DNA from: Candidatus Microgenomates bacterium
GTDB taxonomy: Bacteria > Patescibacteriota > Microgenomatia > UBA1400 > UBA12108
Assembly: GCA_003576945.1 (NCBI GenBank)
Contig: QEVC01000006.1
Span: 1-45,748, forward strand
Direction of reading: 5' to 3'
Length of the DNA: 45,748 nt
Shown here: piece after piece, positions 1 to 45,748 of the stretch
How positions within the stretch are numbered: position 1 is the stretch's first letter
Layout of the letters: each line of letters begins with the position of its first letter
Notes under the pieces: generated by a model
Database searches by the model: none
What the model was told of the DNA's origin: nothing
Seen by the model: the letters and a program-made list of their open reading frames with translations, nothing else
Translations under genes and position numbers: made by a program

Positions 1-1
1 C

Positions 2-184
2 AAACAAGTACCGCCGTCTAGATTTTTCTGGCTGGACACGCATATTTTCCTTTCGATGGAAACCCATCAAAAGTCCAATATGTATCACAAGTTATTCAAG
101 AGTCGAGACCAAGAGGAAGGTACGGCCAGGTGGGAAATGGCGGACTCTAGGATTGCCAGCCGAGTGTCGGTTTTTGCATATTGA
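2..184 (+). CDS. 3' end of an unidentified ORF (partial)
   Basis: An open frame runs from the window edge for 60 codons to TGA at 182-184. The peptide ends in a charged, arginine-rich stretch (SRDQEEGTARWEMADSRIAS). I do not recognise a family. The length without a stop and the protein-like composition favour real coding, but the segment could also be a non-coding structured region. The next gene's promoter begins right at its end. Confidence 0.3.
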   Translation, partial: KQVPPSRFFWLDTHIFLSMETHQKSNMYHKLFKSRDQEEGTARWEMADSRIASRVSVFAY

Positions 185-190
185 AGTTAG

Positions 191-196
191 TATAAT
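191..196 (+). promoter_or_regulatory. -10 hexamer TATAAT, 7 nt before GTG 204
   Basis: A perfect TATAAT ends 7 nt before the GTG start at 204. No convincing -35 lies 17 bp upstream. A transcript starting the usual distance downstream would begin at or next to the start codon. Confidence 0.5.
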
Positions 197-203
197 GTAG
201 TTT

Positions 204-500
204 GTGATAACAAAAGAAATTGTTATGGATAAGTTAAGAGGTGTCATGGACCCGGAACTTCACATTAATATTGTGGATTTGGGTCTAATTTATAATGTTG
301 TGATTGAAAAGAATGAGATTAGAGTGATAATGACTTTGACTACGCCAGGCTGTCCACTCGCACCAGTAATCGATAAACTAATAAAGAAAGCACTAGGCGA
401 ACTAAAAGCGGACAGAGTGACTGTAGAGCTTGTTTGGGAGCCGGCCTGGAGTGTTAGAAGAATGTCGGAAGAGGGCAAGCTACAATTGGGGATGATATAG
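204..500 (+). CDS. MIP18/DUF59 family protein (PaaD/SufT-like)
   Basis: A 98-residue single-domain protein. The family signatures visible are the N-terminal MDPELHINIVDLGLIY (residues 15-30) and the MTLTTPGCPLAP loop (about 43-54) with the conserved Cys50. The family takes part in iron-sulfur cluster assembly or carriage (SufT, CIA2/MIP18, PaaD); the exact role here is inferred. The GTG start at 204 lies 7 nt after a TATAAT. An internal ATG at 225 would give MDKLRGVMDPEL and is the alternative start. The following gap contains a copy of the dispersed TCGGAAT/TCAGAAT repeat. Confidence 0.8.
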   Translation: MITKEIVMDKLRGVMDPELHINIVDLGLIYNVVIEKNEIRVIMTLTTPGCPLAPVIDKLIKKALGELKADRVTVELVWEPAWSVRRMSEEGKLQLGMI

Positions 501-562
501 GTCGGACAATCAGAATACTCAGCGAGTCGGAATGTCAGAATATCGGAATATCATATACAATT
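501..562. repeat. dispersed TCAGAAT/TCGGAAT repeat, copy 1
   Basis: The gap between the DUF59 gene and the ITPase gene consists of irregular units such as tcagaatac, tcggaatg, tcagaata and tcggaata. The stretch acaatcagaatactcag recurs in inverted orientation near 6950, and related units occur at 21349-21403 and 43876-43985. The end of the element supplies the TACAAT (556-561) that lies 9 nt before the next ATG. Confidence 0.6.
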
Positions 563-570
563 ATTGAACT

Positions 571-1083
571 ATGCGAGTAATTGTTGGAAGTAAGAATCCA
601 GTCAAAGTCGGAGCGGTGAGGGATGCTTTTGGACAATATTTTCGAGACTGTGAGGTTGTGAGCCAAAAAGTGTCGTCTGGAATTGCAGAGCAGCCAATGA
701 GTGAAGAGGAGACGGTGCGGGGTGCGACAAACAGGGCGCTAGCTGCACTCGAATATGGAGATTTTGGGGTGGGGCTTGAAGGGGGCGTAACTATGATAGG
801 GGAATCATTGTTTGAATGTGCGTGGTGTGTAGTGGTGGATAAAAATGGGAAAAAAGGAATGGGGGGAGGACTATACTTTGAACTACCCAAGAACATTGCC
901 GACAAGATAAGGGCTGGGGGAGAACTCGGGCCAATAATGAACGAACTAACTGGAGAGGATAATGTAAAAGAAAAGTCGGGGGCGATTGGGATTTTTACTA
1001 AGGGCAAGTTGGATCGCAAGACTGCATACGTACAACTAGTTACTTCGGCGCTAATTAAATTTGTGAGTCCAGAATGGTTTTAG
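571..1083 (+). CDS. yjjX: Inosine/xanthosine triphosphatase (YjjX/DUF84 family)
   Basis: 170 residues, the usual size for the family. It starts with the MRVIVGSKNPVK signature (the phosphate-binding SxNPVK near residues 7-12). The central SSGIAEQPMSEEETVRGATNRA stretch and the GVGLEGGV segment are also typical. Enzymes of this family hydrolyse non-canonical ITP and XTP and so keep deaminated purines out of nucleic acids. ATG 571 follows a TACAAT by 9 nt. A second house-cleaning pyrophosphatase (maf, 28204) is in the same window. Confidence 0.87.
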   Translation: MRVIVGSKNPVKVGAVRDAFGQYFRDCEVVSQKVSSGIAEQPMSEEETVRGATNRALAALEYGDFGVGLEGGVTMIGESLFECAWCVVVDKNGKKGMGGGLYFELPKNIADKIRAGGELGPIMNELTGEDNVKEKSGAIGIFTKGKLDRKTAYVQLVTSALIKFVSPEWF

Positions 1084-1200
1084 TTTCTTTTGTGTGTTTG
1101 GCGATCGATTTTGCAATCCTCACAGCTATCTGACTACCTGCGGTACCAGAGGAAGCGCTCCGGGTTGAAAATCATCTCACCAGACACACTTTTGATACAG
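1084..1200. repeat. long imperfect inverted repeat in the gap before rpiB
   Basis: GTGTGTTTGG (1092-1101) pairs with CCAGACACAC (1180-1189) with one G-U pair. GATCGATTTT (1103-1112) faces AAAATCATC (1168-1176), and GCAATCC (1113-1119) faces GGGTTG. The whole gap can fold into one long hairpin with a small inner stem-loop. The function is unknown; it could be a terminator-like structure, a small RNA or a degenerate mobile repeat. Similar hairpin elements fill the gaps at 2909-3061 and 5795-5934. Confidence 0.5.
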
Positions 1201-1215
1201 TGTTTGGTTTCGTGG

Positions 1216-1221
1216 TAGCAT
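1216..1221 (+). promoter_or_regulatory. -10-like TAGCAT, 6 nt before the rpiB start
   Basis: TAGCAT is spaced 6 nt from ATG 1228 and there is no Shine-Dalgarno sequence. This fits the leaderless pattern seen at many genes here. Confidence 0.4.
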
Positions 1222-1227
1222 GGTTGC

Positions 1228-1677
1228 ATGATATATATTGGGGCTGACCACCGGGGATTTGAGCTAAAAGAACAGATTAAAGTGTGGCTGATTGAACAGG
1301 GTTACGACGTAGAAGACGTGGGTAACTTTATACTTGACCCGGATGACGATTATGTAGACCCGGCCATAAAGGTGGGTGAGATGGTGCATGGGAGTGACGG
1401 GCGAGACATGGGAATATTATTATGTGGAAGCGGACATGGAGTAGAGATGGTGGCAAATCGCTTTACGCGTGTGAGAGCAATTATTGCCTACAACGAACAA
1501 GTAACAATACAAGGCAGAGAACATGAGGACGCGAATGTGCTCGTGTTGCCTGTTAATTGGTTAACACATAACGAAGCCCTGGAGAGGGTGAGCCTATTTT
1601 TACAAACAGAGGCAGATAAGAGAGAGAGATACGAACGACGCAGAATGAGAATGGCAAACATGAGGGTTAATTTATGA
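1228..1677 (+). CDS. rpiB: Ribose-5-phosphate isomerase B (RpiB/LacAB family)
   Basis: 149 residues. The GADHRGFELK signature is at 5-14 and the active-site LLCGSGHGVEM with catalytic Cys66 is at 64-74. The enzyme interconverts ribose 5-phosphate and ribulose 5-phosphate in the non-oxidative pentose phosphate pathway. The C-terminus is basic (RERYERRRMRMANMR). The stop overlaps the next start by 4 nt, so it is coupled to rpe. It is the first gene of a run rpiB-rpe-LOG followed by transketolase and a PfkB kinase. Confidence 0.93.
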   Translation: MIYIGADHRGFELKEQIKVWLIEQGYDVEDVGNFILDPDDDYVDPAIKVGEMVHGSDGRDMGILLCGSGHGVEMVANRFTRVRAIIAYNEQVTIQGREHEDANVLVLPVNWLTHNEALERVSLFLQTEADKRERYERRRMRMANMRVNL

Positions 1678-2282
1678 TTACGCCGATTATAATGGAATCT
1701 GATTTGGATGTGGTTCGCGAAAAGATAGACTTGCTTCGAAGCACGGGCGAGAGTCGCGTACATATTGATATTGGTGATGGGCTTTTTTCTGATCTACTAT
1801 CTATCTCTCCGGCTGACTTGCAGGAAATTAACTTCGGAGAAATTAGTCTAGACATGCATTTGCTAGTAGATGATCCAACCGAATATATTGAAGAGTGTGT
1901 GGCGCTAAAACCTAAGAGATTAATTGCGCAAATAGAGAGGATGGGATCACAAGTTAGATACTTAGAAACTGTTAAAGATTATGGAACAGATGTTTTAGGA
2001 GGCTTGGCTTTGAAGATTGAAACTCCAATTGAAGCAATAGAGCGCGAAGCCCTGAGTCTTGCTGGCGCGATAATACTACTGGAAATCCCACCTGGAACTA
2101 GCGGGTCTAAATTTGATATGAGAGTGCTACCAAAGATTAAAGAGCTTAGAAAAATATATAGTGGTCAGATTATTGTAGATGGGGGAATTAATCCAGAGAC
2201 ATATAAGCTGGCGACTCAGGCTGGAGCAGATGAAGCTGGCACAAATAGTAGTTATTGGAGAGGAGAATTTAATCATGGATAA
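1674..2282 (+). CDS. rpe: Ribulose-phosphate 3-epimerase, divergent
   Basis: 202 residues with a TIM-barrel pattern. Metal and catalytic positions are recognisable: H30 and D32 in HIDIGDG, H62 in DMHLL, and D169 in IIVDGGINPET, which is the most conserved C-terminal motif. The usual HVDVMDG has Gly in place of Met, and the N-terminal SxL segment is degraded, so this is a diverged member. Its position between rpiB and transketolase supports the epimerase role. The start overlaps the rpiB stop by 4 nt, and its stop lies 8 nt inside the next gene. Confidence 0.82.
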   Translation: MITPIIMESDLDVVREKIDLLRSTGESRVHIDIGDGLFSDLLSISPADLQEINFGEISLDMHLLVDDPTEYIEECVALKPKRLIAQIERMGSQVRYLETVKDYGTDVLGGLALKIETPIEAIEREALSLAGAIILLEIPPGTSGSKFDMRVLPKIKELRKIYSGQIIVDGGINPETYKLATQAGADEAGTNSSYWRGEFNHG

Positions 2283-2901
2283 GAAGAAGCAAGTGAACTT
2301 TAAGAAGGTGGCATTTTTTGGAGATGCGGCGGTATTACCAGACCACCCAGCTTACCAGGCAGCTTTTCATACAGCAAAAAAGTTGGCGAAATTAGGATAT
2401 GTAGTGGTTAATGGAGGTGGACCTGGGGTAATGGATGCCGCAACACGAGGAGCCGAGAGTGTGAATGGGCAAACAGTGTCTGTGACTTTTTACCCAGAAA
2501 ATGCGACTGGATTTGAAGGAAGATACTTGGCTAACAACACTGATAAAGAAATAAAAACAAACAACTATATAGAGCGGATGTTTAAGCTGATGGAGGAATC
2601 AGATGTATTTCTGCTTTTTAATGGTGGAACTGGGACTATCTCTGAGCTTGGTACGGCATGGGTACTCGCCAAACTTTACTACGGACACCATAAGCCATTT
2701 ATTTTAGTTGGCTCATTTTGGCGCCCAGTAATAGGCGCAATACATGACAACTTGCTAATCGATGCAAAAGAGATGGATGTTTTTAGAATCGTGGATGGAA
2801 TTGATGATATTCTGCCGACGATGAAGAAACTAGAAGACTCATTAAATAAAGTAGACCACTCACACTGTCAACATTGCGATGAGTCGGCATTTATGAGCTA
2901 G
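2275..2901 (+). CDS. LOG family protein (nucleotide 5'-monophosphate phosphoribohydrolase-like)
   Basis: ATG 2275 is preferred because it overlaps the rpe stop and follows a GGAGAGGAG stretch at a workable distance; this gives 208 residues. The two family motifs are present: GGGPGVMDAATRGA (47-60) and GGTGTISELG (117-126), the PGGxGTxxE-type active site. LOG enzymes cleave nucleoside monophosphates to base plus ribose 5-phosphate. In this operon that could feed nucleotide ribose into the pentose phosphate enzymes, which is an inference. The C-terminal SHCQHCDES pair of cysteines is unusual. Confidence 0.8.
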   Translation: MDKKKQVNFKKVAFFGDAAVLPDHPAYQAAFHTAKKLAKLGYVVVNGGGPGVMDAATRGAESVNGQTVSVTFYPENATGFEGRYLANNTDKEIKTNNYIERMFKLMEESDVFLLFNGGTGTISELGTAWVLAKLYYGHHKPFILVGSFWRPVIGAIHDNLLIDAKEMDVFRIVDGIDDILPTMKKLEDSLNKVDHSHCQHCDESAFMS

Positions 2902-2908
2902 GGGAGCT

Positions 2909-3061
2909 AACTCGCAATAAATTTTTTTAGTGACTAAAATTGCTCGTTCATATATCGCTCGTAAAGCGTCTGGATTGCGCACTGCTCATCTAGACTGGCA
3001 CTCGCGTATTTGAGGTAATCGCTCACAATTTCTTTACGTATGCTAAAAAATTTATTTGCAA
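2909..3061. repeat. long imperfect inverted repeat before transketolase
   Basis: gcaataaattttttta (2914-2929) is nearly complementary to taaaaaatttatttgc (3044-3059). About 115 nt lie between the arms, with short runs resembling the element at 5795-5934 (for example tcgtaaagcg against tcgtagagcg). I find no convincing protein in this gap. It may act as a terminator, a structured RNA or a MITE-like repeat. Confidence 0.45.
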
Positions 3062-3075
3062 GTATGTTGATCTGA

Positions 3076-3081
3076 TAGACT
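3076..3081 (+). promoter_or_regulatory. -10-like TAGACT, 6 nt before the transketolase start
   Basis: TAGACT is followed by gtaagt and then ATG 3088, with no Shine-Dalgarno. The same gtaagt-ATG arrangement occurs at the antitoxin gene (32285-32299). Confidence 0.4.
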
Positions 3082-3087
3082 GTAAGT

Positions 3088-3888
3088 ATGTCTGCCCAGG
3101 ATATTAAGAGAATTGCCAACGAATTGCGAGCTGATGTTTTGCGGATGGTCCATGCTGCAGGAGCAGGACATATTGCCGGGCCTTTGTCTTCGGCGGAGAT
3201 AATCGCATCATTATACTTTTCTGATTTGGTTGATGTAGCAAGTGACAAGATAGTTCTTTCGTGTGGGCACTACGTGCCTATACAGTACGCGGCTTTATCA
3301 AGAGTGGGATATATTCCGCGAAGCGAACTGAGTACTTTTATGAAGGCAGGTAGTCGATTGCCGGGTCATCCGGAGCGAGGAACGACTCCAGGAATAGACG
3401 TTTCAGCGGGTCCTTTGGGGCAAGGTGTATCAGTTGCTACTGGTATGGCATTGGGATACAAGATGGATGGTCTTGATAACCGGGTTTATTGCGTGATCTC
3501 AGATGGCGAGATCCAAGAAGGGCAGGTCTGGGAGGCATTTAATTTTGCGGTTCGTCGACAACTGGACAACTTAACATTTATTCTCGACCGAAATAGGGTT
3601 CAGATTGGTCATTACATTTCAGAAGTAGCAACTTATGGAAACCTTGAAGGAAGGTTTGAGGCTTTTGGATTGCACACACTAACAGTTGATGGAAATGATA
3701 CTAACAGTGTTTATGAGGGGATAAAAAAAGCAAAGGAGATATATAGTTGTCCTACAATGATTGTTGCAAATACAATCTCAGGAAAAGGTGTGCCATTTAT
3801 GGAGAACACCCCTGCTTGGCATGATAAGAAGATAACTGATCTTGAGTTAGAAAAGGCTTTAATTGAACTGGAGAAATATGAGTATTAA
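3088..3888 (+). CDS. Transketolase, N-terminal (thiamine diphosphate-binding) subunit
   Basis: 266 residues, the pyrophosphate-binding half of a split transketolase. The TPP/Mg motif is clear: SDGEIQEGQVWEA with D139-G140-E141, followed by the downstream Asn in LDRNRVQIG. GHIAGPLSSAEI and GPLGQGVSVATGMALG are also typical. Together with the next gene it transfers two-carbon units between sugar phosphates. The next gene's ATG overlaps its 3' end, so the two halves are probably made stoichiometrically. Confidence 0.9.
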   Translation: MSAQDIKRIANELRADVLRMVHAAGAGHIAGPLSSAEIIASLYFSDLVDVASDKIVLSCGHYVPIQYAALSRVGYIPRSELSTFMKAGSRLPGHPERGTTPGIDVSAGPLGQGVSVATGMALGYKMDGLDNRVYCVISDGEIQEGQVWEAFNFAVRRQLDNLTFILDRNRVQIGHYISEVATYGNLEGRFEAFGLHTLTVDGNDTNSVYEGIKKAKEIYSCPTMIVANTISGKGVPFMENTPAWHDKKITDLELEKALIELEKYEY

Positions 3889-4849
3889 TAATGACCTACT
3901 TCTTCCTACGTGGCTTACACCAGAGTTGCGAGCAATAAGGTCGGGGGTGGCGGCAGGACTGGAAAGTATCGCGGAAGATGAGAGGGTAGTAGTACTATCT
4001 GCTGATTTGGCAGAAAGTGTAAAAATCCAGGAATTTGCGGAGCAACACCCGGATAGATTTGTCGAAGTAGGGGTGGCAGAACAGAATATGGCGGGGGTAG
4101 CGGCAGGACTTTCGTTTGTCGGGAAGGTCCCGTTTATGGCGAGTTATGCCACTTTTTCTCCAGGCAGAAATTGGGAGCAAATAAGAGTTTCAATTGCACT
4201 CTCAAAAGCGAATGTAAAAATTATTGGAAGTCATGCAGGTGTATCGGTAGGGGTTAATGGCCCGTCACATATGGGAACGGAAGATATTGCGCTTATGCGA
4301 GTTTTACCTAATATGGTAGTTTTGGCACCAGCTGATGCACAGGAGTGTGAGAGTGCAATAGTCGCAGCCTATCAACATAGTGGGCCTGTTTATATCAGAA
4401 CCTGTCGCCCTGATACACCGTTGTTTTTAAAAAAACATGAATTTGAGATTGGGAAGGCGCATATTTTGAGAGAAGGGAGAGATGTAACAATTGTTGCGTG
4501 TGGGATTCAAGTACATCAGAGCCTGCTTATTGCTAATGAGTTGGCCACGCTAGGGATAGAGTGTGAAGTAATTAACGCGAGCTCGATCAAACCTTTAGAT
4601 TCCGTAACTATAATTTATAGTGCACAACGTACAGGAAGAGTTGTGACAATAGAGGATCATCAGATAAGTGGTGGGTTGGGAGGCGCAGTTGCTGAGGCAT
4701 TAGGGCAAGTTGGGATTAAACATCTACGACTTGGAATAAATGATCGGTTTGGAGTGAGTGGCAACTGGGAAGAGGTATATAAAACAATGGGAATGGATAC
4801 TCCTAGCCTCAAAAAAGCTGTGATAGACTACACCTATGACAAATTATGA
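3878..4849 (+). CDS. Transketolase, C-terminal (PYR/transketolase-C) subunit
   Basis: ATG 3878 gives 323 residues; an upstream in-frame ATG at 3863 would lie deeper inside the preceding gene. VEVGVAEQNMAGVAAGL carries the Glu that activates the thiamine ring. GSHAGVSVGVNGPSHMGTEDIALMR and the C-terminal EDHQISGGLGGAVAEAL are typical of split transketolases and DXS-like C-terminal halves. It overlaps the upstream subunit by 11 nt and the downstream kinase by 14 nt. Confidence 0.9.
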   Translation: MSINNDLLLPTWLTPELRAIRSGVAAGLESIAEDERVVVLSADLAESVKIQEFAEQHPDRFVEVGVAEQNMAGVAAGLSFVGKVPFMASYATFSPGRNWEQIRVSIALSKANVKIIGSHAGVSVGVNGPSHMGTEDIALMRVLPNMVVLAPADAQECESAIVAAYQHSGPVYIRTCRPDTPLFLKKHEFEIGKAHILREGRDVTIVACGIQVHQSLLIANELATLGIECEVINASSIKPLDSVTIIYSAQRTGRVVTIEDHQISGGLGGAVAEALGQVGIKHLRLGINDRFGVSGNWEEVYKTMGMDTPSLKKAVIDYTYDKL

Positions 4850-5789
4850 TGTGGTAACGGTTGGGGCGGCGGTGCTAGATATTTTTATGCGTTCGGACAA
4901 GTTTAAAGTCGTGCAGTCCAATGACCTGCCGGGTGGAATTGCGATGTGCCAGGTTTATGGTGGGAAAATGGAGGTGGAACAAGTAGTGATAACGACAGGT
5001 GGTGGAGCGACCAACACGGCTGTATCTTTTGCAAGAAAAGAGTTAAAAACAGCAGTAATTGCCGAAATGGGAAATGACCCTCAATCGCTTCTAATTCACA
5101 AAGAATTAGAAGAAGATGGGGTTGATACAAGATATCTAGTTCAGGAGGCAGATGAGACGACTGCGGTATCAGTTATCTTAATTGCAGATGATGGCGGGCG
5201 AAGCATTATGGTTCATCGGGGGGCATCAGCTATGCTTTCGAAGCGAGATTTACCACTCGAAGATTTAGAGACAAAATGGCTGTATATATCTTCACTTGGT
5301 GGGAACATGGAGTTGCTTAAAAACTTAATCTCTTGGGCTAATAAAAAGAAGATAAGAATTGCACTAAACCCTGGAACCAAAGAAATCGAACATAGAGACA
5401 AACTACTAGAACTCTTGTCTAAGATTGAACTTTTATTTGTAAATCGGGAAGAAGCAAGATCATTGTGGGGGATCGATTTTAGTGAGGATTCTTTGTGGAG
5501 CAGCTTGCAACCACTACCTGGCGCCCATGTGAGCGTAATAACCGATAGTGCGCGAGGCGGCAAGGTTAGTATTGCGGGGAAAGTGCATTTTTACGAAGGG
5601 GAGAGGGTAAAGAAAGTAGTAGATACAACGGGGGCAGGGGATGCTTTTGCCTCCGGGTATGTTTCTGCTGTAGTTTATGGTAAAAGTTATGAGGCGGCGA
5701 TTGAGTGGGGGAAGAAGAATGCGACGGCGGTACTTGGGAGTGTGGGGGCAAAAAAAGGATTACTGACTCTTTCGGAAATTAGTCGATAG
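4836..5789 (+). CDS. PfkB-family carbohydrate kinase
   Basis: 317 residues. GGGATNTAVSFARK (about 51-64) is the N-terminal PfkB signature. DTTGAGDAFASGY (from 263) is the C-terminal signature with the catalytic Asp and the anion hole. The family includes ribokinase, adenosine kinase, fructokinase and minor 6-phosphofructokinase, and the substrate cannot be told from sequence alone. Placement after rpiB, rpe and transketolase suggests a sugar or sugar-phosphate substrate such as ribose or fructose 6-phosphate. It overlaps transketolase by 14 nt and is the last gene of the operon. Confidence 0.85.
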   Translation: MTNYDVVTVGAAVLDIFMRSDKFKVVQSNDLPGGIAMCQVYGGKMEVEQVVITTGGGATNTAVSFARKELKTAVIAEMGNDPQSLLIHKELEEDGVDTRYLVQEADETTAVSVILIADDGGRSIMVHRGASAMLSKRDLPLEDLETKWLYISSLGGNMELLKNLISWANKKKIRIALNPGTKEIEHRDKLLELLSKIELLFVNREEARSLWGIDFSEDSLWSSLQPLPGAHVSVITDSARGGKVSIAGKVHFYEGERVKKVVDTTGAGDAFASGYVSAVVYGKSYEAAIEWGKKNATAVLGSVGAKKGLLTLSEISR

Positions 5790-5794
5790 GATAT

Positions 5795-5934
5795 AGACAA
5801 GCCCACGTTTTTGTTGGCGAGAATCTCGTGTCAGGCAATAACTAAGTCGTTCGTAGAGCGCTTCGCGGTACTCACTTGGTTAGTTATTACTTGACTACTC
5901 GTACTTACGCTGCACAAAAAATGTGGGTTTGTCT
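5795..5934. repeat. long inverted repeat between convergent pfkB-like and ldh genes
   Basis: agacaagcccacgtttttgt (5795-5814) matches the complement of 5914-5934 almost completely. Inside, aataactaa (5837-5845) pairs with ttagttatt (5880-5888), around a small GCG-ctt-CGC loop at 5858-5866. It sits exactly between convergent genes, so a bidirectional terminator is the simple reading. The size and nested design also fit a structured RNA or MITE-like element. Confidence 0.6.
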
Positions 5935-5936
5935 GT

Positions 5937-6860
5937 TTAGATGCTCTGGCGGATCATTTTGGCGCTGTTGTGGAGCGCGGCAGTCTCAGTAACGGAGAGG
6001 GGGAGGTCAATTATGCGCTCAACTCCATTTCGACCTAGAATGCAGGGAAGTGAAAGACTGACATTATCTAGACCGTACTGTCCAGTGAGTGGAGTGGAAA
6101 GAGGAATTATTTTTTTACTGTCGCGCATAATGGTTTCGACAATATGGGTTACGGCACTGGCGATGCCATAATAGGTGGCGCCTTTACCATTAATAATTTT
6201 ATAGGCGTCTTTGCGGGTTTGATCCTGTGCCCACTGGATATGCTCGGGAGACATCTCGGGGAAAGAGAGGATCGGTTTGCCACCAATTGTGGCGGTAGAG
6301 GTAGCTGCAAAACTAGAATCGCCGTGTTCTCCCAAGATGTAGGTGTGAATGCTTTTGGCGCTTATTTTGACCCCTTTGCTTAAGTGGAGGCGGAAGCGGG
6401 CGGTGTCGAGGAGGGTGCCACTACCAAATACTCTGCCTTCAGGTAATTTGGCTTTTTCGACAGCACGGAGCGTCATGATATCAACGGGGTTTGCGACCAT
6501 CAGAATTAGGGTGTGGGGCGCATGTTTGACGATGTTTGGAATAAGCGCATCGACGATGGCGCAGTTGTTTTTGGCGAGATCAAGCCTAGTCTCACCAGGT
6601 TTTTGGGCACAACCTGCTGTAAAAATAACGAGGTCGGTTCCAGACAAGTCTTCGTAGTTGCTGCTGGCGATAATGTTGCACTTTGGGTAGAAGGGCATGC
6701 CATGCTCGAGATCAGCCTTTTCACCCTCGGCTTTTTCGATCTCCCGACTAAACAATACCAGTTCGGTCGCGAGACCCTTGAGGAGAATGGCGTAGGCGGT
6801 GGTGATGCCAACTCTACCTAAGCCAATAATAGCGACTTTAAATGTTTCTTGTTTGAACAT
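5937..6860 (-). CDS. ldh: L-lactate dehydrogenase
   Basis: ATG 6860 gives 307 residues; the upstream in-frame extension only translates the intergenic repeat. An N-terminal Rossmann motif is seen in VAIIGLGRVGITTAYAIL. QKPGETRLDL has Gln at the position that selects lactate over malate. The catalytic Asp-Arg pair is in LLDTARFR and the catalytic His is in GEHGDSSF. It reduces pyruvate to lactate and regenerates NAD+, fitting a fermentative lifestyle. A TACACT lies 7 nt before the start. Confidence 0.92.
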   Translation of the reverse strand: MFKQETFKVAIIGLGRVGITTAYAILLKGLATELVLFSREIEKAEGEKADLEHGMPFYPKCNIIASSNYEDLSGTDLVIFTAGCAQKPGETRLDLAKNNCAIVDALIPNIVKHAPHTLILMVANPVDIMTLRAVEKAKLPEGRVFGSGTLLDTARFRLHLSKGVKISAKSIHTYILGEHGDSSFAATSTATIGGKPILSFPEMSPEHIQWAQDQTRKDAYKIINGKGATYYGIASAVTHIVETIMRDSKKIIPLSTPLTGQYGLDNVSLSLPCILGRNGVERIIDLPLSVTETAALHNSAKMIRQSI

Positions 6861-6867
6861 TAATGAT

Positions 6868-6873
6868 AGTGTA
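6868..6873 (-). promoter_or_regulatory. -10-like TACACT, 7 nt before the ldh start
   Basis: On the minus strand TACACT is followed by atcatta and ATG 6860. There is no Shine-Dalgarno. It sits at the edge of the dispersed repeat that fills the ldh/cmk gap. Confidence 0.45.
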
Positions 6874-6976
6874 TCAGACAACCGGAAAACTCGGAACACC
6901 AGACTATTGGGGAGCCAGATTGTCTGATTAGCCGGATTTTCCGGATATCTGAGTATTCTGATTGTCTGGAATATCA
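6874..6976. repeat. dispersed TCAGAAT/TCGGAAT repeat, copy 2 (palindromic)
   Basis: The gap between divergent ldh and cmk begins with cagacaaccggaaaactc, which is repeated exactly near 21352. It ends with a segment that is the inverse complement of part of copy 1 (acaatcagaatactcag). The two ends are partly complementary to each other, so this copy can fold as a long hairpin. Confidence 0.6.
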
Positions 6977-7005
6977 AAGCTTGTGTGTGATAGCATATTT
7001 AACGT

Positions 7006-7713
7006 ATGGACAAAAAAACATTTCAAATAGCGATAGATGGGCCGGTAGCAGCGGGAAAAGGGACGACGGCAAAGTTGGTGGCACAACGCTTGGGATTTTT
7101 ATACGTTGATACGGGGGCGATGTATCGAGCTTTAACTCTGTACACTCAGAGAGTAGGTATTTATTTGGATGATGAAAAAAAAGTAATAGAACTTCTTAGT
7201 AGAGATAAGCCGAAAGTGGAACTGAGAGTTCCTGAGGGAGAAGAAAAGGATGGAAGGCTTTGTACTGTACTACTAAATGGGGAAGATGTGAGTTGGAAAA
7301 TTAGAACCGAGGAAGTGTCTAAAGGTGTTTCGGTGATAACCCAATATGGGGGAGTAAGAGATATGATTACACCGATTGCTAGAAGTATTGCAGAATCACA
7401 ATCTGTGGTAATGGAAGGGAGAGATATTACAAGTGTGGTACTGCCAGAGGCTGACTTAAAGATCTACATGGAAGCAGACGCGATGGAGAGAGCCAGGAGA
7501 AGACATAGAGAGCTACTCATGAGGGGTGAGGACATAAGTCTCGAGACAGTTTATACTGACTTGGTCGAGAGGGACGAGCGAGATAGCAACCGAGAGATTG
7601 CACCTCTTAAAAAAGTGTCTGATGCGTGGATACTGGACACTACGGGACTTACGATAGATGGTGTAGCTGAGCTTATTGTTGCGAGAGTCAACAAAATAAC
7701 TAAGAATGGATGA
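7006..7713 (+). CDS. cmk: Cytidylate kinase
   Basis: 235 residues. P-loop DGPVAAGKGT (11-20), DTGAMYRALTL, and the CMP-contacting EGRDITSVVLPEADLKIY region are all canonical, as is the RARRRHREL lid. It phosphorylates CMP/dCMP. ATG 7006 has a TAGCAT 9 nt upstream. It overlaps the following small membrane-protein gene by 8 nt. Confidence 0.93.
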   Translation: MDKKTFQIAIDGPVAAGKGTTAKLVAQRLGFLYVDTGAMYRALTLYTQRVGIYLDDEKKVIELLSRDKPKVELRVPEGEEKDGRLCTVLLNGEDVSWKIRTEEVSKGVSVITQYGGVRDMITPIARSIAESQSVVMEGRDITSVVLPEADLKIYMEADAMERARRRHRELLMRGEDISLETVYTDLVERDERDSNREIAPLKKVSDAWILDTTGLTIDGVAELIVARVNKITKNG

Positions 7714-7933
7714 TTATATGAAAAAGAGAGAGATAGAAGAAGAGCAAGTTGAACAAACCGAGGTGGATGGGAAAACAGAGGCAAAAGCTAAGCGGAAAGA
7801 GGGAGTGGAGCGACGGAAGAGTGCGAAAAAGAAAGACAAGATTGCAAGATGGAGCGGTTTCATCCTATTATTCGTTGTAGTAATAGTGGGATTTTTACTT
7901 TGGATCGCAGGAGAGATGCGGGTGGGATATTAA
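7706..7933 (+). CDS. Small single-pass membrane protein
   Basis: 75 residues: a charged, Lys/Glu-rich N-terminal half (residues 1-47), one strongly hydrophobic segment WSGFILLFVVVIVGFLLWIAG (about 49-69) and a short tail. An ATG at 7718 (MKKREIEE) is an alternative start. The overlap with cmk suggests cotranscription. It meets the convergent PBP gene with a 4-nt overlap. No family recognised. Confidence 0.55.
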   Translation: MDDYMKKREIEEEQVEQTEVDGKTEAKAKRKEGVERRKSAKKKDKIARWSGFILLFVVVIVGFLLWIAGEMRVGY

Positions 7934-10143
7934 AGTATTTTTCCTGTTTCTGGATTTTCACAATTTAATCTGGGTTCTTGCCCTCGAATAAAATAATCGT
8001 AGTGTTTGCTGTCGCAGGAGGCTCTGGCGCGGACGATAGCGTCTGGCTTGGCGAATGGTTGATCCTCTTTGCCACTTAAGAGGCTTTGCATGGTGCGACT
8101 CCAGATTGGGCTAGCGCCGGTGATGCCTGAGACAACCCTACTCATGGGAGAGTTGTCATTGTTGCCAACCCATGTCGAGACTAGGTATTCTGGCGTGTAG
8201 CCAATGGTCCAGTTGTCTCTTAGGTTGTTGGTGGTACCAGTTTTTACGGCCACGGTTTTGTTTTTAATATTTAAAACCGAGTTGTAGCCGAAGGCAGGGC
8301 TTCGGGCATTATTGTCCGAAAGGATTTGGTTAATCTGAAAAGCAACAGTTTCTGGGATGACTTGAGCGGATGGTTTTACCTCTTTTAATTTTAATGACTG
8401 TCCGTTTGCATCTTGAATTTTGAGAATTGGATTAAGTGGTTTCAAGACTCCATTATTAGCAAACACGGAGTAGGCTTGAGAAAGGTCAAACATCGTTACT
8501 TCACCACCACCGAGAGTAAGAGCGAGGCCGAAGCGAGTTGGATCATCCCAAGTGGTGATACCCATGCTTCTGGCAAGTTCTACGAGATTATCGACTCCCA
8601 GGCTGTTGAGTAACTTGATCGCTGGAATGTTGTAGGAGCTGCCGAGGGCGGTTTTTAGGGTTACTTTGCCATGGAAATTACCATCATAGTTTTTGGGACA
8701 GTAGTCGGGGCTCCCTGGTTGCCTAAAACAGATTGGGGAATCATCGATTGTACTACTGGGGGACAAGCCACGCATAAAAGCTAACGCGTAAGTGAGTGGT
8801 TTGATTGAGCTACCGGGTTGTCTTTCGGCGAGAGTGAGATTTACCTGTCCGTCATGCTTAGTGTCGAAGAAGTTGCGCGATCCAACCATGGCGAGAATCT
8901 CGCCTGTTTTTGGACTGACAATTAGTCCTGCGCCGTTATTAACATTTAAGGACTTTAAACTATCTAGTTCCTTGTTAACTTCTTGTTGAAGCTTGTTTTG
9001 TATACTTAAATCTAGAGAGGTCGTGACAGTTAGACCACCACGACTAAGAAGAGTTTCTCCGAATTGAGTTGCAAGTAGGCTGCGGACATACATGACAAAA
9101 TGAGGAGCAAGAATCTGATTACTACTAGCGTTTAGATTTAGTGGTGTTTCGGTTGCCTTTATTTTATCGTTCTCGCTAATCATACCTAGTTCGACCATGC
9201 GCTCGAGAACTTGGTGTTGACGGATCTTAGCTAAGTATGGAGTAGTACCATATGGAGAGAGGGTGGTGGGGGATACAGGTAGCCCAGTTAAAAACGCGGC
9301 TTCAGCTAAGTTGACATCTTTGATGCTTTTTCCAAGATATTCTTTTGAGGCCTCTTCAATTCCATAAGCCGTACCACCATATGGTACTTGATTGAGATAC
9401 ATTTCTAAAATTTCATCTTTAGAATAAATTTGCTCAGTACGGAGGGCGAGTACGATTTCTTTGAGCTTGCGAGTGATTGTTCGCTCGGTTGAGAGAAGGG
9501 TGTTTTTAATTAGTTGCTGAGTAATAGTGCTTCCGCCTTGGAGTGAAGAGGTGCAAAGTTGAAGGTTAAAGGCACAAGATACATTGTTTGTTAAGGCTCT
9601 GGCAATTCCTACTGGGTCTATGCCAGGGTGATGATAAAAATTCTTATCCTCTGCAGCAAGAGTTGCCTCAATGACGTGTTTTGGGAGACTATTAATGGTA
9701 ATGAGTGAGCGGTTTTCATCCTTGTATATTTGATAGAGCAAGATGCCATTTCGGTCTAGAATTTTGGTGGAAAGGGCGGGTGGATTGCTTTTGAGAACAC
9801 TCGGAGAAGGGAGATCTTTGAGTATAAAATAATAGAAACCACCTATAATGAGAAATCCTGTTACTAGACCAATTATGAAGAGGGGACGTAGCTTTGGTAG
9901 TTTAAGCTTGGGGGTAGAGAGGATTGGGAATCTCAAGCGAAAAGTAAATTTTTTCTGTTTTTTATTTTTAGATTTAGACAGACTTTTGAACTTGAGGAGT
10001 GTGTTGTGTATAGTATTTTTGATCAATTGATGGGTAGTAAGTACAAAGATTAGACTAATAGTGAACAGAAAAAAGATTGGTTTGCCGATGTATTCAAGTA
10101 CTTTTGCTAAGGAAAGTAGATTTCGTATTTGTTGGCGCTTCAT
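7930..10143 (-). CDS. Class A penicillin-binding protein (PBP1A-like), paralogue 1
   Basis: 737 residues. A long basic N-terminus precedes a membrane segment (PLFIIGLVTGFLIIGGFYYFIL, about 87-108). The GT51 transglycosylase domain has AAEDKNFYHHPGID and LQGGSTITQQLIKN. The transpeptidase domain has the SSIK nucleophile box near 443, the SYN motif and KTGTTNN near 633. It polymerises and cross-links peptidoglycan outside the membrane. It is the third gene of a PBP-GH18-PBP cluster. The C-terminus holds two Cys (CDSKHYDYF, LNCENPETG). Confidence 0.93.
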   Translation of the reverse strand: MKRQQIRNLLSLAKVLEYIGKPIFFLFTISLIFVLTTHQLIKNTIHNTLLKFKSLSKSKNKKQKKFTFRLRFPILSTPKLKLPKLRPLFIIGLVTGFLIIGGFYYFILKDLPSPSVLKSNPPALSTKILDRNGILLYQIYKDENRSLITINSLPKHVIEATLAAEDKNFYHHPGIDPVGIARALTNNVSCAFNLQLCTSSLQGGSTITQQLIKNTLLSTERTITRKLKEIVLALRTEQIYSKDEILEMYLNQVPYGGTAYGIEEASKEYLGKSIKDVNLAEAAFLTGLPVSPTTLSPYGTTPYLAKIRQHQVLERMVELGMISENDKIKATETPLNLNASSNQILAPHFVMYVRSLLATQFGETLLSRGGLTVTTSLDLSIQNKLQQEVNKELDSLKSLNVNNGAGLIVSPKTGEILAMVGSRNFFDTKHDGQVNLTLAERQPGSSIKPLTYALAFMRGLSPSSTIDDSPICFRQPGSPDYCPKNYDGNFHGKVTLKTALGSSYNIPAIKLLNSLGVDNLVELARSMGITTWDDPTRFGLALTLGGGEVTMFDLSQAYSVFANNGVLKPLNPILKIQDANGQSLKLKEVKPSAQVIPETVAFQINQILSDNNARSPAFGYNSVLNIKNKTVAVKTGTTNNLRDNWTIGYTPEYLVSTWVGNNDNSPMSRVVSGITGASPIWSRTMQSLLSGKEDQPFAKPDAIVRARASCDSKHYDYFIRGQEPRLNCENPETGKIL

Positions 10144-10197
10144 CTTATCTGATATTGTAATCTCGAGAGAGTAGTGAGTCTAGCCACAGCTGATGTG

Positions 10198-11340
10198 TTA
10201 GTATAGCGTTTTGATGGTGGGCCAAAGCCAGGGTACATTGTTGTCGTAACCGAGTGCCCAAAGGGCTATCCCGCCTAAACCACTAGAGCGAACAAGATCG
10301 AGCTTGAGTCTGATAGAAGCTTCATTTTCGAAATAAATCTGGGAATGAGTTCCCGACTCTGTGCTAATGCCATACGGAGTTAGAGAGTTTCGATCCCAAA
10401 CTAATTCTAAGATTTGTTCATTTAGCATGGTTTCAATGCGTTCGAGGCTGGTAGTGACGCCCCGGCTGGTAGTAATCGAGTATTTGCTAGTATCAATGGT
10501 GTCCCACTCGTAGCCGTAGAAGGGGATGCCTAAGAGGATTTTATTGGCTGAAATAACCTTGGTAAGTTCACTCAGATTTTTGAGAATGGAATGTTCAAAC
10601 TCACCCGAGAAATCACGTAGCGGAGAATTGGGTCCAGAACGTTGACTTTTTGGCATGGTGTAATCATAGGTCATAACAACGAAGTAGTCGGTGAGAGTTG
10701 TGAGGGCTGGGAGATCCCATAGCCGTTCTTTGGCTGCGGCCGAGGGGTAAATAGAGATGGTAATTAATGGACAGCTGTGGGATGCCTGTGCGCAGGTAGC
10801 ATCCTTTAGCTCAGTAATAAAGTTAGTAAAATTATTGCGCAGTGATTCAGAAATTGCCCCAATTGGTTCTAGGTCTATATTTATTCCAACAGCTTTTGCG
10901 TCAGACATAGTTTGAATAATGTTGTCAACGGCGGCCTTACGCGAGGTGGGGGAGTTGAGCATGGCAACTAGCGCATCTTCATCTTCTTGCATGTAGGTCA
11001 AAATCAAATTTTGATAAGAACCTCCTTCGAGTAGTCTTTTATAGTTGGTATATCCAGGGTCTTCTTCACGCGCATTAACTTTGGCATAGATTTCACCACT
11101 ACCTTTGAGGTGCAGCGCAAAGAACGCGAAATGAGTAATAGTGTCCAGAGATTCTTGAGATAATTTTTTCATGTTCCAGTAGGGAGCAAAACCCAGGATG
11201 ATATATTTTTTATCTTGGATTTTGTAGTTGGTTGAGGGATTTTGACCGAGAGGAGAGTGGGGAATTTGTGGGGGGAGTAAGATGTAAGTAACTAGACTAG
11301 ATAGCATCACCCCTAAAACAATTAGAACAACCTTTTTCAT
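10198..11340 (-). CDS. GH18-family glycoside hydrolase, membrane-anchored or secreted
   Basis: 380 residues with an N-terminal signal/anchor (MKKVVLIVLGVMLSSLVTYILL). The GH18 catalytic motif appears as VGINIDLEPIG, with D156 and the acid/base E158. The outermost Asp of the usual DxxDxDxE is Asn here, as in YaaH/SleL-like enzymes. FVVMTYDY and the C-terminal GIALWALGYD are typical barrel strands. The likely substrate is peptidoglycan or another N-acetylglucosamine polymer, given that the gene lies between two PBP genes. Its start overlaps the upstream PBP stop by 4 nt (ATGA). Confidence 0.85.
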   Translation of the reverse strand: MKKVVLIVLGVMLSSLVTYILLPPQIPHSPLGQNPSTNYKIQDKKYIILGFAPYWNMKKLSQESLDTITHFAFFALHLKGSGEIYAKVNAREEDPGYTNYKRLLEGGSYQNLILTYMQEDEDALVAMLNSPTSRKAAVDNIIQTMSDAKAVGINIDLEPIGAISESLRNNFTNFITELKDATCAQASHSCPLITISIYPSAAAKERLWDLPALTTLTDYFVVMTYDYTMPKSQRSGPNSPLRDFSGEFEHSILKNLSELTKVISANKILLGIPFYGYEWDTIDTSKYSITTSRGVTTSLERIETMLNEQILELVWDRNSLTPYGISTESGTHSQIYFENEASIRLKLDLVRSSGLGGIALWALGYDNNVPWLWPTIKTLY

Positions 11341-13571
11341 GGAGTATCAATTTCGGCTTCATCATTTTTGATGGCAACACCATTGTAGGGGATGTCGATT
11401 GGGGGTTCACGATAGCCTTCGGGATATGGCTCGCAAGTGACGCAATAGTCGCGAACAAAGGGGTCTGAAGCGACAGTGTGCATTTTGGCTTCAACGTCCC
11501 CAAACTCGCTTTCATTGTGGGGAGGGTGGTGGGTAGTTTTGTTAACAAACAACTCTTTTTGCTCTAGCGTGCTAACTGTAGGGACTGTTCCCTCCAAAAA
11601 ATACTCGTAGCGAGTTTCGCAGGGCCTATCTGGAGTTGGGAGAGTTCCAGAATCGGAACAAACACTGGCACCTTCAATTCCATTTTCTGGCTTAGGCCAA
11701 CCGGGAGTTTTTATGCCGGTGAGTGCGTAGCGCATAATCTTTTGCCAAATAGGTGAAGCGCCTGTTACACCACTAGCTACGTAGCTCATGGGAGAGTTGT
11801 CATTATTGCCAACCCAAGTGGCCACGAGTAAATCTTGGGTATAGCCGATAGTCCAGTTATCTCGTAGATTATTGGTGGTTCCTGTCTTAACTGCGACTGT
11901 TTTGCCGGGGACATTGAGGACCGAGTTGGTTCCGAAGGCTGCACTTCGGGCGTTATTGTCTGAAAGGATATGCGAGATTAGAAAGGCGGTTTCACTGGAG
12001 AGAACACGCTCTCTAGAATTATTCTCAGAGTTGCGGTTATAGAGCACTGTGCCACTACTATCCTCAACTTTTAAGAGGGGATCTAGGTCAACTCGTTCGC
12101 CATCATTAGCAAAGACACCAAAGGCAGTAGCCATATCAAGCATGGTAACCTCGCCGCCACCGAGAGTTAGTGAGAGGCCGTAGTTTTTGGGGTCTTTGAG
12201 ACTTTTTATGCCCATACTGTTAGCAAAATCGATAAATGACTCGAGTCCATTGAGAGCCAAGACTTTGACAGCTGCGATGTTTAAGGAATTGCCGAGTGCA
12301 AAGCGAATTTGAGTTAAGCCGCGAAAAGTAAGATCATAGTTTTTTGGACAATATTTGGGGCTTCCGGCGCTCGTAAAACAAATAGGAGTGTCGAGAAGCA
12401 TGGTAGAGGGGGTGATAACACGACTTTCGATCCCGAGAGCATAATTAATTGGTTTGATTGAACTACCAGGTTGCCTCAAGCTAGTGGTTACGTTAAATTT
12501 GCCGTCAATATCTTCGCTCCAGTAATCTTTACTCCCGATCATGGCGAGAATTTCGCCAGTTCCCGGGTTGGTGACAACGGCTGCACCGTTGCTAATTTTT
12601 AAGCGACTAAGGTTTTTGAGCTCAGCGGCAAGTGTTGCTTCGGCGGCTTCTTGGAGAGTAATGTCGAGAGTGGTTGTAACCTTGAGACCACCCTTGGTTA
12701 CTAGTTCCGTGCCATATTTATTTTCAATAAGATCGCGAACATACATGACAAAGTGAGGGGCGCGGATATCAACGCCAGCACTGCCATAAATTAATTCTGT
12801 CTCTTTGGTTTTGGTAGCTTCGTCATTAGTAATAAAACCTTCTTCTTGCATTCTACTAATAACTTGTGCTTGGCGCGATTTGGCAGCGTCGGGCGCACTC
12901 CAAGGGGAGTAACGAGAGGGAGCTTGAGGCAATCCTGCAAGGAGGCTAGCTTCGGCTAGAGTTAGATCTTTGGCACTTTTATCAAAATATCGCTTGGAGG
13001 CAGCCTCGATGCCATAGGTAGTGCCGCCGTAGGGAATGTGATTAACATACATTTCTAGGATTTGATCTTTGGTATAGAGAAGTTCGGTAGCGACGGTCAA
13101 AATGGCTTCTTTGATTTTGCGGCTAATCGTCCGTTCAGGATTGAGTAAGGTGACCTTGACTAGTTGTTGTGTGATGGTACTACCACCTTCGAGACGTTGA
13201 CCTGTTAAGGTTTTGTAGAGGGCTCTTAGGATACCGCCAGTATCAAAACCATGGTGAGTGTAGAAATTTTTGTCTTCGATGGCAATTGTAGCTTGGGTTA
13301 CGTATTTAGGAAGCTCATTAATTTTGATAGGAGTGCGATTTTGATCGGCATAAATCTCATAAAGAAGAACACCATTACGATCTAAGATTTTAGAACTTAC
13401 TGGGAAGGCTAGTGGACGGGAAAGCTTGGCGGGTGAAGGAAGGTCTTTAAGAAATAAGTATAGCCCGCCAAGAATCAATGAAACAAGGATGATCGTAACA
13501 CCCAATTGCTTGCGACTAAGTTGGGGGAGAAGGGTTTTTTTTTGAAGAAAATTGAATCTTGGTTTCCACAT
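11337..13571 (-). CDS. Class A penicillin-binding protein (PBP1A-like), paralogue 2
   Basis: ATG 13571 gives 744 residues; the longer upstream frame runs into the opposite-strand gmk gene. A transmembrane segment (LGVTIILVSLILGGLYLFL) is followed by GT51 motifs (AIEDKNFYTHHGFD, LEGGSTITQQLVK). Transpeptidase motifs are SSIK near 368, SLN and KTGTTNN near 561. Unlike paralogue 1 it carries a Cys-containing C-terminal extension (CVTCEPYPEGY). It is the first gene of the wall operon and overlaps the GH18 gene by 4 nt. Confidence 0.93.
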   Translation of the reverse strand: MWKPRFNFLQKKTLLPQLSRKQLGVTIILVSLILGGLYLFLKDLPSPAKLSRPLAFPVSSKILDRNGVLLYEIYADQNRTPIKINELPKYVTQATIAIEDKNFYTHHGFDTGGILRALYKTLTGQRLEGGSTITQQLVKVTLLNPERTISRKIKEAILTVATELLYTKDQILEMYVNHIPYGGTTYGIEAASKRYFDKSAKDLTLAEASLLAGLPQAPSRYSPWSAPDAAKSRQAQVISRMQEEGFITNDEATKTKETELIYGSAGVDIRAPHFVMYVRDLIENKYGTELVTKGGLKVTTTLDITLQEAAEATLAAELKNLSRLKISNGAAVVTNPGTGEILAMIGSKDYWSEDIDGKFNVTTSLRQPGSSIKPINYALGIESRVITPSTMLLDTPICFTSAGSPKYCPKNYDLTFRGLTQIRFALGNSLNIAAVKVLALNGLESFIDFANSMGIKSLKDPKNYGLSLTLGGGEVTMLDMATAFGVFANDGERVDLDPLLKVEDSSGTVLYNRNSENNSRERVLSSETAFLISHILSDNNARSAAFGTNSVLNVPGKTVAVKTGTTNNLRDNWTIGYTQDLLVATWVGNNDNSPMSYVASGVTGASPIWQKIMRYALTGIKTPGWPKPENGIEGASVCSDSGTLPTPDRPCETRYEYFLEGTVPTVSTLEQKELFVNKTTHHPPHNESEFGDVEAKMHTVASDPFVRDYCVTCEPYPEGYREPPIDIPYNGVAIKNDEAEIDTP

Positions 13572-13577
13572 AGTTCT

Positions 13578-13604
13578 ATTATAGCGGAGCATGCGTGATA
13601 TACT
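13578..13604. promoter_or_regulatory. overlapping divergent promoters for the PBP operon (-) and gmk (+)
   Basis: On the minus strand TATAAT (13583 to 13578) ends 6 nt before ATG 13571. On the plus strand TATACT (13599-13604) ends 10 nt before ATG 13615. Both transcripts would have almost no leader, and the two promoters share a gap of 43 nt. Confidence 0.55.
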
Positions 13605-13614
13605 ATTGTTCACT

Positions 13615-14253
13615 ATGGAAGAACATATTCCAGAAGATGTAGGGTTAGAACTTTCGAGAGCTAAGAAACGAGGAGTACTACTGGTTGTGTCTGGGCCATC
13701 GGGGGTAGGTAAAGATAGTGTGATGCTGGAACTCTTGGCAAAGTATCCGAAGATGCAAAAGTTGGTAACAACGAATAGTAGACCCAAGAGAGAAGAGGAG
13801 CAGGATGGGTTTGATTATCACTTTGTAAGCCGCGAAGAGTTTGAAAAACTAATTGCTGAGGAAGCTTTTTTTGAATGGGTAGAGTATCGTGGGCATTATC
13901 GAGGGGGTCAGAAGCGGCACGTGCAGGAAGCACTAGATTCTGGCAAGGATGTTATTTGGAGAATTGATGTTCGGGGAGTAATGAATATTCGCGCTAAAGT
14001 AAAAGAAATGTTCCCCCATTCGGCATTTGTAATGCTGGCAGTATCTGATCCAGATATTCTTAAAAAGAGAATGGAGGAGAGGGCTAGCGAGACTCAAGCA
14101 GATCTAGAATGGAGTGTGGATATGGCGATGTGGGAGCAGAGACAGTGGCACCATTTTGATTTTGTTGTTCACAACGAAGAAAATAAGCTTGACGAGACAG
14201 TTTCGGCGGTTGCCAACATTGTTGAGGCAACGAGAATGAAGGTGGTTGTGTAA
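13615..14253 (+). CDS. gmk: Guanylate kinase
   Basis: 212 residues from ATG 13615. P-loop GPSGVGKDS (27-35), the GMP-binding TTNSRPKREEEQDGFDYHFVS stretch and the lid region are present. The usual second GMP-binding segment NYYGT is replaced by YRGHYRGGQ, a modest divergence. It converts GMP to GDP. A second nucleotide kinase (cmk) is in the same window. Confidence 0.88.
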   Translation: MEEHIPEDVGLELSRAKKRGVLLVVSGPSGVGKDSVMLELLAKYPKMQKLVTTNSRPKREEEQDGFDYHFVSREEFEKLIAEEAFFEWVEYRGHYRGGQKRHVQEALDSGKDVIWRIDVRGVMNIRAKVKEMFPHSAFVMLAVSDPDILKKRMEERASETQADLEWSVDMAMWEQRQWHHFDFVVHNEENKLDETVSAVANIVEATRMKVVV

Positions 14254-14294
14254 ATTGCGCTCGCCTTGACCCTGGGTGTACAATAATTTTTAAC

Positions 14295-15518
14295 GTGCCA
14301 GGGATAATTAATAAATCATCGATTGCCCGAGCGGTTAAAGCGTCTTTTGATGAAGAAGTAGCGTTTGTTTCATCTCTGGTTAAAGCCCCAAGCCCCAATC
14401 CTTATACACCCCAAGATAGCCCATTACACAGTGCGGTTGAAGGTGAAGTTCCGACACTAATTTTCGATAAATTACGGGAAATTGGACTGGCCCCAAAGTA
14501 TGTGGGAGCGAGTCGCGAGAGAATGAATGTGGTAGCTGAGTGGGGTGAGAAGCGGGGGAGGAGTGTCCTCATGCTTAATGGGCATATGGATACAGCAGCC
14601 CTAGACATAAAACAGAGTGGGGGGAGCTACTCAGGAATAGTGAGGGATGGAAAAATTTTTGGACACGGAGTGCTAGACATGAAAGCGACCCTCGCGGCTT
14701 ATATTTTTGCTGTTTCGGCTTTGAAGAAGTGTAATGTTAAATTATCCGGCAAGTTGCTACTCGCATTTGTAGTAGATGAAGAGTCTGGGGCATGCAGCAA
14801 GCTTGGTACGCATTATTTACTTGAAAATGGGTGTTTGCCGAAAGCCTGTTTAATCGGAGAGCATGGGAGTGATTATGTGCGTGTGGGACAGAGGGGAATT
14901 TACAGATTCTTAATTCGAGTTAAGGGTAGCGCAGTACATACAGGAATGAGTGCGTGGGAGAAAAAGGAGGAAGGGAGAAATGCGGTAGTGGACATGGCAA
15001 AAGTGATTACAGCACTACAAGAGATGCATATTCCATTTAAAACATCAAAAATGTTTGAAGGGAGGCGACCTGTCATAACGTTCCCAACGCGGATAAGCGG
15101 AGGAACAGGGTTAAACGTCGTTCCAGATGAGTGTGTGGCTTACGGGGACGTGAGACTACTCCCAGGAAACTCAGATTCACAGATTAAGCTTCTGATGATT
15201 GAGAAGTTGTCGCCTTTGGGGGTGAAATACGAAATCGAAGATTTGTCTTATGCGCCGGCGGTTGAAGTGGATCCTCACGAAGAGGTGGTGCTAAGTTTGC
15301 AAAAAGCTGCGAAAGCCGTTCTCGGAAGAGTTCCAACGCCTAAGGTCTCGGGACCGGCGACTGAGGCATGGATGTTTGTGAAGAGGGATATTCCGACAAT
15401 CATGGGTTTTGGGCCGGATGGAGGAGGGGCACACGAGAGGAAAGAATGGGTCGACCTTGAATCACTAAGAGAGATAACTGAGGTTTACGCCAATTTTATC
15501 GCCGACTATTTAGGTTAG
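14295..15518 (+). CDS. M20-family metallopeptidase (ArgE/DapE/CPG2-like)
   Basis: 407 residues from a GTG start at 14295, which lies 10 nt after TACAAT. Zinc ligands of the family are visible: H97 in NGHMDT, bridging D128 in GHGVLDMK, catalytic E162-E163 in DEES, and a C-terminal His in GGGAHERKEW. The middle domain (GIYRFLIRVKGSAVHTGM to LNVVPDECVAYGDVRL) is the dimerisation lid. The substrate may be an N-acyl amino acid, succinyl-diaminopimelate or a dipeptide; sequence alone does not decide. Confidence 0.85.
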   Translation: MPGIINKSSIARAVKASFDEEVAFVSSLVKAPSPNPYTPQDSPLHSAVEGEVPTLIFDKLREIGLAPKYVGASRERMNVVAEWGEKRGRSVLMLNGHMDTAALDIKQSGGSYSGIVRDGKIFGHGVLDMKATLAAYIFAVSALKKCNVKLSGKLLLAFVVDEESGACSKLGTHYLLENGCLPKACLIGEHGSDYVRVGQRGIYRFLIRVKGSAVHTGMSAWEKKEEGRNAVVDMAKVITALQEMHIPFKTSKMFEGRRPVITFPTRISGGTGLNVVPDECVAYGDVRLLPGNSDSQIKLLMIEKLSPLGVKYEIEDLSYAPAVEVDPHEEVVLSLQKAAKAVLGRVPTPKVSGPATEAWMFVKRDIPTIMGFGPDGGGAHERKEWVDLESLREITEVYANFIADYLG

Positions 15519-15521
15519 AAT
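15516..15521 (+). promoter_or_regulatory. -10-like TAGAAT, 6 nt before ATG 15528
   Basis: TAGAAT, then aggctc, then ATG, overlapping the end of the peptidase gene. It is the same hexamer and spacing as upstream of maf. Confidence 0.45.
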
Positions 15522-15527
15522 AGGCTC

Positions 15528-16094
15528 ATGAAAAAGACGAACTACGTGATTTCGGCGGCACTAGTTGTTGTCGGGGTTGGTATTTTTTTATTCTCCCTAT
15601 ATACCGCTTCGCTAGTCGGACTTAGGAGACAACTAGGGATAGTGGGGGGAGATCTAGCACAAAGCGTTGATGTTAATAGACTATATCGTGGTCTTGTTGA
15701 GGTGGGGACGATGCCAAGTTGTGATTATTGGAAATCGATTATGCCAGTTCCCCGCTATATTTTTGCAAAACCACTTGAGAAACTACAATTAGGTAGAGAG
15801 CTATCGAGTAGGCGAGTGAACTGTAGTTTAACCTACCTGCTTGCAGGAAACTCTGAGCGGGGGGTATATACAATGTTAAAAGCGCTCAGGTACGATCTGG
15901 CGGGTGGGCAAATAATGAATGAATTAATGAAAGAGAACAAGGAACATTGTGGGTTACTACTTACTAATGCAACTTATGGAATGGTTGAAACTTATCTGGA
16001 GAGCGTCGAAGGCAATGCAAGGGGGATTATTGAGCGAGAGTATCAGGAGATTATGCGAGTTAACCGTCAGAACGCAGAGGTGTGTGGTTTGTAG
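15528..16094 (+). CDS. Hypothetical protein with N-terminal membrane anchor
   Basis: 188 residues. A hydrophobic segment (YVISAALVVVGVGIFLFSLYTASLVGL, about 6-32) is followed by a mostly helical extracytoplasmic part. That part has four scattered cysteines (SCDYW, NCSLTY, HCGLLL, VCGL), which could form disulfides. I do not recognise a family. It follows the peptidase gene by 9 nt and precedes the riboswitch leader. Confidence 0.65.
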   Translation: MKKTNYVISAALVVVGVGIFLFSLYTASLVGLRRQLGIVGGDLAQSVDVNRLYRGLVEVGTMPSCDYWKSIMPVPRYIFAKPLEKLQLGRELSSRRVNCSLTYLLAGNSERGVYTMLKALRYDLAGGQIMNELMKENKEHCGLLLTNATYGMVETYLESVEGNARGIIEREYQEIMRVNRQNAEVCGL

Positions 16095-16117
16095 GATTTT
16101 GAGCTAGATACACTAGA

Positions 16118-16146
16118 TTGACCGTCAACCTCGGAAGTTTTAGAGT
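16118..16146 (+). promoter_or_regulatory. promoter of the cobalamin riboswitch leader
   Basis: TTGACC (16118-16123) and TAGAGT (16141-16146) are separated by exactly 17 bp. Transcription would start near 16153, shortly before the riboswitch P1 stem. This is one of the better -35/-10 pairs in the window. Confidence 0.6.
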
Positions 16147-16158
16147 TAAGTAAAGATT

Positions 16159-16290
16159 AACAAGTTAACAAGATATTGGATAAGGAAGTGGGGTGAAAAT
16201 CCCTCGCTGTGCCGCAACGGTTAAAGTCCGGAACTTGCCAATATTCTTGCCTTATTACGCGTCCTCCGAGCGAGAGGATGAAGGGAGTGT
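16159..16290 (+). promoter_or_regulatory. Cobalamin riboswitch, small env8/Cbl-II-like type, with kissing loop
   Basis: P1 pairs caagatattgg (16169-16179) with ccaatattcttg (16238-16249), with one bulge. The core holds aggaagtggggtgaaaatcc and cgcaacggttaaagtccgg, which align with the conserved core of small cobalamin riboswitches. The canonical B12-box peripheral domain is missing. A downstream hairpin, tcctc (16262-16266) with gagga (16274-16278), has the loop cgagcga. Its agcga is complementary to tcgct (16204-16208) at the L5 position. That matches the known L5-L13 kissing interaction, which places the start region of the next gene under control. Assigned by eye from motifs. Confidence 0.85.
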
Positions 16291-17678
16291 TTGTGATTAG
16301 AGATTTAGAAGTAGAGTATATTGTCTCTTCTTGGAAAGATACTTCAAGTTCCAATCAATTGAGATTTAAGAGAGATTTTGATTCGAGTTTGTTTACTGAA
16401 GATACTCCGTTTGCTGAAATTGCCCACAAAGTTACTACGTACATGGGTGAAAAACTGTTTATGCCAGGATACCAAGAGATTCAAATTGGATTTGATGGAT
16501 CACTTGACCCAGAGTATCTGGGCTTAATGCAAAAATCGATTGATTATTGGCGGGAGCATGGTGACTATGAAACCGCTTATCGATTTGAAATGGAGCTAAC
16601 CGGCATGATGCGACTAGCCAAGCAAGTGGGTATGCAAATTGCAGTCGATCGAAATAACCCAGCACGACATATTATTGGCAGTGACCCCGGAATTACATAT
16701 GGGACAGAGGAGGGGGCAAAATCGGTGGTGTTTGTGGGGGAAGTTAAGCGACTTACTGAGAATGGAATAGTGTACGGACAGTATGCAATACCACTTGAGT
16801 TGTTAGAGCTATTGTCGCTATACGAAAAGATGTCAAAAATCTCAACAGTTGAACTGACGAATATTACAGCTGAAGAACTAGTAGCATATGCCGCCCCCCT
16901 AATTGGGACTTTAAATGAGGTAGCAGAGATTTTTGGACAAGGGAGCTGGGATCAGGTTGTAGAAAAAGCGGCTAATCAACTGAGACTTGAGAAAGATCAA
17001 TATGGGTTGGAGCGCAGACAAGAGCTAATAAGATATTACTCAAACTTAATCTATAAAGCTCTACAAGAAGGTAGGGACAGAGAGTATCTGAATATTATCG
17101 ATGAGTCCATGAGAAGAGTGTTTGCGCTTGAGGCAGGGGCAAATGAACTACTGGGCCTTAGAGAAGATCGAGTTAAGGAGATTGTAGAGCGCAATCTAAT
17201 AGACGTTAAAGCAGAGAAGATGGGCTTGTTTACTAAGCAATTAAGTAGAGAGCAGATAACTTGGTTTGAAGAAAATTATCAAGTCTCTATGAGTGAGGTA
17301 ATGGGGTACCGAGACTGGATGACGACTGTATTTAGAACAAATCCACTTGCCAGAAGGGCACTAGTTACTGGTTGTGGAGGAGGGATTAATATAGATTTGA
17401 ACAGTAACCCATGGGGTGGCATAGAGTCATGGGCGGGGGGATATGCATACGACGTACCAACCGAAGTCGGGTTTGAGATGATGGGTAGTTTTGGCTACCA
17501 AGAAACAGTTACAGAGACAGCAGAAACTCTTAATGAAGGGGATACAGCTTGTTACCGTTGCCCTGTATGTGAAAGCGAGGGGCATAATCCGGGTGGTGAA
17601 GTTAAAAGAAGGGGATCGTATCTAGTGTGCCAGGATAAACCGGACCAACATTATATTCAATATAGCTCTTCAGGCTAG
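16278..17678 (+). CDS. Unknown protein directly downstream of the cobalamin riboswitch
   Basis: 466 residues from ATG 16278. GTG 16287 (8 nt after GAGAGGA in the riboswitch hairpin) and GTG 16293 (5 nt after AGGGAG) are equally plausible starts. Any longer frame would overlap the riboswitch and is rejected. The protein looks soluble, largely helical and acidic. It has a Gly-rich TGCGGG stretch and a C-terminal candidate zinc site (CYRCPVCESEGH with a later Cys in LVCQDK). No family recognised. Riboswitch control and its place ahead of nrdR and three B12-dependent RNR genes suggest a role in cobalamin use or nucleotide reduction, but that is inference only. Confidence 0.75.
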   Translation: MKGVFVIRDLEVEYIVSSWKDTSSSNQLRFKRDFDSSLFTEDTPFAEIAHKVTTYMGEKLFMPGYQEIQIGFDGSLDPEYLGLMQKSIDYWREHGDYETAYRFEMELTGMMRLAKQVGMQIAVDRNNPARHIIGSDPGITYGTEEGAKSVVFVGEVKRLTENGIVYGQYAIPLELLELLSLYEKMSKISTVELTNITAEELVAYAAPLIGTLNEVAEIFGQGSWDQVVEKAANQLRLEKDQYGLERRQELIRYYSNLIYKALQEGRDREYLNIIDESMRRVFALEAGANELLGLREDRVKEIVERNLIDVKAEKMGLFTKQLSREQITWFEENYQVSMSEVMGYRDWMTTVFRTNPLARRALVTGCGGGINIDLNSNPWGGIESWAGGYAYDVPTEVGFEMMGSFGYQETVTETAETLNEGDTACYRCPVCESEGHNPGGEVKRRGSYLVCQDKPDQHYIQYSSSG

Positions 17679-17716
17679 AAAAATTTGTTGCCCCTTTTTG
17701 ATACAGTCGTTGCTAG

Positions 17717-17770
17717 TTGACGCGCACTGCCAGTAGGGGTTACGGTAGATAAGCCCTACTATATGTAGGG
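17717..17770 (+). promoter_or_regulatory. candidate promoter and palindrome (NrdR-box-like) before nrdR
   Basis: TTGACG (17717-17722) and TACGGT (17741-17746, 18-bp spacer) could form a promoter. The perfect palindrome CCCTAC-tatat-GTAGGG (17754-17770) lies at the expected start site. Its AT core resembles NrdR operators, although only one box is evident. The palindrome followed by TTTT could instead be a weak terminator of the upstream gene. Confidence 0.4.
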
Positions 17771-17798
17771 TTTTGGTTCTATAAGGAGAAGTCCAGAT

Positions 17799-18254
17799 AT
17801 GCAATGCCCATATTGTCACCACGATGATACTTCGGTACTCGAGTCACGAATTACGGCTGAGGGTGGGGCAATGAGAAGGCGAAGAGAGTGTGTGAAGTGC
17901 AACAAAAGGTTTACTACTTATGAGCGAGCGGAAGGGGTGGACATTAGGGTGGTAAAAAAGACTGGCAAGATAGAGGATTTTGATAGAGAGAAACTCAAGA
18001 GAGGCGTGATGAAGGCAACTTGGAAGAGGCCCGTTACAATGGAGCAGATTGAGACAATGGTTGATGAAATAGAGCGGATACTAAGACGTAAGACCACTAC
18101 TGAAGTGAGGAGCTGGGAGATCGGAAATCTTGTGATCAATAGATTAAAAAAGATTGACCCACTCGCGTATTTACTCTTTGCTAGTGTTTATCGAGAATTT
18201 GAGAATTTATCTGATTTTGAAGAAGAAATAAAGAAACTTAAGGAAACAGAATAA
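17799..18254 (+). CDS. nrdR: Transcriptional repressor NrdR
   Basis: 151 residues, full length. The N-terminal zinc ribbon uses C3, C6, C31 and C34 (CPYC and CVKC), followed by the typical RRRRECVKCNKRFTTYER. The rest is an ATP-cone (about 49-139) that senses ATP/dATP. NrdR represses ribonucleotide reductase genes. AAGGAG at 17783-17788 serves as ribosome site, 10 nt before ATG. The stop overlaps the next ATG by one base (TAATG), tying it to the RNR genes it should regulate. Confidence 0.95.
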   Translation: MQCPYCHHDDTSVLESRITAEGGAMRRRRECVKCNKRFTTYERAEGVDIRVVKKTGKIEDFDREKLKRGVMKATWKRPVTMEQIETMVDEIERILRRKTTTEVRSWEIGNLVINRLKKIDPLAYLLFASVYREFENLSDFEEEIKKLKETE

Positions 18255-21200
18255 TGAAAATTACAAAGCTAAATAAAAACGCTGCGGCAATCATGGTAAA
18301 CCGCTATAGCTTGCGAGACGAATCGGGACATCCGGTAGAATCACCAGCCGAGATCCTAATGAGGACTGCAAGAGTCGTAGCGGAAGCTGAGAACAACTAC
18401 AGAAGTAGTGGCGAGACCTCGATGGAGATCAGAGAAAAGTTTTTTGAGATGCTTTACGAGATGCGATTTGTGCCCAATGGTCGAACTATGGCGAACGCAG
18501 GGACAAAATACGGCCAACTTGCGAATTGTTTTGTGCTACCTGTGGAAGATGACTTGGGCAAGGGAACGGATTCAATTTTTTCAGTCCTACGCAAGGCGAT
18601 TCTTACACTCCAAACGGGAGGCGGGGTTGGATTTTCTTTTGGAAGAATTAGGCCGAAAGATGCCTCGATAAGTACAACAAAAGGCAAAGCAACGGGGGCG
18701 GTTTCTTTTATTAAGGTTTATGACACCGCATTTTGGGTGATCGGACAGGGCGGGGGGAGGCGAAGTGCGGCGATGGCAGTTTTGCCAGTTTGGCATCCAG
18801 ACATATACGAATTTGTGAGATGTAAAGCAACCGAGGGACAGATTACCAATTTTAATATCTCGGTTGGACTAACGGATGAATTTATGCAGGCTGTTGCCAA
18901 AGATGAAGACTTTACCTTGCGTCATCCTGAAAATGGGGAGATGTACCGGATGGTCCCAGCACGCGAGCTGTTTGCCGAGGTTGTGAAGTACGCTCATAAA
19001 AATGGAGAGCCAGGTGTGTTATTTTTAGATGCTGCCAATCGCAGTAACCCTGTACCACACCTCTATAAGCTTGAAGCAACTAACCCTTGTGTTACTGGGG
19101 AAACACTGGTAGCTACTCCAAATGGATGGAGAGAAGTTAAAGAGATTAAAGAGAATGATGAGATAAATACTGTGCTCGGGGTTGGAAGAGTAAAGACCGT
19201 TGAGACTCATGACGACACAGAAGTGTATTTAGTAAAACTTTCAGACGGCGGAGAGATTAAGGTAACAGCGGCACATCAGTTTCATGTTCGTGACACGAGG
19301 AGAAAATATTTTATTGAGAAGAGACTAGATAAAACTAAAGTCGGAGAGATGGTACGAGTATGCCGTGGGCAATTACCCAATAATCAACCACCCAAGAGTA
19401 ATGTAAAAATCGATGATAAGGACTACGGCTTTCTGGTAGGACTTCTCCTAGGAGACGGGTGTTATACGGAAAGAGCGTTATCCAAAAACGTGGTGAGAGT
19501 AAGTACTCATGACGATGAAAAAGTGTGGAATGACCTGATTACGCAAAAGTTTGCATTGGTTGGAGCCACAGACATGTATAAATATGTCAACAAAAATAGC
19601 CACTCAATGATGATGGATCCGAAACCAGGTAAAGTGGTAGCAGAATGGGTCAAATCTCTCAAATTGGTGCCTGCTATGAGTTTAGACAAGGATATACCGA
19701 TGGAGTACGTGAATAGTAATGCTAGTTTTTTGGCTGGTATGTTGGATGGGTTATTTAGTACTGATGGGAGCGTGGATTTATCGACTAACCATCCGATTGT
19801 GAGATTCCACACAGGAAGTCCAAGGCTAGCTGAGAAAGTGAGGTTAGTGTTACTAATGTTTGGGATTCATGGTAGAGTCATTAAATCCAGAAGGGTATCA
19901 CATAAAAACGCGGGAGGTCGAGTAATATCGAATAAAAATCCCAGGTATGACGTGGTAATTGTAGGAGAGAGCTTTGGGAGGTTTTTTGAACAAATTAAGC
20001 TAAGCCATCCTGACAAGCAAGCTAAAATGAGGGAAGCTGCGCTTAAGACTAATTTTACCGGTGGCAATTGGGCAGCCAAAATTAAATCAATCGAAAAAAT
20101 CGGCAGAGAAAAAGTTTATGACCTATATGAGGAAAGTAGTGACACTTGGATTACGAACGGCTATGTGTCTAGAGGATGTGGCGAACAATTCTTGGGTCCA
20201 TACGAGAACTGTTGTTTGGGTAGCATAAATTTACGAGAACATGTAAAACGAATAAAAGGAAATGGATATGTGGTGGACTGGAATAAATTGGCTGAGACAG
20301 TGTCCTTAGCTACTCGTTTTTTGGACAATGTGGTAGATGCGAACAAATATGTGTCGGCAGTTCCTGAGCTAGAAGAGGCCGCGCACAAAGTACGGAGAAT
20401 TGGACTATCAGTCATGGGACTATCGGACATGATGTATATGACCAATGTGCGGTATGGGAGCACTCAGGGTCAGGAGTTGGCATCACAAATAATGGAGTTT
20501 ATTAGATACCATAGTATGCTCGCTTCCATTGAACTCGCACGAGTGAGAGGGCCTTTTCCTGGAATATCTGGGAGCATTTATGACCCACAGAAACTGAGTT
20601 GGACTGTGCCCAAGCCAGTTGTACGGCATGTTAGTAATTTTGGACGACCAGAACTAGACTGGAAGCTAGTAATAAAAGGTCTCAAAGAATATGGCATTCG
20701 AAATGGGGCCCAGACGACAGTTGCGCCAACAGGAAGTATTGCAACGATTTCAGGGTTAGAAGGTTATGGGTGTGAGCCTGTCTTTGCGCTATCTTATGTG
20801 CGCCATACAAGAGAAGGAGCAGAGAAAGAGGGGAAGGAATGGAGAGAGATGTATTATGAAAGCGCCTTATTTGAAAGTGCAATGAAGAGTGTGGGAATGA
20901 GTAAAGCACAAAGAAATAAACTATTTGAACAAGTTAGAGAAAATGGAGGAAGTATTAAGGGAATTGCTGGGGTGCCAAAAAAGATAGCAGAGACTTATGT
21001 GGTATCAGCCGATCTGAGTGTAGAGGAACACGTTAGGATGCAGGCGGTAATGCAAGCATGGATAGACAACTCAATTAGCAAGACCATCAATTTTAGTAGT
21101 AAGGCAACCGTAGATGATGTAGCGAGAGCTTATCTGCTCGGATGGAAGCTTGGGCTTAAGGGCATGACAGTGTACGTAGAGGGGTCGAGAGAGCAGGTAG

Positions 21201-21349
21201 TACTCGAAAAAAAGAGTGCCCCATTTGAAACGAAAGCAGACAAGCAAGTAACCTCGGAGGAGCTGTGTCCGGAATGTGGAACACCCATGCGGAGAGAAGA
21301 GGGGTGTTCGACGTGTCCGAGCTGTGCCTACTCAAAATGTGATAAATGA
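18254..21349 (+). CDS. nrdJ: Class II (adenosylcobalamin-dependent) ribonucleotide reductase 1, with intein
   Basis: 1031 residues: about 668 of RNR plus a 363-residue intein (279-641). RNR motifs: C92 in [21 protein letters not shown], thiyl-radical Cys642 in NP/CGEQ (interrupted by the intein), the [10 protein letters not shown] cysteine and phosphate-binding [10 protein letters not shown]. There is no N-terminal ATP-cone. The C-terminus is a Cys-rich redox/zinc tail ([12 protein letters not shown]). It reduces ribonucleotides using a 5'-deoxyadenosyl radical from AdoCbl. First of three tandem RNR genes after nrdR. Activity depends on splicing, which is doubtful because the intein lacks the terminal Asn. 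Confidence 0.93.
19088..20176 (+). mobile_element. Intein 1 (DOD/LAGLIDADG), in RNR 1 at the catalytic Cys
   Basis: 363 residues starting with Cys1 ([14 protein letters not shown]). Block B is TAAHQFHV. Two endonuclease motifs are present: [10 protein letters not shown] and [13 protein letters not shown]. Block F is [17 protein letters not shown]. The C-terminal junction reads YVSRG/CGEQ instead of a His-Asn end before the +1 Cys. The +1 residue is the host's thiyl-radical Cys (NPCGEQ). The missing Asn would block the normal branch-resolution step. Confidence 0.9.
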
Positions 21350-21403
21350 TCAGACAACCGGAAAACTCAGATAACCGGAATGTCAGAAAATCGGAGAGTC
21401 AGA
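21349..21403. repeat. dispersed TCAGAAT/TCGGAAT repeat, copy 3
   Basis: The 54-nt gap between RNR 1 and RNR 2 begins with cagacaaccggaaaactc, identical to copy 2. It ends with the unit tcggagagtcagaATG, so the element itself supplies GGAG and the spacing for the RNR 2 start. Confidence 0.6.
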
Positions 21404-24400
21404 ATGAGTAAACCAAAAATAATCGAGCCAAAACTGACGAAAAATGCGCAAGAGGTAGTAAAGAAGCGATATTTGCGGACAGATATGAATGGCAAAGTGG
21501 TGGAAACTCCCGGAGAGATGTTGTGGAGAGTCGCGTACCATATGGCCAAGCCAGAGGTTAACTGGGCCGGTAATGGGATAGTAATGGAGATGGCAACTAA
21601 GTTTTATGAGAGAATGGTTAGTCTCAAAATGGTGTGTGCAGGCAAGGCAATGTTTGAGGCAGGTAATCCAGGGGGAACAGGACAGTTATCTTCTTGCTTT
21701 GTTTTGCCAATTGAAGACTCGATTGGGAAAATCTTTAAAACGCTCGGGGACGCGGCGGTGGTGCATAAAAATAACGGAGGAACTGGCTTTAACTTTAGTA
21801 AAATTCGTCCACACGGGGATAAAGTAAAGAATGTACCAGGTGCCGCTTCGGGACCGGTTGATTTTATTAAAGCTTACTCAGCCGCGCTTGCTCAGATACT
21901 GCAGGGAGCAAAAAGGCAAGGTGCTAATATTGCCATTTTAAATGCTGATCATCCGGACATAGAGGAGTTTATTGAGCTAAAAGCACAGGATGGGACGATT
22001 AAAAACTTTAACGTGTCGGTTGGTGTAACAGACTCCTTTATGGAAGCAGTGGAGTCAGACAAATACTGGAATTTGGTAAACCCAAGAAATGGTGAGATAG
22101 TGAAGAAAGTTAAAGCGAGAACACTCTTTAATAAAATCGCTGAGGCAGCATGGAGGACAGGTGACCCAGGACTCATGTTTTTAGATAATACGGAGCGCGG
22201 AAACACGGTCCCCAATTTTGGGAAACTAGATGCAACTAATCCGTGTGTGACAGGCGATACACTGGTGGCAACAGACAAAGGGTGGCAGCGAATAGACGCT
22301 TTGGTAGGTCAAAATCCACAAGTAATGACTGACCTGCGCGTGGTGGAGAATGAGGGTACTCAGTTACATCAGACTACGCATGTGGTAAATACGGGCGAGA
22401 AACAAGTATATAAAATCTCGACAAAAAGCGGATACGAAGTAAAAGCAACAATAGACCACAAAATTATGACTGCGAGTGGATGGAAAGAAGTCAAGGACTT
22501 GGTGATTGGAGAGCGCGTGTTGATTCAACATGGTGAGGGTAGATTCGGGACAAGGAGTGAATTAGATTTTGTGTGGGAAAACCATAAACTAGGTAATAAT
22601 GGAGTGGGATACGACTTTGAATTACCTACTAAGTGGAGTAAAGAGCTGGGGATGTTTCTTGGCTGGTTAGTTGGGGACGGTTTTATTCGTGAAGAAACAA
22701 ACAAACATGGTGCTTATTTAAACTTGACTTTTGGTAGAGGCAAGGAGAAAGCCAGAGATTACTTTTTGGAACTGCTTACTAAATGGTGTCGAACTGCTAG
22801 AGTTCATGAAGCAACTGAACGAACTAGGCAAATATTTGTATCAAGCAAGTTTGTAGTGGATTATTTTTTGAGACTAGGAGTAGGGACAAAGCGATCAGAA
22901 TTTAAGCGGGTCCCGGTTTGTATCTATACAGCACCTAAAGAAGTAGTGGTTGGATTTTTGCAGGGATTGTTTTCCTCTGATGGTACTGTGGGGTATGTGA
23001 AAAATAAATCTTCGTACGTGAGGCTTACGAGCAAATCACGAGATTTACTCAAAGATGTACAGCTGCTATTATTGCAGTTTGGAATAAAGGCCAGAATTTA
23101 TGACAGATCAAGAAGTGAGAGAATAAACTTATTTCCTGAATACATAGATAAAAATGGAGAGTCTAAAAAATATTCGTCTGATGGAGCGTTGTGGGAACTG
23201 GAAATTTCTAAAGAAGTAGTAATTAAGTACGTGGATGAAATTGGCTTTTTGTTTGGTATGCATGACGATAAGGTAAAATTGCTACGAAATAAATCCTACT
23301 ACTCAACAACATGGGATGATCCTATTGAATCAATTGAAAAGTTGGGAGTGGAAACGGTCTACGATTTGACTGAACCAGTGACTCATTCATTTATCGCGAA
23401 TGGGATAGTCGTGCATAATTGCGGAGAGATTGCGCTTTTTCCTTATGAATCATGTAACCTAACTAGTATTGATTTGGCGAGACACTTGAAGAAGAGCAAG
23501 AAGGGCTATGAGATCGATTATAAAGAGCTTGGCGAGACAGTGAGACTAGGGGTCAGATTCCTGGACAACATGATTGAGGTTAATGCGTATCCAATCACTG
23601 AAATTGAGGCAATAGTCAAGAATGGTAATAGAAGGATCGGACTGGGTGTAATGGGTTTTGCGCACGTCTTGTATCGCATGGGAATTCCATACAATAGTAA
23701 TGACGCAGTTAAACTAGCAAAAGAGTTGTCGAAATTTATCTACGAGACGGCGGCGGAAATGTCCTCTGAACTCGCAGAGGTGAGGGGCAACTTTAATAAC
23801 TGGGATCTCTCAATTTACCCAGCTCTCGGTCAACCGATGCGCAACTGTGCGGTGACGATGATTGCGCCAACTGGTACGATTTCGATTTTGGCTGATACCT
23901 CCTCGGGAATTGAGCCGGTGTTTTCTTTGGTTACAATCCGTCGTACATTTTATGAAGAAGACCGATCAAACCACTCAACGAAACAACTAGTGATGGTGGA
24001 TCCAGTTTTTGAAGAATACTTGGAAAATAAATTTTCAAATCTTAAATCCTCAAATTCGCAAATGAAAATAATATTAGAACAAGTAGCGGCAGGAGACTAT
24101 TCAGGATTAACCGCAAAAGAGAGAAAATTATTTGTAACGACACATCAGATCCAACCAGAGTGGCATGTAAAGATACAGGCAGCGTGGCAGAAGTATTTTG
24201 ATAACTCAATCAGCAAGACAGTTAACTTTGGACATGCGGCAACAGTTGAAGATGTTAAGACAGTCTATATGCAGGCATGGAAACTAGGGTGTAAAGGGGT
24301 TACGATTTATCGGGATGGGAGTAAGGGAGATCAGGTATTATCGACGGTGGGATCGGGTAGTGCGACGGAAGCACGGCATGACCCTGAGTTAGAGCATGAT

Positions 24401-24490
24401 GAGATGGTGTGTCCAGAGTGCGGCGGTAAACTGAGTAAACAAGATGGATGTTCTAAATGCATAGATTGTGGGTATAGCGTATGCGGATAA
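21404..24490 (+). CDS. nrdJ: Class II ribonucleotide reductase 2, with intein
   Basis: ATG 21404 follows GGAG by 7 nt and gives 1028 residues; an in-frame ATG at 21380 lies within the repeat. The intein occupies 281-672, leaving about 636 residues of RNR. RNR motifs: C98 in LSSCFVLP, NNGGTGFNFSKIRP, NP/CGE with thiyl Cys673, YESCNLTSIDL, and APTGTISILAD. There is no ATP-cone. The C-terminal tail is CPECGGKL and CSKCIDCGYSVCG. It overlaps RNR 3 by 10 nt. The motif after the Cys is CGEI rather than CGEQ, so it is clearly diverged from its two neighbours. Confidence 0.93.
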   Translation: MSKPKIIEPKLTKNAQEVVKKRYLRTDMNGKVVETPGEMLWRVAYHMAKPEVNWAGNGIVMEMATKFYERMVSLKMVCAGKAMFEAGNPGGTGQLSSCFVLPIEDSIGKIFKTLGDAAVVHKNNGGTGFNFSKIRPHGDKVKNVPGAASGPVDFIKAYSAALAQILQGAKRQGANIAILNADHPDIEEFIELKAQDGTIKNFNVSVGVTDSFMEAVESDKYWNLVNPRNGEIVKKVKARTLFNKIAEAAWRTGDPGLMFLDNTERGNTVPNFGKLDATNPCVTGDTLVATDKGWQRIDALVGQNPQVMTDLRVVENEGTQLHQTTHVVNTGEKQVYKISTKSGYEVKATIDHKIMTASGWKEVKDLVIGERVLIQHGEGRFGTRSELDFVWENHKLGNNGVGYDFELPTKWSKELGMFLGWLVGDGFIREETNKHGAYLNLTFGRGKEKARDYFLELLTKWCRTARVHEATERTRQIFVSSKFVVDYFLRLGVGTKRSEFKRVPVCIYTAPKEVVVGFLQGLFSSDGTVGYVKNKSSYVRLTSKSRDLLKDVQLLLLQFGIKARIYDRSRSERINLFPEYIDKNGESKKYSSDGALWELEISKEVVIKYVDEIGFLFGMHDDKVKLLRNKSYYSTTWDDPIESIEKLGVETVYDLTEPVTHSFIANGIVVHNCGEIALFPYESCNLTSIDLARHLKKSKKGYEIDYKELGETVRLGVRFLDNMIEVNAYPITEIEAIVKNGNRRIGLGVMGFAHVLYRMGIPYNSNDAVKLAKELSKFIYETAAEMSSELAEVRGNFNNWDLSIYPALGQPMRNCAVTMIAPTGTISILADTSSGIEPVFSLVTIRRTFYEEDRSNHSTKQLVMVDPVFEEYLENKFSNLKSSNSQMKIILEQVAAGDYSGLTAKERKLFVTTHQIQPEWHVKIQAAWQKYFDNSISKTVNFGHAATVEDVKTVYMQAWKLGCKGVTIYRDGSKGDQVLSTVGSGSATEARHDPELEHDEMVCPECGGKLSKQDGCSKCIDCGYSVCG
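22244..23419 (+). mobile_element. Intein 2 (DOD/LAGLIDADG), in RNR 2 at the catalytic Cys
   Basis: 392 residues, from CVTGDTLVATDKGW to the canonical end FIANGIVVHN before the +1 Cys. Block B is TIDHKIM. Endonuclease motifs are MFLGWLVGDG and FLQGLFSSDG. It uses the same insertion point as intein 1 and appears competent for splicing and homing by motif content. Confidence 0.93.
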
Positions 24491-27400
24491 ATAAAATTCT
24501 TAAAAGAGACGGCAGAGAAGTAGAGTTTTCAAGGTCCAAGCTTGCAGAAGCGATTTGGAAGGCAGGAAGAGAAACTCGCGAATTTGATGAAAAAGAGGCA
24601 AAGCGACTCGCAGAAATTACGGCTGCCCTAGTTGAGAAATCATTAAAAGATAAAGAGATGGTAACAGTTGAAAAAGTGCAGGATTTTGTAGAACAAGTAC
24701 TCATGGCGGCAGGACACTACCAGACAGCAAAGGCCTACATTCTGTATCGTGCAGCACGGAGTGAGGAGAGGCGGGTAGAGCGGATTATAGGAGTAAAGGA
24801 TGATCTTAACTTAACGCCGAATCAACTAAAAGTTTTACGTAATCGATATCTACTCAAAGATGAAGATGGACGAGTAATTGAGACACCTTCGGAAATGTTT
24901 AGAAGAGTAGCTAAGAATTTGGCAATTGTGGAAGCGGCCAGTAAAAGAAAGAAGATAGAAGACGAGTTTTACGAAGTAATGTCTCGTTTAGAGTTTTTGC
25001 CAGCAGGGCGAACTCTTAATAATGCTGGCACTCCTCAATCTCAGCTAGCGAATTGTTTTGTGCTCCCAGTTGAAGATTCGATGGAGGGGATATTTGATGC
25101 AGTTAAATGGATGGCAATGGTGCACCAGCGAGGAGGGGGTTGCATTGCAGCGGGGTCTAAAGTCTTTACTTCTTTTTGCGGACTTGAGAACTTTGAAGTT
25201 CTGTATGAACGCTTGGGTGGAAAGCAGGCTGAAAAATGGGAAGAGAACGGATGGAAGATCTCTCTTGAAGACAAAAATATCAAAACGCTAGCACTTAACC
25301 CCTATTCTGGTCAGTATGTGCAGGAGAGGATAACTGATATCTGGCGCTATGAATTGCCCAAAGAGAGAATTTTCACTATTAAGGCTCAGGGGGGACTCAC
25401 GGTTACTACAAGCGACTGGCATCCTTTCTTTGTGTTTGAAAATGGGGAAATTGTCGAGAAAAGGGCGGATGCAATTGTTGAAGGCGATTTGTTAGTTAGT
25501 ACAAATCCGAGTATTGTGCAAAACTCCTGGTTATTTAACGAGTATCAAAAATTTGAAGAGAGAAAAATAGATGAAAAGATTGGTTGGTTGGTTGGATATA
25601 TCCTGGGAGATGGATCTTTTGGAAAAGCAAAAACATCGAGTAAGAAAGCTGGCGGTAGCTATATTAGACTACGATTATTTGATGGATTAGAAGATAACTT
25701 GGAAAAAGCTAGACAAATTTTACAGGAAATAACTAAAGAAGGAGTGAAAATCCAGAAAGACAATAGAAGTAAAACACGCTATATTGCTACAACAAATAAA
25801 AAAATAGTTCCATGGTTACAAAGACTAACTGAAATTGATGGTCCTAAGAAAGATCGATTACATATTCCAGCTTTGTTAATTAAATCTCCAATTACTGTTG
25901 TGAGCTCCATGTTGGCAGGACTACTAGACTCTGATGGGTATGTAGCTAATACAAGAAAGCGGGTAGATTTTGCTACAGAAAGTCCCGTATTGGCTGATCA
26001 AGTAGCAGGGCTATTGTCTCTTTTGGGAATTCATAGTGCGGTACGGCAGCGGAAACCAAGAAAAGACTATTGGAAGTTAATGTATGAGGTTAAGCTAGAT
26101 AACCCAGATAATTTGAACTTGTTGTATAAGTATTTATCTCCACACATGGCGCATAAAGAAAAACGATCTCGGCTTACCAAGCATGTAGAATCAGCTGGTC
26201 AGCTAAATGACATAACTTCACCTCTGCGCTTCAACCACTTGGAGCAATATCTCATCAAAGTTGGAGTGCCAGTTGTTTCTCGGGCAATACACAGATCTCC
26301 GATTACCGTAGAAGGGGAAAAATTTTGGCTACACAGATTGAAGCAGGGTGGGACATTATCAGTCAACACAGTTGCGAAGCTATTATCTGCTCTACTTAAG
26401 TTTGCTAATTGGAACACAGGAGAGAAGAGAGTATTACGCTCATGGTTATTGGCTCACCAATCATTTCGTCCAGTGGTTAAGGTAGAGAGATCAAAAAGCG
26501 GAGGTGAATTTTATGATTTTACGACCGAGAAACTACATAACTATTTGGCAGGGTCTCATGGTTTGACGGCGGTGCATAATACGGGTTTTAACTTTTCAAA
26601 ACTAAGACCCAAAGGGGATGTGGTAACAAAATCGACGGGAGGATTTGCGACAGGGCCCGTCTCATTTATGAAGGTTTTTGATATTGCAACCCGTCAAGTG
26701 ATGCAAGGGGGTAAGAAGCGCGGAGCCAACATGGGAATACTTAACGTAGACCATCCTGATATTTTGGATTTTATTTCGGCTAAGAGCGAACGAGGTGAGA
26801 TTGAGAACTTTAATATATCAGTAGGGGTTACAGACGACTTTATGAAGGCGGTTGACCAAGATCTAGACTGGCAGCTGCGTAACCAGCGAACGGGCGAGGT
26901 GGTACAGACTATTAGGGCCAAGACCCTGATGGGACAGTTAGTCTCGATGGCGTGGAGAACGGGAGATCCAGGCCTAATATTCCTAGACCCAATTAATCGT
27001 AACAACCCACTACTTGCCAAGTATGGGCGAATTGAGGCGACCAATCCGTGTGGCGAGCAGCCGCTACATCCGTTTGATGCCTGTAACTTAGGATCGATAA
27101 ATTTGGCTAAGTTCGTAAAGCCGTATAGTAGTAAATCCGTAAATCAGAAAAAAGAAGTTGATTATGAGCGGCTTAGACATGTAGTTAGAACGGCAGTGCG
27201 CATGCTGGATGACGTGATTGATGCTTGCCGATACCCACTACCACAAATAACAGAGACGGTTCGGGCAAATCGAAGAATAGGGCTCGGGGTAATGGGTTGG
27301 GCAGACATGCTTTACCAACTGCGTGTTCCGTATGACAGCGAAGAAGGCATTAAGTTGGCGAGAAAAATAGCGAAATTTATCCAAGATGAATCCTGGCAAA

Positions 27401-28185
27401 TGAGCGAAGAGTTGGCAAAAGAGAAAGGGACTTTCCCCAGGTGGAAAGAGAGTAGTTTTGTAAAATCAGGGAGAAAAGTGCGTAATATAGCGATTACGAC
27501 GATTGCGCCAACTGGGAGTATCTCGATGCTCTCTGATGCCTCTTCAGGCATTGAACCAGTTTTTGCTTTAGCTTTTACTAAGAATGTTGTGGAGGATGCA
27601 GGACTTTCTTATATTAATAAGTATTTTGAAGCAGAGCTTGCAACATCACTCTGGGCAGATGGAGATCACGAACATAAAGTAAGAGATCGCATAGTCCGTG
27701 AAGTGGCGGAAGCAGGGAGTGTAGCACACATCTCGGGGGTTCCGGAGGAAGTTAAGTCAGTTTATCGAACAGCACATGATATTTCACCTGAGTGGCACGT
27801 GAAGATGCAGGCAGCATGGCAAAAATATACGGACAATGCGGTATCCAAAACTATTAACTTCCCCAATTCGGCCACAATAGATGATGTTGAGGCGGCATAC
27901 ATGATGGCGTGGAAGGCAGGATGTAAGGGAATTACAATCTATCGCGATGGGAGCAAGGATGTGCAAATTCTCTCAGTGGGGAGTGAGAAGAAAAATGAAA
28001 ATCAGGGTAGTCAGATAATACAAAGTAAGATAAAGATAGAATCTCTTAAAGAGCGCGGTGAACGGTTGAAAGTAAAACCAGCGGGTAAGCACTTAGAGAT
28101 ATGTCCAGAGTGTGGAGGAAAACTCGCCATAGAGGAGGGGTGCGCGAAGTGTTACGGATGCGGATTCTCGGTATGTCAAGGATAG
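24481..28185 (+). CDS. nrdJ: Class II ribonucleotide reductase 3, with ATP-cone and intein
   Basis: 1234 residues. An N-terminal ATP-cone (about 1-95, KILKRDGREVEFSRSKL to AYILYR) gives allosteric ATP/dATP control, which the other two copies lack. The intein occupies 221-700, leaving about 754 residues. RNR motifs: C192 in [21 protein letters not shown] (interrupted), intact NPCGEQ with thiyl Cys857, FDACNLGSINL, and APTGSISMLSD. The C-terminal tail is CPECGGKL and CAKCYGCGFSVC. A non-conserved linker rich in Lys, Glu and Ser precedes the tail. It overlaps RNR 2 by 10 nt and ends 18 nt before maf. Confidence 0.94.
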   Translation: MRINKILKRDGREVEFSRSKLAEAIWKAGRETREFDEKEAKRLAEITAALVEKSLKDKEMVTVEKVQDFVEQVLMAAGHYQTAKAYILYRAARSEERRVERIIGVKDDLNLTPNQLKVLRNRYLLKDEDGRVIETPSEMFRRVAKNLAIVEAASKRKKIEDEFYEVMSRLEFLPAGRTLNNAGTPQSQLANCFVLPVEDSMEGIFDAVKWMAMVHQRGGGCIAAGSKVFTSFCGLENFEVLYERLGGKQAEKWEENGWKISLEDKNIKTLALNPYSGQYVQERITDIWRYELPKERIFTIKAQGGLTVTTSDWHPFFVFENGEIVEKRADAIVEGDLLVSTNPSIVQNSWLFNEYQKFEERKIDEKIGWLVGYILGDGSFGKAKTSSKKAGGSYIRLRLFDGLEDNLEKARQILQEITKEGVKIQKDNRSKTRYIATTNKKIVPWLQRLTEIDGPKKDRLHIPALLIKSPITVVSSMLAGLLDSDGYVANTRKRVDFATESPVLADQVAGLLSLLGIHSAVRQRKPRKDYWKLMYEVKLDNPDNLNLLYKYLSPHMAHKEKRSRLTKHVESAGQLNDITSPLRFNHLEQYLIKVGVPVVSRAIHRSPITVEGEKFWLHRLKQGGTLSVNTVAKLLSALLKFANWNTGEKRVLRSWLLAHQSFRPVVKVERSKSGGEFYDFTTEKLHNYLAGSHGLTAVHNTGFNFSKLRPKGDVVTKSTGGFATGPVSFMKVFDIATRQVMQGGKKRGANMGILNVDHPDILDFISAKSERGEIENFNISVGVTDDFMKAVDQDLDWQLRNQRTGEVVQTIRAKTLMGQLVSMAWRTGDPGLIFLDPINRNNPLLAKYGRIEATNPCGEQPLHPFDACNLGSINLAKFVKPYSSKSVNQKKEVDYERLRHVVRTAVRMLDDVIDACRYPLPQITETVRANRRIGLGVMGWADMLYQLRVPYDSEEGIKLARKIAKFIQDESWQMSEELAKEKGTFPRWKESSFVKSGRKVRNIAITTIAPTGSISMLSDASSGIEPVFALAFTKNVVEDAGLSYINKYFEAELATSLWADGDHEHKVRDRIVREVAEAGSVAHISGVPEEVKSVYRTAHDISPEWHVKMQAAWQKYTDNAVSKTINFPNSATIDDVEAAYMMAWKAGCKGITIYRDGSKDVQILSVGSEKKNENQGSQIIQSKIKIESLKERGERLKVKPAGKHLEICPECGGKLAIEEGCAKCYGCGFSVCQG
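25141..26580 (+). mobile_element. Intein 3 (DOD/LAGLIDADG), in RNR 3 at the GGG/TGF site
   Basis: 480 residues, from CIAAGSKVFTSFCG to LTAVHN, with +1 Thr. Block B is TTSDWHPFFV. Endonuclease motifs are WLVGYILGDG and MLAGLLDSDG. A large extra region lies between the second motif and block F. The insertion point (between GGG and TGFNFS) differs from inteins 1 and 2, and the matching sites in RNR 1 and 2 are empty. Confidence 0.93.
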
Positions 28186-28191
28186 CTGAGG

Positions 28192-28197
28192 TAGAAT
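28192..28197 (+). promoter_or_regulatory. -10-like TAGAAT, 6 nt before the maf start
   Basis: TAGAAT is followed by agacac and ATG 28204. No Shine-Dalgarno is visible. It could uncouple maf from the upstream RNR operon. Confidence 0.45.
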
Positions 28198-28203
28198 AGA
28201 CAC

Positions 28204-28836
28204 ATGCAAAAAATAATACTGGCTAGTGGAAGTCCCCGGCGAAAAGAAATCTTGGAGCTATTAGGACTGGAGTTTGAAGTTGTTGAATCTGGGTTTGACG
28301 AAGATTTGATTCCGCAAGAAGATGCACTAGAGATGGTTACGGAGCTCGCTATTCAAAAAGCTTTGTCGGTGGCAAACAAAAATCCAGATACGATTGTGAT
28401 TGGAGGTGACACTACAGTTGACGTGGATGGTGAAATCCTGGGCAAAGCAGAGAGCAAGGAAGAAGCCAAAATTATGTTTGGCAAACTTCTCGGCAAGACA
28501 CATCGAGTAGTAACGGGGGTGGCGGTTGTGAACTCCCTAACTGGTGAGCAGCTCGTGGGAAGTGAAAGTGGCTACGTAACTTTTAGAGAAGGTAGCGAGC
28601 AAGAACTAGACCAATACGTAGGCAAAGAATCGAACTGGAGAGGGTTTGCGGGCGCTTATGCGCTACAGGGTGGAGCAGCTCCTTTTGCCCTTAACCAGAC
28701 AGGAAAGTTATCAGCGATCATCGGATTACCGGTAGAGCTAACGACAGAGCTGCTAGAGCAGATGGGGGTAGTGGTAGAGGCGAATCCAAGGGAAGTTGAA
28801 GACAGCTTATACGGAAAGAAAGTGGGGATTATTTAG
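28204..28836 (+). CDS. maf: Maf-family nucleotide pyrophosphatase
   Basis: 210 residues. The family signature LASGSPRRKEIL (6-17), GGDTTVDVDG (with the metal/catalytic Asp) and FAGAYALQGGAAPF are present. Maf proteins hydrolyse non-canonical or modified nucleoside triphosphates such as dTTP/UTP analogues. It is possibly transcribed from its own TAGAAT promoter. Next to RNR and adenosyltransferase genes, it fits a nucleotide-metabolism neighbourhood. Confidence 0.9.
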   Translation: MQKIILASGSPRRKEILELLGLEFEVVESGFDEDLIPQEDALEMVTELAIQKALSVANKNPDTIVIGGDTTVDVDGEILGKAESKEEAKIMFGKLLGKTHRVVTGVAVVNSLTGEQLVGSESGYVTFREGSEQELDQYVGKESNWRGFAGAYALQGGAAPFALNQTGKLSAIIGLPVELTTELLEQMGVVVEANPREVEDSLYGKKVGII

Positions 28837-28875
28837 TATGTGGTATTTAGTATATTGAAGCGGGCATAAAACACT
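28837..28875. repeat. short AT-rich repeat (tatttagtatat type)
   Basis: The gap contains agtatgtggtatttagtata. A near copy with the units permuted occurs at 29886-29911 (gtatttagtatatggtat). These are probably short dispersed intergenic repeats. CATAAA at 28865-28870 lies 5 nt before the next ATG and may act as its -10. Confidence 0.35.
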
Positions 28876-29469
28876 ATGAACAATGGGCTAATTTACGTTT
28901 TTACGGGAGAAGGAAAGGGTAAGACAAGTGCGGCTTTGGGGGTGGCGACTAGGTCACTACTACTTGAGAAGCGGGTTGTGTGGATCGCGTTTTATAAACA
29001 GGAATCATGGGGACTGGCAGAAGCGAAATTGAAAGGTAAATTTGAGAATTTAGAAATGGTCTTTGGCGGGCGTGGATTTAGGATTAGCAACTTTGATAAA
29101 AAGATAATGAAAGAGGGAAAAGAATTAAAACTAGCGACTGTTGGTAATGGGGCAAGGGTGGTTGACACCGCGAGTGAGGAGGAGCATTTGGCGGCAGCGA
29201 CTAATAACCTAGAGCTGGCAAGCGAGCGCTTGAAAGACAAGCCATTTTTACTCGTGATGGATGAAGTTTTGAATGCGGTTAGTGAGGGTATGGTCGACCC
29301 CAGAGAACTAGTAGAGTTGCTGGGCAAGCGGGGCGAAACACATATTGTATTAACTGGGAGAGGAATCTCTGAGCAGATTGAGGATTTAGCAGATTTGGTG
29401 ACGGAGTGTAAGAAGATTAAACACCCATATGACACAGGAAAACTTGCAGTTGCGGGACTAGATTTTTAA
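28876..29469 (+). CDS. cobO: Cob(I)alamin / corrinoid adenosyltransferase (CobA/CobO/BtuR family)
   Basis: 197 residues. P-loop GEGKGKTSAALG (11-22), LVMDEVLNAV, VLTGRG and the C-terminal ADLVTECKKIKHPYDTGKLA signature are the family hallmarks. It transfers the adenosyl group from ATP to reduced corrinoid, producing adenosylcobalamin. That is the cofactor needed by the three upstream class II RNRs, so the placement makes metabolic sense. No other cobalamin synthesis genes are seen here, which fits salvage of external corrinoid. Confidence 0.92.
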   Translation: MNNGLIYVFTGEGKGKTSAALGVATRSLLLEKRVVWIAFYKQESWGLAEAKLKGKFENLEMVFGGRGFRISNFDKKIMKEGKELKLATVGNGARVVDTASEEEHLAAATNNLELASERLKDKPFLLVMDEVLNAVSEGMVDPRELVELLGKRGETHIVLTGRGISEQIEDLADLVTECKKIKHPYDTGKLAVAGLDF

Positions 29470-29483
29470 TCTGTTTTTTGCCG

Positions 29484-29489
29484 TATAAT
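29484..29489 (+). promoter_or_regulatory. -10 TATAAT upstream of the 29521 gene
   Basis: TATAAT with no clear -35. The start codon is 31 nt further on, with an AGGGGGG ribosome site. This is an ordinary leadered arrangement, unlike most promoters here. Confidence 0.45.
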
Positions 29490-29520
29490 GAATTAAGAAT
29501 ACGTTTTAGGGGGGCTAACT

Positions 29521-29889
29521 GTGGTAGATAATAAAAAAGAAATTCAACCAAGACCAGTAGAAAGTGCACAGATTAGAGTTGAGGCACCAAAACCAGTTGA
29601 GACACAGCCTGAGATAGAATCATGGATGCAGAAGATTGAGCGAAGATTTGCTCGAGTGCCTAATAAGACTGTCACGCCGATGGACGATAAGGTGGTGGTT
29701 CAACAACCTCAATCTCAGCAGCCACCGGTAACCATGCCGATTAATCAAACTCAGATGCAGGCTGGAAAAGTAGCCAAGCCAGACGAGGGAATAGCGTGGC
29801 TTGTAACATGGGTCGTTCGACAAATCAAAATGCTGACTAAACTGGGCAGACGCGTAAGATTACAAGATGTGCCGGAGATTAAGAATTAG
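29521..29889 (+). CDS. Hypothetical protein upstream of the TraD/VirB4-like ATPase
   Basis: 122 residues from GTG 29521, preceded by AGGGGGG. The N-terminal two-thirds is Pro/Gln/Lys-rich and probably disordered. The C-terminal part (GIAWLVTWVVRQIKMLTKLGRRVRL) is an amphipathic, basic helix that may contact membrane or a partner. The gene lies 39 nt before the ATPase gene and is probably cotranscribed. Family not recognised. Confidence 0.6.
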   Translation: MVDNKKEIQPRPVESAQIRVEAPKPVETQPEIESWMQKIERRFARVPNKTVTPMDDKVVVQQPQSQQPPVTMPINQTQMQAGKVAKPDEGIAWLVTWVVRQIKMLTKLGRRVRLQDVPEIKN

Positions 29890-29928
29890 TATTTAGTATA
29901 TGGTATATAGAAGATAGGAAGAGGGGTA

Positions 29929-32256
29929 ATGGAAAATCTGGATCAAATATCACAAGTAATGACAAACCTCGCTTACGCATTGGTGTTTTTGCTGATTGCA
30001 TTGTCGGCACTAGTTGCTCTAGGGTATGCGTTTTTACTATGGTTTCGCAACCGTAATCGTGAGGAATATAGTCTCTCTTTTGTAACTCTTGAGGTAGCAC
30101 TGTCCCGCGACAACGAAATTAAGATTGATGCAGCAGAGCAATTGTTTGCGAGTCTTTACTCAGTGAAAAATGAGGAATGGTATGCATTCCTATTATCAGA
30201 GCACGCAGTTTCTTTTGAGATCGTTGGTAAGAAGGAAGATATAAGATTTTATGTGTCTGTACCACATGAGCTTATGGAGTTGGTTGAGAAACAGATCCAT
30301 GGAGCATATCCTGGAGCCGAGATAAAAACAGTGGAAGAGCCAACAATATTTACCGATGGTGGCAAGGTTGCCTACGAGAGTTTGGTTAAATCGAGTTCAG
30401 GTTATTTTCCCATTCAATCTTTCAGAGATTTGCCAACAGACCCACTTTCGTCGATTACGTCGTTTATGGCTAAGATGCGAGAGGGGGAGGGAGCGATGTT
30501 GCAGGTGGTTGTTTCGCCTGCTTCCCACTCGTGGGGGGAGAAGGGGCATAGCTATATCAGTAATGCCAAAAAGAATGAGAGCAACCCGGAGAAAGCCAGC
30601 TATAGTGTGGACCCAAAGAGACTCGAATCGGTAGAACGTTGGGCGGGAAAACCGAGTTTTGAGGTCTCAATCAGGATGGTGGTAAATGCGCCAACAAAAC
30701 ATGAGGCACATTCACTCCTCAAGCAGTTTGTCGGAACATTCTCGCAGTTTGCTGGACCTTATAACAAGTTTAGTGCGCAAAAGATTTGGCTCAAAAAGTT
30801 ATTCATGATTGATTTTATTTATCGCTACCAGGCCATGTTTAGAGGCAAGAGCATTCTGAATGCCGAGGAGCTCGCGACTGTGTTTCATTTCCCTAATAAA
30901 CAAGTTGAGACACCTCATATCCATTGGCTAACAGCCAAGAGCGCACCGGCTCCGGCGCAGATCCCTCAATCTGGATTATTCCTCGGTAAGAGTGTGTACC
31001 GTGGGCTGTCGCGAAATATCTATATTAGCGACAAAGACCGGGCGCGGCATATGTATATCATCGGAAAGACGGGAACAGGAAAATCTGAGTTTTTGATGAA
31101 CATGATCCTCCAGGATATCAAGGCTGGGAAGGGAGTATGTTTTATTGATCCTCATGACTCAGTAGAAAAACTCTTGGAGTACATCCCGCCGGAGCGGGCA
31201 GAGGATGTAATCTATTTTGATCCATCAGATACGGATCGACCCATGGGATTGAACATGCTTGAGGCCAAGACAGAGGAGGAGAAACAGTTTGTGGCCTCCT
31301 CCATTATTAATTTGATGTACAAACTGTACGATCCGCACAAGACAGGTATTATCGGCCCGCGTTTTGAGCACGCGATCCGCAACGCGATGATGACGGTAAT
31401 GAGTGAGCCTGGGGCGACATTTATCGAGATTGTGCGGGTACTGACGGACCAAAAGTATTTGCAAGAGCTACTGCCCAAGGTGCAGGATCCGATCGTGCGG
31501 AGGTATTGGACGGACCAGATCGCCCAGACCTCGGACTTTCACAAATCAGAAGTCTTGGACTATATCGTTTCCAAGTTTGGTCGTTTTATCACAGACAAGA
31601 TGATGCGAAATATTATTGGACAATCAGAGTCGGCGTTTAACTTTCGTGATGTGATGGATAACGGGAAAATCCTTTTAATTAACCTGGCTAAGGGAAGAAT
31701 TGGGGAAGAGAACTCGGCTTTCTTAGGACTGATTTTAGTGCCTAAGATCTTGGTGGCCGCGATGAGTCGGCAGGATATTCCAGAAAAAGATCGACGCGAC
31801 TTTAACCTGTATGTCGACGAATTTCAGAACTTTGCGACTCCTGACTTTGCAACAATTCTGTCTGAGGCGCGTAAGTACCACCTTAATTTGACGGTGGCCA
31901 ATCAGTTTATTGGACAGATTGAAGAAGAGGTGAAGAATGCGGTATTTGGTAACGTGGGTACGATGATTAGCTTCAGAGTGGGTGTGCAAGATGCTAACTT
32001 CTTGCAACATGAATTTGCACCTACTTTCTCCGAGGCGGACCTCACCAACGTAGAACGCTACCATACATTTATCAAAACGATTGTGGATAATGAACCGATG
32101 CCACCTTTCTCAATGGACTTAACGAGAGATGTTGAAGAAGAGAGGAAGCTAGCCAACCCCAAACTGGCCGAGATGATCCGCAAGCTTTCGCGTCTTAAAT
32201 ACGGTAAAGACAAGACGATACTTGAGGTAGAGATCGCCAAGCGAGCAAGACTATAG
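29929..32256 (+). CDS. TraD/VirD4/VirB4-like secretion or conjugation ATPase, membrane-anchored
   Basis: 775 residues. An N-terminal transmembrane helix (ALVFLLIALSALVALGYAFLLWF, about 17-39) is followed by a ~300-residue domain common in Patescibacteria homologues. The P-loop ATPase has Walker A GKTGTGKSE near 379 and Walker B LYVDEFQNF near 627, with FIDPHDSVEKLL and a conserved VANQF stretch near the end. Such proteins pump DNA or protein across membranes or power pilus-like machines; the substrate is unknown here. Start ATG follows AGAGGGG. Confidence 0.85.
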   Translation: MENLDQISQVMTNLAYALVFLLIALSALVALGYAFLLWFRNRNREEYSLSFVTLEVALSRDNEIKIDAAEQLFASLYSVKNEEWYAFLLSEHAVSFEIVGKKEDIRFYVSVPHELMELVEKQIHGAYPGAEIKTVEEPTIFTDGGKVAYESLVKSSSGYFPIQSFRDLPTDPLSSITSFMAKMREGEGAMLQVVVSPASHSWGEKGHSYISNAKKNESNPEKASYSVDPKRLESVERWAGKPSFEVSIRMVVNAPTKHEAHSLLKQFVGTFSQFAGPYNKFSAQKIWLKKLFMIDFIYRYQAMFRGKSILNAEELATVFHFPNKQVETPHIHWLTAKSAPAPAQIPQSGLFLGKSVYRGLSRNIYISDKDRARHMYIIGKTGTGKSEFLMNMILQDIKAGKGVCFIDPHDSVEKLLEYIPPERAEDVIYFDPSDTDRPMGLNMLEAKTEEEKQFVASSIINLMYKLYDPHKTGIIGPRFEHAIRNAMMTVMSEPGATFIEIVRVLTDQKYLQELLPKVQDPIVRRYWTDQIAQTSDFHKSEVLDYIVSKFGRFITDKMMRNIIGQSESAFNFRDVMDNGKILLINLAKGRIGEENSAFLGLILVPKILVAAMSRQDIPEKDRRDFNLYVDEFQNFATPDFATILSEARKYHLNLTVANQFIGQIEEEVKNAVFGNVGTMISFRVGVQDANFLQHEFAPTFSEADLTNVERYHTFIKTIVDNEPMPPFSMDLTRDVEEERKLANPKLAEMIRKLSRLKYGKDKTILEVEIAKRARL

Positions 32257-32261
32257 AATAT

Positions 32262-32293
32262 TTGACAATTTGTACAATTTGTACTAAATTGTA
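32262..32293 (+). promoter_or_regulatory. promoter and operator of the toxin-antitoxin pair
   Basis: TTGACA (32262-32267), a 17-bp spacer and TAAATT (32285-32290) form the best promoter in the window. It ends 6 nt before ATG 32297, so the mRNA should be leaderless. An inverted repeat TACAATTT (32273-32280) / AAATTGTA (32286-32293) overlaps the -10. A tandem ACAATTTGT lies in the spacer. This is a good candidate site for autorepression by the antitoxin. Confidence 0.7.
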
Positions 32294-32296
32294 AGT

Positions 32297-32602
32297 ATGG
32301 ATTATACTAATATTTCAATCTCTGATTTGAGAAAACAACTTCCAGATATTGCCGAGAGAGTGGCGAGAAAGGGGGAGATTTTTGCTGTAGAAAAATGGGG
32401 CAAGATAAAAGGTTATTTTGTTGCCACACTCGAAGATAGTAAAGCGGTAGATCTGGAAGAGAAAATGCTGGCTAAAAGAAGAAAAATTCTGAAAGAGACG
32501 GCTGGAATATGGAAAAATAGAAGAGATATGTCAAATTCTGTGGCATGGGTAAGTAAGCTTAGAAAAAGGGAAAGTAGTAGATATGGCAAAATATTTGATT
32601 GA
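32297..32602 (+). CDS. Phd/YefM-like antitoxin
   Basis: 101 residues. The N-terminal ISISDLRKQLPDIAERV then GEIFAVEKWGKIKGYFVA is the Phd/YefM DNA-binding fold. The C-terminal part is basic and would wrap the toxin. It overlaps the PIN toxin gene by 20 nt, typical of a TA operon but longer than usual. The promoter has an inverted repeat suited to autoregulation. Confidence 0.78.
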   Translation: MDYTNISISDLRKQLPDIAERVARKGEIFAVEKWGKIKGYFVATLEDSKAVDLEEKMLAKRRKILKETAGIWKNRRDMSNSVAWVSKLRKRESSRYGKIFD

Positions 32603-32972
32603 TACGTGCGAGCTAGTTGATATTATTAGGGGAAATAAAATAACTGTCGGAATCATGAATAATTTGCGTGGAGCAATAGTTTCTTACGCGACGTATGTCG
32701 AATTGTTGCAAGGTGTAGAGAGCAAGAACGACATGAAAATTGTAGAGCGATTATTGCAAGGATATGAGATTGAGTGGGGAGGCGAATCGATAAACAGAAA
32801 ATCTGTGGAAATATTAAAAACTTATCATTATGCATACGGCATAGAGGTTATGGACGCGGTTATTGCAGCTACTGCGCTGTTGCGAGGATATATTTTGGTT
32901 ACTGAAAATGTCAAACATTTTCGGCAAATAAAAGGTCTAAAAGTTAATAAGATTACAGAGGTGGTAGAATAA
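32583..32972 (+). CDS. PIN-domain toxin (VapC-like ribonuclease)
   Basis: 129 residues. Acidic metal-binding positions of the PIN domain are visible: D7 in LIDTCELVDII, the Glu in TYVELLQG, and the Asp in MDAVIAATALLRG. The usual fourth acidic position appears as TENVKHFRQI. VapC toxins cleave tRNA or rRNA. The stop is only 7 nt before tRNA-Ile(UAU), an arresting neighbour for such a nuclease, though no link can be shown from sequence. Confidence 0.82.
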   Translation: MAKYLIDTCELVDIIRGNKITVGIMNNLRGAIVSYATYVELLQGVESKNDMKIVERLLQGYEIEWGGESINRKSVEILKTYHYAYGIEVMDAVIAATALLRGYILVTENVKHFRQIKGLKVNKITEVVE

Positions 32973-32979
32973 CTTGCGA

Positions 32980-33053
32980 GGGCCAATAGCTCAGTTGGTT
33001 AGAGCGCGAAGCTTATACCTTCGATGTCCTAGGTTCGAGTCCTAGTTGGCCCA
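32980..33053 (+). tRNA. tRNA-Ile (anticodon UAU)
   Basis: A 74-nt cloverleaf. Acceptor GGGCCAA/TTGGCCC with discriminator A. Anticodon arm CGAAG/CTTCG around cttatac, giving TAT at 34-36. T-arm CTAGG-TTCGAGT-CCTAG. CCA is not encoded. UAU reads AUA directly. Confidence 0.88.
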
Positions 33054-33077
33054 CTGATGTGATAGGATAGGAGGACA

Positions 33078-33260
33078 ATGAAAAGTTCTACAAAAATAGA
33101 TCCGGTGCTGATGGAGGTGGCAGACCAGGTTTTTTGGGAAGAATATAACCAACGTGATAATCCAGGCGAACGGTATGTAGTCTTGGATACCAAGAGGCAG
33201 GAAATAGTGGTACAGAATGTAAAACTGATTAGAGAGATGAGGAAAGTTAAGGCGGATTAG
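33078..33260 (+). CDS. Small hypothetical protein
   Basis: 60 residues, preceded by a strong AGGAGG ribosome site 5 nt before ATG, which supports real translation. It is charged and soluble (FWEEYNQRDNPGERYVVLDTKRQEIVV). Family unknown. Its 3' end overlaps the convergent recombinase gene by 4 nt. Confidence 0.6.
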   Translation: MKSSTKIDPVLMEVADQVFWEEYNQRDNPGERYVVLDTKRQEIVVQNVKLIREMRKVKAD

Positions 33261-34114
33261 AGCTCGGCGATTTTGATTTTCTTTGGTTCGGTCTGGGCGC
33301 CACCGATGAACTCGAGGTACTTCTCGGTAGTGGAGAGTCTTTTGTGGCCAACCATGTGAGAAAGTTCGACGATTGGGACACCAGCTTTTAGCTGTTCGAC
33401 GACGAAAGTGTGCCTTAAATCATTTACCTTGGCGTTTTCGATGCCTGCGATTCGGAAATAGCGATTAACAGCAGTTCTGATGTTGCGGATCAAGAAAGGA
33501 TTACCTGTTTTGGTGACAAAAAGGGTGGTGTTTTTGGTTTTTGGGCGACTTGCTACGTATTTTTCGATAGCGTTTACTGCGGTTGTGTTAAGTGGGACTT
33601 TGCGGGCTTCGTGGCTCTCGTAGGCTCTAATTTTGAGATTATTTTTTTCGATACTGATGTCCTGGAGTTGAATGGCAGCGAGTTCGCCGATCCTAAGCCC
33701 TGTTTGGAGGAGGAGTTCGACAATGCCATACATACGAACATCATCTTTGACTGCGTCGCGGAGTGCCCGGTACTCGAGAGGGGAGAGAATCCTGGGGGGG
33801 GTTATTTCGTATTTAGGGTGAGAGATGCTACCGGCTGGACTGGCAGTAACAACTCCTTCACCGATTAAGTATTTGAAAAAGGATTTAATGCTATTTAGTT
33901 TGCGACTAATACTCTTGAGGGTGTATTTGTTGTCTTTGAGAAATTGTTTAAACTCCTCGAGGTTATCGGTGACGATGTCGGCGATATTAGTGATACCGCG
34001 GTCGGCGAGAAAGTCGATTAATTGATCGAGGTCTTTGGCGTAGGCGAGGATGGTGGCACTAGCCCTGCTTTCTTTCTGCAAATATTTGATAAACTGATCT
34101 TTGAGCGTACGCAT
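33257..34114 (-). CDS. Tyrosine recombinase (XerC/XerD-like)
   Basis: 285 residues with a SAM-like N-terminal core-binding domain (1-about 85) and a catalytic domain. Catalytic residues: R141 (TGLRIGEL), R234 (NDLRHTF), H257 (VGHKRLS) and the nucleophile Y266 (TTEKYLEF). The first His of the usual HxLRH box is Asn231. It may serve chromosome dimer resolution or an integrated element. TAATAT lies 7 nt upstream of the start, sharing its sequence with the divergent FtsB promoter. Confidence 0.88.
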   Translation of the reverse strand: MRTLKDQFIKYLQKESRASATILAYAKDLDQLIDFLADRGITNIADIVTDNLEEFKQFLKDNKYTLKSISRKLNSIKSFFKYLIGEGVVTASPAGSISHPKYEITPPRILSPLEYRALRDAVKDDVRMYGIVELLLQTGLRIGELAAIQLQDISIEKNNLKIRAYESHEARKVPLNTTAVNAIEKYVASRPKTKNTTLFVTKTGNPFLIRNIRTAVNRYFRIAGIENAKVNDLRHTFVVEQLKAGVPIVELSHMVGHKRLSTTEKYLEFIGGAQTEPKKIKIAEL

Positions 34115-34121
34115 AGCGGTA

Positions 34122-34128
34122 ATATTAC
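34122..34128. promoter_or_regulatory. shared divergent -10 region for the recombinase and the FtsB-like gene
   Basis: On the minus strand TAATAT (34127 to 34122) is 7 nt before ATG 34114. On the plus strand TATTAC (34123-34128) is 6 nt before ATG 34135. The two -10 elements overlap, so the genes can hardly be transcribed at the same moment. Confidence 0.45.
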
Positions 34129-34134
34129 TATATT

Positions 34135-34524
34135 ATGGGTCATAATGCAACAAGAGAAAGCAGTCACGGGATATCGCGGGTCGTAATCTATGCAATCTTG
34201 ATATTTCAGATAGTGTTGATTGGATCGCTAATCCGTGGAATTCAAGTGTCATATAAGTCTAGAGAAAGGGTAGAGATTTTGCAGGAAAAGAAGGGACAAC
34301 TAGAGGAGGAGAATGCGAAACTCAAGGAAGATGTGGCTTATGTCCAGAGCGACTACTACATTGAAAAAGTAGCGAGAGAAGAGCTACAGAGGGCTAAGCC
34401 TGGAGAGCAAGTAGTGATTTTGCCTGAAAATCAAAGAGTGAGTGGTTTAAGTACTGGTGGTGAGAAGAAACAAGAAAAACAACTCAAAAACTGGGAAAAA
34501 TGGTGGCTTCTTCTGGTAGAATAA
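34135..34524 (+). CDS. FtsB/DivIC-like septum formation initiator
   Basis: 129 residues. One transmembrane helix (VVIYAILIFQIVLIGSLIRGI, about 16-36) is followed by a coiled coil (ERVEILQEKKGQLEEENAKLKEDV), then YVQSDYYIEKVAREELQRAKPGE. That last motif is typical of FtsB/DivIC. Such proteins bridge the FtsQ-FtsL division complex. The stop is 14 nt before a tRNA-Ser gene, probably on the same transcript. Confidence 0.82.
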   Translation: MGHNATRESSHGISRVVIYAILIFQIVLIGSLIRGIQVSYKSRERVEILQEKKGQLEEENAKLKEDVAYVQSDYYIEKVAREELQRAKPGEQVVILPENQRVSGLSTGGEKKQEKQLKNWEKWWLLLVE

Positions 34525-34538
34525 CTGGTGATGCAACT

Positions 34539-34620
34539 GGAGAGTGGGCAGGACGGTAATGCGCTAGTCTTGAAAACTAGTGGGAGTAATCCCTAACAGG
34601 TTCGACCCCTGTACTCTCCG
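34539..34620 (+). tRNA. tRNA-Ser (anticodon UGA)
   Basis: 82 nt with a long variable arm. Acceptor GGAGAGT/ACTCTCC, discriminator G. Anticodon arm CTAGT/ACTAG with loop cttgaaa, giving TGA. Its 5' 26 nt and 3' 28 nt are identical to tRNA-Ser(CGA) at 40033. CCA is not encoded. The Nudix start codon is only 4 nt downstream. Confidence 0.9.
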
Positions 34621-34624
34621 CACT

Positions 34625-35131
34625 ATGAAGAACGCAATTTTAGAAGAAGTATCGGCGGGAGGGGTAGTTTTTCGTCGTGATGGGGGTTCTTGTGAGTTTT
34701 TGATTGGTAAGCACTCGGGATATCATAAGTGGGTGCTGCCTAAGGGGTTGGTGGAGAGGGGTGAGTCTTATACCGAGACTGCGGTCAGAGAGGTGCAAGA
34801 GGAGGTAGGGGTGGTGGCCAGAGTTGTAGGTAATATGCCGGTTAAAACTATAGAGTATTGGTACGATGCAGATTTGGAGTCAAAAATGGGGAAGGCCGCA
34901 ACAGGACTAGATTCGGAGAGAAGGGTGACAAAATATCAAGAAGAAGGGGGTCTAAAAACAAAAATTCATAAGAAAGTAATATTTTATCTGATGGAGTTTG
35001 AATCAGACCTTGGTAAAGTAGGGTGGGAAATGACTGAACGAGAGTGGGTTAGTTATGAGGAGGCAATAGCGAGGTTGGCATTTGAGAGTGAGAGGGAAGT
35101 GCTAGGGGAAGCTAAAGTAGTATTGGATTAA
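34625..35131 (+). CDS. Nudix hydrolase
   Basis: 168 residues from ATG 34625; an upstream frame would overlap the tRNA and is rejected. The complete Nudix box lies at 41-63 (GLVERGES, then REVQEEVGV, matching Gx5Ex7REUxEExGU). An insertion of about 25 residues (DADLESKMGKAATGLDSERR) interrupts the fold after the box. The family hydrolyses nucleoside diphosphates linked to another group; the substrate is unknown. There is no room for a ribosome site outside the tRNA 3' end. Confidence 0.87.
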   Translation: MKNAILEEVSAGGVVFRRDGGSCEFLIGKHSGYHKWVLPKGLVERGESYTETAVREVQEEVGVVARVVGNMPVKTIEYWYDADLESKMGKAATGLDSERRVTKYQEEGGLKTKIHKKVIFYLMEFESDLGKVGWEMTEREWVSYEEAIARLAFESEREVLGEAKVVLD

Positions 35132-35241
35132 GAAGTGTGCCTCTGTATAACCAAATCAGAACTCATTTTAAAACAAATCAGGCAGTTGTTACCGAAAATC
35201 CCAAAATGATATGAATACTCTGCAAAAACAAAGAGAGTTTT

Positions 35242-35273
35242 TCTAAAGATAAATCAATCTAAAGATAAATCAA
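35242..35273 (+). repeat. tandem duplication of a 16-nt unit
   Basis: tctaaagataaatcaa occurs twice with no spacer in the AT-rich leader of the 35321 gene. It may be a regulatory site or a simple slippage duplication. The rest of this 189-nt gap is AT-rich with no clear promoter in the leaderless position. Confidence 0.75.
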
Positions 35274-35320
35274 AGTTCTCGTGATAACATTGGAACTATG
35301 TATTCAAAGAGGAAAAGAAA

Positions 35321-36850
35321 ATGCCATCTCCAGAGATCAACGAACTAGTAAAGAAAATTATTCCTGAATTTAGTGAAAATTTTGGGTGGGGGGAATTTAG
35401 AAATCAGATTATCGAATCTGGTTATAAAAATATAGCAGAGGGAGCAAAGCAATTATTAGAGATGAGAATTAATCCATCACAGACTTCATGGAGAGATTCG
35501 TTTGCTGGTGCAAACACAGTAGAGAGAGCATTGGCGCTTCAGGGACAACATTTTGAATATGGAAAAATAAAGAAAGATAGATGGAAAAAGATTGTTTTTG
35601 AGGGGAATAATTTTAATATCTCAAAATTACAGGAAGGCGCACTTAAATTGTACTGTGATGTGAACAATCCTTTTGTTGTAGACGTTATTCAGAAATTAGT
35701 TCGGTTACTACCAACTAATGTGCTCGAGCATATTAGAATGAGTGTAAACCTTAATCAACTGATAGGATCTGAACGATCATCATCTCCATCTAACTTGGCG
35801 ATAGACGGAGAAAGCGCTGATTCTTCAAAAATCACTATTGCGTTAATTGGAGCAATTAAAAAGATTCGACTACTCAATAGCAATTATTTTCCTCCAGCAG
35901 AGAAAAGTATTCCGGATTTAGTGTCAGAACTAAAACTACCAATTGATCCAAACATTGGAGTGGTTGAGGTTGATTCTGCTCAGAGCTTCGATACACTGGA
36001 ACGAAACTTTATGCTAGCAGAAATTTGTGGAAAACCACCACAGCATTTGCCAATTAAAGAAAAACTAGAAAGAATGATTCTCCGTTTTAGGGATTTATCT
36101 CAAGATAAACCTGGATTATTTGCTGATCAAAACTTATTAAAAAATAGGAGAATATATCTGCCCCCACTCGTATTTAACACTCGCCCATACATAGAATCTG
36201 AAGTAAACCCAAAACAATTATTTTCATCCAAAGAAGCAATTAAATCATACGACCTCGCTGACGCTTATTCTAAATTGTTTGATTTGGTGCAAACGCATCG
36301 TCCCAATGCATTTGAGGGATATGTGAATACTAGAAGTGGATTTTATTATCAAGTTACATTTGGACGATTACGAAAGAGAACAGATGAATTTAGAAGAAAG
36401 ATTGACGCATTTAGAGGTTATATTCAAATTCATCCTCTCGATATACCACGTGCTATTAAAATACTCAGCGAGATCGCAATAATACGCTTAGCGAATAATA
36501 AACGTACCGAATTCAAAGTTATGTTAGGGACAAATCCGTCTTTATCTCAAAAATACGAACCTAAAACAAAATTGAACAAAACAGACTTGGAAGCTATTGG
36601 CATTTACAATAATATTAGTCCAAGTGATGCAGAGCTAGTCATATATGGGGAAAATACACTAGAAGTTACCGAATTACTGCATGAAATAGACGCACATACC
36701 GATTGGCAGACGATTAATGGTAGGTTTATTGAAGCCATTGGATCTTTAACTGAAAAGTTTATTCCGAGAGGACGTTTACCCTATATTGGTTCAAATGGTG
36801 AAATACTTTCCTTGTCATACAATGACCAGCCAGGAAATTACGAAGACTAG
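35321..36850 (+). CDS. Unknown protein, first of a two-gene accessory pair
   Basis: 509 residues, preceded by GAGGAAAAG. I recognise no family. It appears soluble and mostly helical, with many basic and aromatic residues and no signal peptide. Near the C-terminus is HEIDAH (in ELLHEIDAHTDW), a possible metal site. Base use is more A/T-rich than in neighbouring genes, and the leader differs from the window's usual leaderless pattern, suggesting recent arrival. The downstream gene follows within 20 nt or overlaps it, so they probably act together. Confidence 0.7.
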   Translation: MPSPEINELVKKIIPEFSENFGWGEFRNQIIESGYKNIAEGAKQLLEMRINPSQTSWRDSFAGANTVERALALQGQHFEYGKIKKDRWKKIVFEGNNFNISKLQEGALKLYCDVNNPFVVDVIQKLVRLLPTNVLEHIRMSVNLNQLIGSERSSSPSNLAIDGESADSSKITIALIGAIKKIRLLNSNYFPPAEKSIPDLVSELKLPIDPNIGVVEVDSAQSFDTLERNFMLAEICGKPPQHLPIKEKLERMILRFRDLSQDKPGLFADQNLLKNRRIYLPPLVFNTRPYIESEVNPKQLFSSKEAIKSYDLADAYSKLFDLVQTHRPNAFEGYVNTRSGFYYQVTFGRLRKRTDEFRRKIDAFRGYIQIHPLDIPRAIKILSEIAIIRLANNKRTEFKVMLGTNPSLSQKYEPKTKLNKTDLEAIGIYNNISPSDAELVIYGENTLEVTELLHEIDAHTDWQTINGRFIEAIGSLTEKFIPRGRLPYIGSNGEILSLSYNDQPGNYED

Positions 36851-36869
36851 TAGTAGCAATGGAAAGCTC

Positions 36870-37673
36870 ATGTTAAAACAGATAACAGAAAAAATAGCAC
36901 AGTGGGAATCAAAAAAATTTGCACCTCACAAAGATGCTAATTTAGAACGATATAACCAGTTTGTTGATGCTATGAATGTTATTCATATTTCAGATAGTGG
37001 TTTGCGTCAAGATATAGTTGATTGGTGCGCTTCAAACGCAAAAACTCAAGAGCGACGATCTAGGTATGTTAATAATGGCCTAGTGACAACACATGGACTA
37101 GGGAACAATGTGTCATATTTACAAATTTGCGAATCCGACTCAAGAAAAATCAAAGAACTGTGGTACGTAGACCACCAGTCAGGTAAGGCGATGGAAATCA
37201 TGAGTGCACTGCGTCAATTTGATGTGCCAGTTTTTGCTGGTGTAACGGCTGAGGATCCGATGGGGAAATTGCTCGGCAATAAATATGACGACTCTACCTA
37301 TGTCCATACGTACGATCGTGGTAAAACAAGTGTTCATTTACCTGGGGATAGATTTGATAATCGCGATTTGCTAGACGAAACACCACTAGCTATGGTCGCA
37401 ATCATGACAATGGCTCCTGTTCACGAAATTGCGCATGGCATTACGTATGTAGATGAAAAGATTATTAGAGCTACGATGTTGCATGATCTAGTTAGGCGCG
37501 TAAACTCCTCGACTAACGAAGTGAGACATCACAAAGGTGCATCGGTAGAAAGACTTGCAATGATTGGAGCATTGCAAGTAGCACAAAAGGCTATTATGGG
37601 GGGGGTAAACCTATGGCGTGGATACGAGGCAAAGGATGTAATAAAAGCAATTAACAGATATTTGCATTGGTGA
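36870..37673 (+). CDS. Unknown protein with HEIAH zinc-protease-like motif
   Basis: 267 residues from ATG 36870, which follows GGAAAG. ATG 36822 is an alternative that would overlap the previous gene. The clearest feature is PVHEIAHGITYVDE, an HExxH motif of zincin metalloproteases, in the second half. A third ligand is not obvious (later candidates are HDL, RHHKGAS). Otherwise no family is recognised. There is no signal peptide, so an intracellular role is likely. Composition matches its upstream partner. Confidence 0.65.
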   Translation: MLKQITEKIAQWESKKFAPHKDANLERYNQFVDAMNVIHISDSGLRQDIVDWCASNAKTQERRSRYVNNGLVTTHGLGNNVSYLQICESDSRKIKELWYVDHQSGKAMEIMSALRQFDVPVFAGVTAEDPMGKLLGNKYDDSTYVHTYDRGKTSVHLPGDRFDNRDLLDETPLAMVAIMTMAPVHEIAHGITYVDEKIIRATMLHDLVRRVNSSTNEVRHHKGASVERLAMIGALQVAQKAIMGGVNLWRGYEAKDVIKAINRYLHW

Positions 37674-37690
37674 TAAACCCATGTAAATAT

Positions 37691-37853
37691 CCCGCCGTTG
37701 GGGTCACGAAGTGACAAATACTCGCCAATTCTGGATCTCTCCCGCCCGCAGATACAAATAAAAACTCCATATTGTGGCGAGCGGAAGAGATACGGCTCGA
37801 CAGAGCCGTCCAGAACAGGCGTGTGCCACTGATTTTATCGGTGCGACGGCGGG
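37691..37853. ncRNA. highly structured intergenic sequence (candidate ncRNA or repeat element)
   Basis: An outer stem pairs cccgccgt (37691-37698) with acggcggg (37846-37853). Inside are the perfect hairpins GTCAC-gaa-GTGAC (37703-37715) and ACGGCTC-gaca-GAGCCGT (37792-37809). ttctgga and tccagaa also face each other. It lies between the accessory pair and tRNA-Arg(CCG). It is GC-richer than its surroundings, with no convincing ORF. Function and strand are unknown. Confidence 0.45.
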
Positions 37854-37920
37854 CACCATTTGCAGGGTTCATACAATTTTGGGATTTTCGGCAACAACTG
37901 CCTGAATTGTTCTTTACTGG

Positions 37921-37992
37921 TGCCTCTGACCAGAATCGAACTGGTATTGCCGGCTTCGGAGGCCAGTGTTCTATCCGTTAAACTACAGAGAC
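37921..37992 (-). tRNA. tRNA-Arg (anticodon CCG)
   Basis: 72 nt on the minus strand. Acceptor GTCTCTG/CAGAGGC with discriminator A. Anticodon arm CTGGC/GCCGG around ctccgaa, giving CCG. The next three bases (37920-37918) read CCA, so the 3' end is encoded. Confidence 0.88.
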
Positions 37993-38027
37993 CAGTAGGC
38001 GTGCTCAGGGCAAACTCTTAAAAAATG

Positions 38028-38099
38028 TGCTCCCGACAGGAATCGAACCTGTATTGGTAGTTCCGCAAACTACTGTCCTATCCGTTGAACGACGGAAGC
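38028..38099 (-). tRNA. tRNA-Arg (anticodon GCG)
   Basis: 72 nt on the minus strand. Acceptor GCTTCCG/CGGGAGC, discriminator A. Anticodon arm GTAGT/ACTAC around ttgcgga, giving GCG. Most bacteria read CGU/CGC with an ACG anticodon converted to inosine, so GCG is unusual. CCA is not encoded. Confidence 0.87.
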
Positions 38100-38128
38100 G
38101 CTTTTTGTATTATACCTCAAGATTCGAA

Positions 38129-38617
38129 CTACTTGCTTTCGAGGGGGATTTTGTCGCCGAGCCAGCGGCTAGCGCGGTCGACAAAAGAGTCGGCGGGCTT
38201 TTCTTCGAGAAGTTTGCCTTCGAGCGATTTTAGAATGGTTGCTTTATGAGTGTTACTAATTACCATTACCAAGAGACCAGGAATGGTCTTGATGGTTTTG
38301 ATCATAATGACTTCTTGATCCCATTGTTTGGTGAGCCAATATTGAGTTAGCTCTTCCCATTTGTAGAGTTTACTATCAGTAACTATGCCATTTTCGGTGA
38401 TTTGATGAGTTACATTTTCAGGCTTGTGAGTAGCTAGGACATAGGAGAGAAAAGCGAAGGCCATAATGACGCCAATTAATAAAAACTCTTTGAGGAGTAA
38501 GAGAATGACTCCAAGGAGGAAGGCAATGCTGAGGATGGTAGTGTAGAACTCGCGAGTGCGTTCTTTGTAGGGGCGAGCAGGGGAACTCCATTCTGCGAGG
38601 ATTTTATTGTCGGACAT
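38129..38617 (-). CDS. Membrane protein of unknown function
   Basis: 162 residues. Two closely spaced transmembrane helices (TILSIAFLLGVILLLLKEFLLIGVIMAFAFLSYVLA, about 27-62) are followed by a cytoplasmic domain with a WEELTQYWL...EVIMIKT pattern resembling small bacterial PH-like domains. A weak TAAGCT lies 6 nt before the start. The family is common in CPR genomes by my recollection; function unknown. Confidence 0.65.
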   Translation of the reverse strand: MSDNKILAEWSSPARPYKERTREFYTTILSIAFLLGVILLLLKEFLLIGVIMAFAFLSYVLATHKPENVTHQITENGIVTDSKLYKWEELTQYWLTKQWDQEVIMIKTIKTIPGLLVMVISNTHKATILKSLEGKLLEEKPADSFVDRASRWLGDKIPLESK

Positions 38618-38680
38618 ATAAATAGCTTAACACATAATTTCACTCGCAAATGTTCGACTTATAATTTTTTGCTCGCTAGG

Positions 38681-39478
38681 TCAACCTAGGAGTGGATCGC
38701 TTTGTTTGATGCCAAAGTGATTGGCGGCTGAGACTCCTTGGACGACGAGCTCGATAAAACGGTGGTCGCGATAACCGGAGCTACCCACAATTAAACCAGG
38801 CTCACCATTTGGAACATCTTTGAGTCGGTCGTAGCACATTATCTCTCCCCAAGTCGTTTTGATTTTTTTACCTGCTTCGTGACTTATGTCTTCAACCCAT
38901 GCTGTGGTTTTGCAGTTGCCAAAATTATCGATGTAGGCGATGGAGAGGGGAGCTGATTTGAAGTCTTTGAGTTCGTGTCTCTCGATCGGTAGTTCAATAC
39001 CCTGCATGTGCCATTTGGCAACGCGGGGGAGGAATTCGAACGAGCGGAATTGGGTGTTGGTAATTGGAGCTCGCAAGTGCTCTGGGAGTTTGCCAGCTTT
39101 AATTACATGTTCGAGAACGGTTGGGATGTCATAAACATCAACATGATCAGCTAGACCGTATTTGTGGATCAGAGAGAGAGTTAGGCCGTCTATTGTGGTG
39201 AAGATGTCGGTGTTTTTGTAAACCACGTGACCAAAGGGAGTGCCATTGGGCCATTTTTTCGCTTTGCCGTGACGGGGTGCGACGTTACAGAGAATAATCC
39301 CTGGCTCATCCATAGCAGCATCAATGGTGTCAATAATATTGATGGCTGCCTCTAGGTCGCCGTAGTTATTAACAGCAACAGTACTAATGTTGGTGTTGGG
39401 GAAGAGGGTGCTAGCGCGGACAACCTGACGGTTCATGGTTAAGGGGTCATGACAATCATTGATGATGGTGACGTACAT
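38681..39478 (-). CDS. SAM hydrolase/halogenase-fold protein (DUF62-like), divergent
   Basis: 265 residues. The N-terminal half resembles the SAM hydroxide adenosyltransferase fold (an IINDCH start, then NVAPRHGKAKKWPNGTPFGHVVYKN). The C-terminal half has AYIDNFGNCKTT and the GSSGYRDHRFIELVVQGVSAANHFGIKQSD pattern, like the family's DxFGN and NGLLEIA...GSAA motifs. Family members cleave SAM to adenosine and methionine. Motifs are degenerate, so the activity is uncertain. Confidence 0.55.
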   Translation of the reverse strand: MYVTIINDCHDPLTMNRQVVRASTLFPNTNISTVAVNNYGDLEAAINIIDTIDAAMDEPGIILCNVAPRHGKAKKWPNGTPFGHVVYKNTDIFTTIDGLTLSLIHKYGLADHVDVYDIPTVLEHVIKAGKLPEHLRAPITNTQFRSFEFLPRVAKWHMQGIELPIERHELKDFKSAPLSIAYIDNFGNCKTTAWVEDISHEAGKKIKTTWGEIMCYDRLKDVPNGEPGLIVGSSGYRDHRFIELVVQGVSAANHFGIKQSDPLLG

Positions 39479-39552
39479 AGAGATAAATCCTAAATCCTAA
39501 ATAACAAATCCCAAACAATGCTGTGAATGGGACGGTTTATTCTAACACGTTA

Positions 39553-39888
39553 TTATTTTGTTGAGATAGCCTGATAGAGAGTGACACTAAGTGTGCCGGC
39601 CATACCCCAAAGAAAGGGGAGCCAGATCGGAAAATTGAGGAGATGGGGGAGAGCGTAAGACCACGGACCAGCAAGCATGATAAGAGCCTCCATAGTGGTT
39701 CCAGCAAGGCCAAAGATGATGAAGGTTAGTGTGGGACGTTTGATTGGAGAATATGACTGTTTTATGGTGGCGAGTAGGGTAAGAAGAGAGATTAGGATAA
39801 TGGGATTTTTCCAAGTCGCCATCGTCACCGTGACTGTGATTAGGGAAAAAATCAAGAAGATTAAGAAAAGTTTGGTTGATTTATTCAT
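39553..39888 (-). CDS. Small multi-pass membrane protein
   Basis: 111 residues from ATG 39888; a longer frame would run through tRNA-Ser(GGA) and is rejected. About four hydrophobic segments are seen, with a conserved-looking end (GPWSYALPHLLNFPIWLPFLWGMAG). Family not identified with confidence. Confidence 0.6.
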   Translation of the reverse strand: MNKSTKLFLIFLIFSLITVTVTMATWKNPIILISLLTLLATIKQSYSPIKRPTLTFIIFGLAGTTMEALIMLAGPWSYALPHLLNFPIWLPFLWGMAGTLSVTLYQAISTK

Positions 39889-39894
39889 ACAAAG

Positions 39895-39977
39895 CGGAGA
39901 AGGCGGGACTCGAACCCGCGAGTGCTTTCGCACGCACGCTTTCCAAGCGTGTGCTGTAGCCGCTGAGCCACTTCTCC
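39895..39977 (-). tRNA. tRNA-Ser (anticodon GGA)
   Basis: 83 nt on the minus strand with a long variable arm. Acceptor GGAGAAG/CTTCTCC, discriminator G. Anticodon arm CACGC/GCGTG around ttggaaa, giving GGA. CCA is not encoded. TATAAT at 39999 to 39994 on the minus strand is a likely -10. Confidence 0.9.
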
Positions 39978-40014
39978 AATAATCTTCAGTATTATTATAC
40001 CCTAAGCTCTCTGG

Positions 40015-40020
40015 TAAAAT
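40015..40020 (+). promoter_or_regulatory. -10 TAAAAT of the tRNA-Ser(CGA) gene
   Basis: TAAAAT lies 12 nt before the mature tRNA 5' end. The divergent tRNA-Ser(GGA) has its own TATAAT at 39999 to 39994, so the two tRNA-Ser genes fire from one 55-nt gap. Confidence 0.45.
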
Positions 40021-40032
40021 ATTAATACGTAT

Positions 40033-40114
40033 GGAGAGTGGGCAGGACGGTAATGCGCGAGTTTCGAAAACTCGTGTCCTTCGGGACTAACAGGTTCGAC
40101 CCCTGTACTCTCCG
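40033..40114 (+). tRNA. tRNA-Ser (anticodon CGA)
   Basis: 82 nt, identical to tRNA-Ser(UGA) at 34539 over its first 26 and last 28 bases. Anticodon arm CGAGT/ACTCG around ttcgaaa, giving CGA. Variable arm is a stem gtcc-ttc-ggac. CCA is not encoded. Confidence 0.9.
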
Positions 40115-40131
40115 CCGGAGGAGATAATTTT

Positions 40132-40755
40132 ATGCAATCAATTTTTGAAGCAGCTGATTTTGGCAAGAGCTACGACGAAATAGTGTTTCCAGGTAAGGCT
40201 GAGGATGAGCGCATACTCTACGTGACTCGCGAGGCTCCTATGATGCTAATGGTTCGACTGACAGTATTTATGTTAATCGTGGCAACAACGGTACTTGTAG
40301 GATCGCTCATGATTGGAAATATGGGGAGAATGCTCGAGTTTGAGGTGGGAGGACTGATTGCGTTGGTACTTTTGATCGGGGCGATTGTGATGATGGGGGG
40401 ACTGTGGTGGATAGCACAAGTATTTAATAAAACTCTGTTTATTATTACGTCGCGCAGACTGACCAAGTTTATTCATACGACACCCTGGACGCGCTACCAA
40501 ATGTCTCTTGGTCTAGATAAAGTAGTCGACTCTGGAGCGTATAGTAAGGGATATCTCCAGGCCATGTTTGGACTCGGGACCTTTGTGGCGCGTAGCTCCG
40601 CCGGCAATATCAAAAACTTTAAGATAGAAAATATTCACTTTGCCGAAGATTTGCACAACTGGATGAACAAGTTAATGTTTACCTTTAACAAAAGCGTGGC
40701 CGAACTAGACAATTTCAAGCCTTTTGTGGCTAAGTCGATAGGGAAGAGAGACTAG
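40132..40755 (+). CDS. bPH2-domain (DUF304-like) membrane protein
   Basis: 207 residues, start preceded by GGAGG 12 nt upstream. A short cytoplasmic N-terminus with ERILYVTREAP precedes two hydrophobic helices (MMLMVRLTVFMLIVATTVLVGSLMIG; IALVLLIGAIVMMGGLWWIA). Then comes the FNKTLFIITSRRLTKFIHTTPWTRYQMSLGLDKVVDSGAY pattern of bacterial PH-like domains. Function unknown. It sits 17 nt after tRNA-Ser and 21 nt before dnaG. Confidence 0.75.
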   Translation: MQSIFEAADFGKSYDEIVFPGKAEDERILYVTREAPMMLMVRLTVFMLIVATTVLVGSLMIGNMGRMLEFEVGGLIALVLLIGAIVMMGGLWWIAQVFNKTLFIITSRRLTKFIHTTPWTRYQMSLGLDKVVDSGAYSKGYLQAMFGLGTFVARSSAGNIKNFKIENIHFAEDLHNWMNKLMFTFNKSVAELDNFKPFVAKSIGKRD

Positions 40756-40776
40756 GTAAGGTAAAATGTGGGTATT

Positions 40777-42540
40777 ATGGTAATGGATCAGGTAGAAGAG
40801 ATAAAGAGTAAGGTAGATATCGTTGAGATTATTGGTTCGAGGGTCAACCTAAAGAAGGCTGGGCGCCACTTTAAGGGACTATGTCCGTTCCATTCTGAAA
40901 AATCTCCAAGTTTTATTGTTTCGCCAGAGCGACAATCATATAAATGCTTTGGTTGCCAGGAGGGTGGGGATGTACTTACGTTTTTGCAAAAGTATGAAGG
41001 ATATAGTTTTCTAGAAGCATTAGAGTCGATGGCAGCTCGTGTCGGGGTGACACTACAATCTTATAGACCAACGGAGGCGGATAGTAGAAGGAAGAGAATC
41101 TTAGAAATATTATCGCTTGCTACTGAGTACTATGCATATTTGTTAAACCAACACGACAGTGGAGTTGTTGCGCGAGAATATTTGGTTAGTCGCGGCATTA
41201 GGAATGAATCGATCAAAAAATTTAACCTAGGATATAGTCCCTCACAATGGCGGAGTGTCTCGGATTTTTTAATCAAGAAAAAGGGATACAAAATCGAAGA
41301 GGTAGAGGCAGCAGGACTGATTATTATCGCGGGCGAAGAGAAGTATTACGACCGTTTTCGGGGAAGAGTCATGTTTCCTCTCCGAGACCACAAGGGTGTG
41401 GTGGTGGGTTTTTCGGGCAGAACGCTCTCTAAAGATGCTAGTGAAGCAAAATATATTAACTCCCCAGAGACCGTAACCTACCACAAGAGCCAGATGTTGT
41501 ATGGTCTTTATGAGAACAGGGAGGTGATCAGGAAAGAGGATAAAATTGTGTTAGTTGAGGGAGAGCTAGACATGATCCCGAGTGTGCAAGCGGGCGTGTC
41601 GTATGTGGTTGCAATTAAAGGCAGTGCATTTACAACAGAACAAGCGCAGATTATTAGTCGCTACAGCCGTAACGTTTATATGTCACTGGACGCGGATTCT
41701 GCGGGACAAGAGGCGATTAAGCGGGCTGTTGCCATTGCTGAGTCTCTGGACTTGAGTATAAGAGTGGTTCAGGTTAAGGGGGGCAAAGATCCAGGGGATG
41801 TAGCGAGTGAGAACCCGACAGCCTGGAGAGAGATGGTTAAGGGGGCGGTTTTGTATTGGGACTTTCTAATAGATAGTGCGAGCGCAAAACATGATCCTGC
41901 GAGTGGAGAGGGGGCTAATGAGATAACTAGAGAGGTAATCCCCTCACTCGCACAAGTAGCCAATAAGGTGGTGCAGGCGCACTACGTGCGCAAGCTGGCG
42001 ACAAAACTAGGCGTAGGAGAGAGTGTGGTTTATGAAGAAATAGCTCGGTTTAACAAGAAGCAAGAATTAACACACCTAAGAAGCGTGGTGAACAATATAG
42101 AACAAGGGGCGGTAAGTCGGGTAACTGAGCTTGCGCTTTATGCATTATCCTTGGGGCTCCAAAACTTTGAGAAGTTAAACAACAAAATTAAAGAATTAGA
42201 GTTAGAGTGGGTGGGAGTGGGTGCGGTAGAGAAGCTTATTAGAGCGCTACTTTCATGGGAGAAAGATAAGTTTGAGATTAAGGAGTTTGCTGCCAATTTG
42301 CCGCCAGAACTCATGCCAACATTGGACCAGGCATACCTCACGGACTTAACAAGGGTTAGTGACGTGGAGAAAGAGTGGGAGACCACGGTACATGAGTTAG
42401 AAGAAGTTTATGTGCGAGAGAAACTGAAGGAGATTACTAAAGCGATTGCAGGCCTTAGTCCTAGTCAAAATGAGCAACTGCTGATCTTACAGAATGATTT
42501 TGGCCGTTTCTCGCGACGACTGTCAGACCTTACTAAATAA
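40777..42540 (+). CDS. dnaG: DNA primase
   Basis: 587 residues from ATG 40777; ATG 40783 (MDQVEEIK) and GTG 40768 are alternatives. The N-terminal CHC2 zinc finger reads [11 protein letters not shown] with CFGCQEGGD (about 38-65). The catalytic core includes GFSGRTL. The Toprim domain has [11 protein letters not shown] and [12 protein letters not shown] with the metal-binding acidic residues. The C-terminal helical region would contact the helicase. It makes RNA primers for replication. It precedes rpoD, as in the classical macromolecular-synthesis arrangement. Confidence 0.95.
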
Positions 42541-42574
42541 GGGTGAATTCGCACAAATTTACCCTAATATGGGG

Positions 42575-42580
42575 TACAAT
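42575..42580 (+). promoter_or_regulatory. -10 TACAAT, 7 nt before the rpoD start
   Basis: TACAAT, acggcat, then ATG 42588, with no Shine-Dalgarno. It helps choose 42588 over an upstream in-frame start, which would place the promoter inside the gene. Confidence 0.5.
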
Positions 42581-42587
42581 ACGGCAT

Positions 42588-43874
42588 ATGAAAGTACAAA
42601 AATCTCAAACAAAAACAAAGAAATTAGCCAAGCCTGTAAAAAATGTGGTTAAAACAGTTTCTAAAAAGGCAGTAAAAACCGAGAAAAAAATAGTGAAGAA
42701 AGTTGTCAAAAAAGAAGTTAAGGGACTTGGGAAGAAGGCGAGTGAAGCTACGGTTTCTAAACATATTCAGGTATCTGGAGCGGGACTAGAAGAGGGGAGA
42801 CGTAAAAAGATCCGTGAGTTAGTCATGAAGGGAATGTCCTCGGGCTATGTATCACAATCTGATATATTAAATCTTTTTCCGGATGCGGAAGATTTTATTG
42901 CAGAACTAGACGATTTATATGATGAGCTAATTCTTAAAGAAATCGATGTTTATGAGAGTGTGGCAGAGGACGTGGAGACAGGTGAATCGCGCGAGATGAG
43001 CGATCTGGAGAAAGAGCTAGAGACGCTCTCAGCCCTCGATTCGCGGGCGATCTCAGACCCAGTGCGCATGTACCTAAGAGAGATTGGACGTATCCCACTA
43101 CTGACTCGTGACCAAGAAATAGACCTGGCTCAAAAAACAGAGGCGGGGGATATGCGAGCTAAGGATAGACTCACCTCTGCGAACCTACGTTTGGTTGTTT
43201 CGATTGCCAAGAAATATATAGGGCGTGGGATGAGTTTCCTTGACTTAATCCAAGAGGGGAACAAAGGGTTAATTAGAGCGGTTGAGAAGTATCAATGGAA
43301 AAAAGGCTTTAAGTTTAGTACTTATGCGACCTGGTGGATCAGGCAGGCTATTACGCGGGCGATTGCGGACCAGGCAAGAACAATCCGTATCCCGGTACAC
43401 ATGGTGGAGACGATCAACAAACTAATCAGAGTGTCGCGTAAACTAATGCAGACCTTAGGGCGTGAGCCACTGCCCGAGGAGATAGCGGAAGTGATGGAGA
43501 TTACTCCAGACAAGGTTAGAGAGATATTAAAGATTAGTCAAAAAACTACGTCGCTTGAGACTCCAATTGGTGATGATGAAGATAGTTATCTAGGCGATTT
43601 TATCGAAGACACTAAGCAAGCTAGTCCATACGAGCTAACTACCCAGAGACTACTACGTGAGAACATCGAAGAAGTGTTGTCTGGACTATCAGACCGTGAG
43701 AGTAAGGTGCTTGAGATGCGATTTGGCTTAAGGGGAGCTAAACCTATGACCTTAGAGGAAGTAGGGCGCGAATTTGGAGTAACTAGAGAGCGGATAAGAC
43801 AAATTGAAGCAAAAGCGCTACGTAAACTAAAACACCCGAGTAAGAGACGAATGTTGCAGGATTATCTTGACTAG
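42588..43874 (+). CDS. rpoD: Primary RNA polymerase sigma factor (sigma-70/RpoD)
   Basis: 428 residues from ATG 42588. A Lys/Val-rich basic N-terminus (about 1-50, KK-VKK repeats) stands where region 1.1 would be. Region 1.2 is [17 protein letters not shown]. Region 2 includes [29 protein letters not shown] and the -10 recognition helix [13 protein letters not shown]. Region 4 ends with [30 protein letters not shown], the -35 reader. It is complete and is the housekeeping sigma factor. Confidence 0.95.
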
Positions 43875-43875
43875 T

Positions 43876-43985
43876 TTCGGACAATCGGATAACTCAGAAA
43901 TCCAGAATACCGGGTTGTCAGAATTTCAGATTCAGATTTTCCGAATCTCTGACCGGCCGAATCTCCGAGTATTCTGAGTGTTTGA
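43876..43985. repeat. dispersed TCAGAAT/TCGGAAT repeat, copy 4 (palindromic)
   Basis: Between convergent rpoD and the FemAB gene. Units tcggacaa, tcggataac, tcagaaa, tcagaatt and their complements recur. The centre folds as cAGATTC-agattttcc-GAATCTctg, and the outer parts ggttgtcaga and tctgaccgg also pair. It may act as a bidirectional terminator here. Confidence 0.55.
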
Positions 43986-43989
43986 AAAG

Positions 43990-44850
43990 TTACCAGAATA
44001 AAAGTAGTTTGGTGGGGGGATACTGGATGGTTGTGGGGTTAAAACCGGCTTTAAATTTGGTAAATCCTTGCCATTTTTTATACATCCTGGGATAGCGGGG
44101 ATCATAGGTACCGCCAAAATCAAAAATGTCTGACCCATTATCTTTGGCAGTTAGCATTGCTTGATAAGTGAGGAGGGTGGGGGCGTAGAGGGAGTACCCA
44201 ACAGTAGTGCTAAAAGCGGCGTAATAGGTCGAGACCGAGTCGTTGGTGAGAATGAGGAGTGCCCCTTGCGGATTATTTTTTTGATCATAGGCTAGATGGA
44301 GCGTGCTATCACCCCCAAAACTAGAGAGAACGGCGTCCAAGAGCTCACGATTATAACCGATGACATTTTTGCGCTTGCTCCACTCAGCGTGCAAGGCAAA
44401 GAAACCAGTCTTTTGTTGTTTGTTAATTTTTGGCAGAGGAACGGATTTGATATTTAGAGTATTTGTTTTGAGGGAGTGGGTGATGTTGTAGCGAGTTTTT
44501 TGAGAAAAACTACTGAACAAGCTCTTTTCACTTTGCGCAAGGTTGATAAGGGAGGTAGTAGAGTGGGCAAAGGGCTCGACAGTAAAACCTTTATCATAAG
44601 TAGAATTTAAGCCAGGCTCGATGTAGGTAGTCAGGGTTTTGTGATGTTTGCGAAACTCGTTGATCCTCTCAGTATCGACTTTGTTAGCTCGTTGATATTT
44701 AGCCACAGTAAGTGGACCTAGCGTGTGGTAGTAGATCTGAGTACCTGGTTTACCATCGACACTCCAGCCGATTTTGCGCATTACACTGGCATGATAGATT
44801 GATTGGTGGAGATCCTGGCGAGACTTAAACTTTGAAACTAGATCACTCAT
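43990..44850 (-). CDS. FemAB-like aminoacyltransferase / GNAT-fold peptidyltransferase
   Basis: 286 residues. The segment KSLFSSFSQKTRYNITHSLK matches the F..KTR(Y/R)N(I/V)R signature. The C-terminal FDFGGTYDPRYPRMYKKWQGFTKFKAGF matches the conserved FGG...KxGF end. Family members add amino acids from aminoacyl-tRNA to peptidoglycan precursors, which would link it to the PBPs in this window. A perfect 9-bp inverted repeat surrounds its start codon. Confidence 0.85.
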   Translation of the reverse strand: MSDLVSKFKSRQDLHQSIYHASVMRKIGWSVDGKPGTQIYYHTLGPLTVAKYQRANKVDTERINEFRKHHKTLTTYIEPGLNSTYDKGFTVEPFAHSTTSLINLAQSEKSLFSSFSQKTRYNITHSLKTNTLNIKSVPLPKINKQQKTGFFALHAEWSKRKNVIGYNRELLDAVLSSFGGDSTLHLAYDQKNNPQGALLILTNDSVSTYYAAFSTTVGYSLYAPTLLTYQAMLTAKDNGSDIFDFGGTYDPRYPRMYKKWQGFTKFKAGFNPTTIQYPPTKLLLFW

Positions 44851-44862
44851 AACATGAGTGAT
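44842..44862. promoter_or_regulatory. perfect 9-bp inverted repeat containing the FemAB start codon
   Basis: ATCACTCAT (44842-44850) and ATGAGTGAT (44854-44862) are separated by aac. The minus-strand ATG (44850-44848) is inside the arm. In RNA this would bury the start in a hairpin; in DNA it could be an operator. Confidence 0.5.
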
Positions 44863-44874
44863 TATGCCACCAAA

Positions 44875-45144
44875 CTATTTCTTTTTGGCAGGTTTTTTGG
44901 TTTTGGTGGGCTCGCTAACCAAAATATACTTAGTTTTGGCGAAGAGGAAGAGGTAGAGCATTTCGAGGATGCCAGCAGTATTAATGACTAAAAGTGTCAC
45001 AAACCAGTAGCGTTCGTCGTTTCTGGCGCTTTTCCAGAGGGCGAGACCTTTCCAAAATAGTGACCAGAGGGGGAGTGAGCCAAACCCCCAGCCAGCGAGT
45101 AGGTGTGAACCAAAATCCATCATACGATCCCAGTTGTCATACAT
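44875..45144 (-). CDS. Small DUF5652-like membrane protein
   Basis: 89 residues, start preceded by AAGGAGCT. Two hydrophobic stretches (LLAGWGFGSLPLWSLFWKGLALW and FVTLLVINTAGILEMLYLFLFA) flank the WKSARNDERYW loop, a pattern I associate with DUF5652 proteins of CPR bacteria. The C-terminus is Lys-rich. Function unknown. Confidence 0.7.
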   Translation of the reverse strand: MYDNWDRMMDFGSHLLAGWGFGSLPLWSLFWKGLALWKSARNDERYWFVTLLVINTAGILEMLYLFLFAKTKYILVSEPTKTKKPAKKK

Positions 45145-45210
45145 TATAAATAGCTCCTTGATAGATTAAGTTTAGCATTATTTGAGGCTGACTGACATGA
45201 GTAGGGGTGA

Positions 45211-45216
45211 TATAAT
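45211..45216 (+). promoter_or_regulatory. -10 TATAAT of the tRNA-Asn gene
   Basis: TATAAT lies 26 nt before the tRNA 5' end, with TGACTG 16 bp upstream as a possible -35. Confidence 0.5.
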
Positions 45217-45242
45217 TCGTGTGTTAACAAGTTAATGACCGA

Positions 45243-45534
45243 TCCCCTGTAGCTCAGTCGGCAGAGCGCCTCGCTGTGTGGTAACGCAGCTTTTCACAGT
45301 AATGTGAATTGAAAAATCGGGCTAATTCGGGGAAGTCCCGCCAAGGCGGGATAATCCCGAGCTAAATTTCTTTTGCTATGCAATTGGACTTGTCCTGAGC
45401 GTAGTCGAAGGATAAACGTGTAGAGACTATATACCCGAGAGCCATCACAATGGGTCATGAGATAGTCCAGGCCTTTTGGTAACAAGAGGGTATCTGTAAC
45501 GAGGATGTCGTAGGTTCGAGCCCTACCGGGGGAG
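45243..45534 (+). tRNA. tRNA-Asn (anticodon GUU), interrupted by a group I intron
   Basis: Exons 45243-45277 and 45497-45534. Joined, they give acceptor TCCCCTG/CGGGGGA with discriminator G. The D-arm is GCTC/GAGC. The anticodon arm CCTCG/CGAGG surrounds CTGTTAA with anticodon GTT, and the T-arm is GTAGG-TTCGAGC-CCTAC. The body resembles E. coli tRNA-Asn closely. The intron splits the anticodon between U35 and U36. CCA is not encoded. Confidence 0.9.
45278..45496 (+). ncRNA. Self-splicing group I intron (IC3-like) in tRNA-Asn
   Basis: 219 nt. P1 pairs exon GCTGT with ACGCAGC (45284-45290), placing the required U-G wobble (45277 with 45286) at the 5' splice site. The intron ends with G (45496). 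Conserved core strings are present: gtgtagagactata (P3-J-P7 side) and gagatagtccagg (P7 3' strand), matching the Azoarcus pre-tRNA-Ile intron. No endonuclease ORF is present. Peripheral loops contain cccgccaaggcggga and gtcctgagcgtagtcgaagga-type hairpins. Confidence 0.9.
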
Positions 45535-45580
45535 CCCTATAATATTGCTTTTTCTATGGATTTGTGGTAACTTTCCCAAA

Positions 45581-45703
45581 TGAATACGCACGAATATTTG
45601 GAGTTAGTAGTTCAGACAGTTGATTGTACGATGTGTGGGAGGTGTTGCCTGTCAAGTCCCCCATTTTTGCTACACGCTCCGAAGTAGTTGTTGGGCATAG
45701 GTA
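45581..45703 (+). pseudogene. short ORF running into the insertion sequence
   Basis: An ATG-initiated frame at 45581-45703 (MNTHEYLELVVQTVD, then residues encoded by the IS end) could be the 5' end of a gene cut by the insertion. Only about 15 codons precede the IS boundary, so this is tentative. Confidence 0.2.
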
Positions 45704-45748
45704 ACAGGCGACATGTTAAGGCTTGTATGGATGCGGTCGTAGTTGTAG
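45625..45748 (-). mobile_element. end of an insertion sequence (partial)
   Basis: The region from TGTACGATGTGTGGG (45625) onward looks like an IS terminus: a TGT-starting end followed by the transposase 3' end on the opposite strand. The other end lies outside the window. Confidence 0.5.
45670..45748 (-). CDS. Transposase, C-terminal end (DDE integrase core; partial)
   Basis: 25 codons from the window edge (45747) to TAG at 45672-45670: YNYDRIHTSLNMSPVTYAQQ then LLRSV. The YN-x-x-RxHxSLxxxxPxxY pattern is the classic C-terminal end of rve-type transposases of the IS3/IS481 class. It is truncated by the window edge. Confidence 0.7.
   Translation of the reverse strand, partial: YNYDRIHTSLNMSPVTYAQQLLRSV

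Follow-up and report, generated by a model that had tools for sequence, protein, structure and literature searches.

The window analysed here (45,748 nucleotides of a Candidatus Microgenomates bacterium, Patescibacteria; contig QEVC01000006.1, our G000:C29) carries, directly behind a cobalamin riboswitch, a gene whose product appears from one profile and from synteny to be a strongly diverged member of a protein family that we name X. The same kind of evidence indicates that X is an undescribed, class-wide family and not a lone ORFan; we found no description of it in the literature that could be searched. As far as sequence can tell, the link of the family to B12 is strong and its linkage to ribonucleotide reductase (RNR) is secondary, and X probably helps these ultra-small, B12-dependent Patescibacteria to take in or activate B12. 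We give about even odds (0.5) to the more specific reading that X is a cytosolic, zinc-ribbon-tailed Microgenomatia protein that handles cobalamin and feeds an adenosyltransferase when B12 is scarce.

The X family and its link to B12

A profile of nine X members found matches in 40 of 374 genomes of the class, and the named records that encode X belong to Levybacteria, Roizmanbacteria and other Microgenomates, with one labelled Parcubacteria. Two matches from the same phylum but outside the class, found in a phylum-wide sample, were rejected because both lie in long ORFs and align only over the zinc ribbon (~40 residues). The clearest members share the motifs YLxEYR, RExAExxG and WxSPPGxxxxGYGxYxF, a later Glu-Asn, GSCG and a C-terminal CxxC...CxxC; the conserved core, with invariant polar residues, is a domain separate from the ribbon. 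Among 18 homologues no Pfam or NCBIfam family scored over its curated cut-off, PHROG matches were weak and scattered, and PADLOC gave nothing. No stretch of 19 residues above hydropathy 1.6 was present in 47 X proteins, nor was a signal peptide.

Profile and structure searches, proposed in the initial annotation as a check on the window protein, were carried out. Pfam returned no family for the window protein, whatever the E-value, and NCBIfam gave only a noise match; the model of the protein itself (pLDDT 51) was too poor to search. For the AlphaFold2 model of the L143 member (pLDDT 79, pTM 0.69), Foldseek returned nothing at E <=0.001 in the PDB or among viral models, the best match of an X homologue model having an E-value of 0.034 and a TM-score of 0.12. 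Compared with these two collections, X may represent a new fold. The initial view that the protein belongs to no recognised family is therefore borne out for Pfam and NCBIfam, while the isolated orphan has become part of an undescribed class-wide family with a 44-member profile.

Of 28 X loci that had been located purely by sequence, 25 have a cobalamin-clan riboswitch according to Infernal; a contig end truncates one of the three negative loci, which makes it 25 of 27 testable ones. Eighteen of these riboswitches scored above the gathering score and seven below it (E 2.7e-5 to 0.024). All 25 lie on the strand of X, 18 directly before X and seven before a pduO-X pair. In the reverse direction, an X gene directly follows 7 of the 13 AdoCbl-II matches in 53 related genomes (in the G039 case a longer ORF with a partial X match). 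Homologues located away from cobalamin genes, which would have spoken against a B12-linked function, were looked for; across the family the riboswitch association prevailed.

A gene for a PduO-type ATP:cob(I)alamin adenosyltransferase lies beside or near X, along with a B12-dependent RNR, in 18/37 loci, as judged from mechanically called ORFs in many fragmented MAGs, with identities tested on representatives (PduO confirmed by TIGR00636/PF01923). X itself shows no similarity to PduO. In L139 (JACOYD010000017.1) the two are joined in one ORF of 538 aa, the first 179 residues of which match TIGR00636 with an E-value of 6.5e-61; this is a single case in one MAG. PduO has known C-terminal partner domains, and Pfam detected none of these in the fusion. 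In the window genome, which was searched, there is no PduO, and a CobA-type enzyme unrelated to PduO is encoded 11 kb downstream of X, so two unrelated adenosyltransferases accompany the family.

The B12 link would also fit an accessory role of X in cobamide uptake or salvage, together with the import genes encoding DUF4430 and DUF6580 (ECF-like) or in corrinoid remodelling, without service to the adenosyltransferase. Genes repressed by B12 are typically those for uptake and salvage. DUF4430 and DUF6580 (ECF S-like) genes adjoin X in G174, G145 and G385, and G007, which has no X, has a riboswitch before a DUF4430 gene with DUF6580. We nevertheless consider this role rather unlikely, because X has neither signal peptide nor membrane segment and because a step in the cytosol is what the PduO-X fusion and the many neighbouring pduO genes suggest.

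Two further sets of riboswitch-controlled genes came to light. At L018 (5764-8501) an AdoCbl-II riboswitch precedes three genes, whose products are a DUF4430 protein, a repeat protein of 436 aa and an ECF S-like protein with DUF6580; this is a candidate operon for B12 uptake in Microgenomates. A second orphan family of ~240 aa, mostly helical and with a IELRKMFGVPLSLLAMPVF-like motif, stands behind AdoCbl-II matches in members of the order that lack NrdJ over the cut-off (Table 1); its L022 protein has no Pfam match.

Ribonucleotide reductase genes near X

X might instead directly assist class II RNR, be it as chaperone, cofactor-loading factor or thiol reductant, its ribbon resembling the Cys-rich tail of NrdJ. 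RNR genes lie less than 6 kb away in 18/37 independent loci, and X and NrdJ occur together above chance: 13 of 27 NrdJ-bearing genomes have X, vs 3 of 26 others (53 genomes; Fisher p 0.006). The X profile also weakly matches NrdJ C-terminal ribbons; the match spans only ~40 residues, may reflect convergence, and X has no RNR barrel. The overlap is incomplete, with no strong X match in 14 of the 27 NrdJ-bearing relatives and no strong NrdJ match in 3 of 16 genomes with X, indicating that X is not indispensable.

Gene order speaks against direct service to RNR. In the seven riboswitch-pduO-X loci the gene just upstream of the riboswitch is nrdJ, so the riboswitch cannot control nrdJ there and no co-regulation of X and nrdJ by it was found in these loci; several other X genes have a B12 riboswitch and no RNR nearby. 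In the window, nrdR and the RNR genes come after X. That the riboswitch targets X or pduO-X suggests that B12 handling comes first, with RNR as the beneficiary, and we regard direct service to RNR as unlikely, slightly more so than a role in uptake. A function linked to B12 or to RNR had been strongly argued from the window alone; for the family the B12 half of this argument stands and the RNR half recedes, in view of the nrdJ genes upstream of the riboswitch.

The X gene of the window and its surroundings

The window gene is an ORF of 466 codons from ATG 16278 to a stop ending at 17678 on the forward strand, in a frame that is open as far back as GTG 16209. With a codon log-likelihood of 0.13 per codon in its own frame (neighbouring genes 0.11-0.19; the five alternative frames -0.06 to 0.03), it is a real coding gene with codon usage like that of its neighbours. 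Its description as the first gene after a cobalamin riboswitch and before nrdR agrees with the ORF and with the RF01689 and TIGR00244 matches (Table 1). The leader (aptamer, hairpin, Shine-Dalgarno, GTG) is conserved in four relatives of the same family. In the hairpin, which is the probable expression platform, all 30 cells are paired across five genomes (100%) and both sides have changed in 3/6 pairs, a result equalled by 1/500 shuffles. The arrangement of GAAGGGAG followed by GTG is common to G001, G003, G004 and G005, and G005 has no ATG where the window has ATG 16278. Since the Shine-Dalgarno and GTG are kept as a unit, the start is probably GTG 16293, which shortens the protein from 466 to 461 residues.

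Table 1. Features of the X locus in the window and members of the second orphan family
Feature	Position	Strand	Evidence or remark
AdoCbl-II (cobalamin) riboswitch aptamer	16173..16244	+	Rfam RF01689, 42.5 bits vs gathering 36.5
6-bp hairpin between aptamer and Shine-Dalgarno	16261..16279	+	probable expression platform
Shine-Dalgarno-like GAAGGGAG	16280..16287	+	sequence; 5 nt ahead of GTG 16293
X protein	16293..17678	+	ORF, coding signal, family profile match, synteny; 461 aa from GTG 16293
Cys366	17373..17375	+	profile alignment of 'tGCGGG' to 'gsCGgs', matching the near-invariant GSCG Cys of the family; uncertain, as a second alignment (A4) puts the motif elsewhere
C-terminal Cys cluster CYRCPVC...C	17550..17630	+	sequence; diverged zinc ribbon without the last Cys
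Conserved non-coding block	17717..17770	+	TTGACG-N18-TACGGT (promoter-like) and palindrome CCCTACTATATGTAGGG at 17754-17770
nrdR	17799..18254	+	TIGR00244, E 4e-55
AdoCbl-dependent RNR (NrdJ) with intein	18254..21349	+	TIGR02504, LAGLIDADG_3, Intein_splicing
Second NrdJ with intein	21380..24490	+	profile matches
Third NrdJ, ATP-cone, with intein	24481..28185	+	profile matches
CobA/BtuR-type ATP:corrinoid adenosyltransferase	28876..29469	+	PF02572, E 6.5e-38
~240-aa orphan family, L019	5699-6478		AdoCbl-II match
~240-aa orphan family, L020 (241 aa)		reverse	AdoCbl-II match
~240-aa orphan family, L022	6063-6806		AdoCbl-II match
~240-aa orphan family, L023	6101-6811		AdoCbl-II match

The window protein is only remotely similar to the other members (about 15-22% identity). 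The near-invariant SPPG..GYG motif is absent from it (it reads GSDPG, with no GYG), and so is the complete CxxC...CxxC ribbon of its relatives. Its Cys cluster comprises Cys425, 428, 431 and 451, plus Cys366, the fourth Cys of the ribbon being missing; of the zinc site first proposed at the C-terminus, the cluster is there and the complete family ribbon is not. Single-sequence searches with the window protein found no homologue in 53 relatives or in the 374 class genomes, and a scan of viral contigs gave nothing; a G248 match (E 9e-4) was rejected as it falls in a coiled-coil ORF. Relatives were found by position. The slot between riboswitch and nrdR holds a protein of 350-460 aa with a C-terminal Cys cluster in G001 (same genus as the window), G003, G004 and G005 (same family) and G006 (same order), and a similar protein precedes nrdR in G019 and G008, with no riboswitch at the gathering score. 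In the order riboswitch, X, nrdR, B12-dependent RNRs, the window gene thus fills a place held elsewhere by clearer members.

It is nonetheless conceivable that the window protein is no X homologue at all and that an unrelated gene displaced X behind the riboswitch. Compared with X of the sister genome G001, 58.7% of aligned bases are identical, vs 59.3% in a shuffled control, between flanks that are 81-89% identical (leader 87%, following intergenic region 89%, nrdR 81%). In addition to the empty single-sequence searches, hhalign placed the protein at a probability of only 2% against the nine-member profile, and an order-level profile gave an E-value of only 0.08. Against this, the 44-member profile, built without the window protein, matched it among 969 ORFs with an E-value of 2.9e-9; the best domain (E 7.9e-9) covers 397 residues. 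The match outscored every RNR decoy, and its alignment takes in the R..E..G helix, the region of S.PG, and the CGG and CPxC motifs. A local stretch is shared with X of G005 (phmmer E 3e-4), and slot and length are the same. In line with the profile match above all decoys we assign the window protein to X, and displacement by an unrelated gene seems very improbable.

As one of the most diverged X members, the window copy looks either swapped or changed beyond recognition between conserved flanks. In other X pairs the rate of evolution exceeds that of PduO or RNR only moderately. In the window it looks as if the coding sequence had been replaced, with borders almost exactly at its start and stop, and the riboswitch in front of it had stayed. 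Conclusions drawn for the family are therefore less certain for the window protein, which possibly has a changed function in its genome. Elsewhere, the X proteins of L093 and L098, from genomes placed in separate families (G265 and G224), are 86% identical and have different surroundings, which could mean either horizontal transfer of X or mis-binning.

The non-coding block between X and nrdR is kept in five genomes in which the X coding sequence is not. Its conservation suggests a separate promoter for nrdR and the RNR genes; a consensus promoter scan scored its TTGACG-N18-TACGGT element below threshold. Read-through from X is possible. A terminator scan found no intrinsic terminator after X, and the palindrome CCCTACTATATGTAGGG in the block is a candidate operator or terminator for nrdR.

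The three AdoCbl-dependent RNR genes stand in tandem (18254-28185), each with its own LAGLIDADG-type intein, and one more NrdJ is encoded on contig C17 of the same genome; the NrdJ copies in the same slot of sister G001 are intein-free. A Maf-like gene also lies downstream of X in this cluster. CobA is followed by genes for a small protein of 122 aa and a VirB4-like ATPase (29521-32256), and comparable genes follow pduO-X in 14-16 loci of Levybacteria, a conserved neighbourhood. The protein of 188 aa encoded before the riboswitch (15528-16094) contains a single strongly hydrophobic segment, is conserved in five genomes of the family and has no Pfam family. A group I intron lies at 45268-45489 (Rfam, 66.6 bits).

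Proposed role of X

The features computed for X (family membership, riboswitch control, adenosyltransferase adjacency, one fusion, no membrane segment, no solved fold) are consistent with the following scheme. At low cellular cobalamin the riboswitch would permit translation of X, and in many genomes also of PduO. X would then bind the incoming corrinoid, perhaps via the near-invariant GSCG Cys and the SPPG..GYG loop, with a part possibly played by the zinc ribbon, and would hand it, in whatever redox or ligand state suits the reaction, to PduO (in Levybacteria) or CobA (in the family of the window). This adenosyltransferase would make the AdoCbl required by the NrdJ reductases. For the chemical step of X, a chaperone, a decyanase or a reductase partner are candidates. 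The fuller claim that X is a new corrinoid-handling fold performing an assimilation step found only in Microgenomatia (redox preparation or transfer to PduO or CobA), made only at B12 scarcity and open to allele replacement behind a fixed riboswitch, is put forward tentatively and is the less likely side of the question.

An instructive parallel is found in Bacteroidetes, where BtuH, a previously unknown protein encoded in cobamide loci that carry a riboswitch, proved to bind B12 via a domain without known structural homologue (PMC8941943). X resembles BtuG/BtuH in being an unknown protein of cobalamin-riboswitch loci, with no known fold and a patchy distribution; BtuH is a surface lipoprotein, whereas X lacks both a signal and a membrane segment and sits with adenosyltransferases. 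That X is a regulator, a zinc-ribbon adaptor binding nucleic acid or protein and not corrinoid, as its C-terminal ribbon and weak ribbon-type Pfam, PHROG and ribosomal-protein matches might suggest, is very improbable given that the conserved core, a domain of its own, has invariant polar residues and that X occurs fused to an enzyme of cobalamin metabolism. The cobalamin-handling role preferred here has its closest functional counterparts in MMACHC/CblC and MMADHC, cytosolic B12 processing proteins; the likeness lies only in the proposed readying of incoming cobalamin for adenosylation, as neither Pfam nor Foldseek (E <=0.001) connects X to them.

Patescibacteria have tiny genomes and obtain vitamins from partners, and many Microgenomates make their DNA precursors via B12-dependent reductases. 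To our knowledge, little is known about how Microgenomates take up and activate B12. The link between X and B12 can be tested with one purified protein by any B12 laboratory. Through three independent lines (riboswitch control, neighbourhood and fusion), X ties an unannotated family to the uptake or activation of B12 in these bacteria.
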